From NCBI GenBank assembly GCA_947624745.1, contig CANQLR010000016.1, positions 1-54,277 of the forward strand: DNA of 54,277 nt. Reading direction: 5' to 3'. This DNA is from an uncultured Clostridia bacterium. Its GTDB lineage: Bacteria > Bacillota > Clostridia > Oscillospirales > Ruminococcaceae. Of this stretch, positions 1 through 54,277 are shown one piece after another. Both the position numbers and the translations under genes were made by a program. The notes under the pieces are model-generated. The model had not been told where the DNA came from, ran no database searches, and saw only the letters and a list, made by a program, of their open reading frames with translations. Numbering within the stretch: position 1 is the stretch's first letter; each line of letters opens with the position of its first letter.

Positions 1-29
1 TCAGAGTTAATTTACACGCTTTAAAAACT

Positions 30-63
30 GCCCTCAGGCAAACGCTTGAGGGCGGCTTTTTAT
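30..63. terminator. Intrinsic terminator, probably bidirectional
   Basis: GCCCTCA at 30-36 pairs with TGAGGGC at 47-53 and is followed by a T-run at 57-63. An A-run on the left side gives a U-tract on the other strand as well. It separates a gene left of the window from the broken regulator gene that ends at 60. Confidence 0.8.
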
Positions 64-690
64 TTATCCTTGTTTCTCGATTTGTAAACATTAAACCTAT
101 TCTTACACTCCGCGCTGTAAAAGAGGTTGTCGGGGCGTTTCGCCTCAAAGACCTTATTGCAGTGCTTGCAAAGCCGCAGTGGATTTTTGCTGTCGGTCAG
201 CATCGTGCTGAACATCATCTGAATCATAAGCAGCAGCGAATGGAAATCCCAGACCATCGTCGGCTTATCGCGCAGCTCAATGTGATACGTCGGAGCGTTG
301 CCGTCGCATGCGGCCATCGCCTGTCTGAAAAGCTCCTTTGTTTCCTCGTCATCGCTCCCCTCATAATAAAGCAGACTTGTCGAGAAAACGAAAATCCAGT
401 CGGTGAATTGCTGTTTAAGCCAGTCGAAGCGTTCGGCATATCCACGCTGGAAAGACATATTCATAGCGGTGGTGTTGTCGATATGTTGCTCGATTTTAGG
501 ATATCTTTTTCGATAGTTTGTAAGTCCGAGAATATAATCTGTAGAAACATCATAAAGACTTGCAAGCCTAATTAAAACTGATGTCGGAATGTCTATATCT
601 CCTCTTTCGTAATTGCTGTAAACACGCTGACTGCAAAACAGAATTTTTAAGATCGTGATCCTCACGCAGTTCCCGTAGTCTTTCGTACAT
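60..690 (-). pseudogene. XRE-family helix-turn-helix regulator, N-terminus damaged by a small deletion
   Basis: The original start is ATG at 690, preceded by GAGGTG, and encodes MYERLRELREDHDLK. After this the reading frame is lost. The family frame resumes at CSQRVYSNYERGDIDIP in another phase and stays open to the stop at 60. Only 10 bases separate the two parts, where intact relatives carry about 9-10 codons of helix 2, so a deletion of about 17-20 bp is inferred. The C-terminal half ends in a CxxC-type putative zinc motif (LCKHCNKVF, then SAECKNRF). The gene is divergent from the membrane-protein operon and faces an operator-rich intergenic region. A start in the downstream frame near 740 would give a protein without a proper HTH. 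It was probably the regulator of the mobile element and is probably inactive. Confidence 0.75.
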
Positions 691-715
691 AATAACACCT
701 CAGAAAAATTATACA

Positions 716-803
716 TTAGCGAAAAATTTTCTATTGACAAATAGCGAAAAATCCGCTATAACTGAGCTGAACTTGAGATAGTTTTAGCGATATATTCACT
801 AAA
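716..803 (+). promoter_or_regulatory. Promoter TTGACA-17-TATAAC with repeated operator-like boxes
   Basis: TTGACA (734-739) and TATAAC (757-762) are spaced by exactly 17 bp and point to the gene at 828. The box TAGCGAAAAAT occurs at 717-727 and again at 742-752, a 25-bp period. A related dyad, TTTAGCGA-TATAT-TCACTAAA, lies at 783-803 just past the promoter. This pattern fits binding of the divergently encoded XRE repressor, but that assignment is inferred. Confidence 0.7.
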
Positions 804-827
804 GAAAAAATGAAAGGATTGACTAAT

Positions 828-1220
828 ATGTTCAGAAAACTTTATGGTGAAACAGACGAGGATCAGCTTTTTTATCTGGGTAAAAAAGTAAAAACAACAG
901 TAATTGCTCTTGTCATCGGTATTGCTTGTGTTATAATTGGCTTAATTGGTGAAAGGCTAAACAACGAAATAGCCGGTGTCATGGGGTTTGTCGGGCTAAT
1001 TTACGTTATCATGGTGTATTACTGGGGTTGGGGATTTATGAAAGCATTTTTTGGATATGTGACTATAGGGTCTATCTTCAGTGGAAATGTAGTAATAGGT
1101 GTTATAATTTTCATAGCGTATGTTTTTCTTGGCGCTTTCTTTGGCATTTTTAACGCTTTTATTGGCGTTCTTAGATACATTTACCTGAGGGTGAAGTATA
1201 AAAATCGTTCGGAGGAATAG
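828..1220 (+). CDS. Small multi-pass membrane protein of the mobile element, unknown function
   Basis: 130 residues with an acidic N-terminus (FRKLYGETDEDQLF) and then at least three hydrophobic stretches. The first is at about residues 24-42, followed by a Trp/Tyr-rich segment and a Gly-rich segment, and the protein ends in a basic tail. I chose ATG 828 because AAGGA at 814-818 stands nine bases before it, while the in-frame ATG at 810 has no ribosome binding site. The next gene begins three bases after the stop, so the two are co-transcribed from the promoter at 734. I do not recognise the family and see no catalytic motif. Confidence 0.75.
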   Translation: MFRKLYGETDEDQLFYLGKKVKTTVIALVIGIACVIIGLIGERLNNEIAGVMGFVGLIYVIMVYYWGWGFMKAFFGYVTIGSIFSGNVVIGVIIFIAYVFLGAFFGIFNAFIGVLRYIYLRVKYKNRSEE

Positions 1221-1222
1221 AA

Positions 1223-1837
1223 ATGGGAATATTTCTAAGGAATGACATATTTGGACCTGACGCTCCTATTCAGACTTACCGATATTACAGTGATGACAGT
1301 CTTGCTGAGAGCTGGACTATAATATTGTTTATTGTGACGATTCCGTTTCTGTTTATGTTCTTGATGTTGAAAAAGTTTTGCCAGTTTTATGCGTCACATT
1401 TGGTATTGTGTTTATCAGTATATTTTGTGACGGCCATCGTATTAGGACTTTTTATCTACCGAAAAAGCAGACCTATTATAATAGGTGTTGCTGCAATGTT
1501 TATAAACCTTTTGCCTCTTGCTGATATTCTCACATTTTATTGCATACCGCTGATGGTTACGGAAGCCAATTTTGATAACACTCTTGAGTTTGTTCTGACT
1601 ACCTTTTTCTGCGTCGGATCTGAGATATTTATTGCATCCCTGTCAAAAATGATGAGAAACAGCGTAAAACATCTTTTGCTGTCAATCGGTCTTTTTGCAG
1701 TGGCTGCTTTGCTTCTGATATTTATGACTAAACAAACGCCGGAATGTTCGTTTGAGAATCTCAAGGAGAATGAATTATGCCAAACGAAAAACTTGAAAAA
1801 ATTGCAAAAGAAGAATATGTTTTGGAGAAAAAGCTGA
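1223..1837 (+). CDS. Polytopic membrane protein of the mobile element, unknown function
   Basis: 204 residues with about five hydrophobic segments (around residues 30-48, 58-77, 83-100, 118-138 and 150-168), preceded by GGAGGA at 1211-1216. It follows the previous gene by two bases and looks translationally coupled. The last 20 or so codons overlap the start of the DUF3847 gene (1777) in another frame, an unusually long overlap of about 60 bp. The C-terminal Lys-rich tail is simply the alternative reading of that gene. A small indel near 1775 may have removed the original stop. No family is recognised. Confidence 0.65.
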   Translation: MGIFLRNDIFGPDAPIQTYRYYSDDSLAESWTIILFIVTIPFLFMFLMLKKFCQFYASHLVLCLSVYFVTAIVLGLFIYRKSRPIIIGVAAMFINLLPLADILTFYCIPLMVTEANFDNTLEFVLTTFFCVGSEIFIASLSKMMRNSVKHLLLSIGLFAVAALLLIFMTKQTPECSFENLKENELCQTKNLKKLQKKNMFWRKS

Positions 1838-2097
1838 CCGCCGCCCGGTGCAAAGAAAAGCGGCTGAAAAACGAGTTGAAGCTGCTGACACGAAATGAAA
1901 GAACGCACCGTCTTTGCACGCGAGCAGGTATGTTGGAAACCTTTTTGCGAGAGCCGACGCTTCTCACCGACGATGACGTTATGGAGCTTCTCGCGTTTAT
2001 TTTCAGCGAGAAAAGCGTTCAAAACAAACTGAATGCGATGATTAAAATGCGGCAGGAAGAATGGGTGACAGCCTCCGCTGAAAAGCACTTGACGTAG
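1777..2097 (+). CDS. DUF3847 family protein of a Tn1549-like element
   Basis: 106 residues beginning MPNEKLEKIAKEEYVLEKK. It has a charged, coiled-coil-like first half, then a basic RTHRLCTRAGMLE segment and a C-terminal acidic stretch. This sequence pattern is typical of DUF3847 proteins, small conserved genes found immediately upstream of the MobA/MobL relaxase in Tn1549-type conjugative elements. The position here is the same, since a relaxase start follows at 2492. AAGGAGAAT ahead of the ATG serves as ribosome binding site. Function is unknown; a role as a relaxosome accessory is only a guess from location. Confidence 0.8.
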   Translation: MPNEKLEKIAKEEYVLEKKLTAARCKEKRLKNELKLLTRNERTHRLCTRAGMLETFLREPTLLTDDDVMELLAFIFSEKSVQNKLNAMIKMRQEEWVTASAEKHLT

Positions 2098-2105
2098 GCA
2101 AGTGC
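2085..2105. other. Inverted repeat, candidate oriT arm
   Basis: GCACTTG (2085-2091) and CAAGTGC (2099-2105) form a perfect 7-bp inverted repeat around a 7-base loop, straddling the stop codon of the DUF3847 gene. The relaxase of such elements acts at an origin of transfer near this spot, so an oriT role is plausible but unproven. Confidence 0.4.
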
Positions 2106-2259
2106 GCAATTATACACCGCTCGTTGTCACCCTAAAACGCAGGCATTTCGAGAACCCCGTCGTGGTGTATTGCGTCCTGCCGGAAGCCCCTTGCAGGGAG
2201 CCGATGATTTTCGCAAAAGGGTTTGCTACAATCATCCAAGGGAATATCTCGCCTGTCGG

Positions 2260-2367
2260 CTCGGTCGGCGTTTCTGCCTGCGGCAGAGGTGTCCACCGGA
2301 GACCCGCTTCTCGGCTGTCGCCTCGGTCGGTGCTTCTGCTTCGCAGAGGTCTCCACCGGAGACCCGC
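2260..2367. repeat. Two imperfect tandem copies of a GC-rich 47-bp sequence
   Basis: The sequence starting CTCGGTCGGCG at 2260-2307 recurs at 2322-2367 with a few changes. Both copies end in TCCACCGGAGACCCGC. The stretch 2100-2420 has no credible gene; overlapping open frames there only reflect the GC-rich repeat. Confidence 0.7.
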
Positions 2368-2424
2368 ACCCCTGCGCCGGTTTTCGCCGGCTATCCCTTT
2401 TTAAAATAAATCTATATTTGCAGT

Positions 2425-2458
2425 AGAGCAGATAGTCACCGGATTATCTGCTCTTTTT
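2425..2458 (+). terminator. Strong intrinsic terminator before the relaxase gene
   Basis: A perfect 10-bp stem, AGAGCAGATA (2425-2434) with TATCTGCTCT (2445-2454), is followed by TTTTTAT. It ends the transcript from the 828-2097 operon before the relaxase ribosome binding site (AAAGGAGG). Confidence 0.85.
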
Positions 2459-2491
2459 ATTTATCCACAGCCAAGAAAGGAGGTTTGAAAA

Positions 2492-2968
2492 ATGTCCAAT
2501 CCGCACTTCAACGTATCAATAACCCAACGCAGCCGCGGACAGTCGGCAGTTGCGGGTGACGCCTACCAAAGCGGCAACAGACTGTTTTCAGAGTACGACC
2601 AAAAATACAAAGACTACTCGCGAAAGCAGGGCATAGTCTACACGGAAATAATGCTGCCGTCAAATGCCCCACCCGAATTTGCCGACCGAGGAACTCTTTG
2701 GAATGCCGCCGAGGAGATTGAAAAACAGTGGAACTCACAGCTTGCCCGAAGATTCATCTTCGCACTTTCGCTTGCCACCGTCGATGATGAGCTAAAGCCG
2801 ATGAAAGATATACGCCGTTGGGTGGGTAAAGTCCTTTCGCCGGAGCAGTCGGAGATTGAGAACAAACCGGAGTAGAAGCAATCCATTGCGGAAAAGATGC
2901 GATATTATAAGGAAAGGGAGGAAACGCAAGGAAAGGCAAAAAATGTGGGGCAGGAGGCTTTTAATTAA
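2492..2968 (+). pseudogene. MobA/MobL relaxase remnant: N-terminus joined to C-terminus, with an in-frame TAG
   Basis: The frame opens with MSNPHFNVSITQRSRGQSAV and continues through SGNRLFSEYDQKYKDYSRK and ADRGTLWNAAEEIEK, the N-terminal nuclease start of MobA/MobL relaxases. Full proteins run several hundred residues. After about residue 95 the sequence switches abruptly to a different, C-terminal-like segment (DELKPMKDIRRWVGK), so most of the protein is missing. A TAG stands at 2873-2875. The same frame stays open and protein-like for 30 more codons to TAA at 2966, so the TAG is probably a further lesion. AAAGGAGG precedes the ATG. The histidine metal-binding motif of the relaxase is not present, so the protein should not nick DNA. 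Confidence 0.8.
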
Positions 2969-2982
2969 GAAGCAATAGCATT

Positions 2983-5900
2983 TTATTCCGTCCTCAGCGC
3001 AACCACCGGGTCTTTCTTTGCTGCGCTCCTCGACGGTATGATCCCCGCGATGAGCGTCAGCACCATGCTTATCGCGATCAGAATCAGCGCGGCGGGTATC
3101 GGCAGGAACGCGCTTAGGGTTTTGATACCCGTCAGGCGGTGCAGAATGAGATTTATCGGTATGCAGAGCAGATACGTCATCAGCACGCCCAGCAGCCCCG
3201 AGGCGAACCCGATTATCACCGTTTCGGCGTTGAACATTCCCGAGACGTTGCGCTTCGAGGCGCCTATCGCGCGCAGGATTCCGATTTCCTTTGTGCGCTC
3301 CTGAACCGAAATCAGCGTGATGACACCAATCATTATCGACGAAACAACCAGCGAGATCGCGACGAACGCTATCAGCACATAAGTAATCGCGTTGATTATC
3401 GTGTTGACCGACGCCATCATGATTCCGACGTAGTCGGTGTAATGTATCTGCGAAAGCTCCTCGACAGTGTCGTTGTAGGCCGCGATCGCGTCCTCGATGA
3501 CCTCTTTATTCTCGAAAGTCGAGGCAAAAATGTTTATGCTCGCGGGGCTGTCAATATCCACGCAGCCGAGTGAGGAGAGGTTGTCGTCGTAGGTCGAATC
3601 GGAAAATTCGGTTATCTCGTCGTAGTAGACCGCGCACTGCTCGGCGGTGTAGGTTTCCATCGCCATATCAAGAGCCGCTGCGAGCTGCGCGGGCTCCATT
3701 CCCGACATCTGCTCCTTAACCTGCGCGGCGTACTGCGCTTTGACCTGCTCTGCCGCCATCTGCGAAAACAGCTCGGTCATCTCCTCGTCGCTCATGTTGC
3801 TGACATATTCGGTGATCCGCGCCTCGTCCATTCCCATCTGCTCGACAAGCCCCGTGATCATCGCGGTTTCCATGTCCTCGCGGGTCATCGTTGACATTGT
3901 CTGCTCAACGGTCGCTTCAAGCTGTTCATCGCTCGGAATGCTCATTATGTCGATATACGCCGCGGCTTTTTCGGATTCATTGAGCCCCGCAATATACTCC
4001 CTGAAAGCCGCCTCTTTTTCCTCGTCGGAGAGGCTCCCGGTGTTCTCGTTGAACGGAAGACCCGTGAAAATATCGGTCTCGGGGTCGGCCTGCTGAGCCT
4101 TGATAGCGGCGGATTCTTTGGAATGCTCGATCACGTATTCCGTCAGCTTGCTTGTGTATCCAATCGAGCCGGAAAGCATGGTCGAAACCGCGTTTTCCTT
4201 CGGGCGGATAATGCCCGAAACTTTCAGCGGGATAGCGTTGTCATAGAGATACTGAAGCCCCGCGTCGGTCGTGCGCAGGTCTCTGTATGTTCCCGTCGCG
4301 CTGTCAAAGGTGTAGCAGTCGGAATTGAGGATAGTGCGGTATTCCATGTCGCAGATTTCCTCGTAGCTCCACTTTCTCTCAGTCGGGGGAAGCTCCGTCT
4401 TGTTGATCGCCGCGTTCATAGCCTTATCCACGTTCTCTTTCGGGGAAAGACCCAAGGCGTAGAGCGACAGATCGTTAAGCTCGTTATTTTCATCGAGCAC
4501 CAAAACTATCTCGTTATATTCGGTCGGCCATGAGCCGTAGACGACGTCGTACTGCTTCTCCAAAAGCGGACTGATGAGCCTGCCGTTGTCGCCGGGGAGC
4601 ATTTCCTGCCATAGCTGCGACGACATTCCGCCCGGCATCATCATCGTCTGCGCGGGCGAATCGGTTATGCCGTACTGTTCGCCGAGGGACAAAAGCGAGG
4701 TGATGTCGGTGTTGAGATATTCCACCAAAAAGTCCTTCATCAGCTCCTCCATGTCGGAGCGGATTATGTCGCCGTCGATGTTTTTCGTATAGACCAGCAG
4801 ATCGAGGTCGTAGGTGTACTGAATGCCGCTTATAGCTTCGGCGAGCGTTGGGTCATCAATCCGTTTTTGTTCAAGATATTTCTTGAACGCGGCAAGGTCG
4901 TTTTCGTTTGCCTCCATTTCGCTAAGCGAGTTGACCATATCGTAGATCATTCCCTTGGCATAGACCGCGTCCTTGTCGTGGGTATTGGTTGAACGCGCTG
5001 CGCCGATAAAGGTCTCCATCAGGGCGGAGATGTCCATATTCTGGGATTCAAGTGTCAAAGGATAGGACGAAAGGGTGTCCTCTTCCACGGTGTTGATGTA
5101 TGTTGTCATGCCCTGCGAAACCGCGAAAATAAGGGCTATGCCGATAATGCCGATGCTCCCCGCGAAGGAGGTCAGCGCAGTCCTGCCCTTTTTCGTGAAC
5201 AGGTTTTTGAGCGACAGCCCGAAAGACGTTGCAAACGACATAGACGGCAGCTTTTTGCTCTCCGTTTTGGATTTTTCTTTCAAATGCTCCCGATTTACTT
5301 CCTCCTGCGTGAGCGGGGCGGAATCGTCGGTAATTTCGCCGTCGAGCATGCGGATAATTCTCGTCGAATACTTTTCCGCGAGATCGGGGTTGTGCGTCAC
5401 CATCACTACAAGCCTATCCTTGGCAATTTCTTTTAAGATGTCCATAACATGAATGCTCGTCTCGGTGTCAAGCGCCCCGGTCGGCTCGTCGGCGAGGATT
5501 ATGTCGGGGTTGTTGACGATTGCGCGGGCAATCGCCACCCTCTGCATCTGCCCGCCCGACATCTCGGCGGGGCGCTTGTTGAGCTGCGAGCCAAGCCCGA
5601 CACGCTCCAAAGCCTCTTTAGCGCGCTTTCTGCGCTCGGTTTTTGACACTCCCGAGAGGGTCAGCGCGAGCTCGACGTTTCTAAGAACCGACTGGTGCGG
5701 GATCAGGTTGTAGCTCTGGAATACAAAGCCTATCGAGTGATTGCGGTATGCGTCCCAATCGCGGTCTTTGAAGTCCTTTGTCGAGCGGCCGTTGATGATC
5801 AAATCGCCCTCGGTGTACTGATCTAAGCCGCCGATGATGTTGAGCATCGTGGTTTTCCCGCAGCCCGACGGGCCTAAGATCGACACAAAATCATTGTCCC

Positions 5901-5985
5901 GAAATTTCAGGGAGATACCCTTCAGCGCGTGAACGACGCCGTCGCCCGCGGGGTAGTCCTTTTTGATGTTTTGAAGTTCTAACAT
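2983..5985 (-). CDS. MacB-type ABC transporter, ATPase and FtsX-like permease fused
   Basis: 1000 residues. Residues 1-230 are an ABC ATPase: Walker [10 protein letters not shown] at 38-46, the Q-loop in [10 protein letters not shown], signature MSGGQMQR and Walker [13 protein letters not shown], all of the LolD/MacB class. A transmembrane helix follows at about 270-290. A large extracytoplasmic region rich in Glu, Met and Ala then runs to about 855, and three C-terminal helices form an FtsX/MacB domain ([16 protein letters not shown]). Such transporters act mechanically to remove peptides or lipoproteins from the membrane and often give resistance to antimicrobial peptides. AGAGGAAG precedes the ATG. 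A regulatory box shared with the (p)ppGpp synthetase and the response regulator lies just upstream (6022-6054). The substrate is unknown. Confidence 0.9.
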
Positions 5986-6021
5986 AGAATTCTTACTTCC
6001 TCTCTGTGCTTTGTTGCACTT

Positions 6022-6054
6022 AACTTATCACGGAAATCTAAACTGAAACGAAAC
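6022..6054 (-). promoter_or_regulatory. Regulon box 1 and -10 element of the ABC transporter gene
   Basis: Read on the minus strand, GTTTCGTTTCAGTTTAGA occupies 6054-6037. Nine bases later TAAGTT (6027-6022) is in the -10 position. GTTTC and GTTTA recur 11 bp apart, the usual layout of OmpR/PhoB-type response-regulator sites. The box overlaps where a -35 would lie, as expected for an activated promoter. Near-identical boxes occur at 6877-6894 and 9690-9707. Confidence 0.7.
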
Positions 6055-6118
6055 TGGCGTCTTTTTTCATACGATTGGTTCTTCCACCGCCTTGCCGAAA
6101 ACAAAATGTTTTCCATTG

Positions 6119-6808
6119 TCAGCAATTTTGTTGGGTCTTTTTTAGGAGACCGTCCATTCTTCTGTCAAGTTCCGCGCTGAGGTTTGCGCACTGATAAAGC
6201 TCTTCAGCCATTTCCGAGGTAAATTCAGAATCCTTTTTATAACGAAGCTGATGTTCAAGGCTCGCCCAGAAATCCATCGCTATCGTGCGCAACTGTATTT
6301 CTACTTTCATCATCCGCTTTTCATGCGCCAGAAAAATCGGAATTGCTACAATCAAATGCAGACTTCTATACCCGTTGGGTTTCGGATTTTTTATGTAGTC
6401 CTTCTTCTCAATCAGAGTGACATCATCCTGTATGAGTAGTGCCTCTGACAGCGCATAGACATCCTCCGGAAATGAGCAGATCACCCGCACGCCGGCAATA
6501 TCGTTCAGATTTTCTTCTATTGAGGAAAGCGAGGGAGAAAAGCCCCGCCGCTCCAATTTTTCCTTTATGCTGCGAGGATTTTTCAATCTGGTTTTGATGC
6601 TGCTGATCGGATTGCGGTCAAACTCCAAAGAATATTCTTCATTCAACACATTGAATTTTGTTTCAATCTCCATCATGGCGCATTTGTAATATGACATCAG
6701 GCGGATAAACGGTACAGATTTCCTCTGCATCCAGTCGATTGTCTGATCGTCCACAATAGAGAGCATTCGTGTTTTTATATTTTCAACCTCTTGATTCCAT
6801 TCGGACAT
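6119..6808 (-). CDS. Small alarmone synthetase (RelA/SpoT synthetase domain only)
   Basis: 229 residues. It carries the hallmarks of RelQ/YjbM-type (p)ppGpp synthetases: SIKTRLKNPRSIKEKL, DIAGVRVICSFPEDV, the ATP/GDP-binding NPKPNGYRSLHL and EIQLRTIAMDFWASLEHQL. There is no HD hydrolase domain and no TGS/ACT region, so it should only make alarmone, transferring pyrophosphate from ATP to GDP or GTP. The start ATG at 6808 follows AAAGGAAG. It is a monocistronic gene with its own promoter carrying the second regulon box. The neighbouring transporter and two-component system share that box, so alarmone production is probably part of an envelope or antibiotic stress response. Confidence 0.9.
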   Translation of the reverse strand: MSEWNQEVENIKTRMLSIVDDQTIDWMQRKSVPFIRLMSYYKCAMMEIETKFNVLNEEYSLEFDRNPISSIKTRLKNPRSIKEKLERRGFSPSLSSIEENLNDIAGVRVICSFPEDVYALSEALLIQDDVTLIEKKDYIKNPKPNGYRSLHLIVAIPIFLAHEKRMMKVEIQLRTIAMDFWASLEHQLRYKKDSEFTSEMAEELYQCANLSAELDRRMDGLLKKTQQNC

Positions 6809-6861
6809 TATGGGACTTCCTTTACAAAAGTCAATAACGGCTCTGCCGTTTCCATTGAGTG

Positions 6862-6894
6862 ATGATAGCAGAGAAATCTAAACTGAAACGAAAC
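6862..6894 (-). promoter_or_regulatory. Regulon box 2 and extended -10 of the alarmone synthetase gene
   Basis: GTTTCGTTTCAGTTTAGA lies at 6894-6877 on the minus strand and is identical over 18 bases to box 1. After nine bases an extended -10, TGC-TATCAT, ends at 6862. Position and spacing match the other two boxes. Confidence 0.7.
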
Positions 6895-6980
6895 CGCGGA
6901 AGACTTTTCTTCCGGCCTGCTTATTTTTGCAGGTTTATCTCTGATGAGCCTTATGAAACACCGCAGAGGGTATAAACCTA

Positions 6981-7010
6981 CAAAAAAGAGCCTCCCAAAC
7001 GAAGGCTCTC
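6981..7010 (-). terminator. Intrinsic terminator of the two-component/TSUP operon
   Basis: On the minus strand AGAGCCT and AGGCTCT (7009-7003 and 6993-6987) form a 7-bp stem with a 9-base loop, followed by six T. It stands about 45 bases after the TSUP stop codon. Confidence 0.75.
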
Positions 7011-7054
7011 ATAAAAATCTCATATTGGAAATACCGGTACGCTACAAAATTTTA

Positions 7055-7837
7055 TCATATCCCTCTGAAAGCATTAACGGAAAGAATTGCCACGCCCAAG
7101 ACCGTCAGGACGACGCCTACGGCTCTGTTGAGCGCTTTTGCGCTGGCCTTGTTTGCGAACAATGCGGCAATTCTTGCCCACAGCAGGGTAAATGCCACGC
7201 AGAGAACGAGGCACCACAGGTCGGGCATACCGCCGATGGCAAAATGGCTGGCGGCACCGGTCAGCGCGGTAAAGGTCATAATAAAGACGCTTGTGCCGAC
7301 GGCGGTTTTCAATTCATATCCCAAAATGCTTGTCAGCAGGAGCAGCATCATCATTCCGCCGCCTGCGCCCACAAAACCGCAGATGAAGCCGACGGCCGTT
7401 CCGCAGACGATCGACTGGATCACTCGCTTTTTCGCGCTTACGCCCGTCATCGCCTCCTTTGTGGTCATGACGGGCTTTACAATAAATTTGATGCCCAGAA
7501 GCATCGTCATAAAGACTGAGAAGCTGCCCATCGTGGTATTCGGAACGAGGCTTGCGACCCAACTTCCGACAAGAGTAAACACCAGAACTGTCACCATCAT
7601 AACAAGACCGTTTTTAACGTCGAGATTTTTGTTTTTTCCATAGGTATAGGCGCTGACCGCGCTTGCCAGCACGTCGCTTGCCAGAGCGATGCCCACCGCT
7701 TCATAAGCGGGCATACCCAAAAATGTGATCAGCATGGGGCTGATGACAGCGGCAGCGCTCATTCCGGCGAAACCTGTTCCCAGACCCGCTCCGATACCGG
7801 CTATAAAGCATACTAAAATTTTTATCCACAGATTCAT
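7055..7837 (-). CDS. TSUP/TauE-SafE family anion permease
   Basis: 260 residues from ATG 7837, which has CCTCCT (AGGAGG) at 7848-7853. The longer in-frame start at 7918 lacks a ribosome binding site and would add a charged, non-conserved 27 residues. The sequence is eight or so hydrophobic helices in two similar halves. The first half has AGIGAGLGTGFAGMSAAAVISPML and the second has CGFVGAGGGMMMLLLL, the Gly-rich repeats of the TSUP fold. Members move sulfite, sulfonates, sulfur compounds or other anions; the substrate here is not visible. It lies 67 bp after the histidine kinase gene and is probably the last gene of that operon. Confidence 0.85.
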   Translation of the reverse strand: MNLWIKILVCFIAGIGAGLGTGFAGMSAAAVISPMLITFLGMPAYEAVGIALASDVLASAVSAYTYGKNKNLDVKNGLVMMVTVLVFTLVGSWVASLVPNTTMGSFSVFMTMLLGIKFIVKPVMTTKEAMTGVSAKKRVIQSIVCGTAVGFICGFVGAGGGMMMLLLLTSILGYELKTAVGTSVFIMTFTALTGAASHFAIGGMPDLWCLVLCVAFTLLWARIAALFANKASAKALNRAVGVVLTVLGVAILSVNAFRGI

Positions 7838-7904
7838 GCTTCGCTTTCCTCCTAATATCTTTCCAACCTCGTCGTGCCGGACCGAAACTTCCGCAGCCTT
7901 TTTG

Positions 7905-8984
7905 TCATGCTTCCACATTCGTCTGCGACTTCGGCAGCGCTACCGTAAACATGGTAAGCCCGTTTTCACTTTGAGCCGAAACAGTTCCGCTGTGCAATTC
8001 CACCACTTTTTTGACGATTGCAAGTCCGACTCCGTTTCCTTCGCCGGAGTGTGAGCTGTCCGCCTGATAAAATTTTTGAAATATCCTTGATATGCTTTCC
8101 GCCGGGATTTCCTCTCCCGAATTGATAATATCCACGGTCAGGGAATCCAGCTGATTTTTGATGTTGACTTCAATGACTCCGCCAACCGGGGAAAACTTTA
8201 TCGCGTTATCCAAAAGGTTGATCCATACCTGTTTCAATAGCTCCTCGTTGGCGGAAATTCTGTATTCTCCGAAATCCACCTTGAAATTCAGCTGCTTCTT
8301 TTCCCACTTGTCGGCAAGGAGCAGGATTGATGACCTGATCTGTTCCGAAAGATTAAATTTTACAACATCGGTCAGAATCGTTTGGTTTTCTACCCGCGTC
8401 AGGTTCAGTACATTTGTCGCCATATCGGAAAGCCGCAGAGATTCTTCTTCAATGACCGCCAGATATTCCTCTTTTTGTTCTTCTGTCAGATTGCCGCGCC
8501 GAAGCAGCTTTGCAAAGCCCGCAATAGATACGATCGGCGTTTTGAATTCATGCGAAAAATTATTGACAAAATCCCCGCGGAGCATCTCCGTGTTTTTTAA
8601 TTCCGAAGCCATTCGATTAAAGCTTTGCGAGAGCTGCGAAAAAGTAGTATGTTTGGAGATGGGCCAGCCAAAATCCAGCCGGGCGTTGAAATCACCTGAT
8701 GCAAGCCGATCAATTTGATAGATAACATTCCGCAGAGGACGGACAGATATTTTACTGGTGAAATAAGCAACAATGGCACCGACAATATTACTGATGACAA
8801 CCATATAGAGGATAATAATGCCGATGTTCGGGCGAATATCGGTATCAAGCGTGATGACCTGAAAATGTACCAGCAAATAAATAATAACGGCGGTTATTGA
8901 AGCGATGATAAATTGAACGAGAAAAAAGAGTGCCGAAATTAAAACCGTGAGTGCGAAATAATGTTTTCGATTTTGCCTGTTCAT
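7905..8984 (-). CDS. Membrane sensor histidine kinase
   Basis: 359 residues. There are two transmembrane helices (about 12-38 and 55-76) with a very short outside loop, then a HAMP domain (about 78-130), HisKA with H145 in FSHEFKTP, and a HATPase domain with N-box LLDNAIKFSP and the G-rich GEGNGVGLAIVKK. The tiny extracellular loop is typical of intramembrane-sensing kinases that work with ABC transporters. The start overlaps the stop of the response regulator gene by four bases (8981-8984). It is likely the partner of that regulator and of the 18-bp boxes nearby. Confidence 0.9.
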   Translation of the reverse strand: MNRQNRKHYFALTVLISALFFLVQFIIASITAVIIYLLVHFQVITLDTDIRPNIGIIILYMVVISNIVGAIVAYFTSKISVRPLRNVIYQIDRLASGDFNARLDFGWPISKHTTFSQLSQSFNRMASELKNTEMLRGDFVNNFSHEFKTPIVSIAGFAKLLRRGNLTEEQKEEYLAVIEEESLRLSDMATNVLNLTRVENQTILTDVVKFNLSEQIRSSILLLADKWEKKQLNFKVDFGEYRISANEELLKQVWINLLDNAIKFSPVGGVIEVNIKNQLDSLTVDIINSGEEIPAESISRIFQKFYQADSSHSGEGNGVGLAIVKKVVELHSGTVSAQSENGLTMFTVALPKSQTNVEA

Positions 8985-9655
8985 ACTTTTTTCACCGCCT
9001 TATATCCAAGTCCGCGCACGGATTCAATATCAAATTCTTCCCAGCCCTCGAACCGTTTGCGAAGCCGTCCGATGTGAACCGTTACGGTTTCCCAGCCGGT
9101 GTCGCTGTCTGCGCCCCATATTTCGTCCATCAGTTGGATCCGTGTAAATATCTTTCCGGGGTATGACAGCAGCTTATAAAGCAGCAAAAATTCCTTTTGC
9201 GGGAGTTCCTGCGTTTCGCCGTTTTTTGTCACGGTAAAGGAATCGTAATCCAAAACTACGTTTCCGACCGTCATTTTGTGTTCGCTTGCAATCTGAGCGC
9301 GGCGTAGGAGCGCTTTGATTCGCCAGAGCATTTCTTCCTCATCGATCGGTTTTGTCATGTAATCGTCGATCCCTAACGAAAAGCCTTTACGTTTATCTTC
9401 GGAAAGCTGTTTTGCAGAAACCATAAGAATGGGAAGATTATTCTTGCTTTCACGGAGGATCTTTGTAAATTCATATCCGTCCATTTTCGGCATCATGATA
9501 TCAAGGATCACAAGATCAATATATTCTCTATCCATTACATCGAGAGCTTCTTCGCCGTTTGCGGCGGTAAATACGGAATAGTGTTCCGCTTCAAGCACCG
9601 CCTTGAGCAGTCAGCGTGTGTTTTTATCGTCATCAACAACAAGAATTTGGAACAT
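8981..9655 (-). pseudogene. OmpR-family response regulator with an in-frame TGA at codon 15
   Basis: The natural start is ATG 9655 with AGGTG upstream, giving MFQILVVDDDKNTR, then TGA at 9613-9611, then LLKAVLEAEHYS in the same frame to the end. The receiver domain has the acidic pair at D8/D9, phosphoacceptor D52 (LVILDIMMPKMDG) and the Lys of MTKPID. The C-terminal winged helix ends in DIESVRGLGYKAVKKV. A CGA-to-TGA change would explain the stop. Initiation at GTG 9598 is possible but would yield a receiver without its first strand and acidic pocket. Everything else is intact, so the mutation is recent, the TGA is read through, or the base is an error. Confidence 0.85.
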
Positions 9656-9674
9656 AGTTTACACCTCTTAAATA

Positions 9675-9707
9675 AGAATAGCATTATATTCTAAACTGAA
9701 ACTAAAC
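9675..9707 (-). promoter_or_regulatory. Regulon box 3 and -10 of the response regulator gene
   Basis: On the minus strand GTTTAGTTTCAGTTTAGA occupies 9707-9690, differing by one base from boxes 1 and 2. It is followed after nine bases by TGC-TATTCT (the hexamer is 9680-9675). Here the two GTTTA units, 11 bp apart, are identical. It suggests autoregulation. Confidence 0.7.
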
Positions 9708-9852
9708 GGACACGTCGCTTTTTGAGTGCGTCGGCAGGCTTTTTATATTTGTCAAAATTGCCCATGAGCGCGCAAAACAGACAATGCCTTTGCAATTGAT
9801 GATGGCAAAAGCATCCATAGAAAGACATACAACAATCAAAATCAATTCCCAC
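9691..9852 (-). CDS. Candidate Cys-rich microprotein downstream of the riboswitch
   Basis: An open frame of 53 codons starts at GTG 9852 after GAGGTGA, although the spacing is tight. It contains six Cys (positions 7, 8, 14, 16, 24, 27) and three His (17, 18, 23) within its first 27 residues and ends in a Lys/Arg-rich tail. The pattern resembles a small metal-binding protein, but I do not recognise the family. Its stop lies inside regulon box 3, and it is the first frame behind the candidate Mn2+ riboswitch. It may also be a chance frame or a relic of a larger gene. Confidence 0.4.
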   Translation of the reverse strand: MGIDFDCCMSFYGCFCHHQLQRHCLFCALMGNFDKYKKPADALKKRRVRLVSV

Positions 9853-9882
9853 AATCACCTCACAAGTATTTTTACGGCGGGT

Positions 9883-9929
9883 AAAAAAACGACGAGACTA
9901 ACCCACCGCAACAGATAAGTCTCGTCGTT
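9883..9929 (-). terminator. Terminator overlapping the 3' half of the riboswitch
   Basis: On the minus strand a perfect 12-bp stem (AACGACGAGACT at 9929-9918 with AGTCTCGTCGTT at 9899-9888) is followed by a run of T. The 5' arm is also the 3' conserved part of the aptamer, so aptamer folding and terminator folding exclude each other. That is an ON switch. Confidence 0.85.
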
Positions 9930-9998
9930 TCAGATGATACCAGGAAAGACTCCGGTGTGTTGGAATCACCGCACACAAGTGCCGACTACTCCCTTATT
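9914..9998 (-). ncRNA. Candidate yybP-ykoY (Mn2+) riboswitch
   Basis: The transcript begins AATAAGGGAGTAG and ends CGACGAGACTTAT. ATAAG pairs with CTTAT as P1. The conserved GGAGUAG of the first loop follows directly, and the CGAGA stretch precedes the closing strand, the same layout as the Lactococcus yybP-ykoY aptamer. GUCG next to GGAGUA pairs with the CGAC before GAGA. A sigma-A promoter lies immediately upstream and an intrinsic terminator competes with the aptamer. The usual target (MntP, TerC or a cation ATPase) is absent; the first downstream frames are a Cys-rich microprotein and the two-component system. Confidence 0.7.
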
Positions 9999-10005
9999 CA
10001 AATTT

Positions 10006-10034
10006 ATTATATCATAGAACCTGCTTTTTTTCAA
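10006..10034 (-). promoter_or_regulatory. Promoter TTGAAA-17-TATAAT of the riboswitch transcript
   Basis: On the minus strand TTGAAA (10034-10029) and TATAAT (10011-10006) are separated by 17 bases. The predicted start lies a few bases before the aptamer P1 strand. Confidence 0.85.
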
Positions 10035-10266
10035 CTGAATTCGTGAATCCTGTTTTGGACAGATAACGCTCTGTGTCCAAAAATGCAACAAAGCTTGTCC
10101 TAAAAGGAAGAGTACGATGAGAGGATAGCATTGAGTAATGAATTTTCATGCTTTTCTGTAGAATAATATGAGTAATATGTTTCGAGGCAATAATAATTAA
10201 AAGGCTCCATGCGAAATTAAAAAATTCAGATGCCTTAAAAAATTGTATTCTACCCCTTGACAAAAG

Positions 10267-10587
10267 TTGTCTGAGGACTGGTCGAGCGGGCATATTACGG
10301 AGTATAACTTCAAGATGTTGTCGCAGAAGTATCAGGCAGAACAGCAAGAATTGGTTGAAAAGATTGATAAGCTCAAGTCCGAACTTGCGACTGAAAAGCA
10401 GACTACTGCCGACGCTGAAAAGTGGGTAGCACTAATCAAGCAATACTCCGAGCCCACGGAGCTGACTGCTGAAATGCTCAATACGCTCATTGAAAAAATT
10501 GTTGTTCATGAGGCAGTCAAAGATTCCGACGGCATCAGAACACAAGAAATTGAAATATTTTACCGATTTGTAGGTAAAATTGATTAA
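10267..10587 (+). pseudogene. C-terminal fragment of a large serine recombinase (Tn4451/Tn1549 type)
   Basis: About 106 codons matching the end of transposon large serine recombinases: EDWSSGHITEYNF, a coiled coil with EQQELVEKIDKLKSEL, LTAEMLNTLIEKIVVHEAV and the terminal IEIFYRFVGKID. The catalytic Ser domain and zinc domain, which should lie upstream, are missing. The bases before 10267 are unrelated AT-rich sequence, so the gene was cut there. In intact elements this gene sits at one end, so 10590 probably marks the element's right boundary, where the sequence changes to GC-rich repeats. It cannot be active. Confidence 0.9.
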
Positions 10588-10638
10588 AACGCAGATGTGC
10601 GGATTTAAGGTTGTTAAACGGGTCTTACCTTGCCCGTG

Positions 10639-10864
10639 GGCGAAGCCCGTGGCGGCAATTTCATTGCCGCCATGCCCGCCGAGCAAGCTCGGCGGGCGGG
10701 TGCGCGCTCCGCGCGCACCCCGGGCTTCGCTCCGCACCCCCTGCCTCACCGCAGCCAACCCGCAGCCCCCGCGCGGCGAAGCCCAGTGAGCCTGCTTCGC
10801 AGTCTCACCCGCCACACTTCGTGTGCGGCGGCGAGCCGCCCTTCGGGCGCCTCGGGGCTTCGCC
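10639..10864. repeat. Three-hairpin repeat, tandem pair (units 10639-10730 and 10775-10864)
   Basis: Unit 1 has the outer arm GGCGAAGCCCG and its complement CGGGCTTCGC. These enclose three perfect hairpins: TGGCGGCAAT with loop TTC, GCCCGCCGAGC with loop AA, and GGTGCGCGC with loop TCC. Unit 2 has GGCGAAGCCC/GGGCTTCGCC around three different hairpins. A 44-bp spacer containing CTGCCTCACCGC separates them. There is no T-run, so it is not a terminator. The gene-free stretch 10590-11424 consists of this array and further repeat blocks. Confidence 0.85.
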
Positions 10865-11008
10865 CCAACCCCTGCGTTACGTCGTACCTAATCGTTTTGC
10901 TCCAACTTTAATGCAGAGTTTGCCTCGCTCCCCACTCTGCAAATAAGAAAAAGTCGCCCCACTTACAGCGCACCCCTTTCATTAACTGCTTACCCTACCC
11001 TTTCTTTG

Positions 11009-11260
11009 CCTCGCTCGTCGCTCGGCAAATAGGGGACCCCCGTCGAGAACGCAACGCCCAATCGACTGCTGACTTGTACCTTAGTTCCCGTTGCGCAGCG
11101 AACCCGCCGGAGCGGCGGCTTCGCCCGGGGACGGACTGTTTGGCCTACCCTCCTGCGATTTTTTCGTAAAGGGGATTTCGCGACTGCGGTCGCGACGAGG
11201 GGCTCTGCCCCTCGACCCTGCGGCCTTTTGAGGAAAGGCCGGCGAAACCTTTTCGGTTCC
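11009..11260. repeat. Composite intergenic repeat block, copy 1
   Basis: In order it holds a TTTGCC...GGCAAA hairpin, a GAGAACGCAACGCCCAATCG segment closing with CCCGTTGCGCAGCG, a CGGCTTCGCCCG hairpin, and a segment ending GAGGAAAGGCC(G)GCGAAACC. The same order recurs at 16389-16655, and in part at 22429-22720 and, reversed, at 33605-33655. Confidence 0.75.
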
Positions 11261-11319
11261 CCTTTTCGTCACATTCCACAAAATTCCCCCCTCATTTTCT
11301 CCACTTAACCCCCTTAACA

Positions 11320-11412
11320 GTCCGTACATTTGTACTCCGACCGTGCTTCCCAAAAAAATTTTCAAAAATGTTGCACCCTCCCGTGCAACTTTTGCCCTTT
11401 TTTTCGGTATAG
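11320..11412. repeat. AGTCCGTACATTTGTAC repeat block, copy 1
   Basis: The block begins AGTCCGTACATTTGTAC, continues with an A/T-rich TTTTCAAAAATG part, and has a GTTGCAC-CCTCCC-GTGCAAC hairpin. Related copies lie at 19324-19425 and 22783-22880. No conserved reading frame is shared by all three. Confidence 0.7.
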
Positions 11413-11424
11413 GTGAAAGGCCTT

Positions 11425-12549
11425 TCACTCCCCATACCTCCTCCACCCCGCCCTCATGATCCCCGCCGCGGCCGCAGTCCAAACTGCGACCGTCACGACC
11501 TCGAACCACCGCCCCCGCGCCGGGTCGAACTCGATGAACCACATCCCCGCGCTGTACCAAAGCACCGCCGGGCTCATCATCGACAGCGTGTGCCCCACCC
11601 CCGCGGGCACCGCAAACGGCAGCAGCAGCGTTCCCAAAAACGCGACCCCCGCGCCGAGCATGACAAAAAACCCGTTTTTCGCGAAAAAATACGCTCCCGC
11701 GCAGGTCGCGACGGTGATGTAGACCAGCGCCGCGCACAGCCCGAGCGACGCCGCGAGCTGCCCCAAAACGCTCATTTTCGCCCAGGTCACGAACGGGTAC
11801 GCAAAAAACGTCGTCGGCTCGGTCAGGGCGAATGCGCTCACCGACGTCCCCCAAAGCCCCCTCATAGGGACCGCCGCCGCGAACGTCCCGAGCGGCACCC
11901 CGAACAGCACCGCCGCCCCCGAAAGCCCGTAAAGAGCGCCCGCAAGCACCTTTTTGAGCTGCACCCCGCGCCCCTGCCTCGTCGAAAAAACGACCTCCTC
12001 GGCGGCGTTCACGCGCTCGAAGTCCTCAAGATACAAAACCGCGAGCGCCGCCCAGATCATGCTCTCAAGCAGCGAGCGCGACAGCAGCCCGCAAAGCCTT
12101 CGGTGGATCCTGAACGCCGGCATGTAAAGCCTTTCGCCGCTCAAAAACGCCTGCCCGGGGTAAAAATCGCCGTTCCCCTCGCCGGTTTTGCGGATGCTCT
12201 CCACCCGCTCCTGAAGCTCGGCATAATTTCTCTGCGCCCACCTGAAGTACGCGCTGTCCTGCGGCACCTCGGGGTAGTAAAGCGCCATTTTCTGCCGAAA
12301 AATCTCGTTCATGTCGAGGCTGTCGTAAACGGTCGAGTAATAGCTGTAAAAATCTCGGTAGTATTCCGCCGCGCCCTCGTCGGCGTTTTCGCTCCCGACG
12401 ATCGCCTCATACATGGTCGGATAGTCGTAATTTCCCGGCGAGAGATCGTTAAGCAGCATAACTACATCAAACGCCGTGAAAACCAGCAGCAGCCCCCACA
12501 GAAACGGGCAGCAGATCAGCTTTTTCAGCTCGTTTTTAAAAATTTTCAC
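11425..12549 (-). CDS. ABC-2 type transporter permease, second subunit
   Basis: 374 residues. One N-terminal helix (about 13-33) is followed by a soluble outside region of about 110 residues rich in Tyr and acidic residues, then five or six helices from about residue 155 to the end. This is the topology of ABC-2 permeases of the bacitracin/lantibiotic or Na+ export kind. Its ATG overlaps the stop of the preceding permease gene (ATGA, 12546-12549). It is the last gene of a five-gene operon behind an ECF sigma factor. The substrate is not visible. The + strand open frame across it is a codon-bias shadow. Confidence 0.8.
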   Translation of the reverse strand: MKIFKNELKKLICCPFLWGLLLVFTAFDVVMLLNDLSPGNYDYPTMYEAIVGSENADEGAAEYYRDFYSYYSTVYDSLDMNEIFRQKMALYYPEVPQDSAYFRWAQRNYAELQERVESIRKTGEGNGDFYPGQAFLSGERLYMPAFRIHRRLCGLLSRSLLESMIWAALAVLYLEDFERVNAAEEVVFSTRQGRGVQLKKVLAGALYGLSGAAVLFGVPLGTFAAAVPMRGLWGTSVSAFALTEPTTFFAYPFVTWAKMSVLGQLAASLGLCAALVYITVATCAGAYFFAKNGFFVMLGAGVAFLGTLLLPFAVPAGVGHTLSMMSPAVLWYSAGMWFIEFDPARGRWFEVVTVAVWTAAAAGIMRAGWRRYGE

Positions 12550-13772
12550 AGTAGATCCCTCCCGCGGTCTCGCTTAAGTATCAAGCCTACTCCCGCCGCC
12601 GCGAAAGCGCATATCGGCAGCGTTATCGCAAACGGCAGCGCGACCGAGCTCCAAAAGCGCTCCAGAACCCACGCGCTCTGTGCGCTGAAAAACAGTGCCG
12701 TCGCGAAATACACCGCCGTACCGAGCGCGACCGCCGCGGGTATCGCCGCCGCGAGCCCCGAGATGTAATTTGCCGCGAGCCTGCCGATGATGTAGCTCAA
12801 AAGCCCCGCCGCGCCGGAGAAGATCACCACCGCGAGCGCCATGCAAAGAAGGTACTGCCGATAACTAAGCTTCACCCAGAAATCGTTATAGTAGTTATCT
12901 ATCGGGCAGTCCAAAAACGCCCCCGCGCCCTTATTTATAAGCGCCGCCCCGTAAATCACGCAGACCAAAACCCCGACCAAAAGCCCGTATCCCGCGCACA
13001 CGACCGCCTGTACCTTAAATATCCTCTTCCCGGTATATGAAGCCGCCGCGAGCGGATATATCCCCCTTATCCTGTCTGTGACAAGCATTAGCAGCACCGC
13101 CGAAAACACCGCCGCAAAGCAGATTATTGTCAGGAGCAAAACGTCGTTTTTTATGACCTCGACCGGCGTCGCGGGAAGAAGCGACATCTCTTCTGATCGG
13201 AATTTTTCCTCCAAAAGCCTCGCCCGCTCCTCGCCGACCATGTCAAGGTAATCCCGCTCATATTCGATACTCTCATCTGTAGCCAGCGCCCTGCCGTACT
13301 CGATGTCCCGATCTATCCGGTCGAGGTCCTGAAGCTCAAACAAAAGCTTCCCCGCCGGCATTTCGCGAAAAGTGTATCTCTCGCACTCCTCCAAAAGCGC
13401 CTTCTCGTCCTCGGTGAGCGTGCCCCCGGTGTCCCTTTTCGTGTGAAGCTCCTCCCGCGCCTCAAGGTAGCCCTCATACGTCTCGATCCCGTTTTCCTTA
13501 AACAGCTTACTTTTCGGGAGCTCCTCCTCCAGCTCCCTAATAAGCCCCTCCTCAAACTCATAAAACCCGGGCAACTCGTCCCGCGAGAGCGTCGGCCCGA
13601 ACCTCTCGATCAGTTCCCCGTACACCTCGGTCTCATACGGGCTACCGACGTGAAACTGCGGCCAGAACGGCAGCGCCATAAATCCCTCGCAGACAAAAAA
13701 CGCAAAAATAATTATCATAATTAGCAAAATCGGGCTGAAAAGCTTCTTAGCTTCATTAAATAATATCTTCAT
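12546..13772 (-). CDS. ABC-2 type transporter permease, first subunit
   Basis: 408 residues with the same plan as its downstream partner. There is one helix near the N-terminus (about 15-33), an extracytoplasmic region of about 160 residues with many Glu/Arg heptads (coiled-coil-like), then six helices from about residue 215. It starts four bases after the ATPase stop and ends in a 4-bp overlap with the second permease, so a heterodimeric exporter driven by the adjacent ATPase is likely. Sequence similarity between the two permeases is low. The large outside segment may contact the exported or sensed molecule; this is inference. Confidence 0.8.
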   Translation of the reverse strand: MKILFNEAKKLFSPILLIMIIIFAFFVCEGFMALPFWPQFHVGSPYETEVYGELIERFGPTLSRDELPGFYEFEEGLIRELEEELPKSKLFKENGIETYEGYLEAREELHTKRDTGGTLTEDEKALLEECERYTFREMPAGKLLFELQDLDRIDRDIEYGRALATDESIEYERDYLDMVGEERARLLEEKFRSEEMSLLPATPVEVIKNDVLLLTIICFAAVFSAVLLMLVTDRIRGIYPLAAASYTGKRIFKVQAVVCAGYGLLVGVLVCVIYGAALINKGAGAFLDCPIDNYYNDFWVKLSYRQYLLCMALAVVIFSGAAGLLSYIIGRLAANYISGLAAAIPAAVALGTAVYFATALFFSAQSAWVLERFWSSVALPFAITLPICAFAAAGVGLILKRDRGRDLL

Positions 13773-13776
13773 ACCG

Positions 13777-14625
13777 TCACCTGTAGGTCACGAGGAAAAA
13801 GTCCTCTAAATTCGGCTCTGCGGCCTTATACGGGGCAGGGGAGGGCGAATAGAACCTGACCGCCATCGAGCCCTGCTCCTGCCTCGCCGACAGCACAAAA
13901 TACTCCCTCTCAAACGCCTCGTACTCTCCGTCCGGCACCGAGGCTTCAAAAACCTGCCCCTCGAGCTCGCCCGCCAGCTCCGGCACCGTGCTGTCCCGAA
14001 AAACCCGCCTGTCCTTTATCATGATAACGCGGTTCGCGATGCTCTCGATGTCGCTGACTATGTGCGTCGAGAGAATGACGGTCCGCTCCTTCGACATCGC
14101 GGAGATAATGTTTCTGAACCTCACCCTCTCCTTCGGGTCGAGCCCCGCCGTCGGCTCGTCCAAAATAAGTATCTTCGGATCGCTCATTATTGCCTGCGCG
14201 ATCCCGACCCGCTGTATCATACCCCCCGAAAACTTTTTCATCTTAACTTTTTTCGAGCCCGAGAGCCCCACTTTGTCAAGCACCTTATCTATTTTTTCGG
14301 CGAGTCCCTCCCCCGGCATACCCTTCAGCGCCGCCAGATATTCAAGGTACTGCTCCGGCGTGTTTCCCCGGTAAAAGCCGAATCTCTGCGGCAGATAACC
14401 GACAAGCCCGCGATACTCCGCCCCCAATTTTTCGATAGGCGTGCCGCAGTAAAGTATCTCCCCCGAGGTCGGCGTTAAAAGCGTCGTCAGCATTTTTATG
14501 AGGGTGGTCTTTCCCGCCCCGTTAGGCGCCAAAAGCCCGTAAAGCCCGTTTCCGAGGCTCAGCGAGATATTCTCGACCGCGGGCTTTTTGCCGTAATATT
14601 TTGTAACGTTATCAACAGTCAACAT
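13777..14625 (-). CDS. ABC transporter ATP-binding protein (BcrA/CcmA-like)
   Basis: 282 residues. Walker A APNGAGKTTLIKML lies near residues 34-47. The Q-loop is in YLPQRFGFYRG, the signature is KFSGGMIQRVGIAQAI, Walker B is ILILDEPTAGLD, and the switch His is in ILSTHIVSDIE. The last 70 residues are the variable C-terminal extension of ABC-2 exporter ATPases. The signature has FSGGM rather than LSGGQ, as is common in this subfamily. It overlaps the upstream membrane protein by 14 bp and powers the two permeases that follow. Confidence 0.92.
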   Translation of the reverse strand: MLTVDNVTKYYGKKPAVENISLSLGNGLYGLLAPNGAGKTTLIKMLTTLLTPTSGEILYCGTPIEKLGAEYRGLVGYLPQRFGFYRGNTPEQYLEYLAALKGMPGEGLAEKIDKVLDKVGLSGSKKVKMKKFSGGMIQRVGIAQAIMSDPKILILDEPTAGLDPKERVRFRNIISAMSKERTVILSTHIVSDIESIANRVIMIKDRRVFRDSTVPELAGELEGQVFEASVPDGEYEAFEREYFVLSARQEQGSMAVRFYSPSPAPYKAAEPNLEDFFLVTYR

Positions 14626-15316
14626 ACTTAAATTCCACCTTTCCGACGTAAAAAGCTATCCCCAGAATGCTCGCCGCCGCGACGATAATGTGCACCGCGA
14701 GCGGCACCGTTTGAATAGCATAGTTAAATATCTCCGCGCCCCTTTGCGAGCCTCCCGCCAGAAGGCAGACCGCCGCCCAGGCGGCCGGAAGCGCGCATAT
14801 TGCGGCCGAGCTCCCGAATTTTTTGTAAATTTTAAGGCTCGCGGCCGCCAGGATCACGGTGAACGCCGTGCCCGCCGCGCAAAGGCTCCACACCCCGCCT
14901 ACGTCCCGAAAAACCGCCGCAATAAGCAGCAAATTCATGAACACCGCCGCGACGGAGGAGTAAAGCGTTCGCAGCGCGACGATGTAAAAATACGGAAACA
15001 TGAGCGCCGATTTGAGCTCGACGATCTCGCACTGCTCCTCCGAAAAAACGGACAGAAAGCTGAACGCGAAGTAGCCGAGCGGGTACGCCCCGAGTATCGC
15101 GACCCCCGAGCGCAGCGGGTCGGCGCTTTTAAGCCCCGCGCAGAGCCACCACATCAGCACGTAGACCAGCGCGCTTATGAACCCCGCCGCCCCGCAGCCG
15201 TGAAAGACGGTCCGAAGTCCCGGGCGGCGCGTTTTTTTCCTCATGATCGCCGCCGAGACGACCAATTTTTTGCAATTTTCGATCTCCTCCCGAGGGGGAT
15301 ATTTAATTTCGATCAT
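14612..15316 (-). CDS. Membrane protein between ECF sigma factor and ABC transporter
   Basis: 234 residues. A cytoplasmic N-terminus of about 40 residues (MIEIKYPPREEIENCKK) is followed by six hydrophobic helices. It overlaps the sigma-factor gene by 14 bp and the ATPase gene by 14 bp, so all are coupled. In such operons the gene after an ECF sigma factor often encodes its membrane anti-sigma factor, and the short soluble N-terminus could do this. However, no ZAS motif or zinc-binding Cys/His set is visible, so this is only positional inference. It could equally be a third transporter subunit. Confidence 0.7.
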   Translation of the reverse strand: MIEIKYPPREEIENCKKLVVSAAIMRKKTRRPGLRTVFHGCGAAGFISALVYVLMWWLCAGLKSADPLRSGVAILGAYPLGYFAFSFLSVFSEEQCEIVELKSALMFPYFYIVALRTLYSSVAAVFMNLLLIAAVFRDVGGVWSLCAAGTAFTVILAAASLKIYKKFGSSAAICALPAAWAAVCLLAGGSQRGAEIFNYAIQTVPLAVHIIVAAASILGIAFYVGKVEFKYVDC

Positions 15317-15854
15317 TTTCCCGCTCCTTTCTTATCCTCCGTAAAACCGCGTAATAGCGCGTTTTGGCGGAGTTTTCCGAGATCCCGAGCCGCCCCGCGA
15401 TCTCCGAAAATGTCATCTCCCCGAAGACCTTCATCTGAAAGACCGCCGCCCACGACGGCTCTAACCGCGACACGGTCTCCATCACTCCGCGAATGTCCTC
15501 CCGCCGCTCCAAAAGCCTCTCGACGTCGAATCCGTCCGGGACATCCTCGCCGACGTCCTCAAGCGGCGATGAAAGCGCTGCCTCGCGGTGCGCCCGGCTT
15601 CGGTAGAGGTCGGTAATCTTGTTCGTCGCGATGCGGTAGAGCCACGTTTTGAATGACGCGCGCCCGTTGAAGCTCCCAAGTGAGGTAAATACTGTCAGGA
15701 AAATGTCCTGGGTGAGGTCCCGAGCCGTCTCGACCTCGCCGACCTGCCGGTAGACGTACCCGTAAATTTTCCCGTAGTAGCGCTCAAAAAGCTCGTCCGC
15801 GGCAGCCCTCTGCCGCCGCAGTATCCGCCTGACCAGTTTTTCGTCCGAGACCAC
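15303..15854 (-). CDS. ECF-type RNA polymerase sigma factor
   Basis: 183 residues. Region 2 includes LFERYYGKIYGYVYRQVG, DLTQDIFLTVF and FKTWLYRIATNKITDLYR. Region 4 ends with VFQMKVFGEMTFSEIAGRLGISENSAKTRYYAVLRRIRK, a helix-turn-helix for the -35 element. There is no region 3, which defines the ECF group. The start is GTG 15854 with GGTGAG before it; an ATG two bases upstream is out of frame. It leads an operon of a membrane protein and an ABC exporter, so it probably switches that exporter on in response to an envelope signal. Confidence 0.9.
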   Translation of the reverse strand: MVSDEKLVRRILRRQRAAADELFERYYGKIYGYVYRQVGEVETARDLTQDIFLTVFTSLGSFNGRASFKTWLYRIATNKITDLYRSRAHREAALSSPLEDVGEDVPDGFDVERLLERREDIRGVMETVSRLEPSWAAVFQMKVFGEMTFSEIAGRLGISENSAKTRYYAVLRRIRKERENDRN

Positions 15855-15904
15855 ATTCTCACCGCCTTCAAAAGTATATACGAAATTTAGGGGAGGATAG
15901 TTTT

Positions 15905-15913
15905 ATTATAGCA
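15905..15913 (-). promoter_or_regulatory. Extended -10 (TGCTATAAT) of the sigma-factor operon
   Basis: TGCTATAAT lies on the minus strand about 50 bases before the sigma-factor start. No good -35 is at 16-18 bp, so this relies on the extended -10 or on an activator. An ECF-type promoter was not recognised. Confidence 0.5.
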
Positions 15914-15993
15914 CATTTTTCAAAGGAAGGGGAGGGGGCAGACGTATTCGGCGGCGAAATCAGCAGGTTTGAGCAGAATTCGGGGTGAGTTGC

Positions 15994-16028
15994 AAAAGGT
16001 ATTCGCTTCGCTCATGCTATTTTAAGCC
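15994..16028. repeat. AAAAGGTATTCGCT repeat, copy 1
   Basis: AAAAGGTATTCGCT, a short variable insert, then CTCATGCTATTTTAAGCCC. Copies occur at 18886-18932 and, reversed and more diverged, at 33690-33732. Each stands next to a three-hairpin array. Confidence 0.7.
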
Positions 16029-16105
16029 CTACCCCCTCTGTATTTCGCGCAAAATCACAGTCATGCAGCAGCCCCCTCCCGGTGGGAGGGGGTGTTCTTG
16101 CACCC

Positions 16106-16334
16106 GGGCAAAGCCCCATGCGCGGAGCTGCGCTTCGCGCGGCCGGGGAGGCTCCGCCTCCCGGCTCGCCGGAAACGAAGTGGCCGGCGGGGGCTTTGCC
16201 CGCCCGCACCCTCTGCCTCACCGCAGGAAAGTGCAGAGCCCGCGCGGCGAAGCCCCGGTCGGCAGCTTCGCTGCCGACCCTGCGCACTCCGTGCGCAGGA
16301 GGCGCCCACTCCGTGGGCGCCTCGGGGCTTCGCC
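16106..16334. repeat. Three-hairpin repeat, tandem pair (units 16106-16201 and 16246-16334)
   Basis: Unit 1 carries the variant arm GGGCAAAGCCCC with the matching GGGGCTTTGCCC. Both arms changed together relative to the usual GCGAAGC/GCTTCGC. Unit 2 has the standard arms around GGTCGGCAGC (loop TTC), CTGCGCAC (loop TCC) and GGCGCCCAC (loop TCC), all perfect hairpins. The 44-bp spacer again has CTGCCTCACCGC. Confidence 0.85.
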
Positions 16335-16388
16335 CCCGCTGTCATCACCACCCCACCCCCAGTTATTGACCAAACCTTAGTGCAAAGT

Positions 16389-16655
16389 TTGCCTCGCTCA
16401 CCGCTCGGCAAACGGGGAGACCCCTTACGAGAACGCAACGCCCAATCGACTTCTGACCCGTACCTTAGCACCCGTTGCGCAGCGAACCCGCCGGAGCGGC
16501 GGCTTCGCCCGAGGACGGGCTGATTGCTCCTCCCTGTCCTGCGCTCGCTAACGCATAGGAGCTTTCACGACTGCGGTCGCGCCCAAGGGCTCCGCCCTTT
16601 GGAGAAACCCGCAGCCTTTTGAGGAAAGGCCGACGAAACCTTTTCAGCTTCTCCC
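16389..16655. repeat. Composite intergenic repeat block, copy 2
   Basis: Same order of parts as 11009-11260: TTTGCC hairpin, GAGAACGCAACGCCCAATCG segment, CGGCTTCGCCCG hairpin, CTGCGGTCGCG hairpin, and a CCTTTTGAGGAAAGGCCG(A)CGAAACC end. The stretch 15930-16700 holds only repeats. Confidence 0.75.
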
Positions 16656-16716
16656 CCTTCCTCCCAGCGCAGCCCCCCCCTCTATCTTCTAATCTCTAAC
16701 ACTCTCCCCTCTAACC

Positions 16717-16745
16717 TTGACACCGCCCCCAAAATATGCTATAAT
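16717..16745 (+). promoter_or_regulatory. Promoter TTGACA-17-TATAAT
   Basis: TTGACA 16717-16722 and TATAAT 16740-16745, spaced 17 bp, with TG one base before the -10. It drives the LspA-like gene at 16788. Confidence 0.9.
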
Positions 16746-16787
16746 ATCCCCATCTTCGCCAAAATGGCAAGAAAAGGAGTGTTTTAT

Positions 16788-17999
16788 ATGCTGACAACTC
16801 GTCGCCGCGCAGCGGTTTTCGGGGCGGCAGTGGCGGCGCTTGTGTGCCTCGACCAGATTTCAAAGCTGTTGGTGAGGGCTCTTGTGCCTGCGGATCAGTT
16901 AAATAAGCTGATTTATTTTCAGAGCAGCCGGGGCTGGGCGATGCTGCACCTCCACCCGACGCTGCACGACCGCTTCCCGCTGCCTCTCGACATGCTCGCC
17001 GCCGTCCTCGCGATGCTGTTTTTGGCCGTTTTTGCGGCCTATTTTAAATACGAGCGCGCCGCGATCCTGCGCGATATCCCCGGCTCGGAGCTCGTGAAAA
17101 GCAGCCCGCGCCTGACCCTTCTCACCCTGATCTTCGCGGCCGCCGGGCTCATCTGCAGCACGGTTTTCGACGCGTTTTTGTGGGGAGGCTCGCTCGATTT
17201 TCTCTGCTTCGAGCGGGCAAAATTTTACACCGACGGCGCCGAGCCCTACACGGTCACAAGCCGGCTCGACGTCGACCTCAAGGACGTTTTTCTGTGGATC
17301 GCCGTGGCGCTCTTCCTCGTGCGCTCCGCGATCTTTAAGTTGTCGCAGCGAAAGCTCGAAAAAAGCGACCGCAGGCTGATCGCGAAGCGTGAAAATCACA
17401 TCATAAAGAGTATCAGAGAGGTGAGCGATCGTCCGAAAAAGGCCGATTTTAAGCCTCTTGAGCCGCTTATGCTCGCCGGCGCAGCCATAGTCGCGACCAT
17501 CGTATTCGGTTATATAATTTACATAATGTTTATTTGGGTGATCATCCCCGTCGCGACCGAAATTTCGCCTGCGATCGACGAATTTCTCACGAAAATCGGC
17601 GACACGCGCGACACTGGCGAGATCTACGGCTTCATCCTCCACCTCGGCTTTCTGATCGGCTTTTTCCCGGCGATGGCGGCCTCGAACGCCTCTATCCGCC
17701 GCCGCGAGCGCAGCTTCACTCACGACACCGGCGGCATGATACTAACGCTTAACGGGATTAAATATCATGCCGAGCGGTACGCCCTTGCCGACCTCATCGG
17801 GCTGCTTCTGATAACGGTTTTGGGCTATGTATTTTATGTGATTAACTTTCAGGCCGCCTCGCCGTTCGCCGCGCTCTACACGGTCTTCGGCCCCGGCCCC
17901 GCAGTCCTTTTGTCGTTTATATTCGCGCTTTTCGGGCAGCTTTTCGGGATAGTTTTCGCCCAAAAAAGCTGGCGGGCGAGCTTCTTCTACGGCGGGTGA
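16788..17999 (+). CDS. Divergent signal peptidase II (LspA)-like protein with a C-terminal membrane extension
   Basis: 403 residues from ATG 16788, eight bases after AAAGGAG; the in-frame ATG at 16764 lies before that site. Residues 1-180 follow LspA: an Asp in the first helix (LVCLDQISK, D22), then FDAFLWGGSLDFLCF with D128 and D137 nine apart as in E. coli FDRLWHGFVVD, then DLKD (D166) at the NLAD position. D137 and D166 would be the catalytic dyad. The usual NxGxAF motif is SSRGWAM. The loop between the second and third helices is enlarged. Residues 200-403 add about five helices not present in LspA (about 160 residues). The activity is uncertain; a protease for a special lipoprotein or a repurposed scaffold are both possible. 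Confidence 0.65.
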   Translation: MLTTRRRAAVFGAAVAALVCLDQISKLLVRALVPADQLNKLIYFQSSRGWAMLHLHPTLHDRFPLPLDMLAAVLAMLFLAVFAAYFKYERAAILRDIPGSELVKSSPRLTLLTLIFAAAGLICSTVFDAFLWGGSLDFLCFERAKFYTDGAEPYTVTSRLDVDLKDVFLWIAVALFLVRSAIFKLSQRKLEKSDRRLIAKRENHIIKSIREVSDRPKKADFKPLEPLMLAGAAIVATIVFGYIIYIMFIWVIIPVATEISPAIDEFLTKIGDTRDTGEIYGFILHLGFLIGFFPAMAASNASIRRRERSFTHDTGGMILTLNGIKYHAERYALADLIGLLLITVLGYVFYVINFQAASPFAALYTVFGPGPAVLLSFIFALFGQLFGIVFAQKSWRASFFYGG

Positions 18000-18008
18000 G
18001 GTGAGATC

Positions 18009-18571
18009 ATGATAACTTACTATCTTATTTATTTCTTCATCGCCCTGTGGATCGTAAAAGGGCTCTACAACTGGATCCACGCGATAATTCTGCGCCTCGC
18101 GATGGTCCAAAGCATCAAAAAGATCTGCAAAAAACGCGGCTTCACGCTCGTGAAGACGAGGCCGATCTTCGCCTCACTTTTCAGGTTCTCCCCGAAGCCG
18201 GACATGATCGTGAAAACCGGCGGCGCCGACTATGTTCTGCGGGTCGTCACCTGCCGCGCGAGGAAGCGTATCTACCACTTCGTGAGCCACGAGTGGTTCG
18301 TGTGGGTATTTAAGCTGTTATGCTTTTGCCGTTCATGCAGAACGAGCAGATCGTGCTTCATAAGAAGGCTGAATATATCCCGCCGCTCGACGAAAAATAC
18401 CTGACCGAGCGCTCGAAGGTGGTGCTTCTGTTCAACCCTTCGCCGCTCTCCGCGACCTTCACCTCGAACCAGACCGGCCGGCATCTCGCCTCCAACGGCG
18501 CCGACTTCGACGGCTGGACGACCTATAACGCAAAGGGGTTTACCAAGATGCTGGAGGGGGAGGGGAATTGA
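18009..18571 (+). pseudogene. Hypothetical membrane-anchored protein with a 1-base frameshift
   Basis: The first frame (from ATG 18009) has an N-terminal helix (YYLIYFFIALWIVKGLY) and a soluble part ending at FVSHEWFVWVFK. Around 18315 the protein-like frame shifts by one base and continues as MLLPFMQNEQIVLHKKAEY to the stop at 18571. Restoring a single G in the AAGCTG stretch would give one continuous protein of about 187 residues. It is separated by nine bases from the LspA-like gene and is probably in its operon. No family is recognised. The shift may be a real mutation or an assembly error. Confidence 0.65.
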
Positions 18572-18680
18572 AGGACCGGGGATAAGGTGTTCACAAGGGG
18601 AGGCTGTATTGAGGCACCCCGAAAAGCTTTGAGAGACTAAAATGTAAGCCCCCTCCACTCGGGAGAGGGCTTGATTTTAC

Positions 18681-18722
18681 GGGGCGAAGCCCCAACATTC
18701 GCAGAGCGAATGTTGTCCGCCG
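18681..18722. repeat. ACATTCG hairpin repeat, copy 1 (reversed)
   Basis: GGGGCGAAGCCCC followed by AACATTCGC-AGA-GCGAATGTT and GTCCGCCG. Forward copies are at 22141-22180 and 33893-33932. All three keep the nine-base stem and the attached GGGCTTCGCC but differ in the loop (AGA reversed, TCG, TTC). Confidence 0.75.
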
Positions 18723-18885
18723 CGCATTGAGCTCTTCAGTATCCTTTTTAAAAGCACCAATTTCGATATTTTGCAAAGTAGAAAAATTCATTACGCGGCG
18801 GGAATTGCGCCGAATGGCGCGATTAGGTCTTCACCCTTGCCCGCTGCGTTTTATAATATTTCGTTATAGCCCCGCCTAAGCTGCC

Positions 18886-18932
18886 AAAAGGTATTCGCTC
18901 GCAGGCTCGCTCATGCTATTTTCAGCCCCACC
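18886..18932. repeat. AAAAGGTATTCGCT repeat, copy 2
   Basis: Same flanks as 15994-16028 with a longer middle (CGCAGGCTCG). It lies about 70 bases before the next three-hairpin pair. Confidence 0.7.
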
Positions 18933-19000
18933 CCTCCAAGTCTTGAGCTTAATTGTAGCTTTACGAAGCCCCCTCCCGGCGGGAGGGGGCGCACGCATCC

Positions 19001-19219
19001 GGCAAAGCCCCGGCTTGTCGCTTCGCTCCGCGCGGTCGGGAGGCTTCGCCTCCCGGCCCGCCGTCTGCTCCGCAGCCGGCGGGGGCTTTGCCCCGCCCCT
19101 GCCCACCGCCTCTCGGTGCAGCCCCCTCGTGGCGAAGCCCCTTGGCGGCAGCTTCTCTGCCGCCCTGCGCACTTCGTGCGCAGTCGGCGCGCGCTCCGCG
19201 CGCGCCTCGGGGCTTCGCC
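19001..19219. repeat. Three-hairpin repeat, tandem pair (units 19001-19092 and 19131-19219)
   Basis: Unit 1 has the paired variant arms GGCAAAGCCCC and GGGGCTTTGCC. Unit 2 has GGCGAAGCCCC/GGGGCTTCGCC around TGGCGGCAG, CTGCGCAC (loop TTC) and GGCGCGCGC (loop TCC). The spacer is shorter (38 bp) and its CTGCCTCACCGC is changed to CTGCCCACCGC. The surrounding 18,572-19,530 has no credible gene. Confidence 0.85.
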
Positions 19220-19323
19220 CCCAACCCCCGAAATCATCCTCCACCCCACCCCCAAAAAAAGCCACACCTCTAACCAGCTTACCCGCTTCCAAAATCCCCC
19301 AATTCTCCTAATCACCCCCTCAC

Positions 19324-19425
19324 CAGTCCAAATCTTTGTACTCCGGCGGGCTTTTTCAAATTTTTTTTCAAAATGTTGCACGTTTGCATGCAACTTTTCC
19401 CCGTTTTTCCGCTATATATGGAAGG
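19324..19425. repeat. AGTCCGTACATTTGTAC repeat block, copy 2 (diverged)
   Basis: AGTCCAAATCTTTGTACTCC, a TTTTTTCAAAATG stretch, a GTTGCA...TGCAAC hairpin and CCGCTATATATGGAAG. The last part is identical to the copy at 22783. Confidence 0.7.
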
Positions 19426-19531
19426 ACCCTTTCAACGTGTTGATAAAACCCGCCTGCTGCCCTTGCTCCCTGACAGCCCGCAGGCGATCCCCTCCCCCCT
19501 GAAAAAAGCGCCTCTCGGCGCTCCTCCACCC

Positions 19532-19800
19532 TTATTTTCCCCCTCTGTCCTCCGCGAGCCCCAACACCATAAAGAACATCGGCGCGGTATAATACATCGT
19601 ATTCCCGAACATTGACGAAACGAAGTACCCGACCGCCGCCGTGAGCGCCGCAAACGCGCAGGGCGAGAGCTCCCGCCTCCGCCGTCAGCCGCTCGCCGAT
19701 CCCCTCGACTCCCCAGCCCAAAATCGGCCTCTCCGAGATCATCTTAGCGGTCGAGGTCCAAAGCCGCCACCTGCTCGTCCCTGCGCCGTCTGCCGAGCCC
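19532..19800 (-). pseudogene. O-antigen ligase-like C-terminus, degenerate
   Basis: On the minus strand the peptide GSADGAGTSRWRLW, then TAKMISERPILGWG, is the conserved R-x-x-x-W ... RPxLGWG region of O-antigen ligase/polymerase (Wzy_C) proteins. The frame then shifts by one near 19680 and resumes as AFAALTAAVGYF, YYTAPMFFMVLGLAED, the usual last helix, to a stop at 19534. An in-frame TAA stands upstream near 19830, and the rest of the gene is absent. The relic is embedded between repeat arrays. It would have encoded a membrane glycan ligase. Confidence 0.6.
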
Positions 19801-19910
19801 TCCGGAGCCCTGACTGTGCGGACCGATTATGACGTGGAGGGGAATCTGAGCGAGTTGAGAGCGGAGGAATAGCCGCGGGGCACAATTTTCCGCCCGCATA
19901 GACAGCAAAA

Positions 19911-19938
19911 AGCCGAGGTCGCCCTCGGCTAATTTTTT
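19911..19938. terminator. Bidirectional intrinsic terminator
   Basis: AGCCGAG-GTCGCC-CTCGGCT with TTTTTT to the right and AAAAA to the left. It stands between the ligase relic and the gene-poor stretch 19,940-20,460, in which I find no supported gene. Confidence 0.7.
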
Positions 19939-20461
19939 ATTTCCTCTTATTCATCATAACGACGCACACTTTGCACCCCGCTGCGACTGCACTCGACAAA
20001 CAAAGCGTTAAAACTTTCTTTTTGCCGTTCCTTGGTGACAACGGTTGCCTCGGTCAGCCCAAAGAGTTTTGATTGCGTTGTTTTATGACCGTCTCGGTTA
20101 TCTATCGCATAGACCCACGTTCATCGACCGAAAGGAGGACAGTTATGTGCGAGTGACGGCTCATGACAGAAAGCGGCTGCGGGAGCACAGTAGAAAGCAT
20201 AAAAGATAACCCAATCGCTGTCGCAGAGCGAATAAGGTAAATTTTGCAGCCTATAGAAAGGAATGAGGGAGGTTATTTGATCGAAATCCACAGAATAGGG
20301 ATTTAATTTATAAGAGGCGTCAAAACTGCCCTCATAGTGAGTAAACAGATTCTTTTTTATTCCCGGTATCTTGCACTTTTCACTAACCACTTTTGCTTTA
20401 ACGTGTGCGGAAGGAACACTCCCTGATTTATCATCCACCCCCTCAAATTTCCCCTACCCCC

Positions 20462-20490
20462 TTGACAACTCGCCCAAAGCGTGGTAAAAT
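20462..20490 (+). promoter_or_regulatory. Promoter TTGACA-17-TAAAAT of the tRNA gene
   Basis: TTGACA 20462-20467, TAAAAT 20485-20490, spacer 17 bp, ending ten bases before the tRNA. Confidence 0.85.
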
Positions 20491-20499
20491 AATATTCAC

Positions 20500-20576
20500 G
20501 TCGCTGTAGCTCAGCAGGATAGAGCGGCCGCCTCCTAAGCGGCAGGCCGGAAGTTCGAATCTTCTCAGCGACGCCA
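20500..20576 (+). tRNA. tRNA-Arg (anticodon CCT)
   Basis: The acceptor strands GTCGCTG and CAGCGAC pair fully. The D arm is GCTC...GAGC, the anticodon arm GCCGC-CTCCTAA-GCGGC gives anticodon CCT (reads AGG), and the T arm is GGAAG-TTCGAAT-CTTCT. The discriminator is G and the CCA is encoded. A promoter stands directly upstream and a terminator downstream, so the gene is transcribed alone. Confidence 0.97.
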
Positions 20577-20579
20577 AAG

Positions 20580-20601
20580 CGCCGTTTCTGCGGCGTTTTT
20601 T
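20580..20601 (+). terminator. tRNA terminator
   Basis: CGCCG-TTTCTG-CGGCG followed by TTTTTTATT, immediately after the tRNA CCA. Confidence 0.85.
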
Positions 20602-20771
20602 ATTGCCTGAAAGCCAATGCCTCCTTTTCATGTGATGGCACAGCCAAGGTCTGAGCGCGTTCCATGGTTTGGGATACGGGTGCTAACAACAACATTTGTG
20701 CAACGCTCAACTTTTGGAGCAGACTCACACTTTTCTGACTTACCGCACAAAAGCGCAAACCTCGCGCCCAT

Positions 20772-20863
20772 GGCGAAGCCCCTGCGCGGAGCTTCGCTCC
20801 GCGCGGCTGTGGACCTGCGGTCCACGGCCCACCGGCCATTTCATGGCCGGTGGGGGCTTCGCC
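20772..20863. repeat. Three-hairpin repeat, single unit
   Basis: GGCGAAGCCCC (20772-20782) pairs with GGGGCTTCGCC (20853-20863). Inside are GCGCGGAGC (loop TTC), GTGGACC (loop TGC) and CACCGGCCAT (loop TTC), each perfect. This is the clearest isolated example. The stretch 20,610-21,060 has no supported gene. Confidence 0.88.
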
Positions 20864-21060
20864 CCTTGTCCATCCCCCGTGAGAATGAAATTGTCACTGA
20901 TTTTTTCAGTATCACATTCGCAAAAGTGCGTTCACTGCGCAGCGAATTTCCGCAACTCCTGCCCTGTAGGCGTCCCGCCGAACTCACAATCCTGCTCGGC
21001 GTTGCGGAATTTCCCCGCCGCCTCGGTGCTTCTTCCTCTCTTCCTATATGTTCCCACGCA

Positions 21061-21090
21061 AAAAAGCAGACCCACCCCGGCCTGCTTTTT
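21061..21090. terminator. Terminator of thiT, bidirectional
   Basis: AAAAAGCAG (21061-21069) pairs with CTGCTTTTT (21082-21090), giving a U-tract on either strand. It lies 25 bases after the thiT stop. Confidence 0.8.
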
Positions 21091-21114
21091 ACTATTTATT
21101 ATTGCCCTATCCCC

Positions 21115-21696
21115 TTACTCCTTCCCCCTGAACAGCTGCTTTGTCTGCGGCAGCTGGTAGAGGATCACCGCGACAACGAGCGTCGCGACGAGCTCGACGC
21201 CCATATACACGCCGTTATAGACGATGCTGTAGAGCCACTCGTTCTCGGTATAAAACGCGTCCCAGATGTTGCCGACCGAGTGCCAGACCGCCGCGCCGCT
21301 GATGACGTGGCAGACATAGCGAAGCACTATCGCGAGGGTGGTGCCGCCGACCATAGCGCCGAGGCTCTTGTTCCCGAAAACGCCGGAAAGCCCGAGCACG
21401 GTGAAGGCGAGTATGTAGTCAAACAGAATGCAGACGACAAGCATCACGCCGGTGAGCCCCCAGCCGAAAAGCCCGTCGATAACGCCCTGAAGGAACTGAA
21501 TGAGCGAGTAGACGAACGATGCGATGAGCCCCATTTTCACGCCGCGGCGAAGCCCGAAAATAATTATCGGGAGCATCGAGAGCAGCGTCACCGAGCCTCC
21601 CCACGGGAACTGCACGAGCTTGATGAAGCTCAGGACTGTGGCGAGAGCGACCATCACGGCGCCCTCGACGAGGGCAAGAAGTTTCTGATTTTTCAT
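21115..21696 (-). CDS. thiT: Thiamine-specific ECF transporter S component ThiT
   Basis: 193 residues from ATG 21696, with AAAGGA upstream; the longer frame to 21783 has no ribosome binding site and would enter the riboswitch. It has six helices. The family pattern is visible in VMVALATVLSFIKLVQFPWGGSVTLLSMLPI near the N-terminus (the L1 loop region) and in the C-terminal half LRYVCHVISGAAVW...WLYSIVYNGVYM with the aromatic and Asn/His residues that line the thiamine pocket. It binds thiamine and uses the shared EcfA1-EcfA2-EcfT energizing module, which is encoded at 38649-41184. Transcription is under a TPP riboswitch directly upstream. Confidence 0.93.
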   Translation of the reverse strand: MKNQKLLALVEGAVMVALATVLSFIKLVQFPWGGSVTLLSMLPIIIFGLRRGVKMGLIASFVYSLIQFLQGVIDGLFGWGLTGVMLVVCILFDYILAFTVLGLSGVFGNKSLGAMVGGTTLAIVLRYVCHVISGAAVWHSVGNIWDAFYTENEWLYSIVYNGVYMGVELVATLVVAVILYQLPQTKQLFRGKE

Positions 21697-21786
21697 GGTA
21701 TAACCATCCTTTCCAAATTGAGGCAAAAAATAATGCCCCGAAATGACGTCATTCCTGAAGGCAAAAATCAACATATAAAGCAAAAG

Positions 21787-21868
21787 CTCCCTACGCCGGT
21801 ATTAACCGTATCAGGTTATAGGGTCAGAGCTGCATGCTCAATCTCAACCCGTGCACGGGTCCCCCTGT
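21787..21868 (-). ncRNA. TPP riboswitch (THI element)
   Basis: On the minus strand GGGGGACCCGTGCACGGG is followed by TTGAGAT (the CUGAGA element), then CTGACCCT, ACCTGAT, and GGTTAATACCGGCGTAGGGA. These are the signature pieces of the thiamine pyrophosphate aptamer in the right order. It ends about 90 bases before thiT. Binding of TPP is expected to lower thiT expression. Confidence 0.95.
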
Positions 21869-21881
21869 TTTGACAAAAGCT

Positions 21882-21910
21882 ATAATAGCACACTTTCCCC
21901 GCGATGTCAA
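21882..21910 (-). promoter_or_regulatory. Promoter TTGACA-17-TATTAT of the thiT transcript
   Basis: On the minus strand TTGACA (21910-21905) and TATTAT (21887-21882) are 17 bp apart, just before the TPP riboswitch. Confidence 0.85.
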
Positions 21911-22140
21911 GGGGTATTTTTATTTTTTGGGGGGATAGGGAGGGGAGGGTATTCACTGTGTTTAGATTCGCCTTTTGATTTCTGTTTTCTGTTCTCTGAT
22001 TGCTAACCGATGCCTTCTGCTATCTGTCATGGCGAGCCCTAAGCACGTCTCCGGCGTGCTTCCCGCCGTCGCAAAATTTTCAAGCCTTTGCTTTAAACCG
22101 AACCTACTGCTTTCCCGAAGATAGCAGGAAACCCTCCAAC

Positions 22141-22180
22141 GGCGGACAACATTCGCTCGGCGAATGTTGGGGCTTCGCCC
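22141..22180. repeat. ACATTCG hairpin repeat, copy 2
   Basis: GGCGGACA, ACATTCGC-TCG-GCGAATGT, TGGGGCTTCGCCC. Compare 18681-18722 and 33893-33932. Confidence 0.75.
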
Positions 22181-22289
22181 GTTCGGTGCCTCTACCGCAA
22201 TTTGCATAGAACTCCAACTTTCGTGCCTCTACTTGCATGTGCTGACTTGCACTTTCCTGCTTCACCGCTACAAAGCGCAGACCCCGCGC

Positions 22290-22378
22290 GGCGAAGCCCC
22301 TGTGAGCCTTCGGCTCACGTTCGGCCACGCAAGCGTGGCCGAACAGCCGCTCGCTCCGCGAGCGGCCGGGGCTTCGCC
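22290..22378. repeat. Three-hairpin repeat, single unit
   Basis: GGCGAAGCCCC and GGGGCTTCGCC enclose TGTGAGCC (loop TTC), TTCGGCCACGC (loop AA) and GCCGCTCGC (loop TCC). The same three hairpins recur, inverted, in the unit at 33316-33404. There the second stem reads TTCTGCCACGC with a compensating change in its partner strand. A spacer-like CTGCTTCACCGC precedes it. Confidence 0.88.
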
Positions 22379-22428
22379 CCCGCCAACGCACAGCACCCGT
22401 ATCTTCTGCTAAATCATAATTTTGCGCA

Positions 22429-22720
22429 TAGTTTGCCTCGCTCATCGCTCGGCAAATTGGGAATGAACCCGCGCCTTAGTGCGCAACCATCTACTTTAAA
22501 TGAAATCCCCACCTTCCCTTTGCCTCGCTCACCGCTCGGCAAATTAGGAGGGGACCCCCGTCGAGGGTCCCCTACGGCCAAACAGTCCACCGGACTGTTT
22601 GGCCTACCCTCCTGCGATTTTTTGGAATAGGGGATTTCGCGCTCTGCGGAGCGCGACGAGGGCTCCTCGCCCTCGACCTCGCCCGCTTTTTGAGGAAAAG
22701 CGGGGTAAAACCTTTTCAGT
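22429..22720. repeat. Composite intergenic repeat block, copy 3 (rearranged)
   Basis: Two TTTGCCTCGCTC...CGGCAAA hairpins (22429-22457, 22520-22545), a GGGGACCCCCGTCGAGGGTCCCC stem, a TCCACCGGACTGTTTGGCC segment also found near 11130, and a TTTTTGAGGAAAAGCGGGGTAAAACC end. No gene is supported. Confidence 0.7.
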
Positions 22721-22782
22721 ATTCCGCCCCCGTCATTTTCCACAAAACCCACCCCAAATTTTTGTTCCTTAACTTTATTTAT

Positions 22783-22880
22783 AGTCCGTACATTTGTACT
22801 CCGAGCCCCATTTTCAAAAAATTTTTCAAAATGTTGTACGTCCCCGTGCAACTTTCCCCCGTTTTCCCGCTATATATGGA
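22783..22880. repeat. AGTCCGTACATTTGTAC repeat block, copy 3
   Basis: AGTCCGTACATTTGTACTCC, TTTTTCAAAATGTTG, a GTTGTAC...GTGCAAC hairpin and CCGCTATATATGGAAG. It matches copies 1 and 2 over most of its length. Confidence 0.75.
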
Positions 22881-22917
22881 AGAACGTTTTTCCCATTCAT
22901 AAAAAATGTCGCCGAAA

Positions 22918-23165
22918 GGCGACACCTTTTAAATCCGTTTTCTGCTTTCTGTCTTCTAACCGCGCCGAAGGCGCCACCTTAAAAATCTGCCCTCTGACAT
23001 CTGCCCTCTGCTTTCTGCTAGGCCGCAGGCGCCCCCTCAAAATCTGTCCTCTGCCTTCTGCCCTCTGACCGGCCGCAGGCGCCACCTTAAAAATCTGCCC
23101 CCTGCTTTCTGCTCGGCCTCAGTCGCCCCCTCAAAATCTGCCCTCTGATTTCTGCCCTCCGCCCT
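22918..23165. repeat. Five pyrimidine-rich tandem units (CTGCCCTCTG type)
   Basis: Units of about 45-58 bp begin with GGCGCCACCTTAAAAATCTG or a close variant and continue as runs of CTGCCCTCTG and CTTTCTG, ending GGCCGCA. One strand is almost free of G outside the joints. A diverged single copy lies reversed at 41944-42002 and a weaker one near 21960-22025. There are no spacers as in CRISPR. Confidence 0.8.
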
Positions 23166-24125
23166 CTACTTGCCCCACCCCGGCAGCTCGTCGAGCGTGA
23201 TGACCTTCTCGTCGTTATAAACCGCCTTGAGCTCGGCCTTGTCGTGGTTCGTGACGAAGTCGGTGTGCCAGATCATGAACCAGCTCCACAGGCAGCCGTC
23301 CTGCTCAAACTGCTCGATCGGCGGGACGTAACCGCACTCATGGAACGCGATGGGCTTGCCGGTGTCCATCTTTTCGAGCCGCTCAAACGCCCTCTTGTGT
23401 GTCGAGTTGTCGTATGTGTCCGAGCCTATAACGTCGCAGTATTCGTCACCGGGATACCAGCCGTCCTTGACGTCGCCCGAATAGCCGAGCACCCAGATGA
23501 GGTTGTCGAGCCCGAAGTCGTCGGTGAATCGGTCGTGCATCATTCTCCAGAGCTTAATGAAATTGTCGCCGCCGTCCTTGCCCCACCAGAACCAGCCGCC
23601 GTCGAACTCGTGGAATGGTCTCCAGAGGACGGGAACGCCCGCGTCCTTAAGCTCGGAAAGGGCTTCGGCAGCCTTGTCCCAGTTTTCGATCATCGCCTTG
23701 TGCTCGGGCGAAGTCTCGTCGAAAAGCTTGTCGAAGTCGGGAATATCGTCCTTCGACTCCTGATATCCGAAGCCGTTTATGCCGGTGTGCCAGCATATCG
23801 TGACGATGCCGCCCTTCGCCCACCATTCCTTCGCGCGCTCGACGACCCCGTCGAAGTCGCCGTTCATGAAATCGAGGCCGCGAATTGCGGGAAGCTTGCC
23901 GGTCGCCTCCTCGATAATGTCCATCTCATAGTCCGCCGAGCCCATCCAAGTCGACTCCTGCTGACCGCTGAGCATGACCTCGCCGAAGCTGTCAAGAAGG
24001 TACTGATAGACCTCCGCGGCCGCCTCGTTTGCGGGAATTTCGGGAGCCCTCGCCCCGCCTCCCCCGCAGGAAGCAAGCAACATCGCCGCGACCGCGACGC
24101 ACAAAATCACTTTAATACGTTTCAT
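23166..24125 (-). CDS. GH26 family endo-beta-mannanase-like lipoprotein
   Basis: 319 residues from ATG 24125 (GGGAGA upstream). It has a lipoprotein signal: KRIKVILCVAVAAMLLASC with lipobox Cys20, followed by Gly. The catalytic acid/base is E173 in WRPFHEFDGGWFWWG and the nucleophile is E263 in AFHECGY; both are in the GH26 positions. W and H residues lining the substrate cleft (ICWHTGINGFG) are present. It probably sits on the outer face of the membrane and cuts mannan or a related beta-glycan. It lies 41 bp after the S66-like gene, with no visible own promoter. Confidence 0.9.
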   Translation of the reverse strand: MKRIKVILCVAVAAMLLASCGGGGARAPEIPANEAAAEVYQYLLDSFGEVMLSGQQESTWMGSADYEMDIIEEATGKLPAIRGLDFMNGDFDGVVERAKEWWAKGGIVTICWHTGINGFGYQESKDDIPDFDKLFDETSPEHKAMIENWDKAAEALSELKDAGVPVLWRPFHEFDGGWFWWGKDGGDNFIKLWRMMHDRFTDDFGLDNLIWVLGYSGDVKDGWYPGDEYCDVIGSDTYDNSTHKRAFERLEKMDTGKPIAFHECGYVPPIEQFEQDGCLWSWFMIWHTDFVTNHDKAELKAVYNDEKVITLDELPGWGK

Positions 24126-24166
24126 AATGATCTCCCTTTCCTTTCGTAAGATGTTTTTACCCGGCA

Positions 24167-24844
24167 TTATGATACGCCCGGTTCGAGTATTTCTATTTTC
24201 GGAACGCCGCAGTTTATCTCCGTAAGCGCCCCGGTAGGAAGTACGGTCATCGGCGTTCTGTGAATAAAATCCACATTTTCCAGTATGACCATGTCAGGCC
24301 TGTGCACTTCCCTGCAGATAACCTTTAATATCGTTTCCTCACTTTCCTTATCCAGAGGCCCCGTGATCACCGCTTTCGCCCTATCAAAAGCTCCGGCCGC
24401 GGCAAATGCGCGAAGCCGGTGTAATCCTGCCGATTTATTTCCGTAAACGCTTTCGTGCTCCAACGCGATAACTGAATCTTCCCACATATCCGGACCGGGG
24501 AAATACTTCGTCGGGATTACCATGAATGACCTGCGGATCAATATAGGGAAGACACGGTAGGAATCATCTCCGCCCTGATTGCAGACGATCCCTTTGACGG
24601 AATCATTCTTCAAAGCCCACATCAAATCCTCGGCTCTTTTCTCGGGGTGCTCATAAAGATACTCGCTCCCTTTAAGCGCATTGGGAGTTTCAACGACCTT
24701 TACATTAAAGATCTTTTCAAATCTCCTTTTGCCCAGCAAATACCGGGATATCATATCTTTATCCCCGGCGCGCCCTCCCGAGACCGAAATAAACGCGACC
24801 GTATCCCCCTCGTTCAGCTTTGCCGGAACTATCAGGTCCTTCAT
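24167..24844 (-). pseudogene. S66 peptidase (LD-carboxypeptidase/MccF-like) with a large internal deletion
   Basis: 225 residues, against about 300-340 for the family. The N-terminal part is normal: LNEGDTVAFISVSGGRAGD, EYLYEHPEKRAEDLMWALKN and the NQGGDDSYRVFP strand. The nucleophile region (usually GYSD) and about 100 residues after it are missing, and the frame continues with YFPGPDMWEDSVIALEHE and ENVDFIHRTPMTVLPTGALTEI, which holds the C-terminal His. The join keeps the frame, so a protein may be made, but it lacks the catalytic Ser. AAGGAGG precedes ATG 24844. Base composition here is more AT-rich than in the flanks, suggesting transfer. Confidence 0.75.
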
Positions 24845-24909
24845 TTTGCCCCCTCCTTAAAATGTTTATATCCCCCTCGCCTTTCCCGCCCTATAACCGG
24901 CAAATTTCT

Positions 24910-25557
24910 TTAGCCGAAGGCAAACGGCATGGCAATGTTAAGCGCAAAAGCCAATACAACGCCAATTGCTATCATGATCGCGGTGCTTGCCAAAGACCGG
25001 CGCCTCATAACGATACACCCGCATAGAAATGTCAACGCTTCCAAAAGCGAGCGGCTGCGAAAATATCCGACCCCATACGCAAAGGACATATTAAAAAGTA
25101 CGGCAATTATCCCCGCGGAAATAAACAGCGATATTCTGCTCTGACCTTTCGCGTACCAACAAATAAACGCAAGAAACGGAGAAGCAGCGGTAAAGCCGAC
25201 CCAGATCATTGCATAACCTTTCGGAAAAAAGCCCGCTATGAATGTTGAGTATAAATAATAGCTGAGGATCATTCCCGCGAAGAACAGGAACACATTGACC
25301 GCCGCTCTGATCGACGATAAACTGAAGACCGAAATACATAAGGCGATGAATGTCCATACGGCAAACCGTCCCAAAAAATTTGATATATCCAGATATTGAA
25401 GCAAAGCGGGTAAATGATTGACAGGGACGGTATCCAAAAACTTTGAAAGCGCTCCCAAAGTAATTCCCAAAAGTGCAATGACAGCCGTATTTATAATTTG
25501 CCTTTTCAGGGAAATTTTCTCCTCCGCGCCTCGTATATTATCCAAAAATTTCAACAT
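24910..25557 (-). CDS. Hypothetical six-helix membrane protein
   Basis: 215 residues. After a charged N-terminus (LKFLDNIRGAEEKISLKRQ) there are six hydrophobic segments, roughly at residues 20-40, 65-85, 88-110, 118-140, 145-165 and 185-212. GGAG lies about 11 bases before ATG 25557, a little far. The gene is relatively AT-rich, like the S66 relic that follows 65 bp later, so both may have arrived together. I do not recognise the family. Confidence 0.65.
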   Translation of the reverse strand: MLKFLDNIRGAEEKISLKRQIINTAVIALLGITLGALSKFLDTVPVNHLPALLQYLDISNFLGRFAVWTFIALCISVFSLSSIRAAVNVFLFFAGMILSYYLYSTFIAGFFPKGYAMIWVGFTAASPFLAFICWYAKGQSRISLFISAGIIAVLFNMSFAYGVGYFRSRSLLEALTFLCGCIVMRRRSLASTAIMIAIGVVLAFALNIAMPFAFG

Positions 25558-25634
25558 AAACGCACATTCTCCGTTACCTATTCAACCCCCGCTTTTCGCC
25601 CATCTTCCCTCGCCCCGTTAATAACCTCAACTAT

Positions 25635-26207
25635 TCAAGCCCCGTCCCCGCCGTCCCTTTCCAAAAACGCCGTCAGGTTGTCCACGATGAACGCCTGCGC
25701 CTCGCGGCTGTAGAGCACCACGCGGTAATCGCCGTACTGACCGTGCCGGTCCTCGACGGTGATCCCGAGCCCCGCGCCAACGTCGGTCGGCTCGCGCCTA
25801 AGCTTTCCGTCCTCGCCCTCGAACTCCCGAAGCGCGCCGATCCCGACGAGCCACCCTGTGAGCTGCCTGTGGGTGAGCCGCTTCATGCCCTCATCTTCAT
25901 TTAAGTTATTTAATCTTTTTGCGACCTCGCTGATCGGTATCGGGAACTGCGTGAACTGGTACGCCTCAAGCTGCTCGGGAGACAGCGAAAAGGGCGCTTT
26001 TCCGCGGCTTTTCGGCCTCCGCGATACGGTCCCGCCCGCCTCGATGACCTGTCTTAAAATGTCGGAAACATAGAAAAAACAGCGCGACAGCCGCACGTTG
26101 TTCACGATGTCTCCGGGAGGGATCTGCGACCCGTCGAGCGGATTTATCCCGTTCGCCAGCCTGTCAATAAACGACTTCGCATACGCGACCTTCTCGACCT
26201 CCGTCAT
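25635..26207 (-). CDS. Conserved hypothetical cytoplasmic protein
   Basis: 190 residues, soluble. Conserved-looking parts are YAKSFIDRLANGINPLDGSQIP, NNVRLSRCFFYVSDIL, a middle segment resembling a winged-helix (ISEVAKRLNNLNEDEGMKRL, then LTGWLVGIGAL) and YRVVLYSREAQAFIVDNL near the end. Similar proteins of unknown function are common in Clostridia. A DNA-binding role is possible from the middle part but not shown. GGAGGG precedes the ATG at 26207. It has no obvious operon partner. Confidence 0.75.
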   Translation of the reverse strand: MTEVEKVAYAKSFIDRLANGINPLDGSQIPPGDIVNNVRLSRCFFYVSDILRQVIEAGGTVSRRPKSRGKAPFSLSPEQLEAYQFTQFPIPISEVAKRLNNLNEDEGMKRLTHRQLTGWLVGIGALREFEGEDGKLRREPTDVGAGLGITVEDRHGQYGDYRVVLYSREAQAFIVDNLTAFLERDGGDGA

Positions 26208-26442
26208 AATATTACCCTCCTAAAATAAAACAATAAGTAAAAAAGTGTAAAGAAAAGCGCCGGAGCAGTCAGAGCAGAAAAAAGGGAACCCCCAAAAACC
26301 CCCGCCCCGCATCTCCATGAACAAATTTTAGCAGATTTCCACGTAAAAGTCAAGTGGGAGGATATATAAGTAAAAGGGGCTGCTCCGCTTCTTTAGAAAA
26401 GCAGCCCATAATCCTCCTCCATAAAAATTTTACGCCCACCCC

Positions 26443-26499
26443 TTGACAAATACCCCCTCCGGGTATATAATATACTCACGGGAATACCCCCGTTGGGTA
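26443..26499 (+). promoter_or_regulatory. Copper operon promoter with two CsoR-type operators
   Basis: TTGACA (26443-26448) and TATAAT (26466-26471) are 17 bp apart. The spacer contains the dyad ATACCC-CCTCC-GGGTAT (26450-26466), and a second dyad TACCC-CCGTT-GGGTA lies at 26485-26499. G/C-tract dyads of this kind are CsoR operators. About 180 bases of leader follow before csoR, in which I see no other element. Confidence 0.85.
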
Positions 26500-26682
26500 A
26501 TTTAGGCTATGAAAGCTCGGCAATGGCAATAATATAATTGCGCCCATGCGCTCTTGTCTATCAACCGCTTTGCCTTGACCCGTGCGCTCATGCACCTTGC
26601 TTGACCTTTCTGCCCTTGCTCGCCCCACGCTATCGTCATTCACCAACCATTCCGTTTATACATTCAATTCAAAGGAGCCGTT

Positions 26683-26997
26683 ATGTCCGATCAGATCAAA
26701 AAATGCTGCAAATGCGGCGAGAAGAAAACGCCGCGGTCCGAGGAGGATCGCAAAAAGCTGATAAACCGCCTCATGCGGATCGAAGGCCAGATACGCGGGC
26801 TGCGCGGAATGGTCGAGCGGGACGCCTACTGCCCCGACATTCTGACCCAGTGCGCCGCCGCCGTGTCGGCCTTAAAGAGCTTCAGCCGCGACCTCGTCGG
26901 CGCGCACATTCGCGGCTGCGTGGCGAGGGAGCTTCGGGAGGGCGACGAGCAGGTGCTCGACGAGCTCGTTTCGACGCTCCAGAAGCTGATGAAGTAG
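26683..26997 (+). CDS. csoR: CsoR-family copper-sensing repressor
   Basis: 104 residues of the DUF156/CsoR fold, with the conserved RLMRIEGQIRGLRGMVE helix. The Cu(I) ligands Cys50 (AYCPDIL), His75 and Cys79 (HIRGC) are in place. An unusual extra Cys cluster, CCKC at residues 8-11, precedes the fold. Apo-CsoR binds the operators in front of its own gene, and Cu(I) releases it. It lies 15 bases upstream of copA in one operon. AAAGGAG precedes the ATG. Confidence 0.93.
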   Translation: MSDQIKKCCKCGEKKTPRSEEDRKKLINRLMRIEGQIRGLRGMVERDAYCPDILTQCAAAVSALKSFSRDLVGAHIRGCVARELREGDEQVLDELVSTLQKLMK

Positions 26998-27012
26998 CTC
27001 GAAGGAGGAAAT

Positions 27013-29508
27013 ATGAGGAAATTTTACGTTACTGGAATGACCTGCGCGGCCTGTCAGGCGCGGGTCGAAAAGGCTGTCTCGGCGGTGCCGGGGGTGAGCT
27101 CCTGCGCGGTCAGCCTGCTCACAAATTCGATGAGCGTTGAGGGCGACGCCCCCGACGGCGCGATCATAAAAGCCGTTACCGACGCGGGCTACGGCGCATC
27201 GAGTTCGTCTTCGGGAGCAAAGTCGGAGGCGGATCAGCTCACCGACACCGAGACTCCGAAGATGAAGCGGCGGCTTATCTGGTCGTTGGTTTTCTGGGCG
27301 ATACTGATGTATTTCTCGATGGGGCACATGATGCTCGGGCTGCCGGTGCCGGCGTTTATGGAGGGCGATCACCTCTCGATGGGGCTTTTGCAGCTGCTTT
27401 TAACGGTCGTGATCATGGTCATCAACCAGCGTTTCTTCGTGTCGGGGGCGAAAAGCCTTTGGCACCGCTCGCCGAACATGGACGCGCTGGTCGCCATCGG
27501 CTCGGGGGCGGCGTTCGTCTATTCCGTTGCGGCGCTGTTTTTGATGGCCCACGCGCAGTTTTTGGGGGACGGCGAGGCGGTAATGCGCTATATGGACGAG
27601 TTTTACTTCGAGAGCGCGGCGACCATCCTCACCCTTATAACCGTCGGGAAGACGCTTGAAGCGAGGTCCAAGGGCAAGACCACCGACGCGCTCAAGGGGC
27701 TTATGAAGCTCAAGCCGAAGACCGCGCGGGTGCTCCGCTCGGGGGTCGAGACGGAGGTGCCGATTTCCGAGGTCTCGGTCGGCGACATATTCGTTATCCG
27801 CCCCGGCGAGCAGGTCCCGGCGGACGGCAGGGTAGTCAAGGGGGTTAGCAGCACCGACGAATCCGCCCTCACCGGCGAGAGCATTCCCGCCGACAAGGAG
27901 GAGGGCAGCCGCGTGTACGCTGGCACGGTCAATCTTAGCGGATATCTCGAGTGCGAGGCGCTCAAGGTCGGCGAGGACACCGCGCTAAGCGAGATAATAA
28001 AGATGGTCAGCGACGCCGCCGCGACAAAGGCGCCGATCGCGAAGATCGCGGACAGGGTCTCGGGAGTGTTCGTCCCGGCGGTCATGGGGATAGCGCTTCT
28101 CACCCTCGCGATATGGCTTATTCTGGGGCGGGGGCTCGGGTTCTCGCTCGCAAGGGCCATATCCGTTTTGGTGATAAGCTGCCCCTGCGCGCTCGGGCTG
28201 GCAACGCCGGTCGCCATCATGGTCGGCAGCGGGGTCGGCGCGAAAAACGGCATACTGTTTAAAACTGCGGAGTCTCTCGAACTCACCGGAAAGACCGAAA
28301 TAGCGGTCTTAGACAAGACCGGCACCGTGACCGAGGGCAGGCCGAAGTTCAACGCTTCATACGCGGCGGAGGGCGTTTCGGAGGAGGAGCTTTTATCCGC
28401 CGCCTATTCGCTCGAAAAGTTAAGCGAGCACCCGCTTTCACGCGCCATCACCGAGTACTGCGCGGACAAATTCGCCCCGCGCGAGGTGACGGGGTTTGAA
28501 GCCCTCGCGGGGAGCGGACTTAGGGGGATCTTGGACGGCAAGGAAGCCTTGGCGGGGAGCCTGAAATTCATATCCGGCGAGGTGGAGATCTCCCCCGAGG
28601 ACAGGGAAAAGGCCGCCTCGGTCTCGGAAAAGGGGCAGACGCCGCTGCTCTTCGCCCACGGAGGCAGGTATCTCGGCATGGCGGCGGTTTCGGACAGCAT
28701 AAAGAAAGACAGCAAGGAGGCCGCCGCGGAGCTCAAAAACATGGGCGTTCGGGTGATAATGCTCTCGGGCGACAACGAAAAGACCGCGAAAGCCATCGCC
28801 GCCGAGGCCGGTATAGAAGAGATCTACGCCGGGGTCATGCCGGACGGCAAGGCAAAAAAGATAGCGGAGCTCAAGCGGGAGGGGAGGGCCGCCATGGTCG
28901 GCGACGGGATAAACGACGCGCCCGCGCTGACTGCCGCCGACATCGGTATCGCGATAGGCGCAGGGACCGACGTCGCCATCGACGCTGCGGACGTGGTTCT
29001 GATGCACTCGACCCTTCGCGACTCCGCCGCCGCGATAAGGCTCAGCCGCGCGGCGATAAGGATAATCCGGCAGAACCTTTTCTGGGCGTTCTGTTATAAC
29101 GTCATCGGGATACCGATAGCCGCCGGGGCGCTCATTCCGCTCGGTATCACACTGAATCCGATGATCGCCGCCGCCGCGATGAGCCTGTCGAGCTTCTGCG
29201 TGGTGTCGAACGCGCTGCGGCTCAATTTAATCAACGTTCACGACCCGAAAAGGGATCGGAAAATAAAACAAGTTAAACGAATCAAGGAGGAAAATATCAT
29301 GAGCAAAACGCTTAAGATCGAGGGCATGATGTGCCCGCACTGCGAAATGACCGTTAAAAACGCGCTGGAGGCCGTTTCGGGGGTCGCCTCGGCAGAGGTC
29401 AGCCACACCGCCGCGCAGGCGGTAGTCACCCTTACAAGCGACGTCGCCGACTCGGCATTAAAGGAAGCCGTCGAGGCAAAGGGGTATAAGGTCCTTTCGG
29501 TGGAATAA
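27013..29508 (+). CDS. copA: Copper-exporting P1B-type ATPase CopA, fused in frame to a C-terminal CopZ-like domain
   Basis: 831 residues. It has an N-terminal heavy-metal domain (GMTCAACQ, residues 8-15) and eight helices. The actuator contains TGES, the metal site CPC lies in ISCPCALG (about residue 390), the phosphorylation site is DKTGTVTEG (about 433), and GDGINDAP is in the hinge. The ATPase proper ends near residue 745. After a Lys/Arg-rich linker a second metal domain follows, from M763 (MSKTLKIEGMMCPHC). GAAGGAGG precedes the ATG. It exports Cu(I) or Ag(I) from the cytoplasm and is under CsoR control. Confidence 0.95.
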   Translation: MRKFYVTGMTCAACQARVEKAVSAVPGVSSCAVSLLTNSMSVEGDAPDGAIIKAVTDAGYGASSSSSGAKSEADQLTDTETPKMKRRLIWSLVFWAILMYFSMGHMMLGLPVPAFMEGDHLSMGLLQLLLTVVIMVINQRFFVSGAKSLWHRSPNMDALVAIGSGAAFVYSVAALFLMAHAQFLGDGEAVMRYMDEFYFESAATILTLITVGKTLEARSKGKTTDALKGLMKLKPKTARVLRSGVETEVPISEVSVGDIFVIRPGEQVPADGRVVKGVSSTDESALTGESIPADKEEGSRVYAGTVNLSGYLECEALKVGEDTALSEIIKMVSDAAATKAPIAKIADRVSGVFVPAVMGIALLTLAIWLILGRGLGFSLARAISVLVISCPCALGLATPVAIMVGSGVGAKNGILFKTAESLELTGKTEIAVLDKTGTVTEGRPKFNASYAAEGVSEEELLSAAYSLEKLSEHPLSRAITEYCADKFAPREVTGFEALAGSGLRGILDGKEALAGSLKFISGEVEISPEDREKAASVSEKGQTPLLFAHGGRYLGMAAVSDSIKKDSKEAAAELKNMGVRVIMLSGDNEKTAKAIAAEAGIEEIYAGVMPDGKAKKIAELKREGRAAMVGDGINDAPALTAADIGIAIGAGTDVAIDAADVVLMHSTLRDSAAAIRLSRAAIRIIRQNLFWAFCYNVIGIPIAAGALIPLGITLNPMIAAAAMSLSSFCVVSNALRLNLINVHDPKRDRKIKQVKRIKEENIMSKTLKIEGMMCPHCEMTVKNALEAVSGVASAEVSHTAAQAVVTLTSDVADSALKEAVEAKGYKVLSVE
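29299..29508 (+). CDS. copZ: Possible separately translated CopZ from an internal start in copA
   Basis: ATG 29299 lies inside the copA frame, nine bases after a perfect AAGGAGG (29284-29290). From it, 69 residues form a complete CopZ-like chaperone with GMMCPHC. No stop separates it from the ATPase, so the same codons would serve both as a fusion tail and as a free chaperone. The strong ribosome binding site suggests that copA and copZ were once two genes that lost the stop between them. Confidence 0.55.
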   Translation: MSKTLKIEGMMCPHCEMTVKNALEAVSGVASAEVSHTAAQAVVTLTSDVADSALKEAVEAKGYKVLSVE

Positions 29509-29514
29509 AAAAGA

Positions 29515-29548
29515 CCCCCGCGGGCAGCTCCTGCGGGGGAAATTTTTT
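29515..29548. terminator. Convergent terminator between copA and the Na/Pi gene
   Basis: CCCCCGC (29515-29521) and GCGGGGG (29533-29539), then TTTTTT; A-rich on the left side, so it can serve both converging genes. Confidence 0.85.
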
Positions 29549-29550
29549 AT

Positions 29551-31302
29551 TTATTCCTTCGGCCTGATGGGCTCGACATACTTCGCGATATAGCCGCGGA
29601 GCTCCTCCATGAACTCCTTCGAGTCGGCGGCGTGGGCGGAGTAGGCGTGCTCCTCGGCGTTGATGTCGTAGCTGTGAAGAACGCTGAACGCGATGTTCGA
29701 GCAGTGGTCGGCGACGCGCTCGATATTTATCAGCAGGTCGTTGAAGACGAATCCCGAGAGTATCGTCGTTTCGGACGAGCTGACCCGGTCGATGTGGTTC
29801 GCCCGAAGCTGCTTCGTCATCTCGTCGATCGCCTCCTCGAGCGGCTCGACCTTTAACGCGAGGTCGCGCTTTCGCTCCATAAACGCGGTAGTCGCAAGGC
29901 CGAGTATCTCCCTCGCGGCGTCGACCATGAGGTTGATCTCGGACTGCGCCTCCTCGGCGAAAACGACCTTTTTCTCGTTGATCTCGTCCGCCGTTTCGGC
30001 GATGTTCTGCGCGTGGTCGGAAAGCCTCTCAAAGTCGCCGATAGCGCTCAAAAGCTCGGAGGAGATGGCCTGCTGCTTGTCCGTAAGGCCGTTTTTTCCG
30101 ATCTTCACGATATAGTTGCCGAGCTTGTCCTCGTACTTGTCGCAAAGGGCCTCCTTGTCGAGCACCTTAAGATACTTCGAGCGGTCGTATTCCGTGAGAA
30201 GCCGGAGCGCGCGGTAGACGTTTTTCCTCGCGATCTCGCACATTCTGTGGGTCGCGTTTTTCGAGAGCTCCAAAGCCGTCGGCGGGTAATTGAGAAGGCT
30301 GTCGTCGAGGCTGTCTATCTCCAAAAGGTCCTCCTCCTCGGTGGGGTCGGGCTTTATTATCGTCATGCAAAGCTTTTCGATGAGTTTACTTGACGGAAGC
30401 AGGAACGCCACGGCCAAAAGCCGCAGGAAGGTGTTCATTACCGCGATTCCCATGACCTGTGCGGGGCGGTCCATGAAGGAAAGATCGAAAAGAAGGTTCG
30501 CGGGTATGTAGAGTGCGTATGTGATTATCAGCGCGATTACGTTGATCATGAGATAGCTGATCGAGGTGCGCTTGCCGTTTCGGTTCGCGCCGATCATCGC
30601 AAGCAGCACCGGGGTGGACGCGCCGATGTTGATGCCCAAAATTATCGGCAGGCAGACGCTGTAGGGGATGGCGCCGGTGACCGAGAGCGCCTGTAAGATA
30701 CCGACCGAGGCCGAGGAGGACTGGGTCACGACGGTTATGAGAGCTCCCGCCAAAACGCCGAAGAGCGGGTTTCTGAAAAGAATCAGGAGCTCCGCGAATT
30801 TCGGGGAGTCCTTAAGAGGGCTGACGGCGCTCGAAATCAGGGACATCGCCAGAAGCAGGGTCGCGAGGCCGAGGGCGACCGAGCCCACGCTCTTGTGGGA
30901 ATTTTTCTTGGAAAAAAGGGTCAGGAAAGCGCCCAAAAGCGCAAGGAAGGATATCAGTATCTCGGTGAAACCGCCGCCGCCCGAGTTCGAGATGTAGAGC
31001 AGCCAGCCGGTCATCGTCGTGCCGACGTTCGCGCCCAAAACTATCCCGACGGACTGGGTGAAGGTCATCATGCCGGTCGAAACGAAGCTTATCACCATGA
31101 CCGAGGTCGCGCTCGACGACTGGATCACCGCGGCGACAAGGGTGCCGAGCAGGAAGCCCTTCAGCGGGGTGGAGCTGAGCTTCCAAAGCACCGCCTCCAT
31201 CTTGTTGCCGGCGAGCTGCTTGAGCCCCGTGCCCATGACGTTCATGCCGAACAGGAAGAACGCAACTCCTCCCAAAAGGGATATGACATCTGTAATTCCC
31301 AT
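29551..31302 (-). CDS. Na+/phosphate cotransporter, NptA/PhoU-domain type
   Basis: 583 residues. The first 330 contain two inverted Na/Pi symporter repeats with the paired motifs AVIQSSSATSVM (about residue 60) and VVTQSSSASVGIL (about 195). From about residue 355 there is a PhoU-like helical domain with FERLSDHAQNIAE and IERVADHCSNIA, the metal-binding repeats. It takes up phosphate with Na+, and the PhoU part probably regulates it. AAAGGAC stands before the ATG. It is a single gene with its own promoter at 31378-31406. Confidence 0.93.
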   Translation of the reverse strand: MGITDVISLLGGVAFFLFGMNVMGTGLKQLAGNKMEAVLWKLSSTPLKGFLLGTLVAAVIQSSSATSVMVISFVSTGMMTFTQSVGIVLGANVGTTMTGWLLYISNSGGGGFTEILISFLALLGAFLTLFSKKNSHKSVGSVALGLATLLLAMSLISSAVSPLKDSPKFAELLILFRNPLFGVLAGALITVVTQSSSASVGILQALSVTGAIPYSVCLPIILGINIGASTPVLLAMIGANRNGKRTSISYLMINVIALIITYALYIPANLLFDLSFMDRPAQVMGIAVMNTFLRLLAVAFLLPSSKLIEKLCMTIIKPDPTEEEDLLEIDSLDDSLLNYPPTALELSKNATHRMCEIARKNVYRALRLLTEYDRSKYLKVLDKEALCDKYEDKLGNYIVKIGKNGLTDKQQAISSELLSAIGDFERLSDHAQNIAETADEINEKKVVFAEEAQSEINLMVDAAREILGLATTAFMERKRDLALKVEPLEEAIDEMTKQLRANHIDRVSSSETTILSGFVFNDLLINIERVADHCSNIAFSVLHSYDINAEEHAYSAHAADSKEFMEELRGYIAKYVEPIRPKE

Positions 31303-31377
31303 ATTTATGTCCTTTCAGTTTTCCGCCCGTGCGGAATTTCGCGCACCCGCGCCTTACTATCTCTTTCGTACATTATA

Positions 31378-31406
31378 AATATAGCAGAACTCGGCGGATT
31401 TTTCAA
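31378..31406 (-). promoter_or_regulatory. Promoter TTGAAA-17-TATATT of the Na/Pi cotransporter
   Basis: On the minus strand TTGAAA (31406-31401) and TATATT (31383-31378) are separated by 17 bp, about 75 bases before the start codon. Confidence 0.75.
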
Positions 31407-31583
31407 TAGCAAAAGCGAAAAAAGTCATTTTGCATAAATTATGCCGAATTTTCAGGCGGAGATTTATAGAATAATTTTTCCGGGGGAATGTCGAATTTCA
31501 TGGAGAGGCGCGTAAGAGGGGCAAAAAGTTCTTGCAATTTCTAATAAGTTTTCTGCACAATATTACTTTTTATCAATTTTCCC

Positions 31584-31612
31584 TTGAAATTTTATGCGGT
31601 TTGTATTATAAT
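31584..31612 (+). promoter_or_regulatory. Promoter TTGAAA-17-TATAAT of the GH43 gene
   Basis: TTGAAA 31584-31589, TATAAT 31607-31612, spacer 17 bp. A T-rich stretch precedes it. Confidence 0.85.
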
Positions 31613-31654
31613 GTGCCTATCAGTAAGGTCAACCGGCACAAAGGAGTAACGACC

Positions 31655-33226
31655 ATGAAATATTTAAAAAGGATAATTATTATGTTACTTTCAGCAGCAG
31701 TTATGACAGCATCGGCATCATGCGGCGCAAAGCCCCGCAGCTTAAGCTTTTCGGCGGAGGTCGCCGAGTCTCGGGACCTCGGTCTTTCGGTGGGGGATAA
31801 GCTCACAGAGGCATATAAGGGAATGGAGGAGAACAACCCCGTTTCCTCGGACATATTCTTTGCCGACCCCACCGCGGTAGAGTACGAGGGAAGGCTTTAT
31901 ATCTACGGAACGAACGACTCGCAGGAGTTTAACGCCAAGGGCGGCTACGGCTCGAACGGATACGGCTCCATAGGCACGCTCGTTTGCTACTCAACGGAGG
32001 ATATGTCAAATTTCCGCTATGAGGGAACGATCCCCGTCACCGAGATAGCGACATGGGCGGGCTGCTCGTGGGCACCGTCGATAGTCTCCCGCGAGGAGTC
32101 GGACGGAAAGACGCATTTCTATCTTTACTTTGCAAATTCGGGCGCGAACGTCGGCGTTCTGACCTCGACCTCGCCCGTGGGCCCTTGGAAGGACCCGGTC
32201 GGCGGGCCTCTCGTATATAACGAAATGCCGCAGCTTAAGGACGATCCCGTTTCATGGTGCTTCGACCCCGGAGCCTGCATCGACGACAACGGCGTGGGGT
32301 GGATAGCCATCGGCGGAGGCGACCCCGCTCACCCGGACGAAAACGGAATGAGGACCGGAAACTGCCGCCTTGCAAAGCTCGGCAAGGACATGATCTCAAT
32401 CGACGGCGACTTCTGCAAGGTGCCGACATACTTCCACTTCGAGGCGAATGAGCTCAACTTTATCGGCGGGAAGTACGTCCTGACCTACTGCTCGAACTAC
32501 GCCGACAGGAGCATGTTCCCGATAACCCTCGGCAAGGAACCGCAGACCTGCTCGATGTGCTATATGACCTCGGACGACCCCTTAAACCCCGACAGCTGGG
32601 TGTGGGGCGGAGAGTATCTCACCAACCCGAATCAGCACGGGTATCCCTTCTCGAACAACCACTCGCACCTGCAGAAGTTTAAGGACAAATATTACCTGCT
32701 CTACCAGAACGTCTCGCTTTTGGAGAATATGAACAAGCTTTCCGCGGCGGACGGGTTCCGCTCGATCGGGATAGACTACTGCGAGGTCGACGAGGAAAAC
32801 GCGGTGATAAGCCCGTCGAAGATGTCCGATGAGGGCGTTGAGCAGATCTCGAAGCCGGACGCCATGGCGATGCAGGAGGCCGAGACGGCGCATGTCGCGG
32901 CGGGCGTGACCTACTATTACAACGAGGACATAGCCTCGGTTATCGTCACCGGCATCGGAAACGGCGACTGGATAGGCCTGACCGACGTCGACTTCGGCGG
33001 CGGCGCGAACACCTTTGCCGCGCAGGTGAGGGGCAAGGGGATCGTCGAGATCCGCCTTGACAGCCTTGAATCGGAGGCGGTCGGCTCGGTGCAGTTCGAC
33101 ACCGGCGACGATTTCGCGGTCATCAAGGGCGCGCTCCCGAAAAATATCTCCGGCACGCACGATTTGTACCTTGTGTTCGGCGGAAGCTTCGCGTTCGATA
33201 AGTGGCAGTTCGCGTATGAGGAGTAA
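31655..33226 (+). CDS. GH43 family glycosidase lipoprotein with C-terminal CBM6-like domain
   Basis: 523 residues from ATG 31655 (AAAGGAG at 31640); the longer frame to 31532 crosses the promoter. The lipobox is ASASC at Cys23. The five-bladed propeller shows the GH43 carboxylates: an Asp in FFADPTAV, an Asp in WCFDPGACIDDNG, and the acid Glu in FHFEANELNF. From about residue 395 a beta-sandwich of the CBM6 type begins (WIGLTDVDFGGGANTFAAQV, SFAFDKWQF). It probably removes arabinose or xylose units from plant polysaccharide at the cell surface. It is monocistronic, with a terminator at 33250. Confidence 0.9.
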   Translation: MKYLKRIIIMLLSAAVMTASASCGAKPRSLSFSAEVAESRDLGLSVGDKLTEAYKGMEENNPVSSDIFFADPTAVEYEGRLYIYGTNDSQEFNAKGGYGSNGYGSIGTLVCYSTEDMSNFRYEGTIPVTEIATWAGCSWAPSIVSREESDGKTHFYLYFANSGANVGVLTSTSPVGPWKDPVGGPLVYNEMPQLKDDPVSWCFDPGACIDDNGVGWIAIGGGDPAHPDENGMRTGNCRLAKLGKDMISIDGDFCKVPTYFHFEANELNFIGGKYVLTYCSNYADRSMFPITLGKEPQTCSMCYMTSDDPLNPDSWVWGGEYLTNPNQHGYPFSNNHSHLQKFKDKYYLLYQNVSLLENMNKLSAADGFRSIGIDYCEVDEENAVISPSKMSDEGVEQISKPDAMAMQEAETAHVAAGVTYYYNEDIASVIVTGIGNGDWIGLTDVDFGGGANTFAAQVRGKGIVEIRLDSLESEAVGSVQFDTGDDFAVIKGALPKNISGTHDLYLVFGGSFAFDKWQFAYEE

Positions 33227-33249
33227 ATGTAAAACAATTTAAGCATTAG

Positions 33250-33273
33250 GCCGTCCGGAAGGGCGGCTTTTTT
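33250..33273 (+). terminator. Terminator of the GH43 gene
   Basis: GCCGTCC-GGAA-GGGCGGC (one G-T pair) followed by TTTTTT. Confidence 0.85.
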
Positions 33274-33315
33274 GCGGGGGGTGAGGGGGTTGGTTGTGGG
33301 TGGAGAGGGGCAGGG

Positions 33316-33535
33316 GGCGAAGCCCCAGCCGCTCGCGAAGCGAGCGGCTGTTCTGCCACGCTTGCGTGGCAGAACGTGAGCCGAAGGCTCACAGGGGCTT
33401 CGCCGCGCGGGGTCTGCACGGTTGGAGCGGTGAGGCAGGGGAGGGCGAAGCCCGAGGCGCCCGCGAAGCGGGCGCCAAAGGCCGCGCTCCGCGCGGCCTT
33501 TACGGCGGCAGCGGAGCTGCCGCCCGGGCTTCGCC
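33316..33535. repeat. Three-hairpin repeat, tandem pair, inverted (units 33316-33404 and 33444-33535)
   Basis: Unit 1 holds AGCCGCTCGC (loop GAA), GTTCTGCCACGC (loop TT) and GTGAGCC (loop GAA), the mirror of the unit at 22290. Unit 2 has arms GGCGAAGCCCG/CGGGCTTCGCC around GGCGCCCGC, AGGCCGCGC and GGCGGCAGC stems. The spacer and the downstream flank carry the reversed GCGGTGAGGCAG motif. Confidence 0.88.
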
Positions 33536-33604
33536 GCGCGGGGTCTGCGCGTTTGCTGCGGTGAGGCAGTATGCGCTGGAGCGAACCAGTCGCTACGGCG
33601 GGGT

Positions 33605-33655
33605 CGCTGCGCAACGGAAACTAAGGTACGAGTCAGAAGTCGATTGGCCGTTGCG
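33605..33655. repeat. GCAACG...CGTTGC repeat, reversed partial copy
   Basis: CGCTGCGCAACGG, ACTAAGGTACGAGTCAGAAG and TCGATTGGCCGTTGCG match, in reverse, the segment at 11046-11100 and 16430-16484. Confidence 0.75.
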
Positions 33656-33689
33656 CTCCCCTCCCCACCGGGGAGGGGCAGGGGAGGGG

Positions 33690-33732
33690 GCTTGAGATAA
33701 CATGAGCTCGCTCGCGAGCGAATACCTTATGA
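33690..33732. repeat. AAGGTATTCGCT repeat, reversed, diverged copy
   Basis: Reversed AAGGTATTCGCTCGCGAGCG and GAGCTCATGTTATCTCAAGC; compare 15994-16028 and 18886-18932. The stretch 33,274-34,080 contains only repeats. Confidence 0.65.
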
Positions 33733-33892
33733 CAGCAAATGCAGGGCTATAGCGAAACCGGAAAAGGGGCAGGGAGCAAAGGCGAAGCCCTAATCGCGCC
33801 ATTCGGCGCGATTCCCGCCGATGTACTGCTTTCAGACCTTTGCAAATGCCGTATTTCCTGCATTTCTTAAAGACAATACTGATCTTTCCGTC

Positions 33893-33932
33893 GGCGGACA
33901 ACATTCGCTTCGCGAATGTTGGGGCTTCGCCC
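33893..33932. repeat. ACATTCG hairpin repeat, copy 3
   Basis: GGCGGACA, ACATTCGC-TTC-GCGAATGT, TGGGGCTTCGCCCC. Confidence 0.75.
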
Positions 33933-33955
33933 CCCGCATTCAGCTCGCACCCCGC

Positions 33956-34050
33956 GGCGAAGCCCCGGTACGCCTGCTTCGCAGGCGTACCGCCATCCGC
34001 GCAAGCGCGTCCGGCGCGGCGGCAGCTCCGCTGCCGCCCGGGGCTTCGCC
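33956..34050. repeat. Three-hairpin repeat, single unit next to the ruvC promoter
   Basis: GGCGAAGCCCC (33956-33966) and GGGGCTTCGCC (34040-34050) enclose GGTACGCCTGC (loop TTC), an imperfect CGCGC stem (loop AA) and GGCGGCAGC (loop TCC). It ends 30 bases before the ruvC -35. Confidence 0.85.
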
Positions 34051-34080
34051 CTGCACCCCCCTCTTTTCTTCCCCAAGGTC

Positions 34081-34109
34081 TTGATTATTACAAAAAAGTG
34101 TGCTATAAT
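34081..34109 (+). promoter_or_regulatory. Promoter TTGATT-17-TATAAT of the ruvCAB operon
   Basis: TTGATT 34081-34086 and TATAAT 34104-34109 with TG one base before the -10; spacer 17 bp. Confidence 0.85.
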
Positions 34110-34133
34110 ATAGTGATTATATTGGAGGAGTGT

Positions 34134-34688
34134 GTGATATTGCGGATATTGGGGATCGACCCGGGGTATGCGACCGTCGGGTTCGGGATACTTGATTACG
34201 ACGGCAGGTGCTTTTCCGTCATCACGTTCGGGGCGATTACCACCGCTCCCGAGAACGATTTTCCCGAGAGGCTCATGACCATTCACCGCGACATGAGCGA
34301 CCTCATCGGGATCTATTCGCCCGAGGCGATGTCGGTCGAGAAGCTGTTTTTCAACACGAACCACACCACCGCCATCGACGTGGCGCAGGCAAGGGGAGTC
34401 ATACTTCTGGCGGCGCAGCAGCTCGGCCTGAAAATTTACGAATACACCCCGCTCCAGGTCAAGGGCTCGGTCGTGGGCTACGGGAGGGCCGAAAAGCGGC
34501 AGGTCCAGGAGATGGTCCGCACCATCTTAAATCTTAAGGAGGTCCCGAAGCCTGATGACACCGCCGACGCGCTCGCCCTCGCGATAACCCACGGGCACTA
34601 TTCCGGCTCGGGGATTTTCGAGGAATACTCCCGCACGGCATACCGCAGCGGCGACTATCAGAAGTACAGAAACGGGCCGAAGGGCTGA
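34134..34688 (+). CDS. ruvC: Holliday junction endonuclease RuvC
   Basis: 184 residues. The acidic metal residues are seen in ILGIDPG (residues 6-12), VEKLFF and PDDTADALALAI. The start is GTG 34134, five bases after GGAGG; TTG 34140 is an alternative. The frame extends upstream into repeats, but that part lies before the promoter. RuvC dimers cut four-way junctions after RuvAB branch migration. ruvA follows after 23 bp. Confidence 0.95.
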   Translation: MILRILGIDPGYATVGFGILDYDGRCFSVITFGAITTAPENDFPERLMTIHRDMSDLIGIYSPEAMSVEKLFFNTNHTTAIDVAQARGVILLAAQQLGLKIYEYTPLQVKGSVVGYGRAEKRQVQEMVRTILNLKEVPKPDDTADALALAITHGHYSGSGIFEEYSRTAYRSGDYQKYRNGPKG

Positions 34689-34711
34689 CATAAACGCTTA
34701 AGGAGATTAAC

Positions 34712-35320
34712 ATGATATACAGTCTGACAGGAAAACTTGTGAAGATCACCCCCGAGCTTGCCGTCGTGAACGTCGGCGGGGTGGGGTACGGCTGCAAGAC
34801 CACCGCCACCACCGCGGGGCAGCTCGCCGGAAAGGACACAGTCACCCTTTATACATACCTTGCCGTGCGTGAGGACGCGATCGAGCTCTTCGGGTTCGCC
34901 GACGAGGCCGAGCTCGAATGCTTCCGCCTTTTAACGACGGTGAGCGGCGTCGGCTCGAAATACGCGCTCGCGATACTTTCAAGCTTAACGCCCGACCGGG
35001 TTGCGCTGGCCATTGCCTCGCAGGACGTCAAGGAGTTCACGAAGATAAAGGGCGTCGGGGCGAAGATCGCGCAGAGAATAGTTATGGAGCTTAAGGATAA
35101 GATAGCGGGGGACTACTCCTATCTTTCCTCGCAGGCGGCGGATATTTCGGGAATCGCAAGCCCGTCCTCCAACGTTTCGGACGCTTTGCAGGCGCTTGTG
35201 ATGCTCGGCTACTCGCAGACCGACGCGGCGGCCTGCCTTTCAAAGCTTGACGGAAGCCTCGGGGCGGACGAACTGATCAAAAAAGCTCTTCGTGAGCTTT
35301 CGGGAAGAAAATTCGAGTGA
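34712..35320 (+). CDS. ruvA: Holliday junction DNA helicase subunit RuvA
   Basis: 202 residues. Domain I is an OB-fold (MIYSLTGKLVKITPELAVVN). Helix-hairpin-helix motifs follow (LLTTVSGVGSKYALAIL and FTKIKGVGAKIAQRIV), with domain III at the C-terminus (ALVMLGYSQTDAAACL), which binds RuvB. AAGGAGA precedes the ATG. RuvA tetramers hold the four-way junction open and load RuvB. Confidence 0.96.
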   Translation: MIYSLTGKLVKITPELAVVNVGGVGYGCKTTATTAGQLAGKDTVTLYTYLAVREDAIELFGFADEAELECFRLLTTVSGVGSKYALAILSSLTPDRVALAIASQDVKEFTKIKGVGAKIAQRIVMELKDKIAGDYSYLSSQAADISGIASPSSNVSDALQALVMLGYSQTDAAACLSKLDGSLGADELIKKALRELSGRKFE

Positions 35321-35330
35321 GGTGATATAA

Positions 35331-36392
35331 GTGATCGAGACAGGCGAATTTGATTTTGAAAACAGGATAGTCGCGCCGCAGGTCATCAAAGACGACGACG
35401 GCGACCTTGACTACTCGCTTCGGCCGAAAACCCTTTCGGAATACATCGGTCAGGACAAGGTCAAGGAGAACATGAGAATTTATATCGAGGCCGCGAAAAA
35501 GCGCGGGGAGGCGCTCGACCACGTTCTGCTCTACGGGCCTCCGGGGCTCGGAAAGACCACCCTTTCAAACATTATCGCGCACGAAATGGGGGTAAATATC
35601 CGGGTGACTTCCGGCCCCGCGATCGAAAAGACGGGCGACCTTGCGGCGCTCCTGACGAGCCTTCAGGCGGGCGACGTGCTCTTTATCGACGAGATCCACC
35701 GCCTAAGCCGCGCCATCGAGGAGATCTTATACCCCGCGCTTGAGGATTTCGCGATAGATTTCGTCATCGGAAACGGCCCGGCGGCGCGCTCGATAAGAAT
35801 TGATTTGCAAAGGTTCACCCTGATAGGCGCGACCACCCGCTCGGGGCAGCTCTCGGCGCCTTTGCGCGACAGGTTCGGGATAATCCAGAGGCTCGAACTC
35901 TACTCGCCCGAAGATTTGACCGAGATAATCACCCGTTCGGCGGCGATATTGGGAGTCGCGATAGACAGGGAGGCCGCGGTCGAGATGGCCTCGCGGAGCA
36001 GGGGAACCCCGAGGATCGCGAACAGATTCTTGAAGCGCGTCCGCGACTACGCCGACGTGATGTCGGACGGGCGGATAACGAAGGATATCGCGAAGATCGC
36101 GCTCGATCGAATGGAGGTCGACCCGTTGGGGCTCGATTCTCTCGACAAGAGAATGTTAAGCATGATAATTAACGGCTACGGCGGAGGGCCGGTCGGGCTC
36201 GAAACGCTTGCCTCGGCGATAGGCGAGGAGGCTGTCACGCTTGAGGACGTTTGCGAACCGTTTTTGATGCAGCTCGGCTTTTTGGCGAGGACGCCGAGGG
36301 GCAGATGCGCGACCGACCTCGCTTACCGGCACCTCGGCATAAAAAAGCCGTCGGACGGAAACGGCGCGCAGACCACCCTTTTTGACAAATAA
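35331..36392 (+). CDS. ruvB: Holliday junction DNA helicase ATPase RuvB
   Basis: 353 residues from GTG 35331 (GAGGTGA upstream, ten bases after ruvA). Walker A is GPPGLGKTT, Walker B is LFIDEIHRL, sensor 1 is GATTRSG, the arginine finger lies in LRDRFGI, and the winged-helix end includes [13 protein letters not shown] and [15 protein letters not shown]. The hexamer pumps DNA through the RuvA complex. The operon order ruvC-ruvA-ruvB is complete. Confidence 0.97.
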
Positions 36393-36409
36393 TTTACGGA
36401 GATGAGGCT

Positions 36410-37789
36410 ATGTCTTTGAATGTTTTCAACCCCGACGGGGCGAGCGGGAGAGCGGTAACCGAGCTTTCCTGCGAGATGATGCTTAAAATGGGCCGCGCGG
36501 CCGCGCTGATACTTTCAAACAGGCTCGCAAAGAAGCCTACGGTGCTCATAGGCCGCGATACGAGGCTTTCGGGGGAGATATTCTCTGCGGCGTTCGCGGC
36601 GGGGTTCTGCTCGGCGGGCGGCGACGCGAGGATACTCGGGGTCATACCCTCGGCGGGGACGGCAAGACTCGTGAGAAAATACGGGGCGGACGCCGGGGTG
36701 ATGATCTCGGCGGCGCACAACTCCTTTGAATTCAACGGGGTCAGCTTCTTCGGAAGCGACGGCAGGGCGGCAAAGGCCGAGGTTCTCGGCGAAATAGCGC
36801 GGCTCTGCGCCTCGGACAGCGCCGAGACCCTCTGCAAGGGCGGAGAGGACATCGGGCGGATAATCAACGAAAAAAACGCCGAGTGGGACTATGTGAGGGC
36901 GCTCATCAAGTCGATCGACGGAGACCTCGTGAGAATGAGGGTCGTGGTCGACTGCGCGAACGGCGCTGCGTTCTCGGCGGCGGAAAAATTCTTCCGGGGG
37001 ATAGGCGCGGGGGTCACCGCGATAAACAATACCCCCGACGGGAAAAACATCAACCTCGGCTGCGGGACCGAAAACACCGATGCCCTTATAAAGGCGGTCG
37101 CCGCGAACCGCGCCCACGCGGGAATTGCGCTTGACGGCGACGGCGGGCGGTGCATAATGTGCGACGAGCGGGGGAATATCCTCGGCGGGGACGCCATCAC
37201 CGCGATTTTGGCGCTTGACATGAAGCGCGAGCAGAGGCTCAAGGCGAACACCTGCGTGGTCTCGCAGACGACTAACCTCGGCTTTTTCAGGTGGGCGAAG
37301 GAAAACGGCATCGTCGTTTCGCAGGCACCGGAGGTCGGGCTTCGATACATCATGGAGAGAATGGAGACGGGGGACTATAACCTCGGCGGGTCGGCCTCGG
37401 GGCATATAGTTTTGGGGGATATGTCGACTACGGCGGACGGGCTTTTAGCCTCGGCGAAGGTGCTGGAGGTCATGGCCAAGACCGGGAAGAAGCTGAGCGA
37501 GCTTGCGGCGCCGTATAAGCCGTATCCGCGCTTTACCGTCAACATTCCGCTTCGGCCGGAATACCGCAGGCGCTGGCAGGACGTCCCGGCGCTCAAGGAG
37601 ATGATAGATTTCTGCTCCTCGAAGCTCGAGGGCGAGGGCAGGGTGTACGTCAGGGAATCCTCGACCTCGCCGATACTCCGCATTTACGCCGAGGGGCGCG
37701 AGGAGGAGGTCGTCTGGCAGTACGCGCAGGCGATAGCCAAGACCGCTTCGGACTATGTCGGAACGGAGGAAAGCGATGCGAACGGCTGA
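36410..37789 (+). CDS. Phosphohexomutase (GlmM/PGM) family protein lacking key catalytic residues
   Basis: 459 residues with the four-domain alpha-D-phosphohexomutase layout, but each signature is changed. The active-site loop TASHNP reads SAAHNS, so the phosphoserine is Ala102. The metal loop DGDADR is DGDGGR (residues 242-247), losing the third Asp. The sugar loop EQSGH is SASGH (Ser328 for Glu). The N-terminal GTDGVRG is NPDGASG. The phosphate-binding end RESSTSPILR keeps Arg, Ser, Thr and Pro. The frame is intact over its whole length, so it is not a recent relic. It begins 17 bases after ruvB and overlaps the next gene by 14 bp. It is probably a pseudoenzyme; the role is unknown. Confidence 0.8.
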   Translation: MSLNVFNPDGASGRAVTELSCEMMLKMGRAAALILSNRLAKKPTVLIGRDTRLSGEIFSAAFAAGFCSAGGDARILGVIPSAGTARLVRKYGADAGVMISAAHNSFEFNGVSFFGSDGRAAKAEVLGEIARLCASDSAETLCKGGEDIGRIINEKNAEWDYVRALIKSIDGDLVRMRVVVDCANGAAFSAAEKFFRGIGAGVTAINNTPDGKNINLGCGTENTDALIKAVAANRAHAGIALDGDGGRCIMCDERGNILGGDAITAILALDMKREQRLKANTCVVSQTTNLGFFRWAKENGIVVSQAPEVGLRYIMERMETGDYNLGGSASGHIVLGDMSTTADGLLASAKVLEVMAKTGKKLSELAAPYKPYPRFTVNIPLRPEYRRRWQDVPALKEMIDFCSSKLEGEGRVYVRESSTSPILRIYAEGREEEVVWQYAQAIAKTASDYVGTEESDANG

Positions 37790-38639
37790 ATGGCGGGGCG
37801 ATTACCGCCTGATAGACTGCTCGGAGGGGATGAGGCTCGAAAAATGGGCGGATTACACCCTTTCCCGCCCCGACCCGCAGATAATCTGGAAAACGCCGAG
37901 GGATAACCCTCTCTGGCAAAGCTGCGACGCCGTCTATCACCGCTCGGAAAGGGGCGGAGGGAGCTGGGAGTTCCGCAAAAAGCTCCCCGAGAGCTGGAAG
38001 ATATCATATAACGGGCTTAAGTTTATCATACGCCCTACGGGGTTCAAGCACACCGGGCTCTTCCCGGAGCAGGCGGTGAACTGGGACCTGCAGCAAAAGC
38101 TCATAAAGGGCGCGGGGCGGAGCGTCAGCGTTCTGAACCTCTTTGCCTACACAGGCGGGGCGACACTTGCTTGCGCGAGCGCGGGGGCTTCGGTCTGCCA
38201 CGTCGACGCCTCAAAGGGAATGGTCCAGTGGGCGAGGGACAACGCCGCCGCCTCAGGGCTTTCGGATAAGCCGATAAGGTGGATAGTCGACGACTGCCTC
38301 AAATTCGTCGAGCGCGAGATCAGGCGCGGAAGAAAGTACGACGCCATAATCATGGACCCGCCGAGCTACGGCAGGGGCCCGTCGGGAGAGGTCTGGAAGC
38401 TTGAGGACTCGGTCTATGACCTACTTAAGACCTGCACCGAGCTTTTAAGCCCGGAGCCGCTGTTTTTCATGCTGAACAGCTATACCGCGGGGCTTTCGCC
38501 GTCGGTGATGAGCTATATGCTCGGCGCGCTGATTCTGCCTCGGTTCGGGGGCAGGGTCGAGGCGGACGAGATCGGCCTTACTGTCGAGGAAAAGAAGATG
38601 AGCCTTCCCGCAGGGTCGACCGCCATCTGGCAAAGATAA
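37776..38639 (+). CDS. SAM-dependent methyltransferase, RlmI/RlmK-like
   Basis: 287 residues from ATG 37776, preceded by CGGAGG; an ATG at 37755 lies ahead of that site. Motif I is LNLFAYTGGATLACASAGA, the acidic residue binding the ribose is in CHVDASKGMVQWARDNA, and motif IV is MDPPSYGRG, as in 23S rRNA cytosine-5 and guanosine methyltransferases of the RlmI/RlmK group. The N-terminal PUA domain of RlmI is not seen. It lies in the ruvB-to-truA run of genes. The exact RNA target is not visible. Confidence 0.85.
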   Translation: MRTAEWRGDYRLIDCSEGMRLEKWADYTLSRPDPQIIWKTPRDNPLWQSCDAVYHRSERGGGSWEFRKKLPESWKISYNGLKFIIRPTGFKHTGLFPEQAVNWDLQQKLIKGAGRSVSVLNLFAYTGGATLACASAGASVCHVDASKGMVQWARDNAAASGLSDKPIRWIVDDCLKFVEREIRRGRKYDAIIMDPPSYGRGPSGEVWKLEDSVYDLLKTCTELLSPEPLFFMLNSYTAGLSPSVMSYMLGALILPRFGGRVEADEIGLTVEEKKMSLPAGSTAIWQR

Positions 38640-38648
38640 AGGAGAAAA

Positions 38649-39506
38649 ATGGATAAATTCATCGAGATAAAGGACGTGAGCTTCAGCTACGTCAACGAAT
38701 ACGAGGAGCCGCCGGTAAAAAACACCGTTTTGAGCGGGGTCTCGCTTGAGATCGGCAGGGGAGAGTTTGTCGCGGTTCTCGGCCACAACGGCTCGGGGAA
38801 ATCTACCCTTGCGAAGCTTCTTAACGCGATAAATCTTCCCGAAACGGGAGACATTATAATAGAGGGCATGAACACCCGCGACGAGGAGCGGCTCTACGAC
38901 ATAAGAAAGACGGTCGGAATGGTATTTCAGAACCCCGACAACCAGATAGTCGCGACGGTCGTCGAGGAGGACGTGGCGTTCGCGCTCGAAAATATCGGCG
39001 TGGAGCCTGATGAGATCCGCCGCAGGGTCGACGAAGCCCTGAAAGAAGTCGGAATGTATGATTACCGCGAGCACGCGCCGCACAAGCTCTCGGGCGGACA
39101 GAAGCAGAGGGTAGCGATCGCCGGGGTCTTGGCGATGCAGCCCAAGTGCATAGTCATGGACGAGCCGACCGCGATGCTCGACCCCATAGGCCGGCGGGAG
39201 ATAATGGATACGATTAAAGAGCTCAACGCCGAAGGGGTCACGATAATACTCATCACCCATTATATGGAGGAGGCCGCGCAGGCCGGGCGGGTCGTCGTCA
39301 TGGACAGCGGCAGGATACTTTTGGACGGCAGACCGAAGGAGGTCTTTCGGCAGGCGGAGCTTTTGAAGTCGGTCGGACTGGACGTTCCGGACGTCACGGA
39401 CCTCACGCATATGCTCATCAAAGAGGGTATTGATCTGCCCGACGACATAATCACCGAGGACGAGTGCGTCGAGAAACTTTACGCGCTTTTAAAGAAAGGC
39501 GGATAG
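38649..39506 (+). CDS. ecfA1: Energy-coupling factor transporter ATPase EcfA1
   Basis: 285 residues. Walker A is GHNGSGKST, the Q-loop is [24 protein letters not shown] (typical of EcfA), the signature is [13 protein letters not shown], Walker B is [12 protein letters not shown], and the switch His is in LITHYMEEA. It pairs with EcfA2 and EcfT to drive several substrate-binding S components, such as ThiT at 21115. AAAGGAG precedes the ATG. The next ATPase begins two bases after the stop. Confidence 0.95.
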
Positions 39507-39508
39507 CT

Positions 39509-40378
39509 TTGGGAATCATCAGAACAGAGGGGCTGACCTATATTTACGGCGAGGGAACGCCCTTTCGCAAGGTCGCGGTAAATAACGTCGACCTCGATAT
39601 AGACGAGGGAGAGATAGTCGGCATCATCGGGCACACAGGCTCGGGGAAATCGACCCTTATACAGCACTTCAACGGGCTTTTAAGGCCGACCTCGGGGAAG
39701 GTTTTCATCGACGGCGAGGAGCTTTTTGCCGACAAGTCGCGCCTAAAGGACATTCGCTTCAAGGTCGGGCTGGTGTTTCAGTACCCCGAATACCAGCTCT
39801 TTGAGGAGACGGTCTATAAGGATATCGCCTTCGGGCCGAAAAACATGGGGCTTTCAGAGGACGAGATCGACCGCAGGATAAAGGAGACCGCAAGGCTCGT
39901 CGGGCTTAAGCCGGAGCTTTTGGATAAATCCCCGTTCGAGCTTTCGGGCGGACAGAAAAGGCGGGCCGCCATCGCGGGGGTCATGGCAATGGAGCCGAAG
40001 GTTCTGATACTTGACGAGCCGACGGCGGGCCTCGACCCGAGGGGGCGGGACAGAATACTCGGCCTTATAAAGGACTATCACCGCGAAAAGGGAACGACGA
40101 TACTTTTAGTTTCCCACTCGATGGAGGACGTCGCGAAGACGGTGTCGAAGATACTTGTCATGAACGACGCGGAGGTGTTTATGTACTCCGACCGTTCGAG
40201 CGTTTTCGCGCATTCGGAGGAGCTCATGAAGATGGGGCTCACGGTGCCGCAGGTCACGAGAGTTTTCGATCGGCTTCGCGCCATGGGTGTGGAATTTTCC
40301 GACGAGGTGTTCAGTCTTGATTACGCCAAGGACCTTGTTTTAAGGCTCTTGGAAGAGAAAAGGAGTGGGAAGAATTGA
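39509..40378 (+). CDS. ecfA2: Energy-coupling factor transporter ATPase EcfA2
   Basis: 289 residues from TTG 39509, with AAAGGCGG about eight bases before; the frame is open farther upstream only within ecfA1. Walker A is GHTGSGKST, the Q-loop is VFQYPEYQLFEETVYKDIAFGP, the signature is LSGGQKRRAAIAG, and Walker B is VLILDEPTAGLD. It forms the heterodimer with EcfA1. Its TGA overlaps the TTG start of ecfT. Confidence 0.95.
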   Translation: MGIIRTEGLTYIYGEGTPFRKVAVNNVDLDIDEGEIVGIIGHTGSGKSTLIQHFNGLLRPTSGKVFIDGEELFADKSRLKDIRFKVGLVFQYPEYQLFEETVYKDIAFGPKNMGLSEDEIDRRIKETARLVGLKPELLDKSPFELSGGQKRRAAIAGVMAMEPKVLILDEPTAGLDPRGRDRILGLIKDYHREKGTTILLVSHSMEDVAKTVSKILVMNDAEVFMYSDRSSVFAHSEELMKMGLTVPQVTRVFDRLRAMGVEFSDEVFSLDYAKDLVLRLLEEKRSGKN

Positions 40379-41184
40379 TCAAGGACATTACCATAGGGCA
40401 GTTTTTCCCGGGAAAATCTGTCATACACCGCCTCGACCCGAGGATAAAGCTGCTTCTGACGGTGCTTTTTATCGTCATGCTTTTTCTGGCGAAGGGCTTT
40501 TGCGGGCTCGGCGTCGGGGTGATATATATACTTCTGGCGTTTCTGCTCTCGGGGATACCCCTTAAGATGATGCTCAAGTCCCTGAAGCCGATAGTACCGA
40601 TCATCATATTCACCGGCATTTTAAACCTGTTTTTCATCACCCAGGGCGAGCCGCTTTTCGAGTGGAAGTTCATCAAGATCACCACCGGCGGCGTCCACAC
40701 GATGGTCTTTATGGCGGCAAGGATAATTCTTCTCATCTTCGGCACGTCGCTTCTGACCTATACCACCTCGCCGATAACTTTGACCGACGCCATCGAGCGG
40801 GTGCTTTCGCCGCTTAAGGTGATAAAGTTCCCCGCGCACGAGATCGCGATGATAATGTCGATAGCTCTGCGCTTTATCCCGACCCTCATCGAGGAGACGG
40901 ACAAGATAATGTCCGCCCAGAAGGCGAGGGGAGCCGACATGGAATCGGGAAACATAATCCACCGTGCAAAGGCGCTGATACCGATACTTATCCCGCTTTT
41001 CGTCTCGGCGTTCAGGCGGGCAGAGGAGCTGGCTCTTGCGATGGAGTGCCGCTGCTATCACGGCGGCGAGGGAAGAACCCGCCTTAAGCAGCTTAAGACC
41101 GCGCCGAGGGACTATATCGCGCTTTTAGTCACGCTGATATTCATAGCGGCGGTGATACTTTTAAACATTTTTGTGAAGATATGA
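40375..41184 (+). CDS. ecfT: Energy-coupling factor transporter transmembrane protein EcfT
   Basis: 269 residues from TTG 40375 (AGGAG upstream). It has an N-terminal amphipathic part with SVIHRLDPRIKL, about five helices, and the two coupling helices with the Ala-Arg-Gly motif (QKARGADME) and a second such site near AMECRCYHGGEGRTR. EcfT links the ATPases to the S components. Its last bases overlap truA (ATGA). Confidence 0.95.
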   Translation: MIKDITIGQFFPGKSVIHRLDPRIKLLLTVLFIVMLFLAKGFCGLGVGVIYILLAFLLSGIPLKMMLKSLKPIVPIIIFTGILNLFFITQGEPLFEWKFIKITTGGVHTMVFMAARIILLIFGTSLLTYTTSPITLTDAIERVLSPLKVIKFPAHEIAMIMSIALRFIPTLIEETDKIMSAQKARGADMESGNIIHRAKALIPILIPLFVSAFRRAEELALAMECRCYHGGEGRTRLKQLKTAPRDYIALLVTLIFIAAVILLNIFVKI

Positions 41185-41918
41185 CAAACTTTAAGATAAC
41201 CTGCGCCTTTTCGGGCACAAACTACCACGGCTTTCAGCGCCAGGAAAACGGCTTAAGCACCGTTCAGGGCGAGATCGAGCGGGGGATATATAAGCTTTTG
41301 GGGGAGAGCGTTTCGATAAACGGCTGCTCCCGTACCGACGCCGGCGTTCACGCGAACAAGTTTGTGTTCAACGTTTTTTTGGATACCGCCATCGACCCCC
41401 GCGGGATAAAATACGGCCTCAACGGCGTTCTGCCGCCGGATATTTCGATACTTCACGCCGAGCCCGCGCCGGAGGACTTCCACGCAAGATACTGCTGCAA
41501 GGGCAAGGAGTATATATACCTCATTCACAACTCCGAGACGAAGTGCCCCTTTTACGCGGACAGAATGTACCGCTCGTGGTACCCCATCGACGACAAAAAG
41601 ATCGCCAAGAGCTGCAAGGATTTCGTCGGCAGGCACGACTTCAAGGCCTTTTGCGCCGCGCAGTGCGACAAGGAGGACACCGTGCGCACGGTCACAAGCT
41701 TCGACGTTGAGCGGCAGGGCGACGTCGTTCGGTTCACGGTCGCGGGGGACGGGTTCCTTTACAATATGGTGAGGATAATGGTCGGCACGCTCCTGTTTAT
41801 AAGCGACGGCAAGCTTTCGGAGGACTCTATACCCGAAATAATCGCCTCGCGGGACAGGCAGAGGGCCGGGAAGACGGTGCCGCCGCAGGGGTTGTATCTG
41901 AATAAAGTATTCTATTAG
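41181..41918 (+). CDS. truA: tRNA pseudouridine(38-40) synthase TruA
   Basis: 245 residues. It has the catalytic Asp in SRTDAGVHA, plus FSGTNYHGFQRQ at the start and FLYNMVRIMVGTLL near the C-terminus. It makes pseudouridine at positions 38-40 of tRNAs. The position after ecfA1-ecfA2-ecfT is the usual one in Firmicutes. Confidence 0.96.
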   Translation: MTNFKITCAFSGTNYHGFQRQENGLSTVQGEIERGIYKLLGESVSINGCSRTDAGVHANKFVFNVFLDTAIDPRGIKYGLNGVLPPDISILHAEPAPEDFHARYCCKGKEYIYLIHNSETKCPFYADRMYRSWYPIDDKKIAKSCKDFVGRHDFKAFCAAQCDKEDTVRTVTSFDVERQGDVVRFTVAGDGFLYNMVRIMVGTLLFISDGKLSEDSIPEIIASRDRQRAGKTVPPQGLYLNKVFY

Positions 41919-41943
41919 CCGTACTTGCCCGAAAAAACAAGGG

Positions 41944-42002
41944 CAAGAGGGCAGATGTGAGATGTCAGAGGACAGAATTTCAAGGTGTCGCCTTCGGCGA
42001 AT
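41944..42002. repeat. Single reversed copy of the CTGCCCTCTG unit
   Basis: AGAGGGCAGATGTGAGATGT, CAGAGGACAGAATTTCAAGG and TGTCGCCTTCGGC. On the reverse strand this matches the tandem units at 22918-23165, including the GGCGACACCTT joint. A CTTGCCC...GGGCAAG hairpin without T-run lies just before it. Confidence 0.7.
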
Positions 42003-42048
42003 TAAAGCAGTAGGGCGGCTTTCAAAATAAATTTAGGGAGGCGACAGA

Positions 42049-43230
42049 GTGCCATCACTCAATTCCTTCGAGACGGATATGAAGCGCGCAAGGCGAAAAA
42101 AGCGCGCCAAGCGAAACCTCAAAAACTTTACCTTTATAATGGCGGTGCTTATTATCGCGGGGCTGATATATCTGAGCCGCGACGCGTGGCTCGACTATTT
42201 CGACGGCATACTCGACCGGCACGAGGCGAGCGCCGTACAGAACGACGGGGCGCTTGCGGGCGGAAACTACCCGATAGACATTTCCAAGAAGACCCACACG
42301 AGGATAGGGAAGATCTCCCGCTACTGGACGCTTTTTGCCGACACCACCTTTTACGTCTACAACTCCTCCGGCGACATCGAGTATTCGGCGCAGATGCCCT
42401 ACTCTAACCCCATCTGCTGCGAGGCGGAAAAGCGCACCCTCGTCTACGATCAGGGCGGCTACAGCTTTGCGGTCGCGGGGCCTAACGACATAATCTACCA
42501 AAAGCGGCTGTCCGATCAGATACTTTTGGGGACCGTCGGCCCGGACGGCAGCGTCGGGATAGTCACCGCGAACGAAAAATACCTTGCTTACTTAACGGTC
42601 TACGACAAGAGCGGCTCGGAGATATATCACTGGGCGGACGGTTCGATGATAACCGCCGTGGATATCGAGCAAAACGGAAAGGGATGTCTGGTATCGAGCT
42701 CCTACGCCCGCGGCGGCACCTATAAAACGGTGGTGACCCGCTTAGACCTATCCTCCACCGAAAACGCCGGGGAGACATCGCCCATAGAAACGCTCGGCTT
42801 CGGGCTTAAATATCTTAAGAGCGGCGGGTTCTGGCTTATCGGGCGAGACAGGCTCTGCCGGGTGAATCAGGACGGCGGGGTCGAGATGAGCTTCGGCTAC
42901 GAGTACGAGCTCAAGGACTACTTCGCCTCGAAGGAGCTCGCGGCGCTGGTGTTTGAATCGGTCGGCGGCGGTGGAGGGCTCGTGTCGGTCATATCGGACA
43001 GCGCGAGCGAGCCGGTGAACATCCGCCTCACCGAGAACATCTGCGACATCTATGTGAGCGACGGCACGGTATATATCCTGACCGACAGCTCGGTCGCGGC
43101 GTATAATTCGGCGGGGGAGCTTTTGGCGACCGCCCCGCTCGACATCACATACCGCTCGTTCACGGTAAACGGCGGCGAGGTGTTCCTTCTGGGATACCGC
43201 TCGGTCGAAAAGATTGAATTTGACTACTGA
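42049..43230 (+). CDS. DUF5711 family membrane-anchored beta-propeller-like protein
   Basis: 393 residues from GTG 42049, after AGGGAGG. A strongly basic N-terminus (KRARRKKRAKRNLK) is followed by one helix (FIMAVLIIAGLIYL), then about 340 residues outside made of repeated beta-strand segments with YDKSG, YNSAG and similar turns, as in DUF5711. The basic stretch places the N-terminus inside. The function of the family is unknown. It is 13 bp upstream of cvpA, with which it is often found in Clostridia. Confidence 0.8.
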   Translation: MPSLNSFETDMKRARRKKRAKRNLKNFTFIMAVLIIAGLIYLSRDAWLDYFDGILDRHEASAVQNDGALAGGNYPIDISKKTHTRIGKISRYWTLFADTTFYVYNSSGDIEYSAQMPYSNPICCEAEKRTLVYDQGGYSFAVAGPNDIIYQKRLSDQILLGTVGPDGSVGIVTANEKYLAYLTVYDKSGSEIYHWADGSMITAVDIEQNGKGCLVSSSYARGGTYKTVVTRLDLSSTENAGETSPIETLGFGLKYLKSGGFWLIGRDRLCRVNQDGGVEMSFGYEYELKDYFASKELAALVFESVGGGGGLVSVISDSASEPVNIRLTENICDIYVSDGTVYILTDSSVAAYNSAGELLATAPLDITYRSFTVNGGEVFLLGYRSVEKIEFDY

Positions 43231-43243
43231 ATAAGGAGAAATT

Positions 43244-44161
43244 ATGGCACAGGAGCTTTATTGGTTTTATGACGTTCTGGCCGCGGGGATAGCGCTTATA
43301 TGCCTCTACTGCGGCGCGAAAAGAGGGCTTGCAAGGAGCGTGGCGCTCATCGCTCTGATGATAGCGGCGCTGATCTTAAGCTGGCTTTTGGCCACCGTCG
43401 GCGCGCCGATAATATACGAAAAAGCGGTTCGGCCGGCGATACTCAACGGCCTTAACAGCGCCTCCGAAAAGACCGACCCGCTCTCGGTGGTGTCGTCCGC
43501 GCTGACGAACGGAAACTACGGCGTAGAGATGACCGACCCCGAGATAGAGGGGGTCATATCCTCCTCAAGCGGCATCGAGGCGCTCACGAAAATAGCCGGG
43601 GAGATAAAAAACAACGGCTCGGGCAGGGAGCTTTCCGAGATAGAAAACGGCGTAGAGAGCAGCGTCACCGAGGGAATGCTTACGGCGCTCGTCGGCGATC
43701 ACGTCTCTCCGGGAACGCTGACCGAGATACTCGGCAAGGTCACGAACGCCGAGCAGAGCCTTAAAAACGCGGTCGGGGTGTTTCTGGACGGAGACCGGGC
43801 AAAGACCGCCGAGACCGCCGAGGAGCTTTTGATCGCTCCCGTCGTCAAAATGCTCCTTCGGGGCGCGATATGGGTCGTCTCGATGGGCGTTCTTACGGTC
43901 ATCGCAAAGCTCATCGCAAACGCGTTCGAGAGCTTAAACAAGGTCCCGATAATCGGCCCCGTGAACGTTGTCGCGGGAGCAGCGTTCGGGCTTTTGGAGG
44001 CCGCGGTGATAATTTTCGTCTGCGCGCAGGCGGTACGGCTTTTGAGCGTTCTGACAGACGGCTCGCTGATGTTCATCAACGCCCCCACGGTAGAAAAAAG
44101 CTACGTTTTCAAGTATTTTTACGGCTTTGACATTTCATCGCTATTTGCGCTTATTAAATAG
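43244..44161 (+). CDS. CvpA family membrane protein
   Basis: 305 residues. The first helices (LAAGIALICLYCGAKRGLARSVALIALMIAALILSW split over two segments) and the last two (about residues 205-225 and 240-270, with NKVPIIGPVNVVAGAAFGLLEA in two pieces) fit CvpA. A soluble, Ser/Glu-rich insert of about 130 residues separates them, longer than in the short colicin V production proteins. GGAG precedes the ATG. The clp gene follows after 12 bp. Confidence 0.8.
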   Translation: MAQELYWFYDVLAAGIALICLYCGAKRGLARSVALIALMIAALILSWLLATVGAPIIYEKAVRPAILNGLNSASEKTDPLSVVSSALTNGNYGVEMTDPEIEGVISSSSGIEALTKIAGEIKNNGSGRELSEIENGVESSVTEGMLTALVGDHVSPGTLTEILGKVTNAEQSLKNAVGVFLDGDRAKTAETAEELLIAPVVKMLLRGAIWVVSMGVLTVIAKLIANAFESLNKVPIIGPVNVVAGAAFGLLEAAVIIFVCAQAVRLLSVLTDGSLMFINAPTVEKSYVFKYFYGFDISSLFALIK

Positions 44162-44173
44162 GAGGTCTGGTTT

Positions 44174-46456
<2,283 letters not shown>

Positions 46457-46495
46457 CGGAAATTGTTAATTTTCTGTGAACTTTTCAAGAAATCC

Positions 46496-46524
46496 TTGCA
46501 TTTTCCGCGGCTCTGTGATATAAT
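46496..46524 (+). promoter_or_regulatory. Promoter TTGCAT-17-TATAAT of the rplU operon
   Basis: TTGCAT 46496-46501 and TATAAT 46519-46524, spacer 17 bp. The region 46457-46611 otherwise holds only the leader. Confidence 0.85.
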
Positions 46525-46611
46525 CTTAAGGCCGCTTGTTGGGGGCAGTTAAGCCGAAGTATGCCTTCGCGCCCTGTGCAGCGAGTTCTAAAGTAAAGGC
46601 AGGTGCCGCAA
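46525..46611 (+). ncRNA. Structured rplU leader (candidate L21 leader)
   Basis: The 5' UTR can fold GGGC with GCCC around an inner CGAAG/CTTCG hairpin (46557-46576). It is followed by CAGCGAGTTCTAAAGTAAAG before the ribosome binding site. Firmicutes rplU genes commonly carry a conserved L21 leader; the position fits, but I could not test the match. Confidence 0.5.
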
Positions 46612-46926
46612 ATGTACGCAGTTATCGAGACCGGCGGTAAGCAGTATCAGGTAAAAGAGGGCGATATCCTCTTTATCGAGAAGCTCCCCGTTGAGGCCGA
46701 CGAGACCGTTACCTTCGACAAGGTGATAGCCTTCTCGGACGGCGAAAAGGTTTCGGTCGGCGCTCCCTATGTCGAGGGCGCAAAGGTCGAGGCTAAGGTT
46801 CTTAAAAACGGTAAGGGCAAAAAGATCACCGTTTTCACCTACAAGCCCAAGAAGGGCTCGACTCACCGCAAGATGGGTCACAGACAGCCCTACACTCAGG
46901 TTCGCGTCGAATCCATAAAGGCATAA
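46612..46926 (+). CDS. rplU: Ribosomal protein bL21
   Basis: 104 residues from ATG 46612 ([18 protein letters not shown]), the normal L21 start, with AGGCAGG eight bases before; the in-frame GTG at 46603 is unlikely. It ends with the typical [14 protein letters not shown]. Its stop codon overlaps the prp start by one base. Confidence 0.97.
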
Positions 46927-47231
46927 TGATAAGCGCGGAATTTTTCCGTTCCGGCGGCGGCTTCAAGGGCTTTGCCGTTTCGGGACACTCGGGATACGCG
47001 AGCTCGGGTCGGGACATCGTCTGCGCGAGCGTTTCCTCGGCGGTCATGCTTGCCTGCAATCTTGCGACCGACATCTTTAAGCTTAAGGCGGAGGTCTCCG
47101 CCGAGGGCGAAAGGGTAGCGCTAAGCTTGCAGGAGCCGGACAACGGCGTGATAGAGGGGCTTTATAAGCACCTTTCGGCCGTGAGCGAGGAATATCCCGA
47201 AAACATCAGAGTAAAAGTTTCGGAGGTGTGA
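46926..47231 (+). CDS. prp: Ribosomal-processing cysteine protease Prp
   Basis: 101 residues. The catalytic dyad is His21 (VSGHSGYA) and Cys33 (DIVCASVS), spaced as in the YsxB/Prp family. It lies between rplU and rpmA, and the rpmA product here has the N-terminal extension that Prp removes. In Firmicutes this cleavage is required to expose the L27 N-terminus at the peptidyl transferase centre. Confidence 0.95.
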   Translation: MISAEFFRSGGGFKGFAVSGHSGYASSGRDIVCASVSSAVMLACNLATDIFKLKAEVSAEGERVALSLQEPDNGVIEGLYKHLSAVSEEYPENIRVKVSEV

Positions 47232-47234
47232 TAA

Positions 47235-47516
47235 ATGTTAAAGATCAGTATGCAGTTCTTCGCCCATAAAAAGGGCGTCAGCTCGACCAAGAACGGCCGT
47301 GAGTCCGAGTCGAAGAGGCTCGGCGCCAAAAGGGCGGACGGTCAGGCGGTCTTGGCCGGAAACATTCTGTACCGCCAGCGCGGCACCCACATTCACCCCG
47401 GTGAGAACGTAGGCATCGGCTCGGACGATACGCTGTTTGCGAAGATCGACGGCGTCGTTCACTACGAGCGCTTCGGCCGCGACCGCAAGAAGGTCAGCGT
47501 TTACCCCGCAGAGTGA
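47235..47516 (+). CDS. rpmA: Ribosomal protein bL27, made with a cleavable N-terminal extension
   Basis: 93 residues. It begins [17 protein letters not shown]. The first nine residues up to FF form the leader that Prp cuts off in Firmicutes, leaving AHKKGVSS. The rest ([33 protein letters not shown]) is standard bL27. It starts three bases after prp. Confidence 0.96.
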
Positions 47517-47529
47517 TAAAAAGAATTGA

Positions 47530-48861
<1,332 letters not shown>

Positions 48862-48868
48862 ATAAGGA

Positions 48869-48899
48869 AAAGCTCCGGCAGGGCGGGGCTTTTTATTTT
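48869..48899 (+). terminator. Terminator of the rplU-obg operon
   Basis: AAAGCTCC pairs with GGGGCTTT (one G-T pair), followed by TTTATTTT. Confidence 0.75.
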
Positions 48900-48976
48900 C
48901 CCCTGTCATAAGCCATGAAAACCTCTCCCCCTCACCCTCCACCATCTCCTGCATATAATATCCCAGGAGGTGTGAA

Positions 48977-49774
48977 ATGATCGACCTATTGATATATTCC
49001 CTCGCTGCGACGTTGGGGACGTGGCTGCTGACGGCGCTCGGGGCGGGGGTGGTGGTATTCTTCAAAACGCCGGGGAGGCGGGTAATGGACCTCATGCTCG
49101 GCTTTGCCTCGGGGGTGATGATTGCGGCCTCATTCTGGTCGCTTCTGCAGCCCGCCATCGAGCGCGCCGAGCAGTCCTCCCGCCTGCCGGCCTACTTAGT
49201 CGCGGCGATGGGCTTCCTCTTCGGGGCGGTGTTCATGTGGGGCTCCGACAAAATCGTCACCCTCAGCCGGAAAAACGCCGACAGATCGTCCGACGGCGAC
49301 AGATTTTCGCGGATAATCATGCTCGTTCTGTCGATAACGCTCCACAACATTCCCGAGGGGCTGGCGGTCGGCGTGGCGTTCGGTGCGCTCGGCAGGGAAG
49401 AGATAAGCCCCGAAAGCCTTTGGGGAGCGATAACCATCGCCCTCGGGATCGGGCTCCAGAATTTTCCGGAGGGCGCGGCGGTCTCGCTGCCCCTGCGCCG
49501 CGAGGGAGTCTCCCGGCTCCGGGCGTTTATGTGGGGCCAGGCTTCCGGCGCGGTCGAGCCCGTGGCCGGCGTCCTCGGCGCGCTTTTGGTCGTGAAGGTC
49601 GAGGCGCTTCTGCCCTATGCCCTCGCGTTCGCGGCCGGGGCGATGATCCTCGTCGCGGTCCACGAGCTGATCCCCGAATGCCAGAAGCAGCGCGAATCGC
49701 AGCCCTATTTCGCGACGATGGGCATTGTCGCGGGGTTCGCGGTGATGATGGTGATGGACGTCATGCTCGGATAA
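48977..49774 (+). CDS. ZIP family metal transporter
   Basis: 265 residues, eight helices. The signature HNIPEGLAVGVAFGA in helix 4 and FPEGAAVSLPLRREG in helix 5 are the two metal-binding half-sites of the ZIP (GufA-like) fold. HELIPE is present near the C-terminus. AGGAGGTG precedes the ATG. It probably takes up zinc or a similar divalent ion. It is a single gene with a terminator directly after it. Confidence 0.92.
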   Translation: MIDLLIYSLAATLGTWLLTALGAGVVVFFKTPGRRVMDLMLGFASGVMIAASFWSLLQPAIERAEQSSRLPAYLVAAMGFLFGAVFMWGSDKIVTLSRKNADRSSDGDRFSRIIMLVLSITLHNIPEGLAVGVAFGALGREEISPESLWGAITIALGIGLQNFPEGAAVSLPLRREGVSRLRAFMWGQASGAVEPVAGVLGALLVVKVEALLPYALAFAAGAMILVAVHELIPECQKQRESQPYFATMGIVAGFAVMMVMDVMLG

Positions 49775-49779
49775 AAAAT

Positions 49780-49812
49780 GCCGCAGGAAAGGCTCCTGCG
49801 GCAAATTTTTTT
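49780..49812. terminator. Convergent bidirectional terminator
   Basis: GCCGCAGG (49780-49787) and CCTGCGGC (49795-49802) form a perfect 8-bp stem with T-runs on both strands. It ends the ZIP gene and the flavin reductase gene. Confidence 0.88.
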
Positions 49813-49825
49813 CGGCAACCGGGTC

Positions 49826-50383
49826 TTACTCGATCGATTTGCCCTCGACGAAGGCGTCGCCGACCTTTTCGCCGATCTCGCGGTAAGCCGCGGCGGCGGG
49901 GTCGAAGATTATCGGGCGGATCAGGTCGATATCCGGCAGACCTCTCTCGTCCAGAACGTCCTCGTCCGCGACGCAGTTGACGATCTCCGCGATGACGTTT
50001 CCGTCCTCGGTGATCTTTTCGAGCTTGCACTCGAGGCTCATCGGCAGCTCGTTGATGATCGGAGCGTCGACAAATTCCGCCTTCGAGGTGGTGAAGCCCG
50101 CGACCTCGAGCTTGTCCGGCTCGTCGTTTGCCGAAACTATCCCGAGATAGTCACAGGCGGCGACGTAGTCGATGGTCGCGAAGCTGACAGTGAACGCCTT
50201 TTTAAGCTTGATGTTTTTGGTGGTCTTGTGGTCCGCGCTCAGGCTGATGATTATCTTGCCTGCGTCGTAGGCCCCTCCCCAAGCCGCGTTCATTGCGTCC
50301 GGGACCCCGTTTTCGTCGTAGGTCCCGAGGATCAGCACCGGCATCGGATAGATCCAGGTTTTCATGCCGAAGTTTTTGCGCAT
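49826..50383 (-). CDS. Flavin reductase-like FMN-binding protein
   Basis: 185 residues of the split-barrel flavin-reductase fold: PMPVLILGTYDENGVPDAMN, AWGGAYDAGKIIISL and FATIDYVAACDYLGIVS, typical of the anaerobe group near flavoredoxin. No partner enzyme is adjacent, so its electron acceptor is unknown. AGGAGA precedes the ATG at 50383, and the amylase gene ends 26 bp upstream. Confidence 0.87.
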   Translation of the reverse strand: MRKNFGMKTWIYPMPVLILGTYDENGVPDAMNAAWGGAYDAGKIIISLSADHKTTKNIKLKKAFTVSFATIDYVAACDYLGIVSANDEPDKLEVAGFTTSKAEFVDAPIINELPMSLECKLEKITEDGNVIAEIVNCVADEDVLDERGLPDIDLIRPIIFDPAAAAYREIGEKVGDAFVEGKSIE

Positions 50384-50408
50384 ACTAATTTCTCCTTTTT
50401 ATATAAAT

Positions 50409-51722
50409 TTACCTTTCGGCCTTGAAGTAATAGGCGGCGTACGGCTCTAAAAGCGAGCCTCCGCCGAAGTCGTGGTCCCTCCCCGAAATGAGGTCGACCG
50501 CTCTGCCGCACTCCGCGTTGAAGTGCGCGGTAAAGGGCTCGGAGTCGGCGTTTATCGCGACCAGCACCCTCTCGTGTTCCGACTTTCTCTCAAAAATGCA
50601 CTGCTTGTTAGTGAGTAAAACCGAGCGAAATGCCCCGTAGTTCAGCGCTTCGGAGGATTTTTTAGCCTCCGCGAGTTTTGCTATGTAGTCGCATAGCCCG
50701 TTCCACACCGGCTCCACAAAACATGGGCGCAGCGCGGGGTCGCCCTGGCGCTTGTCCGCCTTTTCTCCCCACTCGCTGCCGTAGTAAACGCAGGGCACGC
50801 CCGGCATGCCGAACATCAGCGCGTAAATCAGCGGCAGGTGTTCCGGGTTCGTGAGAATGCTCGCGACCCGGGTGACGTCGTGGTTGTCGACGAAGCTCAA
50901 AAGGTGCTTGCCCTTGTAGAGAGTCCAGTTTTCGAGCCCGAACTGGCGCATCAGCGAGTGGTTGATCTCGAACATATTCATCGAGTTGAAGCTCGAATAA
51001 AGCCCCTTGTAGCACTCGTAGTTGGTCGCCGAATGGAGCATTTCGGGGTTCATGAGGCGGTTGTAGTCGCCGTGCAGCATCTCTCCCAAAAGCCAGAATT
51101 CGGGCTTGAGCGAGGCGGTGAAGCACCGAAGCCTCCGCAAAAAATTCTCGTCCAGACAGTAGGCGACGTCGAGCCGCAGCCCGTCGATGTCAAACTCCTC
51201 GACCCACGAGCGCACGCTCTCGAAAAGATAGTTTACGACGTCTTCGTTCCGCAAATTCAGCTTCACGAGGTCGTAGTTGCCCTCCCAGCCCTCGTACCAA
51301 AGGCCGTCGTTGTAGGGCGAGTTCCCGCCGAAGTCGATCCGCGAAAACCACCCGACGTAGGGCGAGCGCTCGCGATTCTCAAGAACGTCCTTAAACGCCC
51401 AGAAGCCCCGCCCGCAGTGGTTGAACACGCCGTCCAAAACGACCTTAATGCCGTTTTCGTGAAGTGCGCGGCAGACCTCCGCAAAATCGGCGTTGGTGCC
51501 GAGGCGGCAGTCGATCCGGCGGTAATCGCGGGTGTTGTAGCCGTGCGTGTCCGACTCGAAGACCGGGCAGAGATAGACCGCGTTCACGCCGAGCCGGCGC
51601 ATATGGGGGATCCACCCGGCGATTTTTTTGATCCGGGATACAGCCACGCCGTCGTTTTCAAACGGCGCCCCGCAGAACCCGAGGGGGTAAATTTGGTAAA
51701 AGACACTTTCATAAGCCCACAT
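50409..51722 (-). CDS. GH13 family alpha-glucan hydrolase (cyclomaltodextrinase/alpha-amylase type)
   Basis: 437 residues without signal peptide, so cytoplasmic. The GH13 regions are present: VVLDGVFNH, GLRLDVAY with nucleophile Asp185, LLGEM with acid/base Glu214, and FVDNHDVTR with Asp282. It starts MWAYESVFYQIYPLGF, like maltodextrin-degrading enzymes, but lacks the N-terminal domain of neopullulanases. It probably degrades imported maltodextrins. AAGGAG precedes the ATG; the promoter is at 51759-51787. Confidence 0.9.
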   Translation of the reverse strand: MWAYESVFYQIYPLGFCGAPFENDGVAVSRIKKIAGWIPHMRRLGVNAVYLCPVFESDTHGYNTRDYRRIDCRLGTNADFAEVCRALHENGIKVVLDGVFNHCGRGFWAFKDVLENRERSPYVGWFSRIDFGGNSPYNDGLWYEGWEGNYDLVKLNLRNEDVVNYLFESVRSWVEEFDIDGLRLDVAYCLDENFLRRLRCFTASLKPEFWLLGEMLHGDYNRLMNPEMLHSATNYECYKGLYSSFNSMNMFEINHSLMRQFGLENWTLYKGKHLLSFVDNHDVTRVASILTNPEHLPLIYALMFGMPGVPCVYYGSEWGEKADKRQGDPALRPCFVEPVWNGLCDYIAKLAEAKKSSEALNYGAFRSVLLTNKQCIFERKSEHERVLVAINADSEPFTAHFNAECGRAVDLISGRDHDFGGGSLLEPYAAYYFKAER

Positions 51723-51758
51723 ATATCAATTCTCCTTGTAAAAAATTCGGTATATACT

Positions 51759-51787
51759 ATTATAGCATTTTATGGGGAGATTGTCAA
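51759..51787 (-). promoter_or_regulatory. Promoter TTGACA-17-TATAAT of the GH13 gene
   Basis: On the minus strand TTGACA (51787-51782) and TATAAT (51764-51759) are separated by 17 bp. Confidence 0.88.
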
Positions 51788-51859
51788 CGAAGGGGGAAAG
51801 CACAAAAATGGGGGATTATGGGGCTAAAATCGGCAAAAATGGGGGGTGAGAGAGTAATA

Positions 51860-51957
51860 TAAAAGTTAAACTCCTAAATCATTTTTTGAGCAAAATAAAA
51901 AGCCTTTTTTGGCTGTTTCGGAGAGATATAATAAGAAGGTTTAGCTATTAACTTTTA
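51860..51957. mobile_element. MITE-like 98-bp AT-rich sequence with inverted ends
   Basis: TAAAAGTTAA (51860-51869) and TTAACTTTTA (51948-51957) are perfect inverted ends, and the similarity continues weakly inward (CCTAAATC against GCTAAACC). It is AT-rich in a GC-rich setting and holds a small AGCC-TTTTTT-GGCT hairpin. No transposase and no clear target duplication are visible. It occupies the gap between the GH13 gene and the deaminase gene. Confidence 0.4.
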
Positions 51958-52021
51958 CCAAATAAAATCTTGCTTATCCCTTCCTCACCGTTGAGTGTCC
52001 ATTTCGGCTACATCTTCCCCC

Positions 52022-52050
52022 TTGCATTCCTCCCCAATATATGCTATACT
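52022..52050 (+). promoter_or_regulatory. Promoter TTGCAT-17-TATACT of the deaminase-tsaE-tsaB operon
   Basis: TTGCAT 52022-52027, TATACT 52045-52050, spacer 17 bp, with TG one base before the -10. Confidence 0.8.
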
Positions 52051-52087
52051 AAGAGAAAACCCATGCTTTGAGCCGAAAGGAGAAAAA

Positions 52088-52576
52088 ATGGAAAGACGTG
52101 ACAAAATCAACTACTATCTCGACATCGCCGACACCGTTTCCGCGAGGTCTACCTGCCTTCGCCGGCGCTACGGCGCGGTGATAGTCAACCACGACCAGAT
52201 CGTTTCGACCGGCTATGTCGGCGCGCCGCGAGGAAGGCAGAACTGCTGCGACCTCGGCAACTGCGTCCGCGAGCAGCTCAAGATCCCGAGAGGCGAAAGA
52301 TACGAGCTCTGCCGCTCTGTCCACGCCGAGATGAACGCCGTCATAAGCGCCTCCCGCGAGGAGATGATCGGCGCGACCCTCTACCTCGTCGGCCGCGAGG
52401 TCTCGACAGGCGAATACATCAAAAACTCGGTCTGCTGCTCGCTCTGCAAGAGGGTGGTCATCAACAGCGGCATCGAGCGGGTCATTATCCGCGACACCGA
52501 GACCGAATACCGCGTCATCGAGGTCATGGAGTGGATAATGAACGACGAATCGGTGACCGGCACCAGGGGCTACTGA
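52088..52576 (+). CDS. dCMP deaminase family zinc protein (ComEB-like)
   Basis: 162 residues from ATG 52088 (AAAGGAG upstream); the longer frame crosses the promoter. The zinc site is HAEMNAV and, later, CCSLCKRVV, which fits the H-A-E ... CxxC pattern, although the usual Pro before the first Cys is replaced by Cys. It also has SRSTCLRRRYGAVIV and a second Cys pair (NCCDLGNC) as in dCMP deaminases. It would turn dCMP into dUMP for dTMP synthesis. Its TGA overlaps the tsaE start. Confidence 0.88.
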   Translation: MERRDKINYYLDIADTVSARSTCLRRRYGAVIVNHDQIVSTGYVGAPRGRQNCCDLGNCVREQLKIPRGERYELCRSVHAEMNAVISASREEMIGATLYLVGREVSTGEYIKNSVCCSLCKRVVINSGIERVIIRDTETEYRVIEVMEWIMNDESVTGTRGY

Positions 52577-53007
52577 TGGAGCACCGCTTTCACACCTGTT
52601 CGCCCGAGGAGACCGAGCTTCTGGGCGAGAAGATCGGCCGCGTCCTTCGCGCGGGCGATATCGTCGCGTTCCGGGGCGGGCTCGGCGCGGGAAAGACCGC
52701 GATGACCGCCGGTATTGCCCGGGGAATGGGCGTTAAGGACGAGGTGAGCTCGCCTACGTTCGCCATCGTGAACGTCTACCGCGGGGATCTGCCGCTCGTG
52801 CACTTCGATATGTACCGTATCCCCGACCCCGAGGCCCTCGAATCGGTCGGCTTTTACGATTATCTTTCGGAGGACTGCGTTATCGCCATTGAGTGGAGTG
52901 AAAATATTTCGGAGGCTCTGCCCGAAAGCGCGGTCACGGTGGAGCTCGTTCCGAACGGCAATGACCGCGAAATAATAATTAACGGAGATGAACGGTTTGA
53001 CCTCTGA
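52576..53007 (+). CDS. tsaE: tRNA t6A synthesis ATPase TsaE
   Basis: 143 residues from ATG 52576, overlapping the previous stop (TGATG). The P-loop is GGLGAGKT; SSPTFAIVNVY, VHFDMYRI and VIAIEWSENI are the family motifs. With TsaB and TsaD it makes threonylcarbamoyladenosine at position 37 of tRNAs that read ANN codons. tsaB overlaps its end by 20 bp; tsaD is not in the window. Confidence 0.94.
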   Translation: MEHRFHTCSPEETELLGEKIGRVLRAGDIVAFRGGLGAGKTAMTAGIARGMGVKDEVSSPTFAIVNVYRGDLPLVHFDMYRIPDPEALESVGFYDYLSEDCVIAIEWSENISEALPESAVTVELVPNGNDREIIINGDERFDL

Positions 53008-53710
53008 AAAAATAATCCTCGGGATAGACACCTCCTCGAAAAGCGCCTCCTGCGCCGTTTCGCGCGGGGGAGAGATCATCGCCGAGACCACGTTTTTGAC
53101 AAAGCTGACCCACTCGCAGATAATGCTCCCGACCGTTTTGCGCACCCTTTCCGACTGCGGTACGGAACTTTCCGACGTGTCGCTTTTTGCCTGCGCGGCG
53201 GGTCCGGGGAGCTATACCGGCCTTCGGATCGGGATTGCCGCGATAAAGGGCCTCTGCGCGCTCGGAAAGCCCTGCGTAGGGGTCTCGACGCTCGAGATGA
53301 TCGCGCGAAACGCCGTTTCCTGCGGCGTTTGCGTGCCGGTTATGACCGCCCGCGCGGGGGTGGTATATTTCGGCGCTTACGAAATTTCCGGCGAGGCTGC
53401 AAAGCCTGTCTTTCCCGATCAAGTGGGGGAGGAGAGCGAGCTCTTCCGCCTTGTTTCGGGGATAAATTCCCCGGTCATACTTGCCGGCGACTGCGCGGAC
53501 AGGCTCAAAAAAAGCCTTTTTGCCGAGCTTCCGTCGGTCGGGGTCTGCACGCCGCATAAATGCCTCATGAGCGCCGCGGGGGTCTGCGCGGCCGCCGCAT
53601 ATCACATCGGCGAGGCCGGCCCGGCCGAGAGCCTCAACGCGAAATATCTGCAGAACACCATGGCAGAAAAGCTTAAGGAGCAAAAGAAAAATGAAGCGAA
53701 AAAGACTTGA
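52988..53710 (+). CDS. tsaB: tRNA t6A synthesis protein TsaB
   Basis: 240 residues of the ASKHA fold: ILGIDTSSKSASCAV at the start, HSQIMLPTV and AAGPGSYTGLRIG, the hallmark of TsaB. ATG 52988 sits close to its GGAG, so TTG 52997 is an alternative start. It bridges TsaD and TsaE in the t6A complex. Its last 20 bases overlap the DUF402 gene. Confidence 0.93.
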   Translation: MNGLTSEKIILGIDTSSKSASCAVSRGGEIIAETTFLTKLTHSQIMLPTVLRTLSDCGTELSDVSLFACAAGPGSYTGLRIGIAAIKGLCALGKPCVGVSTLEMIARNAVSCGVCVPVMTARAGVVYFGAYEISGEAAKPVFPDQVGEESELFRLVSGINSPVILAGDCADRLKKSLFAELPSVGVCTPHKCLMSAAGVCAAAAYHIGEAGPAESLNAKYLQNTMAEKLKEQKKNEAKKT

Positions 53711-54275
53711 CCGAGACCTCGGCTGGGGGTTCCAGGGGTTTCCCTACTACCAGCTCCGCCTCGATACGGAGGGCTTTTGCGGCCTCGCGAGCTTCATCGA
53801 CATACTCTCCGGCAAGGAGCACTGCTGGCACGCCGAAAAAGCGGGAAATATCCCCACCACCGGCGCGGGAATGAAGTGGCTCCAGCTCAAGCCGGACGGC
53901 AAAGACCGCCTTGTCACCGCGATGTATAAGCCGAACGGGCGGCTGTCGGTCTGCTACGTCGACGTCATCGAGCGGCTCGAATTCGACCCGGACGGGGTCG
54001 CGGCGTATGTGGACAAGTACCTCGACGTCGTGTTCACCCCCGAGGGCGACGTTTCGGTGATGGACCGCGACGAGCTGGACGAAGCGCTCGCCACGGGCGA
54101 TATAAATAAGGAGCAGTTCGACGCGGCAGTGCGGGAGTGCGACCGGATCTTGGAAGATCTATGCAGCGACATCCCGAAAACTGTCGAGCGGCTTGGGAGG
54201 CTTTACAGCGAGGTCCAAGAAAAGATAAAAAGCGGCGAGATTTTGCCGTTAAAGACCAAATATTCAAAAGTCTGA
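53691..54275 (+). CDS. DUF402 domain protein
   Basis: 194 residues. The C-terminal two thirds follow the DUF402/FomD-like pattern: YVDVIERLEFDPDG, YVDKYLDVVFTPEGDVSVMDRDELDEAL and a helical tail. Members of this fold are nucleoside phosphate hydrolases with an acidic metal site; the Asp/Glu cluster DKYLDVVF...DRDELDE fits this. AAGGAG lies before ATG 53691 inside the tsaB end, so the gene is coupled. The gene is complete, with its stop two bases from the window end. Confidence 0.8.
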   Translation: MKRKRLDRDLGWGFQGFPYYQLRLDTEGFCGLASFIDILSGKEHCWHAEKAGNIPTTGAGMKWLQLKPDGKDRLVTAMYKPNGRLSVCYVDVIERLEFDPDGVAAYVDKYLDVVFTPEGDVSVMDRDELDEALATGDINKEQFDAAVRECDRILEDLCSDIPKTVERLGRLYSEVQEKIKSGEILPLKTKYSKV

Positions 54276-54277
54276 AA

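Follow-up and report, generated by a model that had tools for sequence, protein, structure and literature searches.

Extragenic palindromic repeats with a four-way plan in one genus of Ruminococcaceae

The REP, BIME and REPIN sequences of bacteria are, in the parts of the two sources cited here, abundant extragenic palindromes that occur in clusters or mosaic arrays, have lineage-specific sequences and short loops, and are predicted to fold as single-stranded DNA (PMC3116915, PMC3733652). Each consists of one hairpin or of two inverted REPs making a hairpin. For REPINs, an alternative "clover" fold has been drawn as a form that RAYT might recognise (PMC3116915, in the part cited). Repeats with GTAG/CGTC have been named in other phyla, and the terms Firmicutes, Clostridi- and Ruminococc- are absent from the main text of the source concerned (PMC3733652).

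The repeats analysed here, which we call cross units, share the traits listed above with REP/BIME/REPIN sequences and differ from them in plan, as three hairpins are enclosed in an outer stem. They are mostly 87-98 nt long, or about 150 nt (class B), their arms vary widely within one genome, they carry no GTAG/CGTC tag, and no intact Y1 gene was found in this genome. Like MITEs as outlined in the cited part of PMC10969869, they are short, non-coding and intergenic with outer inverted repeats, but they show no target-site duplication, their internal sequence is not conserved and no cognate transposase is known. A third likeness, consisting of paired multi-base changes and inverted loops, is to template-switch hairpins, which the cited parts of the literature describe for RNA genes and coding sequence (PMC8794818, PMC8604942); unlike these, cross units occur in high copy number, follow a four-way plan and can have the whole three-arm body reversed. 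Because the REP tag, the hairpin plan and the transposase were each tested for and not found, we rate the cross units as a new form of the known extragenic palindromic repeats, outside the named families, with REP/BIME/REPIN as the closest kind. An earlier note, made from the sequence alone, had known of no described family with this plan, and none appeared among the matches listed from Rfam or from a literature search (openly licensed papers, titles and abstract openings). At the gathering score, Rfam recognised only a TPP riboswitch and tRNA in the whole window, neither of them a unit, and between 33200 and 34100, with E allowed up to 10, there were twelve matches (E 0.24-9.3), all far below the gathering score. 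A known RNA family was rejected since no unit matches Rfam at the gathering score.

The window is the whole 54,277-nt stretch analysed, positions 1 to 54,277 of contig CANQLR010000016.1 (assembly GCA_947624745.1), from an uncultured Clostridia bacterium of the Ruminococcaceae. All eleven units of the earlier note are present in the sequence at the coordinates it gave. A twelfth, which it had overlooked, lies at 33781-33931 and has the outer stem of the others with a middle arm of ~83 nt. The features are listed with the evidence for each in brackets.

10639-10730, plus strand: class A cross unit (fold, model match)
10731-10774, plus strand: linker (CTGCCTCACCGCAG..GCAG..CCGCGC) into the next unit (repeat comparison)
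10775-10864, plus strand: class A cross unit (fold, model match)
16106-16201, plus strand: class A cross unit, type 1, with outer stem GGGCAAAGCCCC/GGGGCTTTGCCC (fold, model match)
16202-16245, plus strand: linker (repeat comparison)
16246-16334, plus strand: class A cross unit, type 2 (fold, model match)
19001-19092, plus strand: class A cross unit, type 1-like, with decayed first arm (fold, model match)
19093-19130, plus strand: linker (repeat comparison)
19131-19219, plus strand: class A cross unit, type 2-like (fold, model match)
20772-20863, plus strand: class A cross unit, type 1 (fold, model match)
22180-22289, plus strand: linker of ~110 nt from a class B-like copy to the unit at 22290 (repeat comparison)
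22290-22378, plus strand: class A cross unit (fold, model match)
33316-33404, minus strand: class A cross unit of the same type as 22290-22378, on the opposite strand (fold, model match)
33405-33443, minus strand: linker (repeat comparison)
33444-33535, minus strand: class A cross unit, body reversed relative to the linker when compared with four copies of the same type (alignment)
33781-33931, plus strand: class B cross unit with middle arm of ~83 nt (alignment with other class B copies)
33956-34050, plus strand: class A cross unit just upstream of ruvC (fold, model match, gene calls)

The outer stem with three hairpins that had been described for every unit was recovered by RNAfold in ten of the eleven, the exception being 19001-19092 with its decayed first arm. 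When folded as DNA, each of the eleven beats 200 of 200 dinucleotide shuffles (z -4.4 to -11.5), and the weakest value, -4.4, again belongs to 19001-19092. Scanning the window under strict structural criteria yielded 8 units, against 0 in every one of 5 shuffled windows. All eleven are matched by R1, a covariance model built from seven type-1 units (alignment A2); the unit at 33781-33931 is not among the R1 matches at E 0.01, yet it aligns with 17 other class B copies.

Outer-stem ends without an intact unit, at 18683, 21546 and 22171, are possibly remnants; the last is the right outer-stem end (22171-22179) of the class B-like copy beside the ~110-nt linker. A gene for a ThiT-type thiamine transporter (21115-21783, minus strand) has the TPP riboswitch (21771-21876, minus strand) at its 5' end, and the two are placed between two cross units. 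Directly downstream of the unit at 33956 are the Holliday-junction genes ruvC, ruvA and ruvB (34098-36392), an adjacency that is probably a coincidence, given how many other gene contexts units are found in.

In the 2.57-Mb draft genome from which the window comes (the source genome), the pattern GGCGAAGCCC-N60-85-GGGCTTCGCC has 147 copies, and the same pattern read backwards has 0. As claimed, none lies in a gene: 0 of 65 units, from the window and 20 stretches picked for holding units, overlap genes called by our own codon-usage model, which is not an annotation and marks 70.5% of bases as coding. Gene calls by longest ORF, which gave 31 overlaps with units, were judged to be spurious ORFs through GC-rich palindromes and were replaced by the codon model. 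Units are present in 8 of the 17 divergent gaps, in 4 of the 15 convergent ones and in 17 of the 95 codirectional ones, and are therefore not confined to gene ends. The reported lack of a T-run also holds: with both strands considered, 4 of 139 units have TTTT in the 12 nt downstream. On this count and on the units in divergent gaps, an intrinsic terminator was rejected.

Conserved linkers, either ~40 or ~110 nt long, connect units into arrays of the form B-linker-A or A-linker-A. The 29 type-1 bodies lie in several different flanks, and their likeness stops at the outer stem. No target-site duplication was found at the borders of 139 units: 96 have no direct repeat, 39 have one of 1 nt and 4 have one of 2-3 nt. 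Of the suggestion that the units form a mobile palindromic family, the repeat family is well supported and mobility only indirectly so.

The common plan is one outer stem (GGCGAAGCC..GGCTTCGCC), 8-13 bp long, which encloses three hairpins in 117 of 138 paired ends. The sample from the source genome has 113 left outer-stem ends. A right end to pair with exists for 101 of them, and 85 of the resulting pairs enclose exactly three arms. The others have one arm (5 pairs), two arms (3) or four to eight arms (8), and the 7- and 8-arm cases are probably two neighbouring units joined. Three arms were also found in 15 of 15 distinct pairs in genome G018 and in 17 of 22 in other species. Lengths in the source genome are mostly 87-98 nt for class A and 149-160 nt for class B, and class A-like units of other species span 73 to 112 nt. 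Most arms are paired fully to the base (309 of 365 in the source genome, where 56 are not; 174 of 185 in other species).

Among the triloops of these arms, 255 of 295 in the source genome and 128 of 154 in other species fit GNA or its complement TNC, and a C-G pair closes 232 and 126 of them, respectively. As controls, stems of at least 8 bp outside units in the same stretches have GNA/TNC in 26 of 53 triloops, and such stems in RuvA loci have it in 9 of 32 after 23 runs of N were dropped. The first of these controls shows the GNA enrichment to be partly general to the hairpins of this genome. DNA mini-hairpins with a GNA loop on a G-C stem are described as unusually stable, GCGAAGC being the type case (PMC4686876, in the part cited). 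The outer stem itself includes GCGAAGC.

The earlier note held that many intergenic copies with covarying pairs in all four stems would support its claim. This is what class A shows; the outer stem of class B is almost invariant and hence uninformative. Among type-1 units (27 of 29 copies, leaving out 16107-16200 of the window, that is, the unit at 16106-16201 with its arm insertion, and L099:2357-2447), 97.4% of pair cells are standard and both sides have changed in 14 of 41 pairs, a count reached by 0 of 500 shuffles. These changes fall in all four stems (1, 2, 4 and 7). When partners were slid by 1-3 columns, 40.5-44.7% were paired, a control in which both the type-1 and the class B structure are favoured by being derived from the very sequences counted. 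In class B (18 copies), 98.4% are paired and both sides have changed in 17 of 36 pairs, none of them in the outer stem. Four of five covariation measures exceed all 500 shuffles. Further pair types are no higher than in shuffles, being reached by 270 (type 1) and 235 (class B) of 500. Alignment A1, which mixed two unit types and misaligned them, was replaced by A2, and A3, in which most units are present on both strands, did not enter the counts.

The description of the hairpins as exchangeable is upheld by an arm ending in CGGCAGC (last seven bases compared), which occurs with at least 10 partner arms. Between 10775-10864 and L095:2875-2968, arm 1 is identical, arm 2 is one base apart and arm 3 is different. 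The short arms 1 and 3 of class B come in discrete versions and realise 8 of 9 possible combinations (17 of 18 rows classable, by reading).

Loops and bodies also change their sense between copies. For pairs of units that share two stems, the loops in the source genome are the same in 65, one base apart in 46, exact reverse complements in 10 and otherwise different in 26; the corresponding numbers in other species are 12, 4, 4 and 7, and the comparisons share copies and are not independent. A copy between phoU and phoB is found in the same place in six species and is absent from G016; five of the six have TTC as its first loop, and G028 has GAA. The PhoU of the source genome shares 95-97% identity with that of five species of the genus (L115-L120) whose ruvCA DNA is only ~70-73% like its own, which suggests recent sharing of the locus or strong constraint.

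Three genomes that are 84-86% alike at ruvCA (G003, G005 and G011) have one locus in common, with outer stems GGCGAAGCC, GGCAAAGCC and GGCGGAGCC, respectively, each with a matching partner. All three keep the second arm there; G011 has another arm in first place, and each has a third arm of its own. At a second locus, G005 and G011 are collinear in both flanks, but alignment of the three-arm body scores 34 when one copy is reversed (53 of 67 identical) and 12 when the order is left as it is (44 of 69). In both genomes the best-kept arm has a GAA loop when read on the same strand, and the reversal therefore needs an extra flip of that loop. In the window, the body at 33444, oriented by its linker, fits better reversed against the four copies of its type (scores 41-49 vs 20-32), and the two pairs compared among those four are in the same order. 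A second reversed body is seen in 16246 against L113:1965 (43 vs 11) and a weaker one in L109:2622 (26 vs 13); body order is kept in L110:2179 and L006:1501.

The pattern occurs in 15 of the 31 genus genomes, and 14 of the 30 other than the source carry 2 to 98 copies. It is absent from 88 genomes of other genera and 390 other genomes of the class (overlapping samples), a search in which the fixed outer-stem letters would let relatives with another outer stem escape. Within the genus, the covariance model recovers 14 of 31 genomes and misses G007, which the pattern finds. Over 197 genomes of the family, with at most 21 candidates scored per genome, it found only 3 genus members, a weak negative at that depth. 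In 77 RuvA loci it gave one match, a spurious one (L047, E 0.07); four of these loci (L018, L019, L020 and L073) correspond to genus genomes G022, G015, G028 and G010, and these four are thus no outgroup. Across 15 species the outer-stem sequence is near-constant (the search pattern itself demands it), and the arms are largely different between species except at the phoU copy. In the longer of the ruvCA alignments, even the nearest genomes compared are only about 70-73% alike to the source genome, and the orthologous copies examined are old ones. That related species keep the cross with largely different arm letters suggests that shape, not sequence, is preserved. In a viral collection, four stretches match the pattern, three of them without three arms; the fourth, L171:2617-2719 of a viral contig, has the outer stem and three weak, imperfect branches and may be a distant relative. 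Viral spread was rejected on these matches.

Taken together, we lean towards regarding the cross units as genus-restricted extragenic palindromic DNA repeats in which the conserved entity is the fold, a four-way junction of an outer stem and three short hairpins. The cross would form in single-stranded or supercoiled DNA, for example on the replicating strand, and palindrome-mediated template switching would keep its arms paired while flipping loops and bodies. As described, a single step of such switching can flip loops and change several paired bases together (PMC8794818, in the part cited). A putative structure-specific protein, of the host or of the element, could recognise the junction and tolerate almost any arm sequence, which would be why three arms are kept and copies spread. 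The fixed four-way geometry fits a site for such a junction-binding protein. Set in modular arrays of class A, class B and linkers, the units behave like REP/BIME-type repeats that lack the known REP machinery. Covariation is usually taken as proof of functional RNA; here it is joined to strand-flipping loops, reversed bodies and very stable DNA-type loops, a combination that makes the family well suited to testing whether a shape can be conserved through DNA folding and template switching. Its three-arm plan raises the question of what reads a four-way junction in living cells, and since copy counts in this one genus range from 0 to 147, looking for the partner gene is feasible.

Some observations count against this reading. 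Covariation alone would be expected of RNA as well, and single-base loop differences outnumber exact flips in the source genome (46 vs 10). The main rival is a structured RNA, in which the cross is selected in transcripts as a UTR stabiliser, an attenuator or a small RNA scaffold, and paired changes serve to maintain the fold of the RNA. The strong covariation in type 1 and class B and the presence of the phoU-phoB copy in six species would suit it, and TNC loops resemble the UNCG loops of RNA. We nevertheless hold it to be unlikely, since the model matches both strands of most units, the sense of loops and bodies differs between copies, units occupy nearly half of the divergent gaps, TTTT follows few of them, and Rfam yields only sub-threshold matches in 33200-34100 and no unit at the gathering score. 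Somewhat less probable still is a passive origin, in which GC-rich palindromes grow and stay paired by template switching without function or mobiliser. Loop inversions with multi-base paired changes are the described footprint of that process (PMC8794818, in the part cited), and loop flips and body reversal are both seen among the cross units. What it does not predict is exactly three arms in most pairs, the occurrence of almost the same type-1 body in different flanks, or the near-constancy of the outer stem in 15 species (which the search pattern itself demanded). Random palindrome growth alone was rejected as leaving the three arms unexplained. Template switching fails to explain the three arms or the bodies shared between flanks, and for this reason a recognised four-way DNA element is favoured.

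We regard as very improbable a REPIN-like non-autonomous element moved by a RAYT/IS200-type Y1 transposase, even though the units are high-copy, extragenic and palindromic, lie in mosaic arrays and recall the "clover" fold that REPIN authors draw for RAYT recognition (PMC3116915, in the part cited). Full-length, stop-free Y1 reading frames do occur in G004, G017 and G018. The source draft genome, searched with the PF01797 profile, has no intact Y1/RAYT transposase and only a broken Y1 (IS200-type) piece with in-frame stops (L016 / G000:C14:2928-3259), and carriers such as G020, G003, G005, G010 and G028, also draft genomes searched with PF01797 only, have no match. Y1 presence does not track copy number, and a requirement for Y1/RAYT is not supported. 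A GTAG/CGTC tag lies within 8 nt of an end in only 5 of 139 source-genome units, leaving 134 without one, and in 3 of 63 other units. Loss of SbcCD as a general reason for tolerance of the palindromes was rejected, since SbcD is commoner in carriers (over the cut-off in 9 of 15) than in non-carriers (2 of 16); the source genome, with the most copies of all, has only a sub-cut-off SbcD match.

Other short repeats accompany the cross units. A second one, starting TTTGCCTCGCTC, lies downstream of cross units at 10919, 11005, 16388, 22432 and 22519 (plus strand), and several of its copies run on to a hairpin (TTTGCCTCGCTCaCCGCTCGGCAAA). A third, the hairpin repeat CCCCCTCCCGGYGGGAGGGGG, starts at 16072 and 18969 in the window, upstream of type-1 units, and occurs also in L003, L008 and L107; it is found near a conserved ~60-nt motif (TATTCGCT..CTCATGCTATTTTAAGCCCC). 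A ~60-nt motif, a class B unit, a ~110-nt linker and a further unit make up composite arrays at L005:1241-1594 and L003:1759-2110 and in L008 and L097. The middle arm of class B has a partly conserved, AT-rich core.
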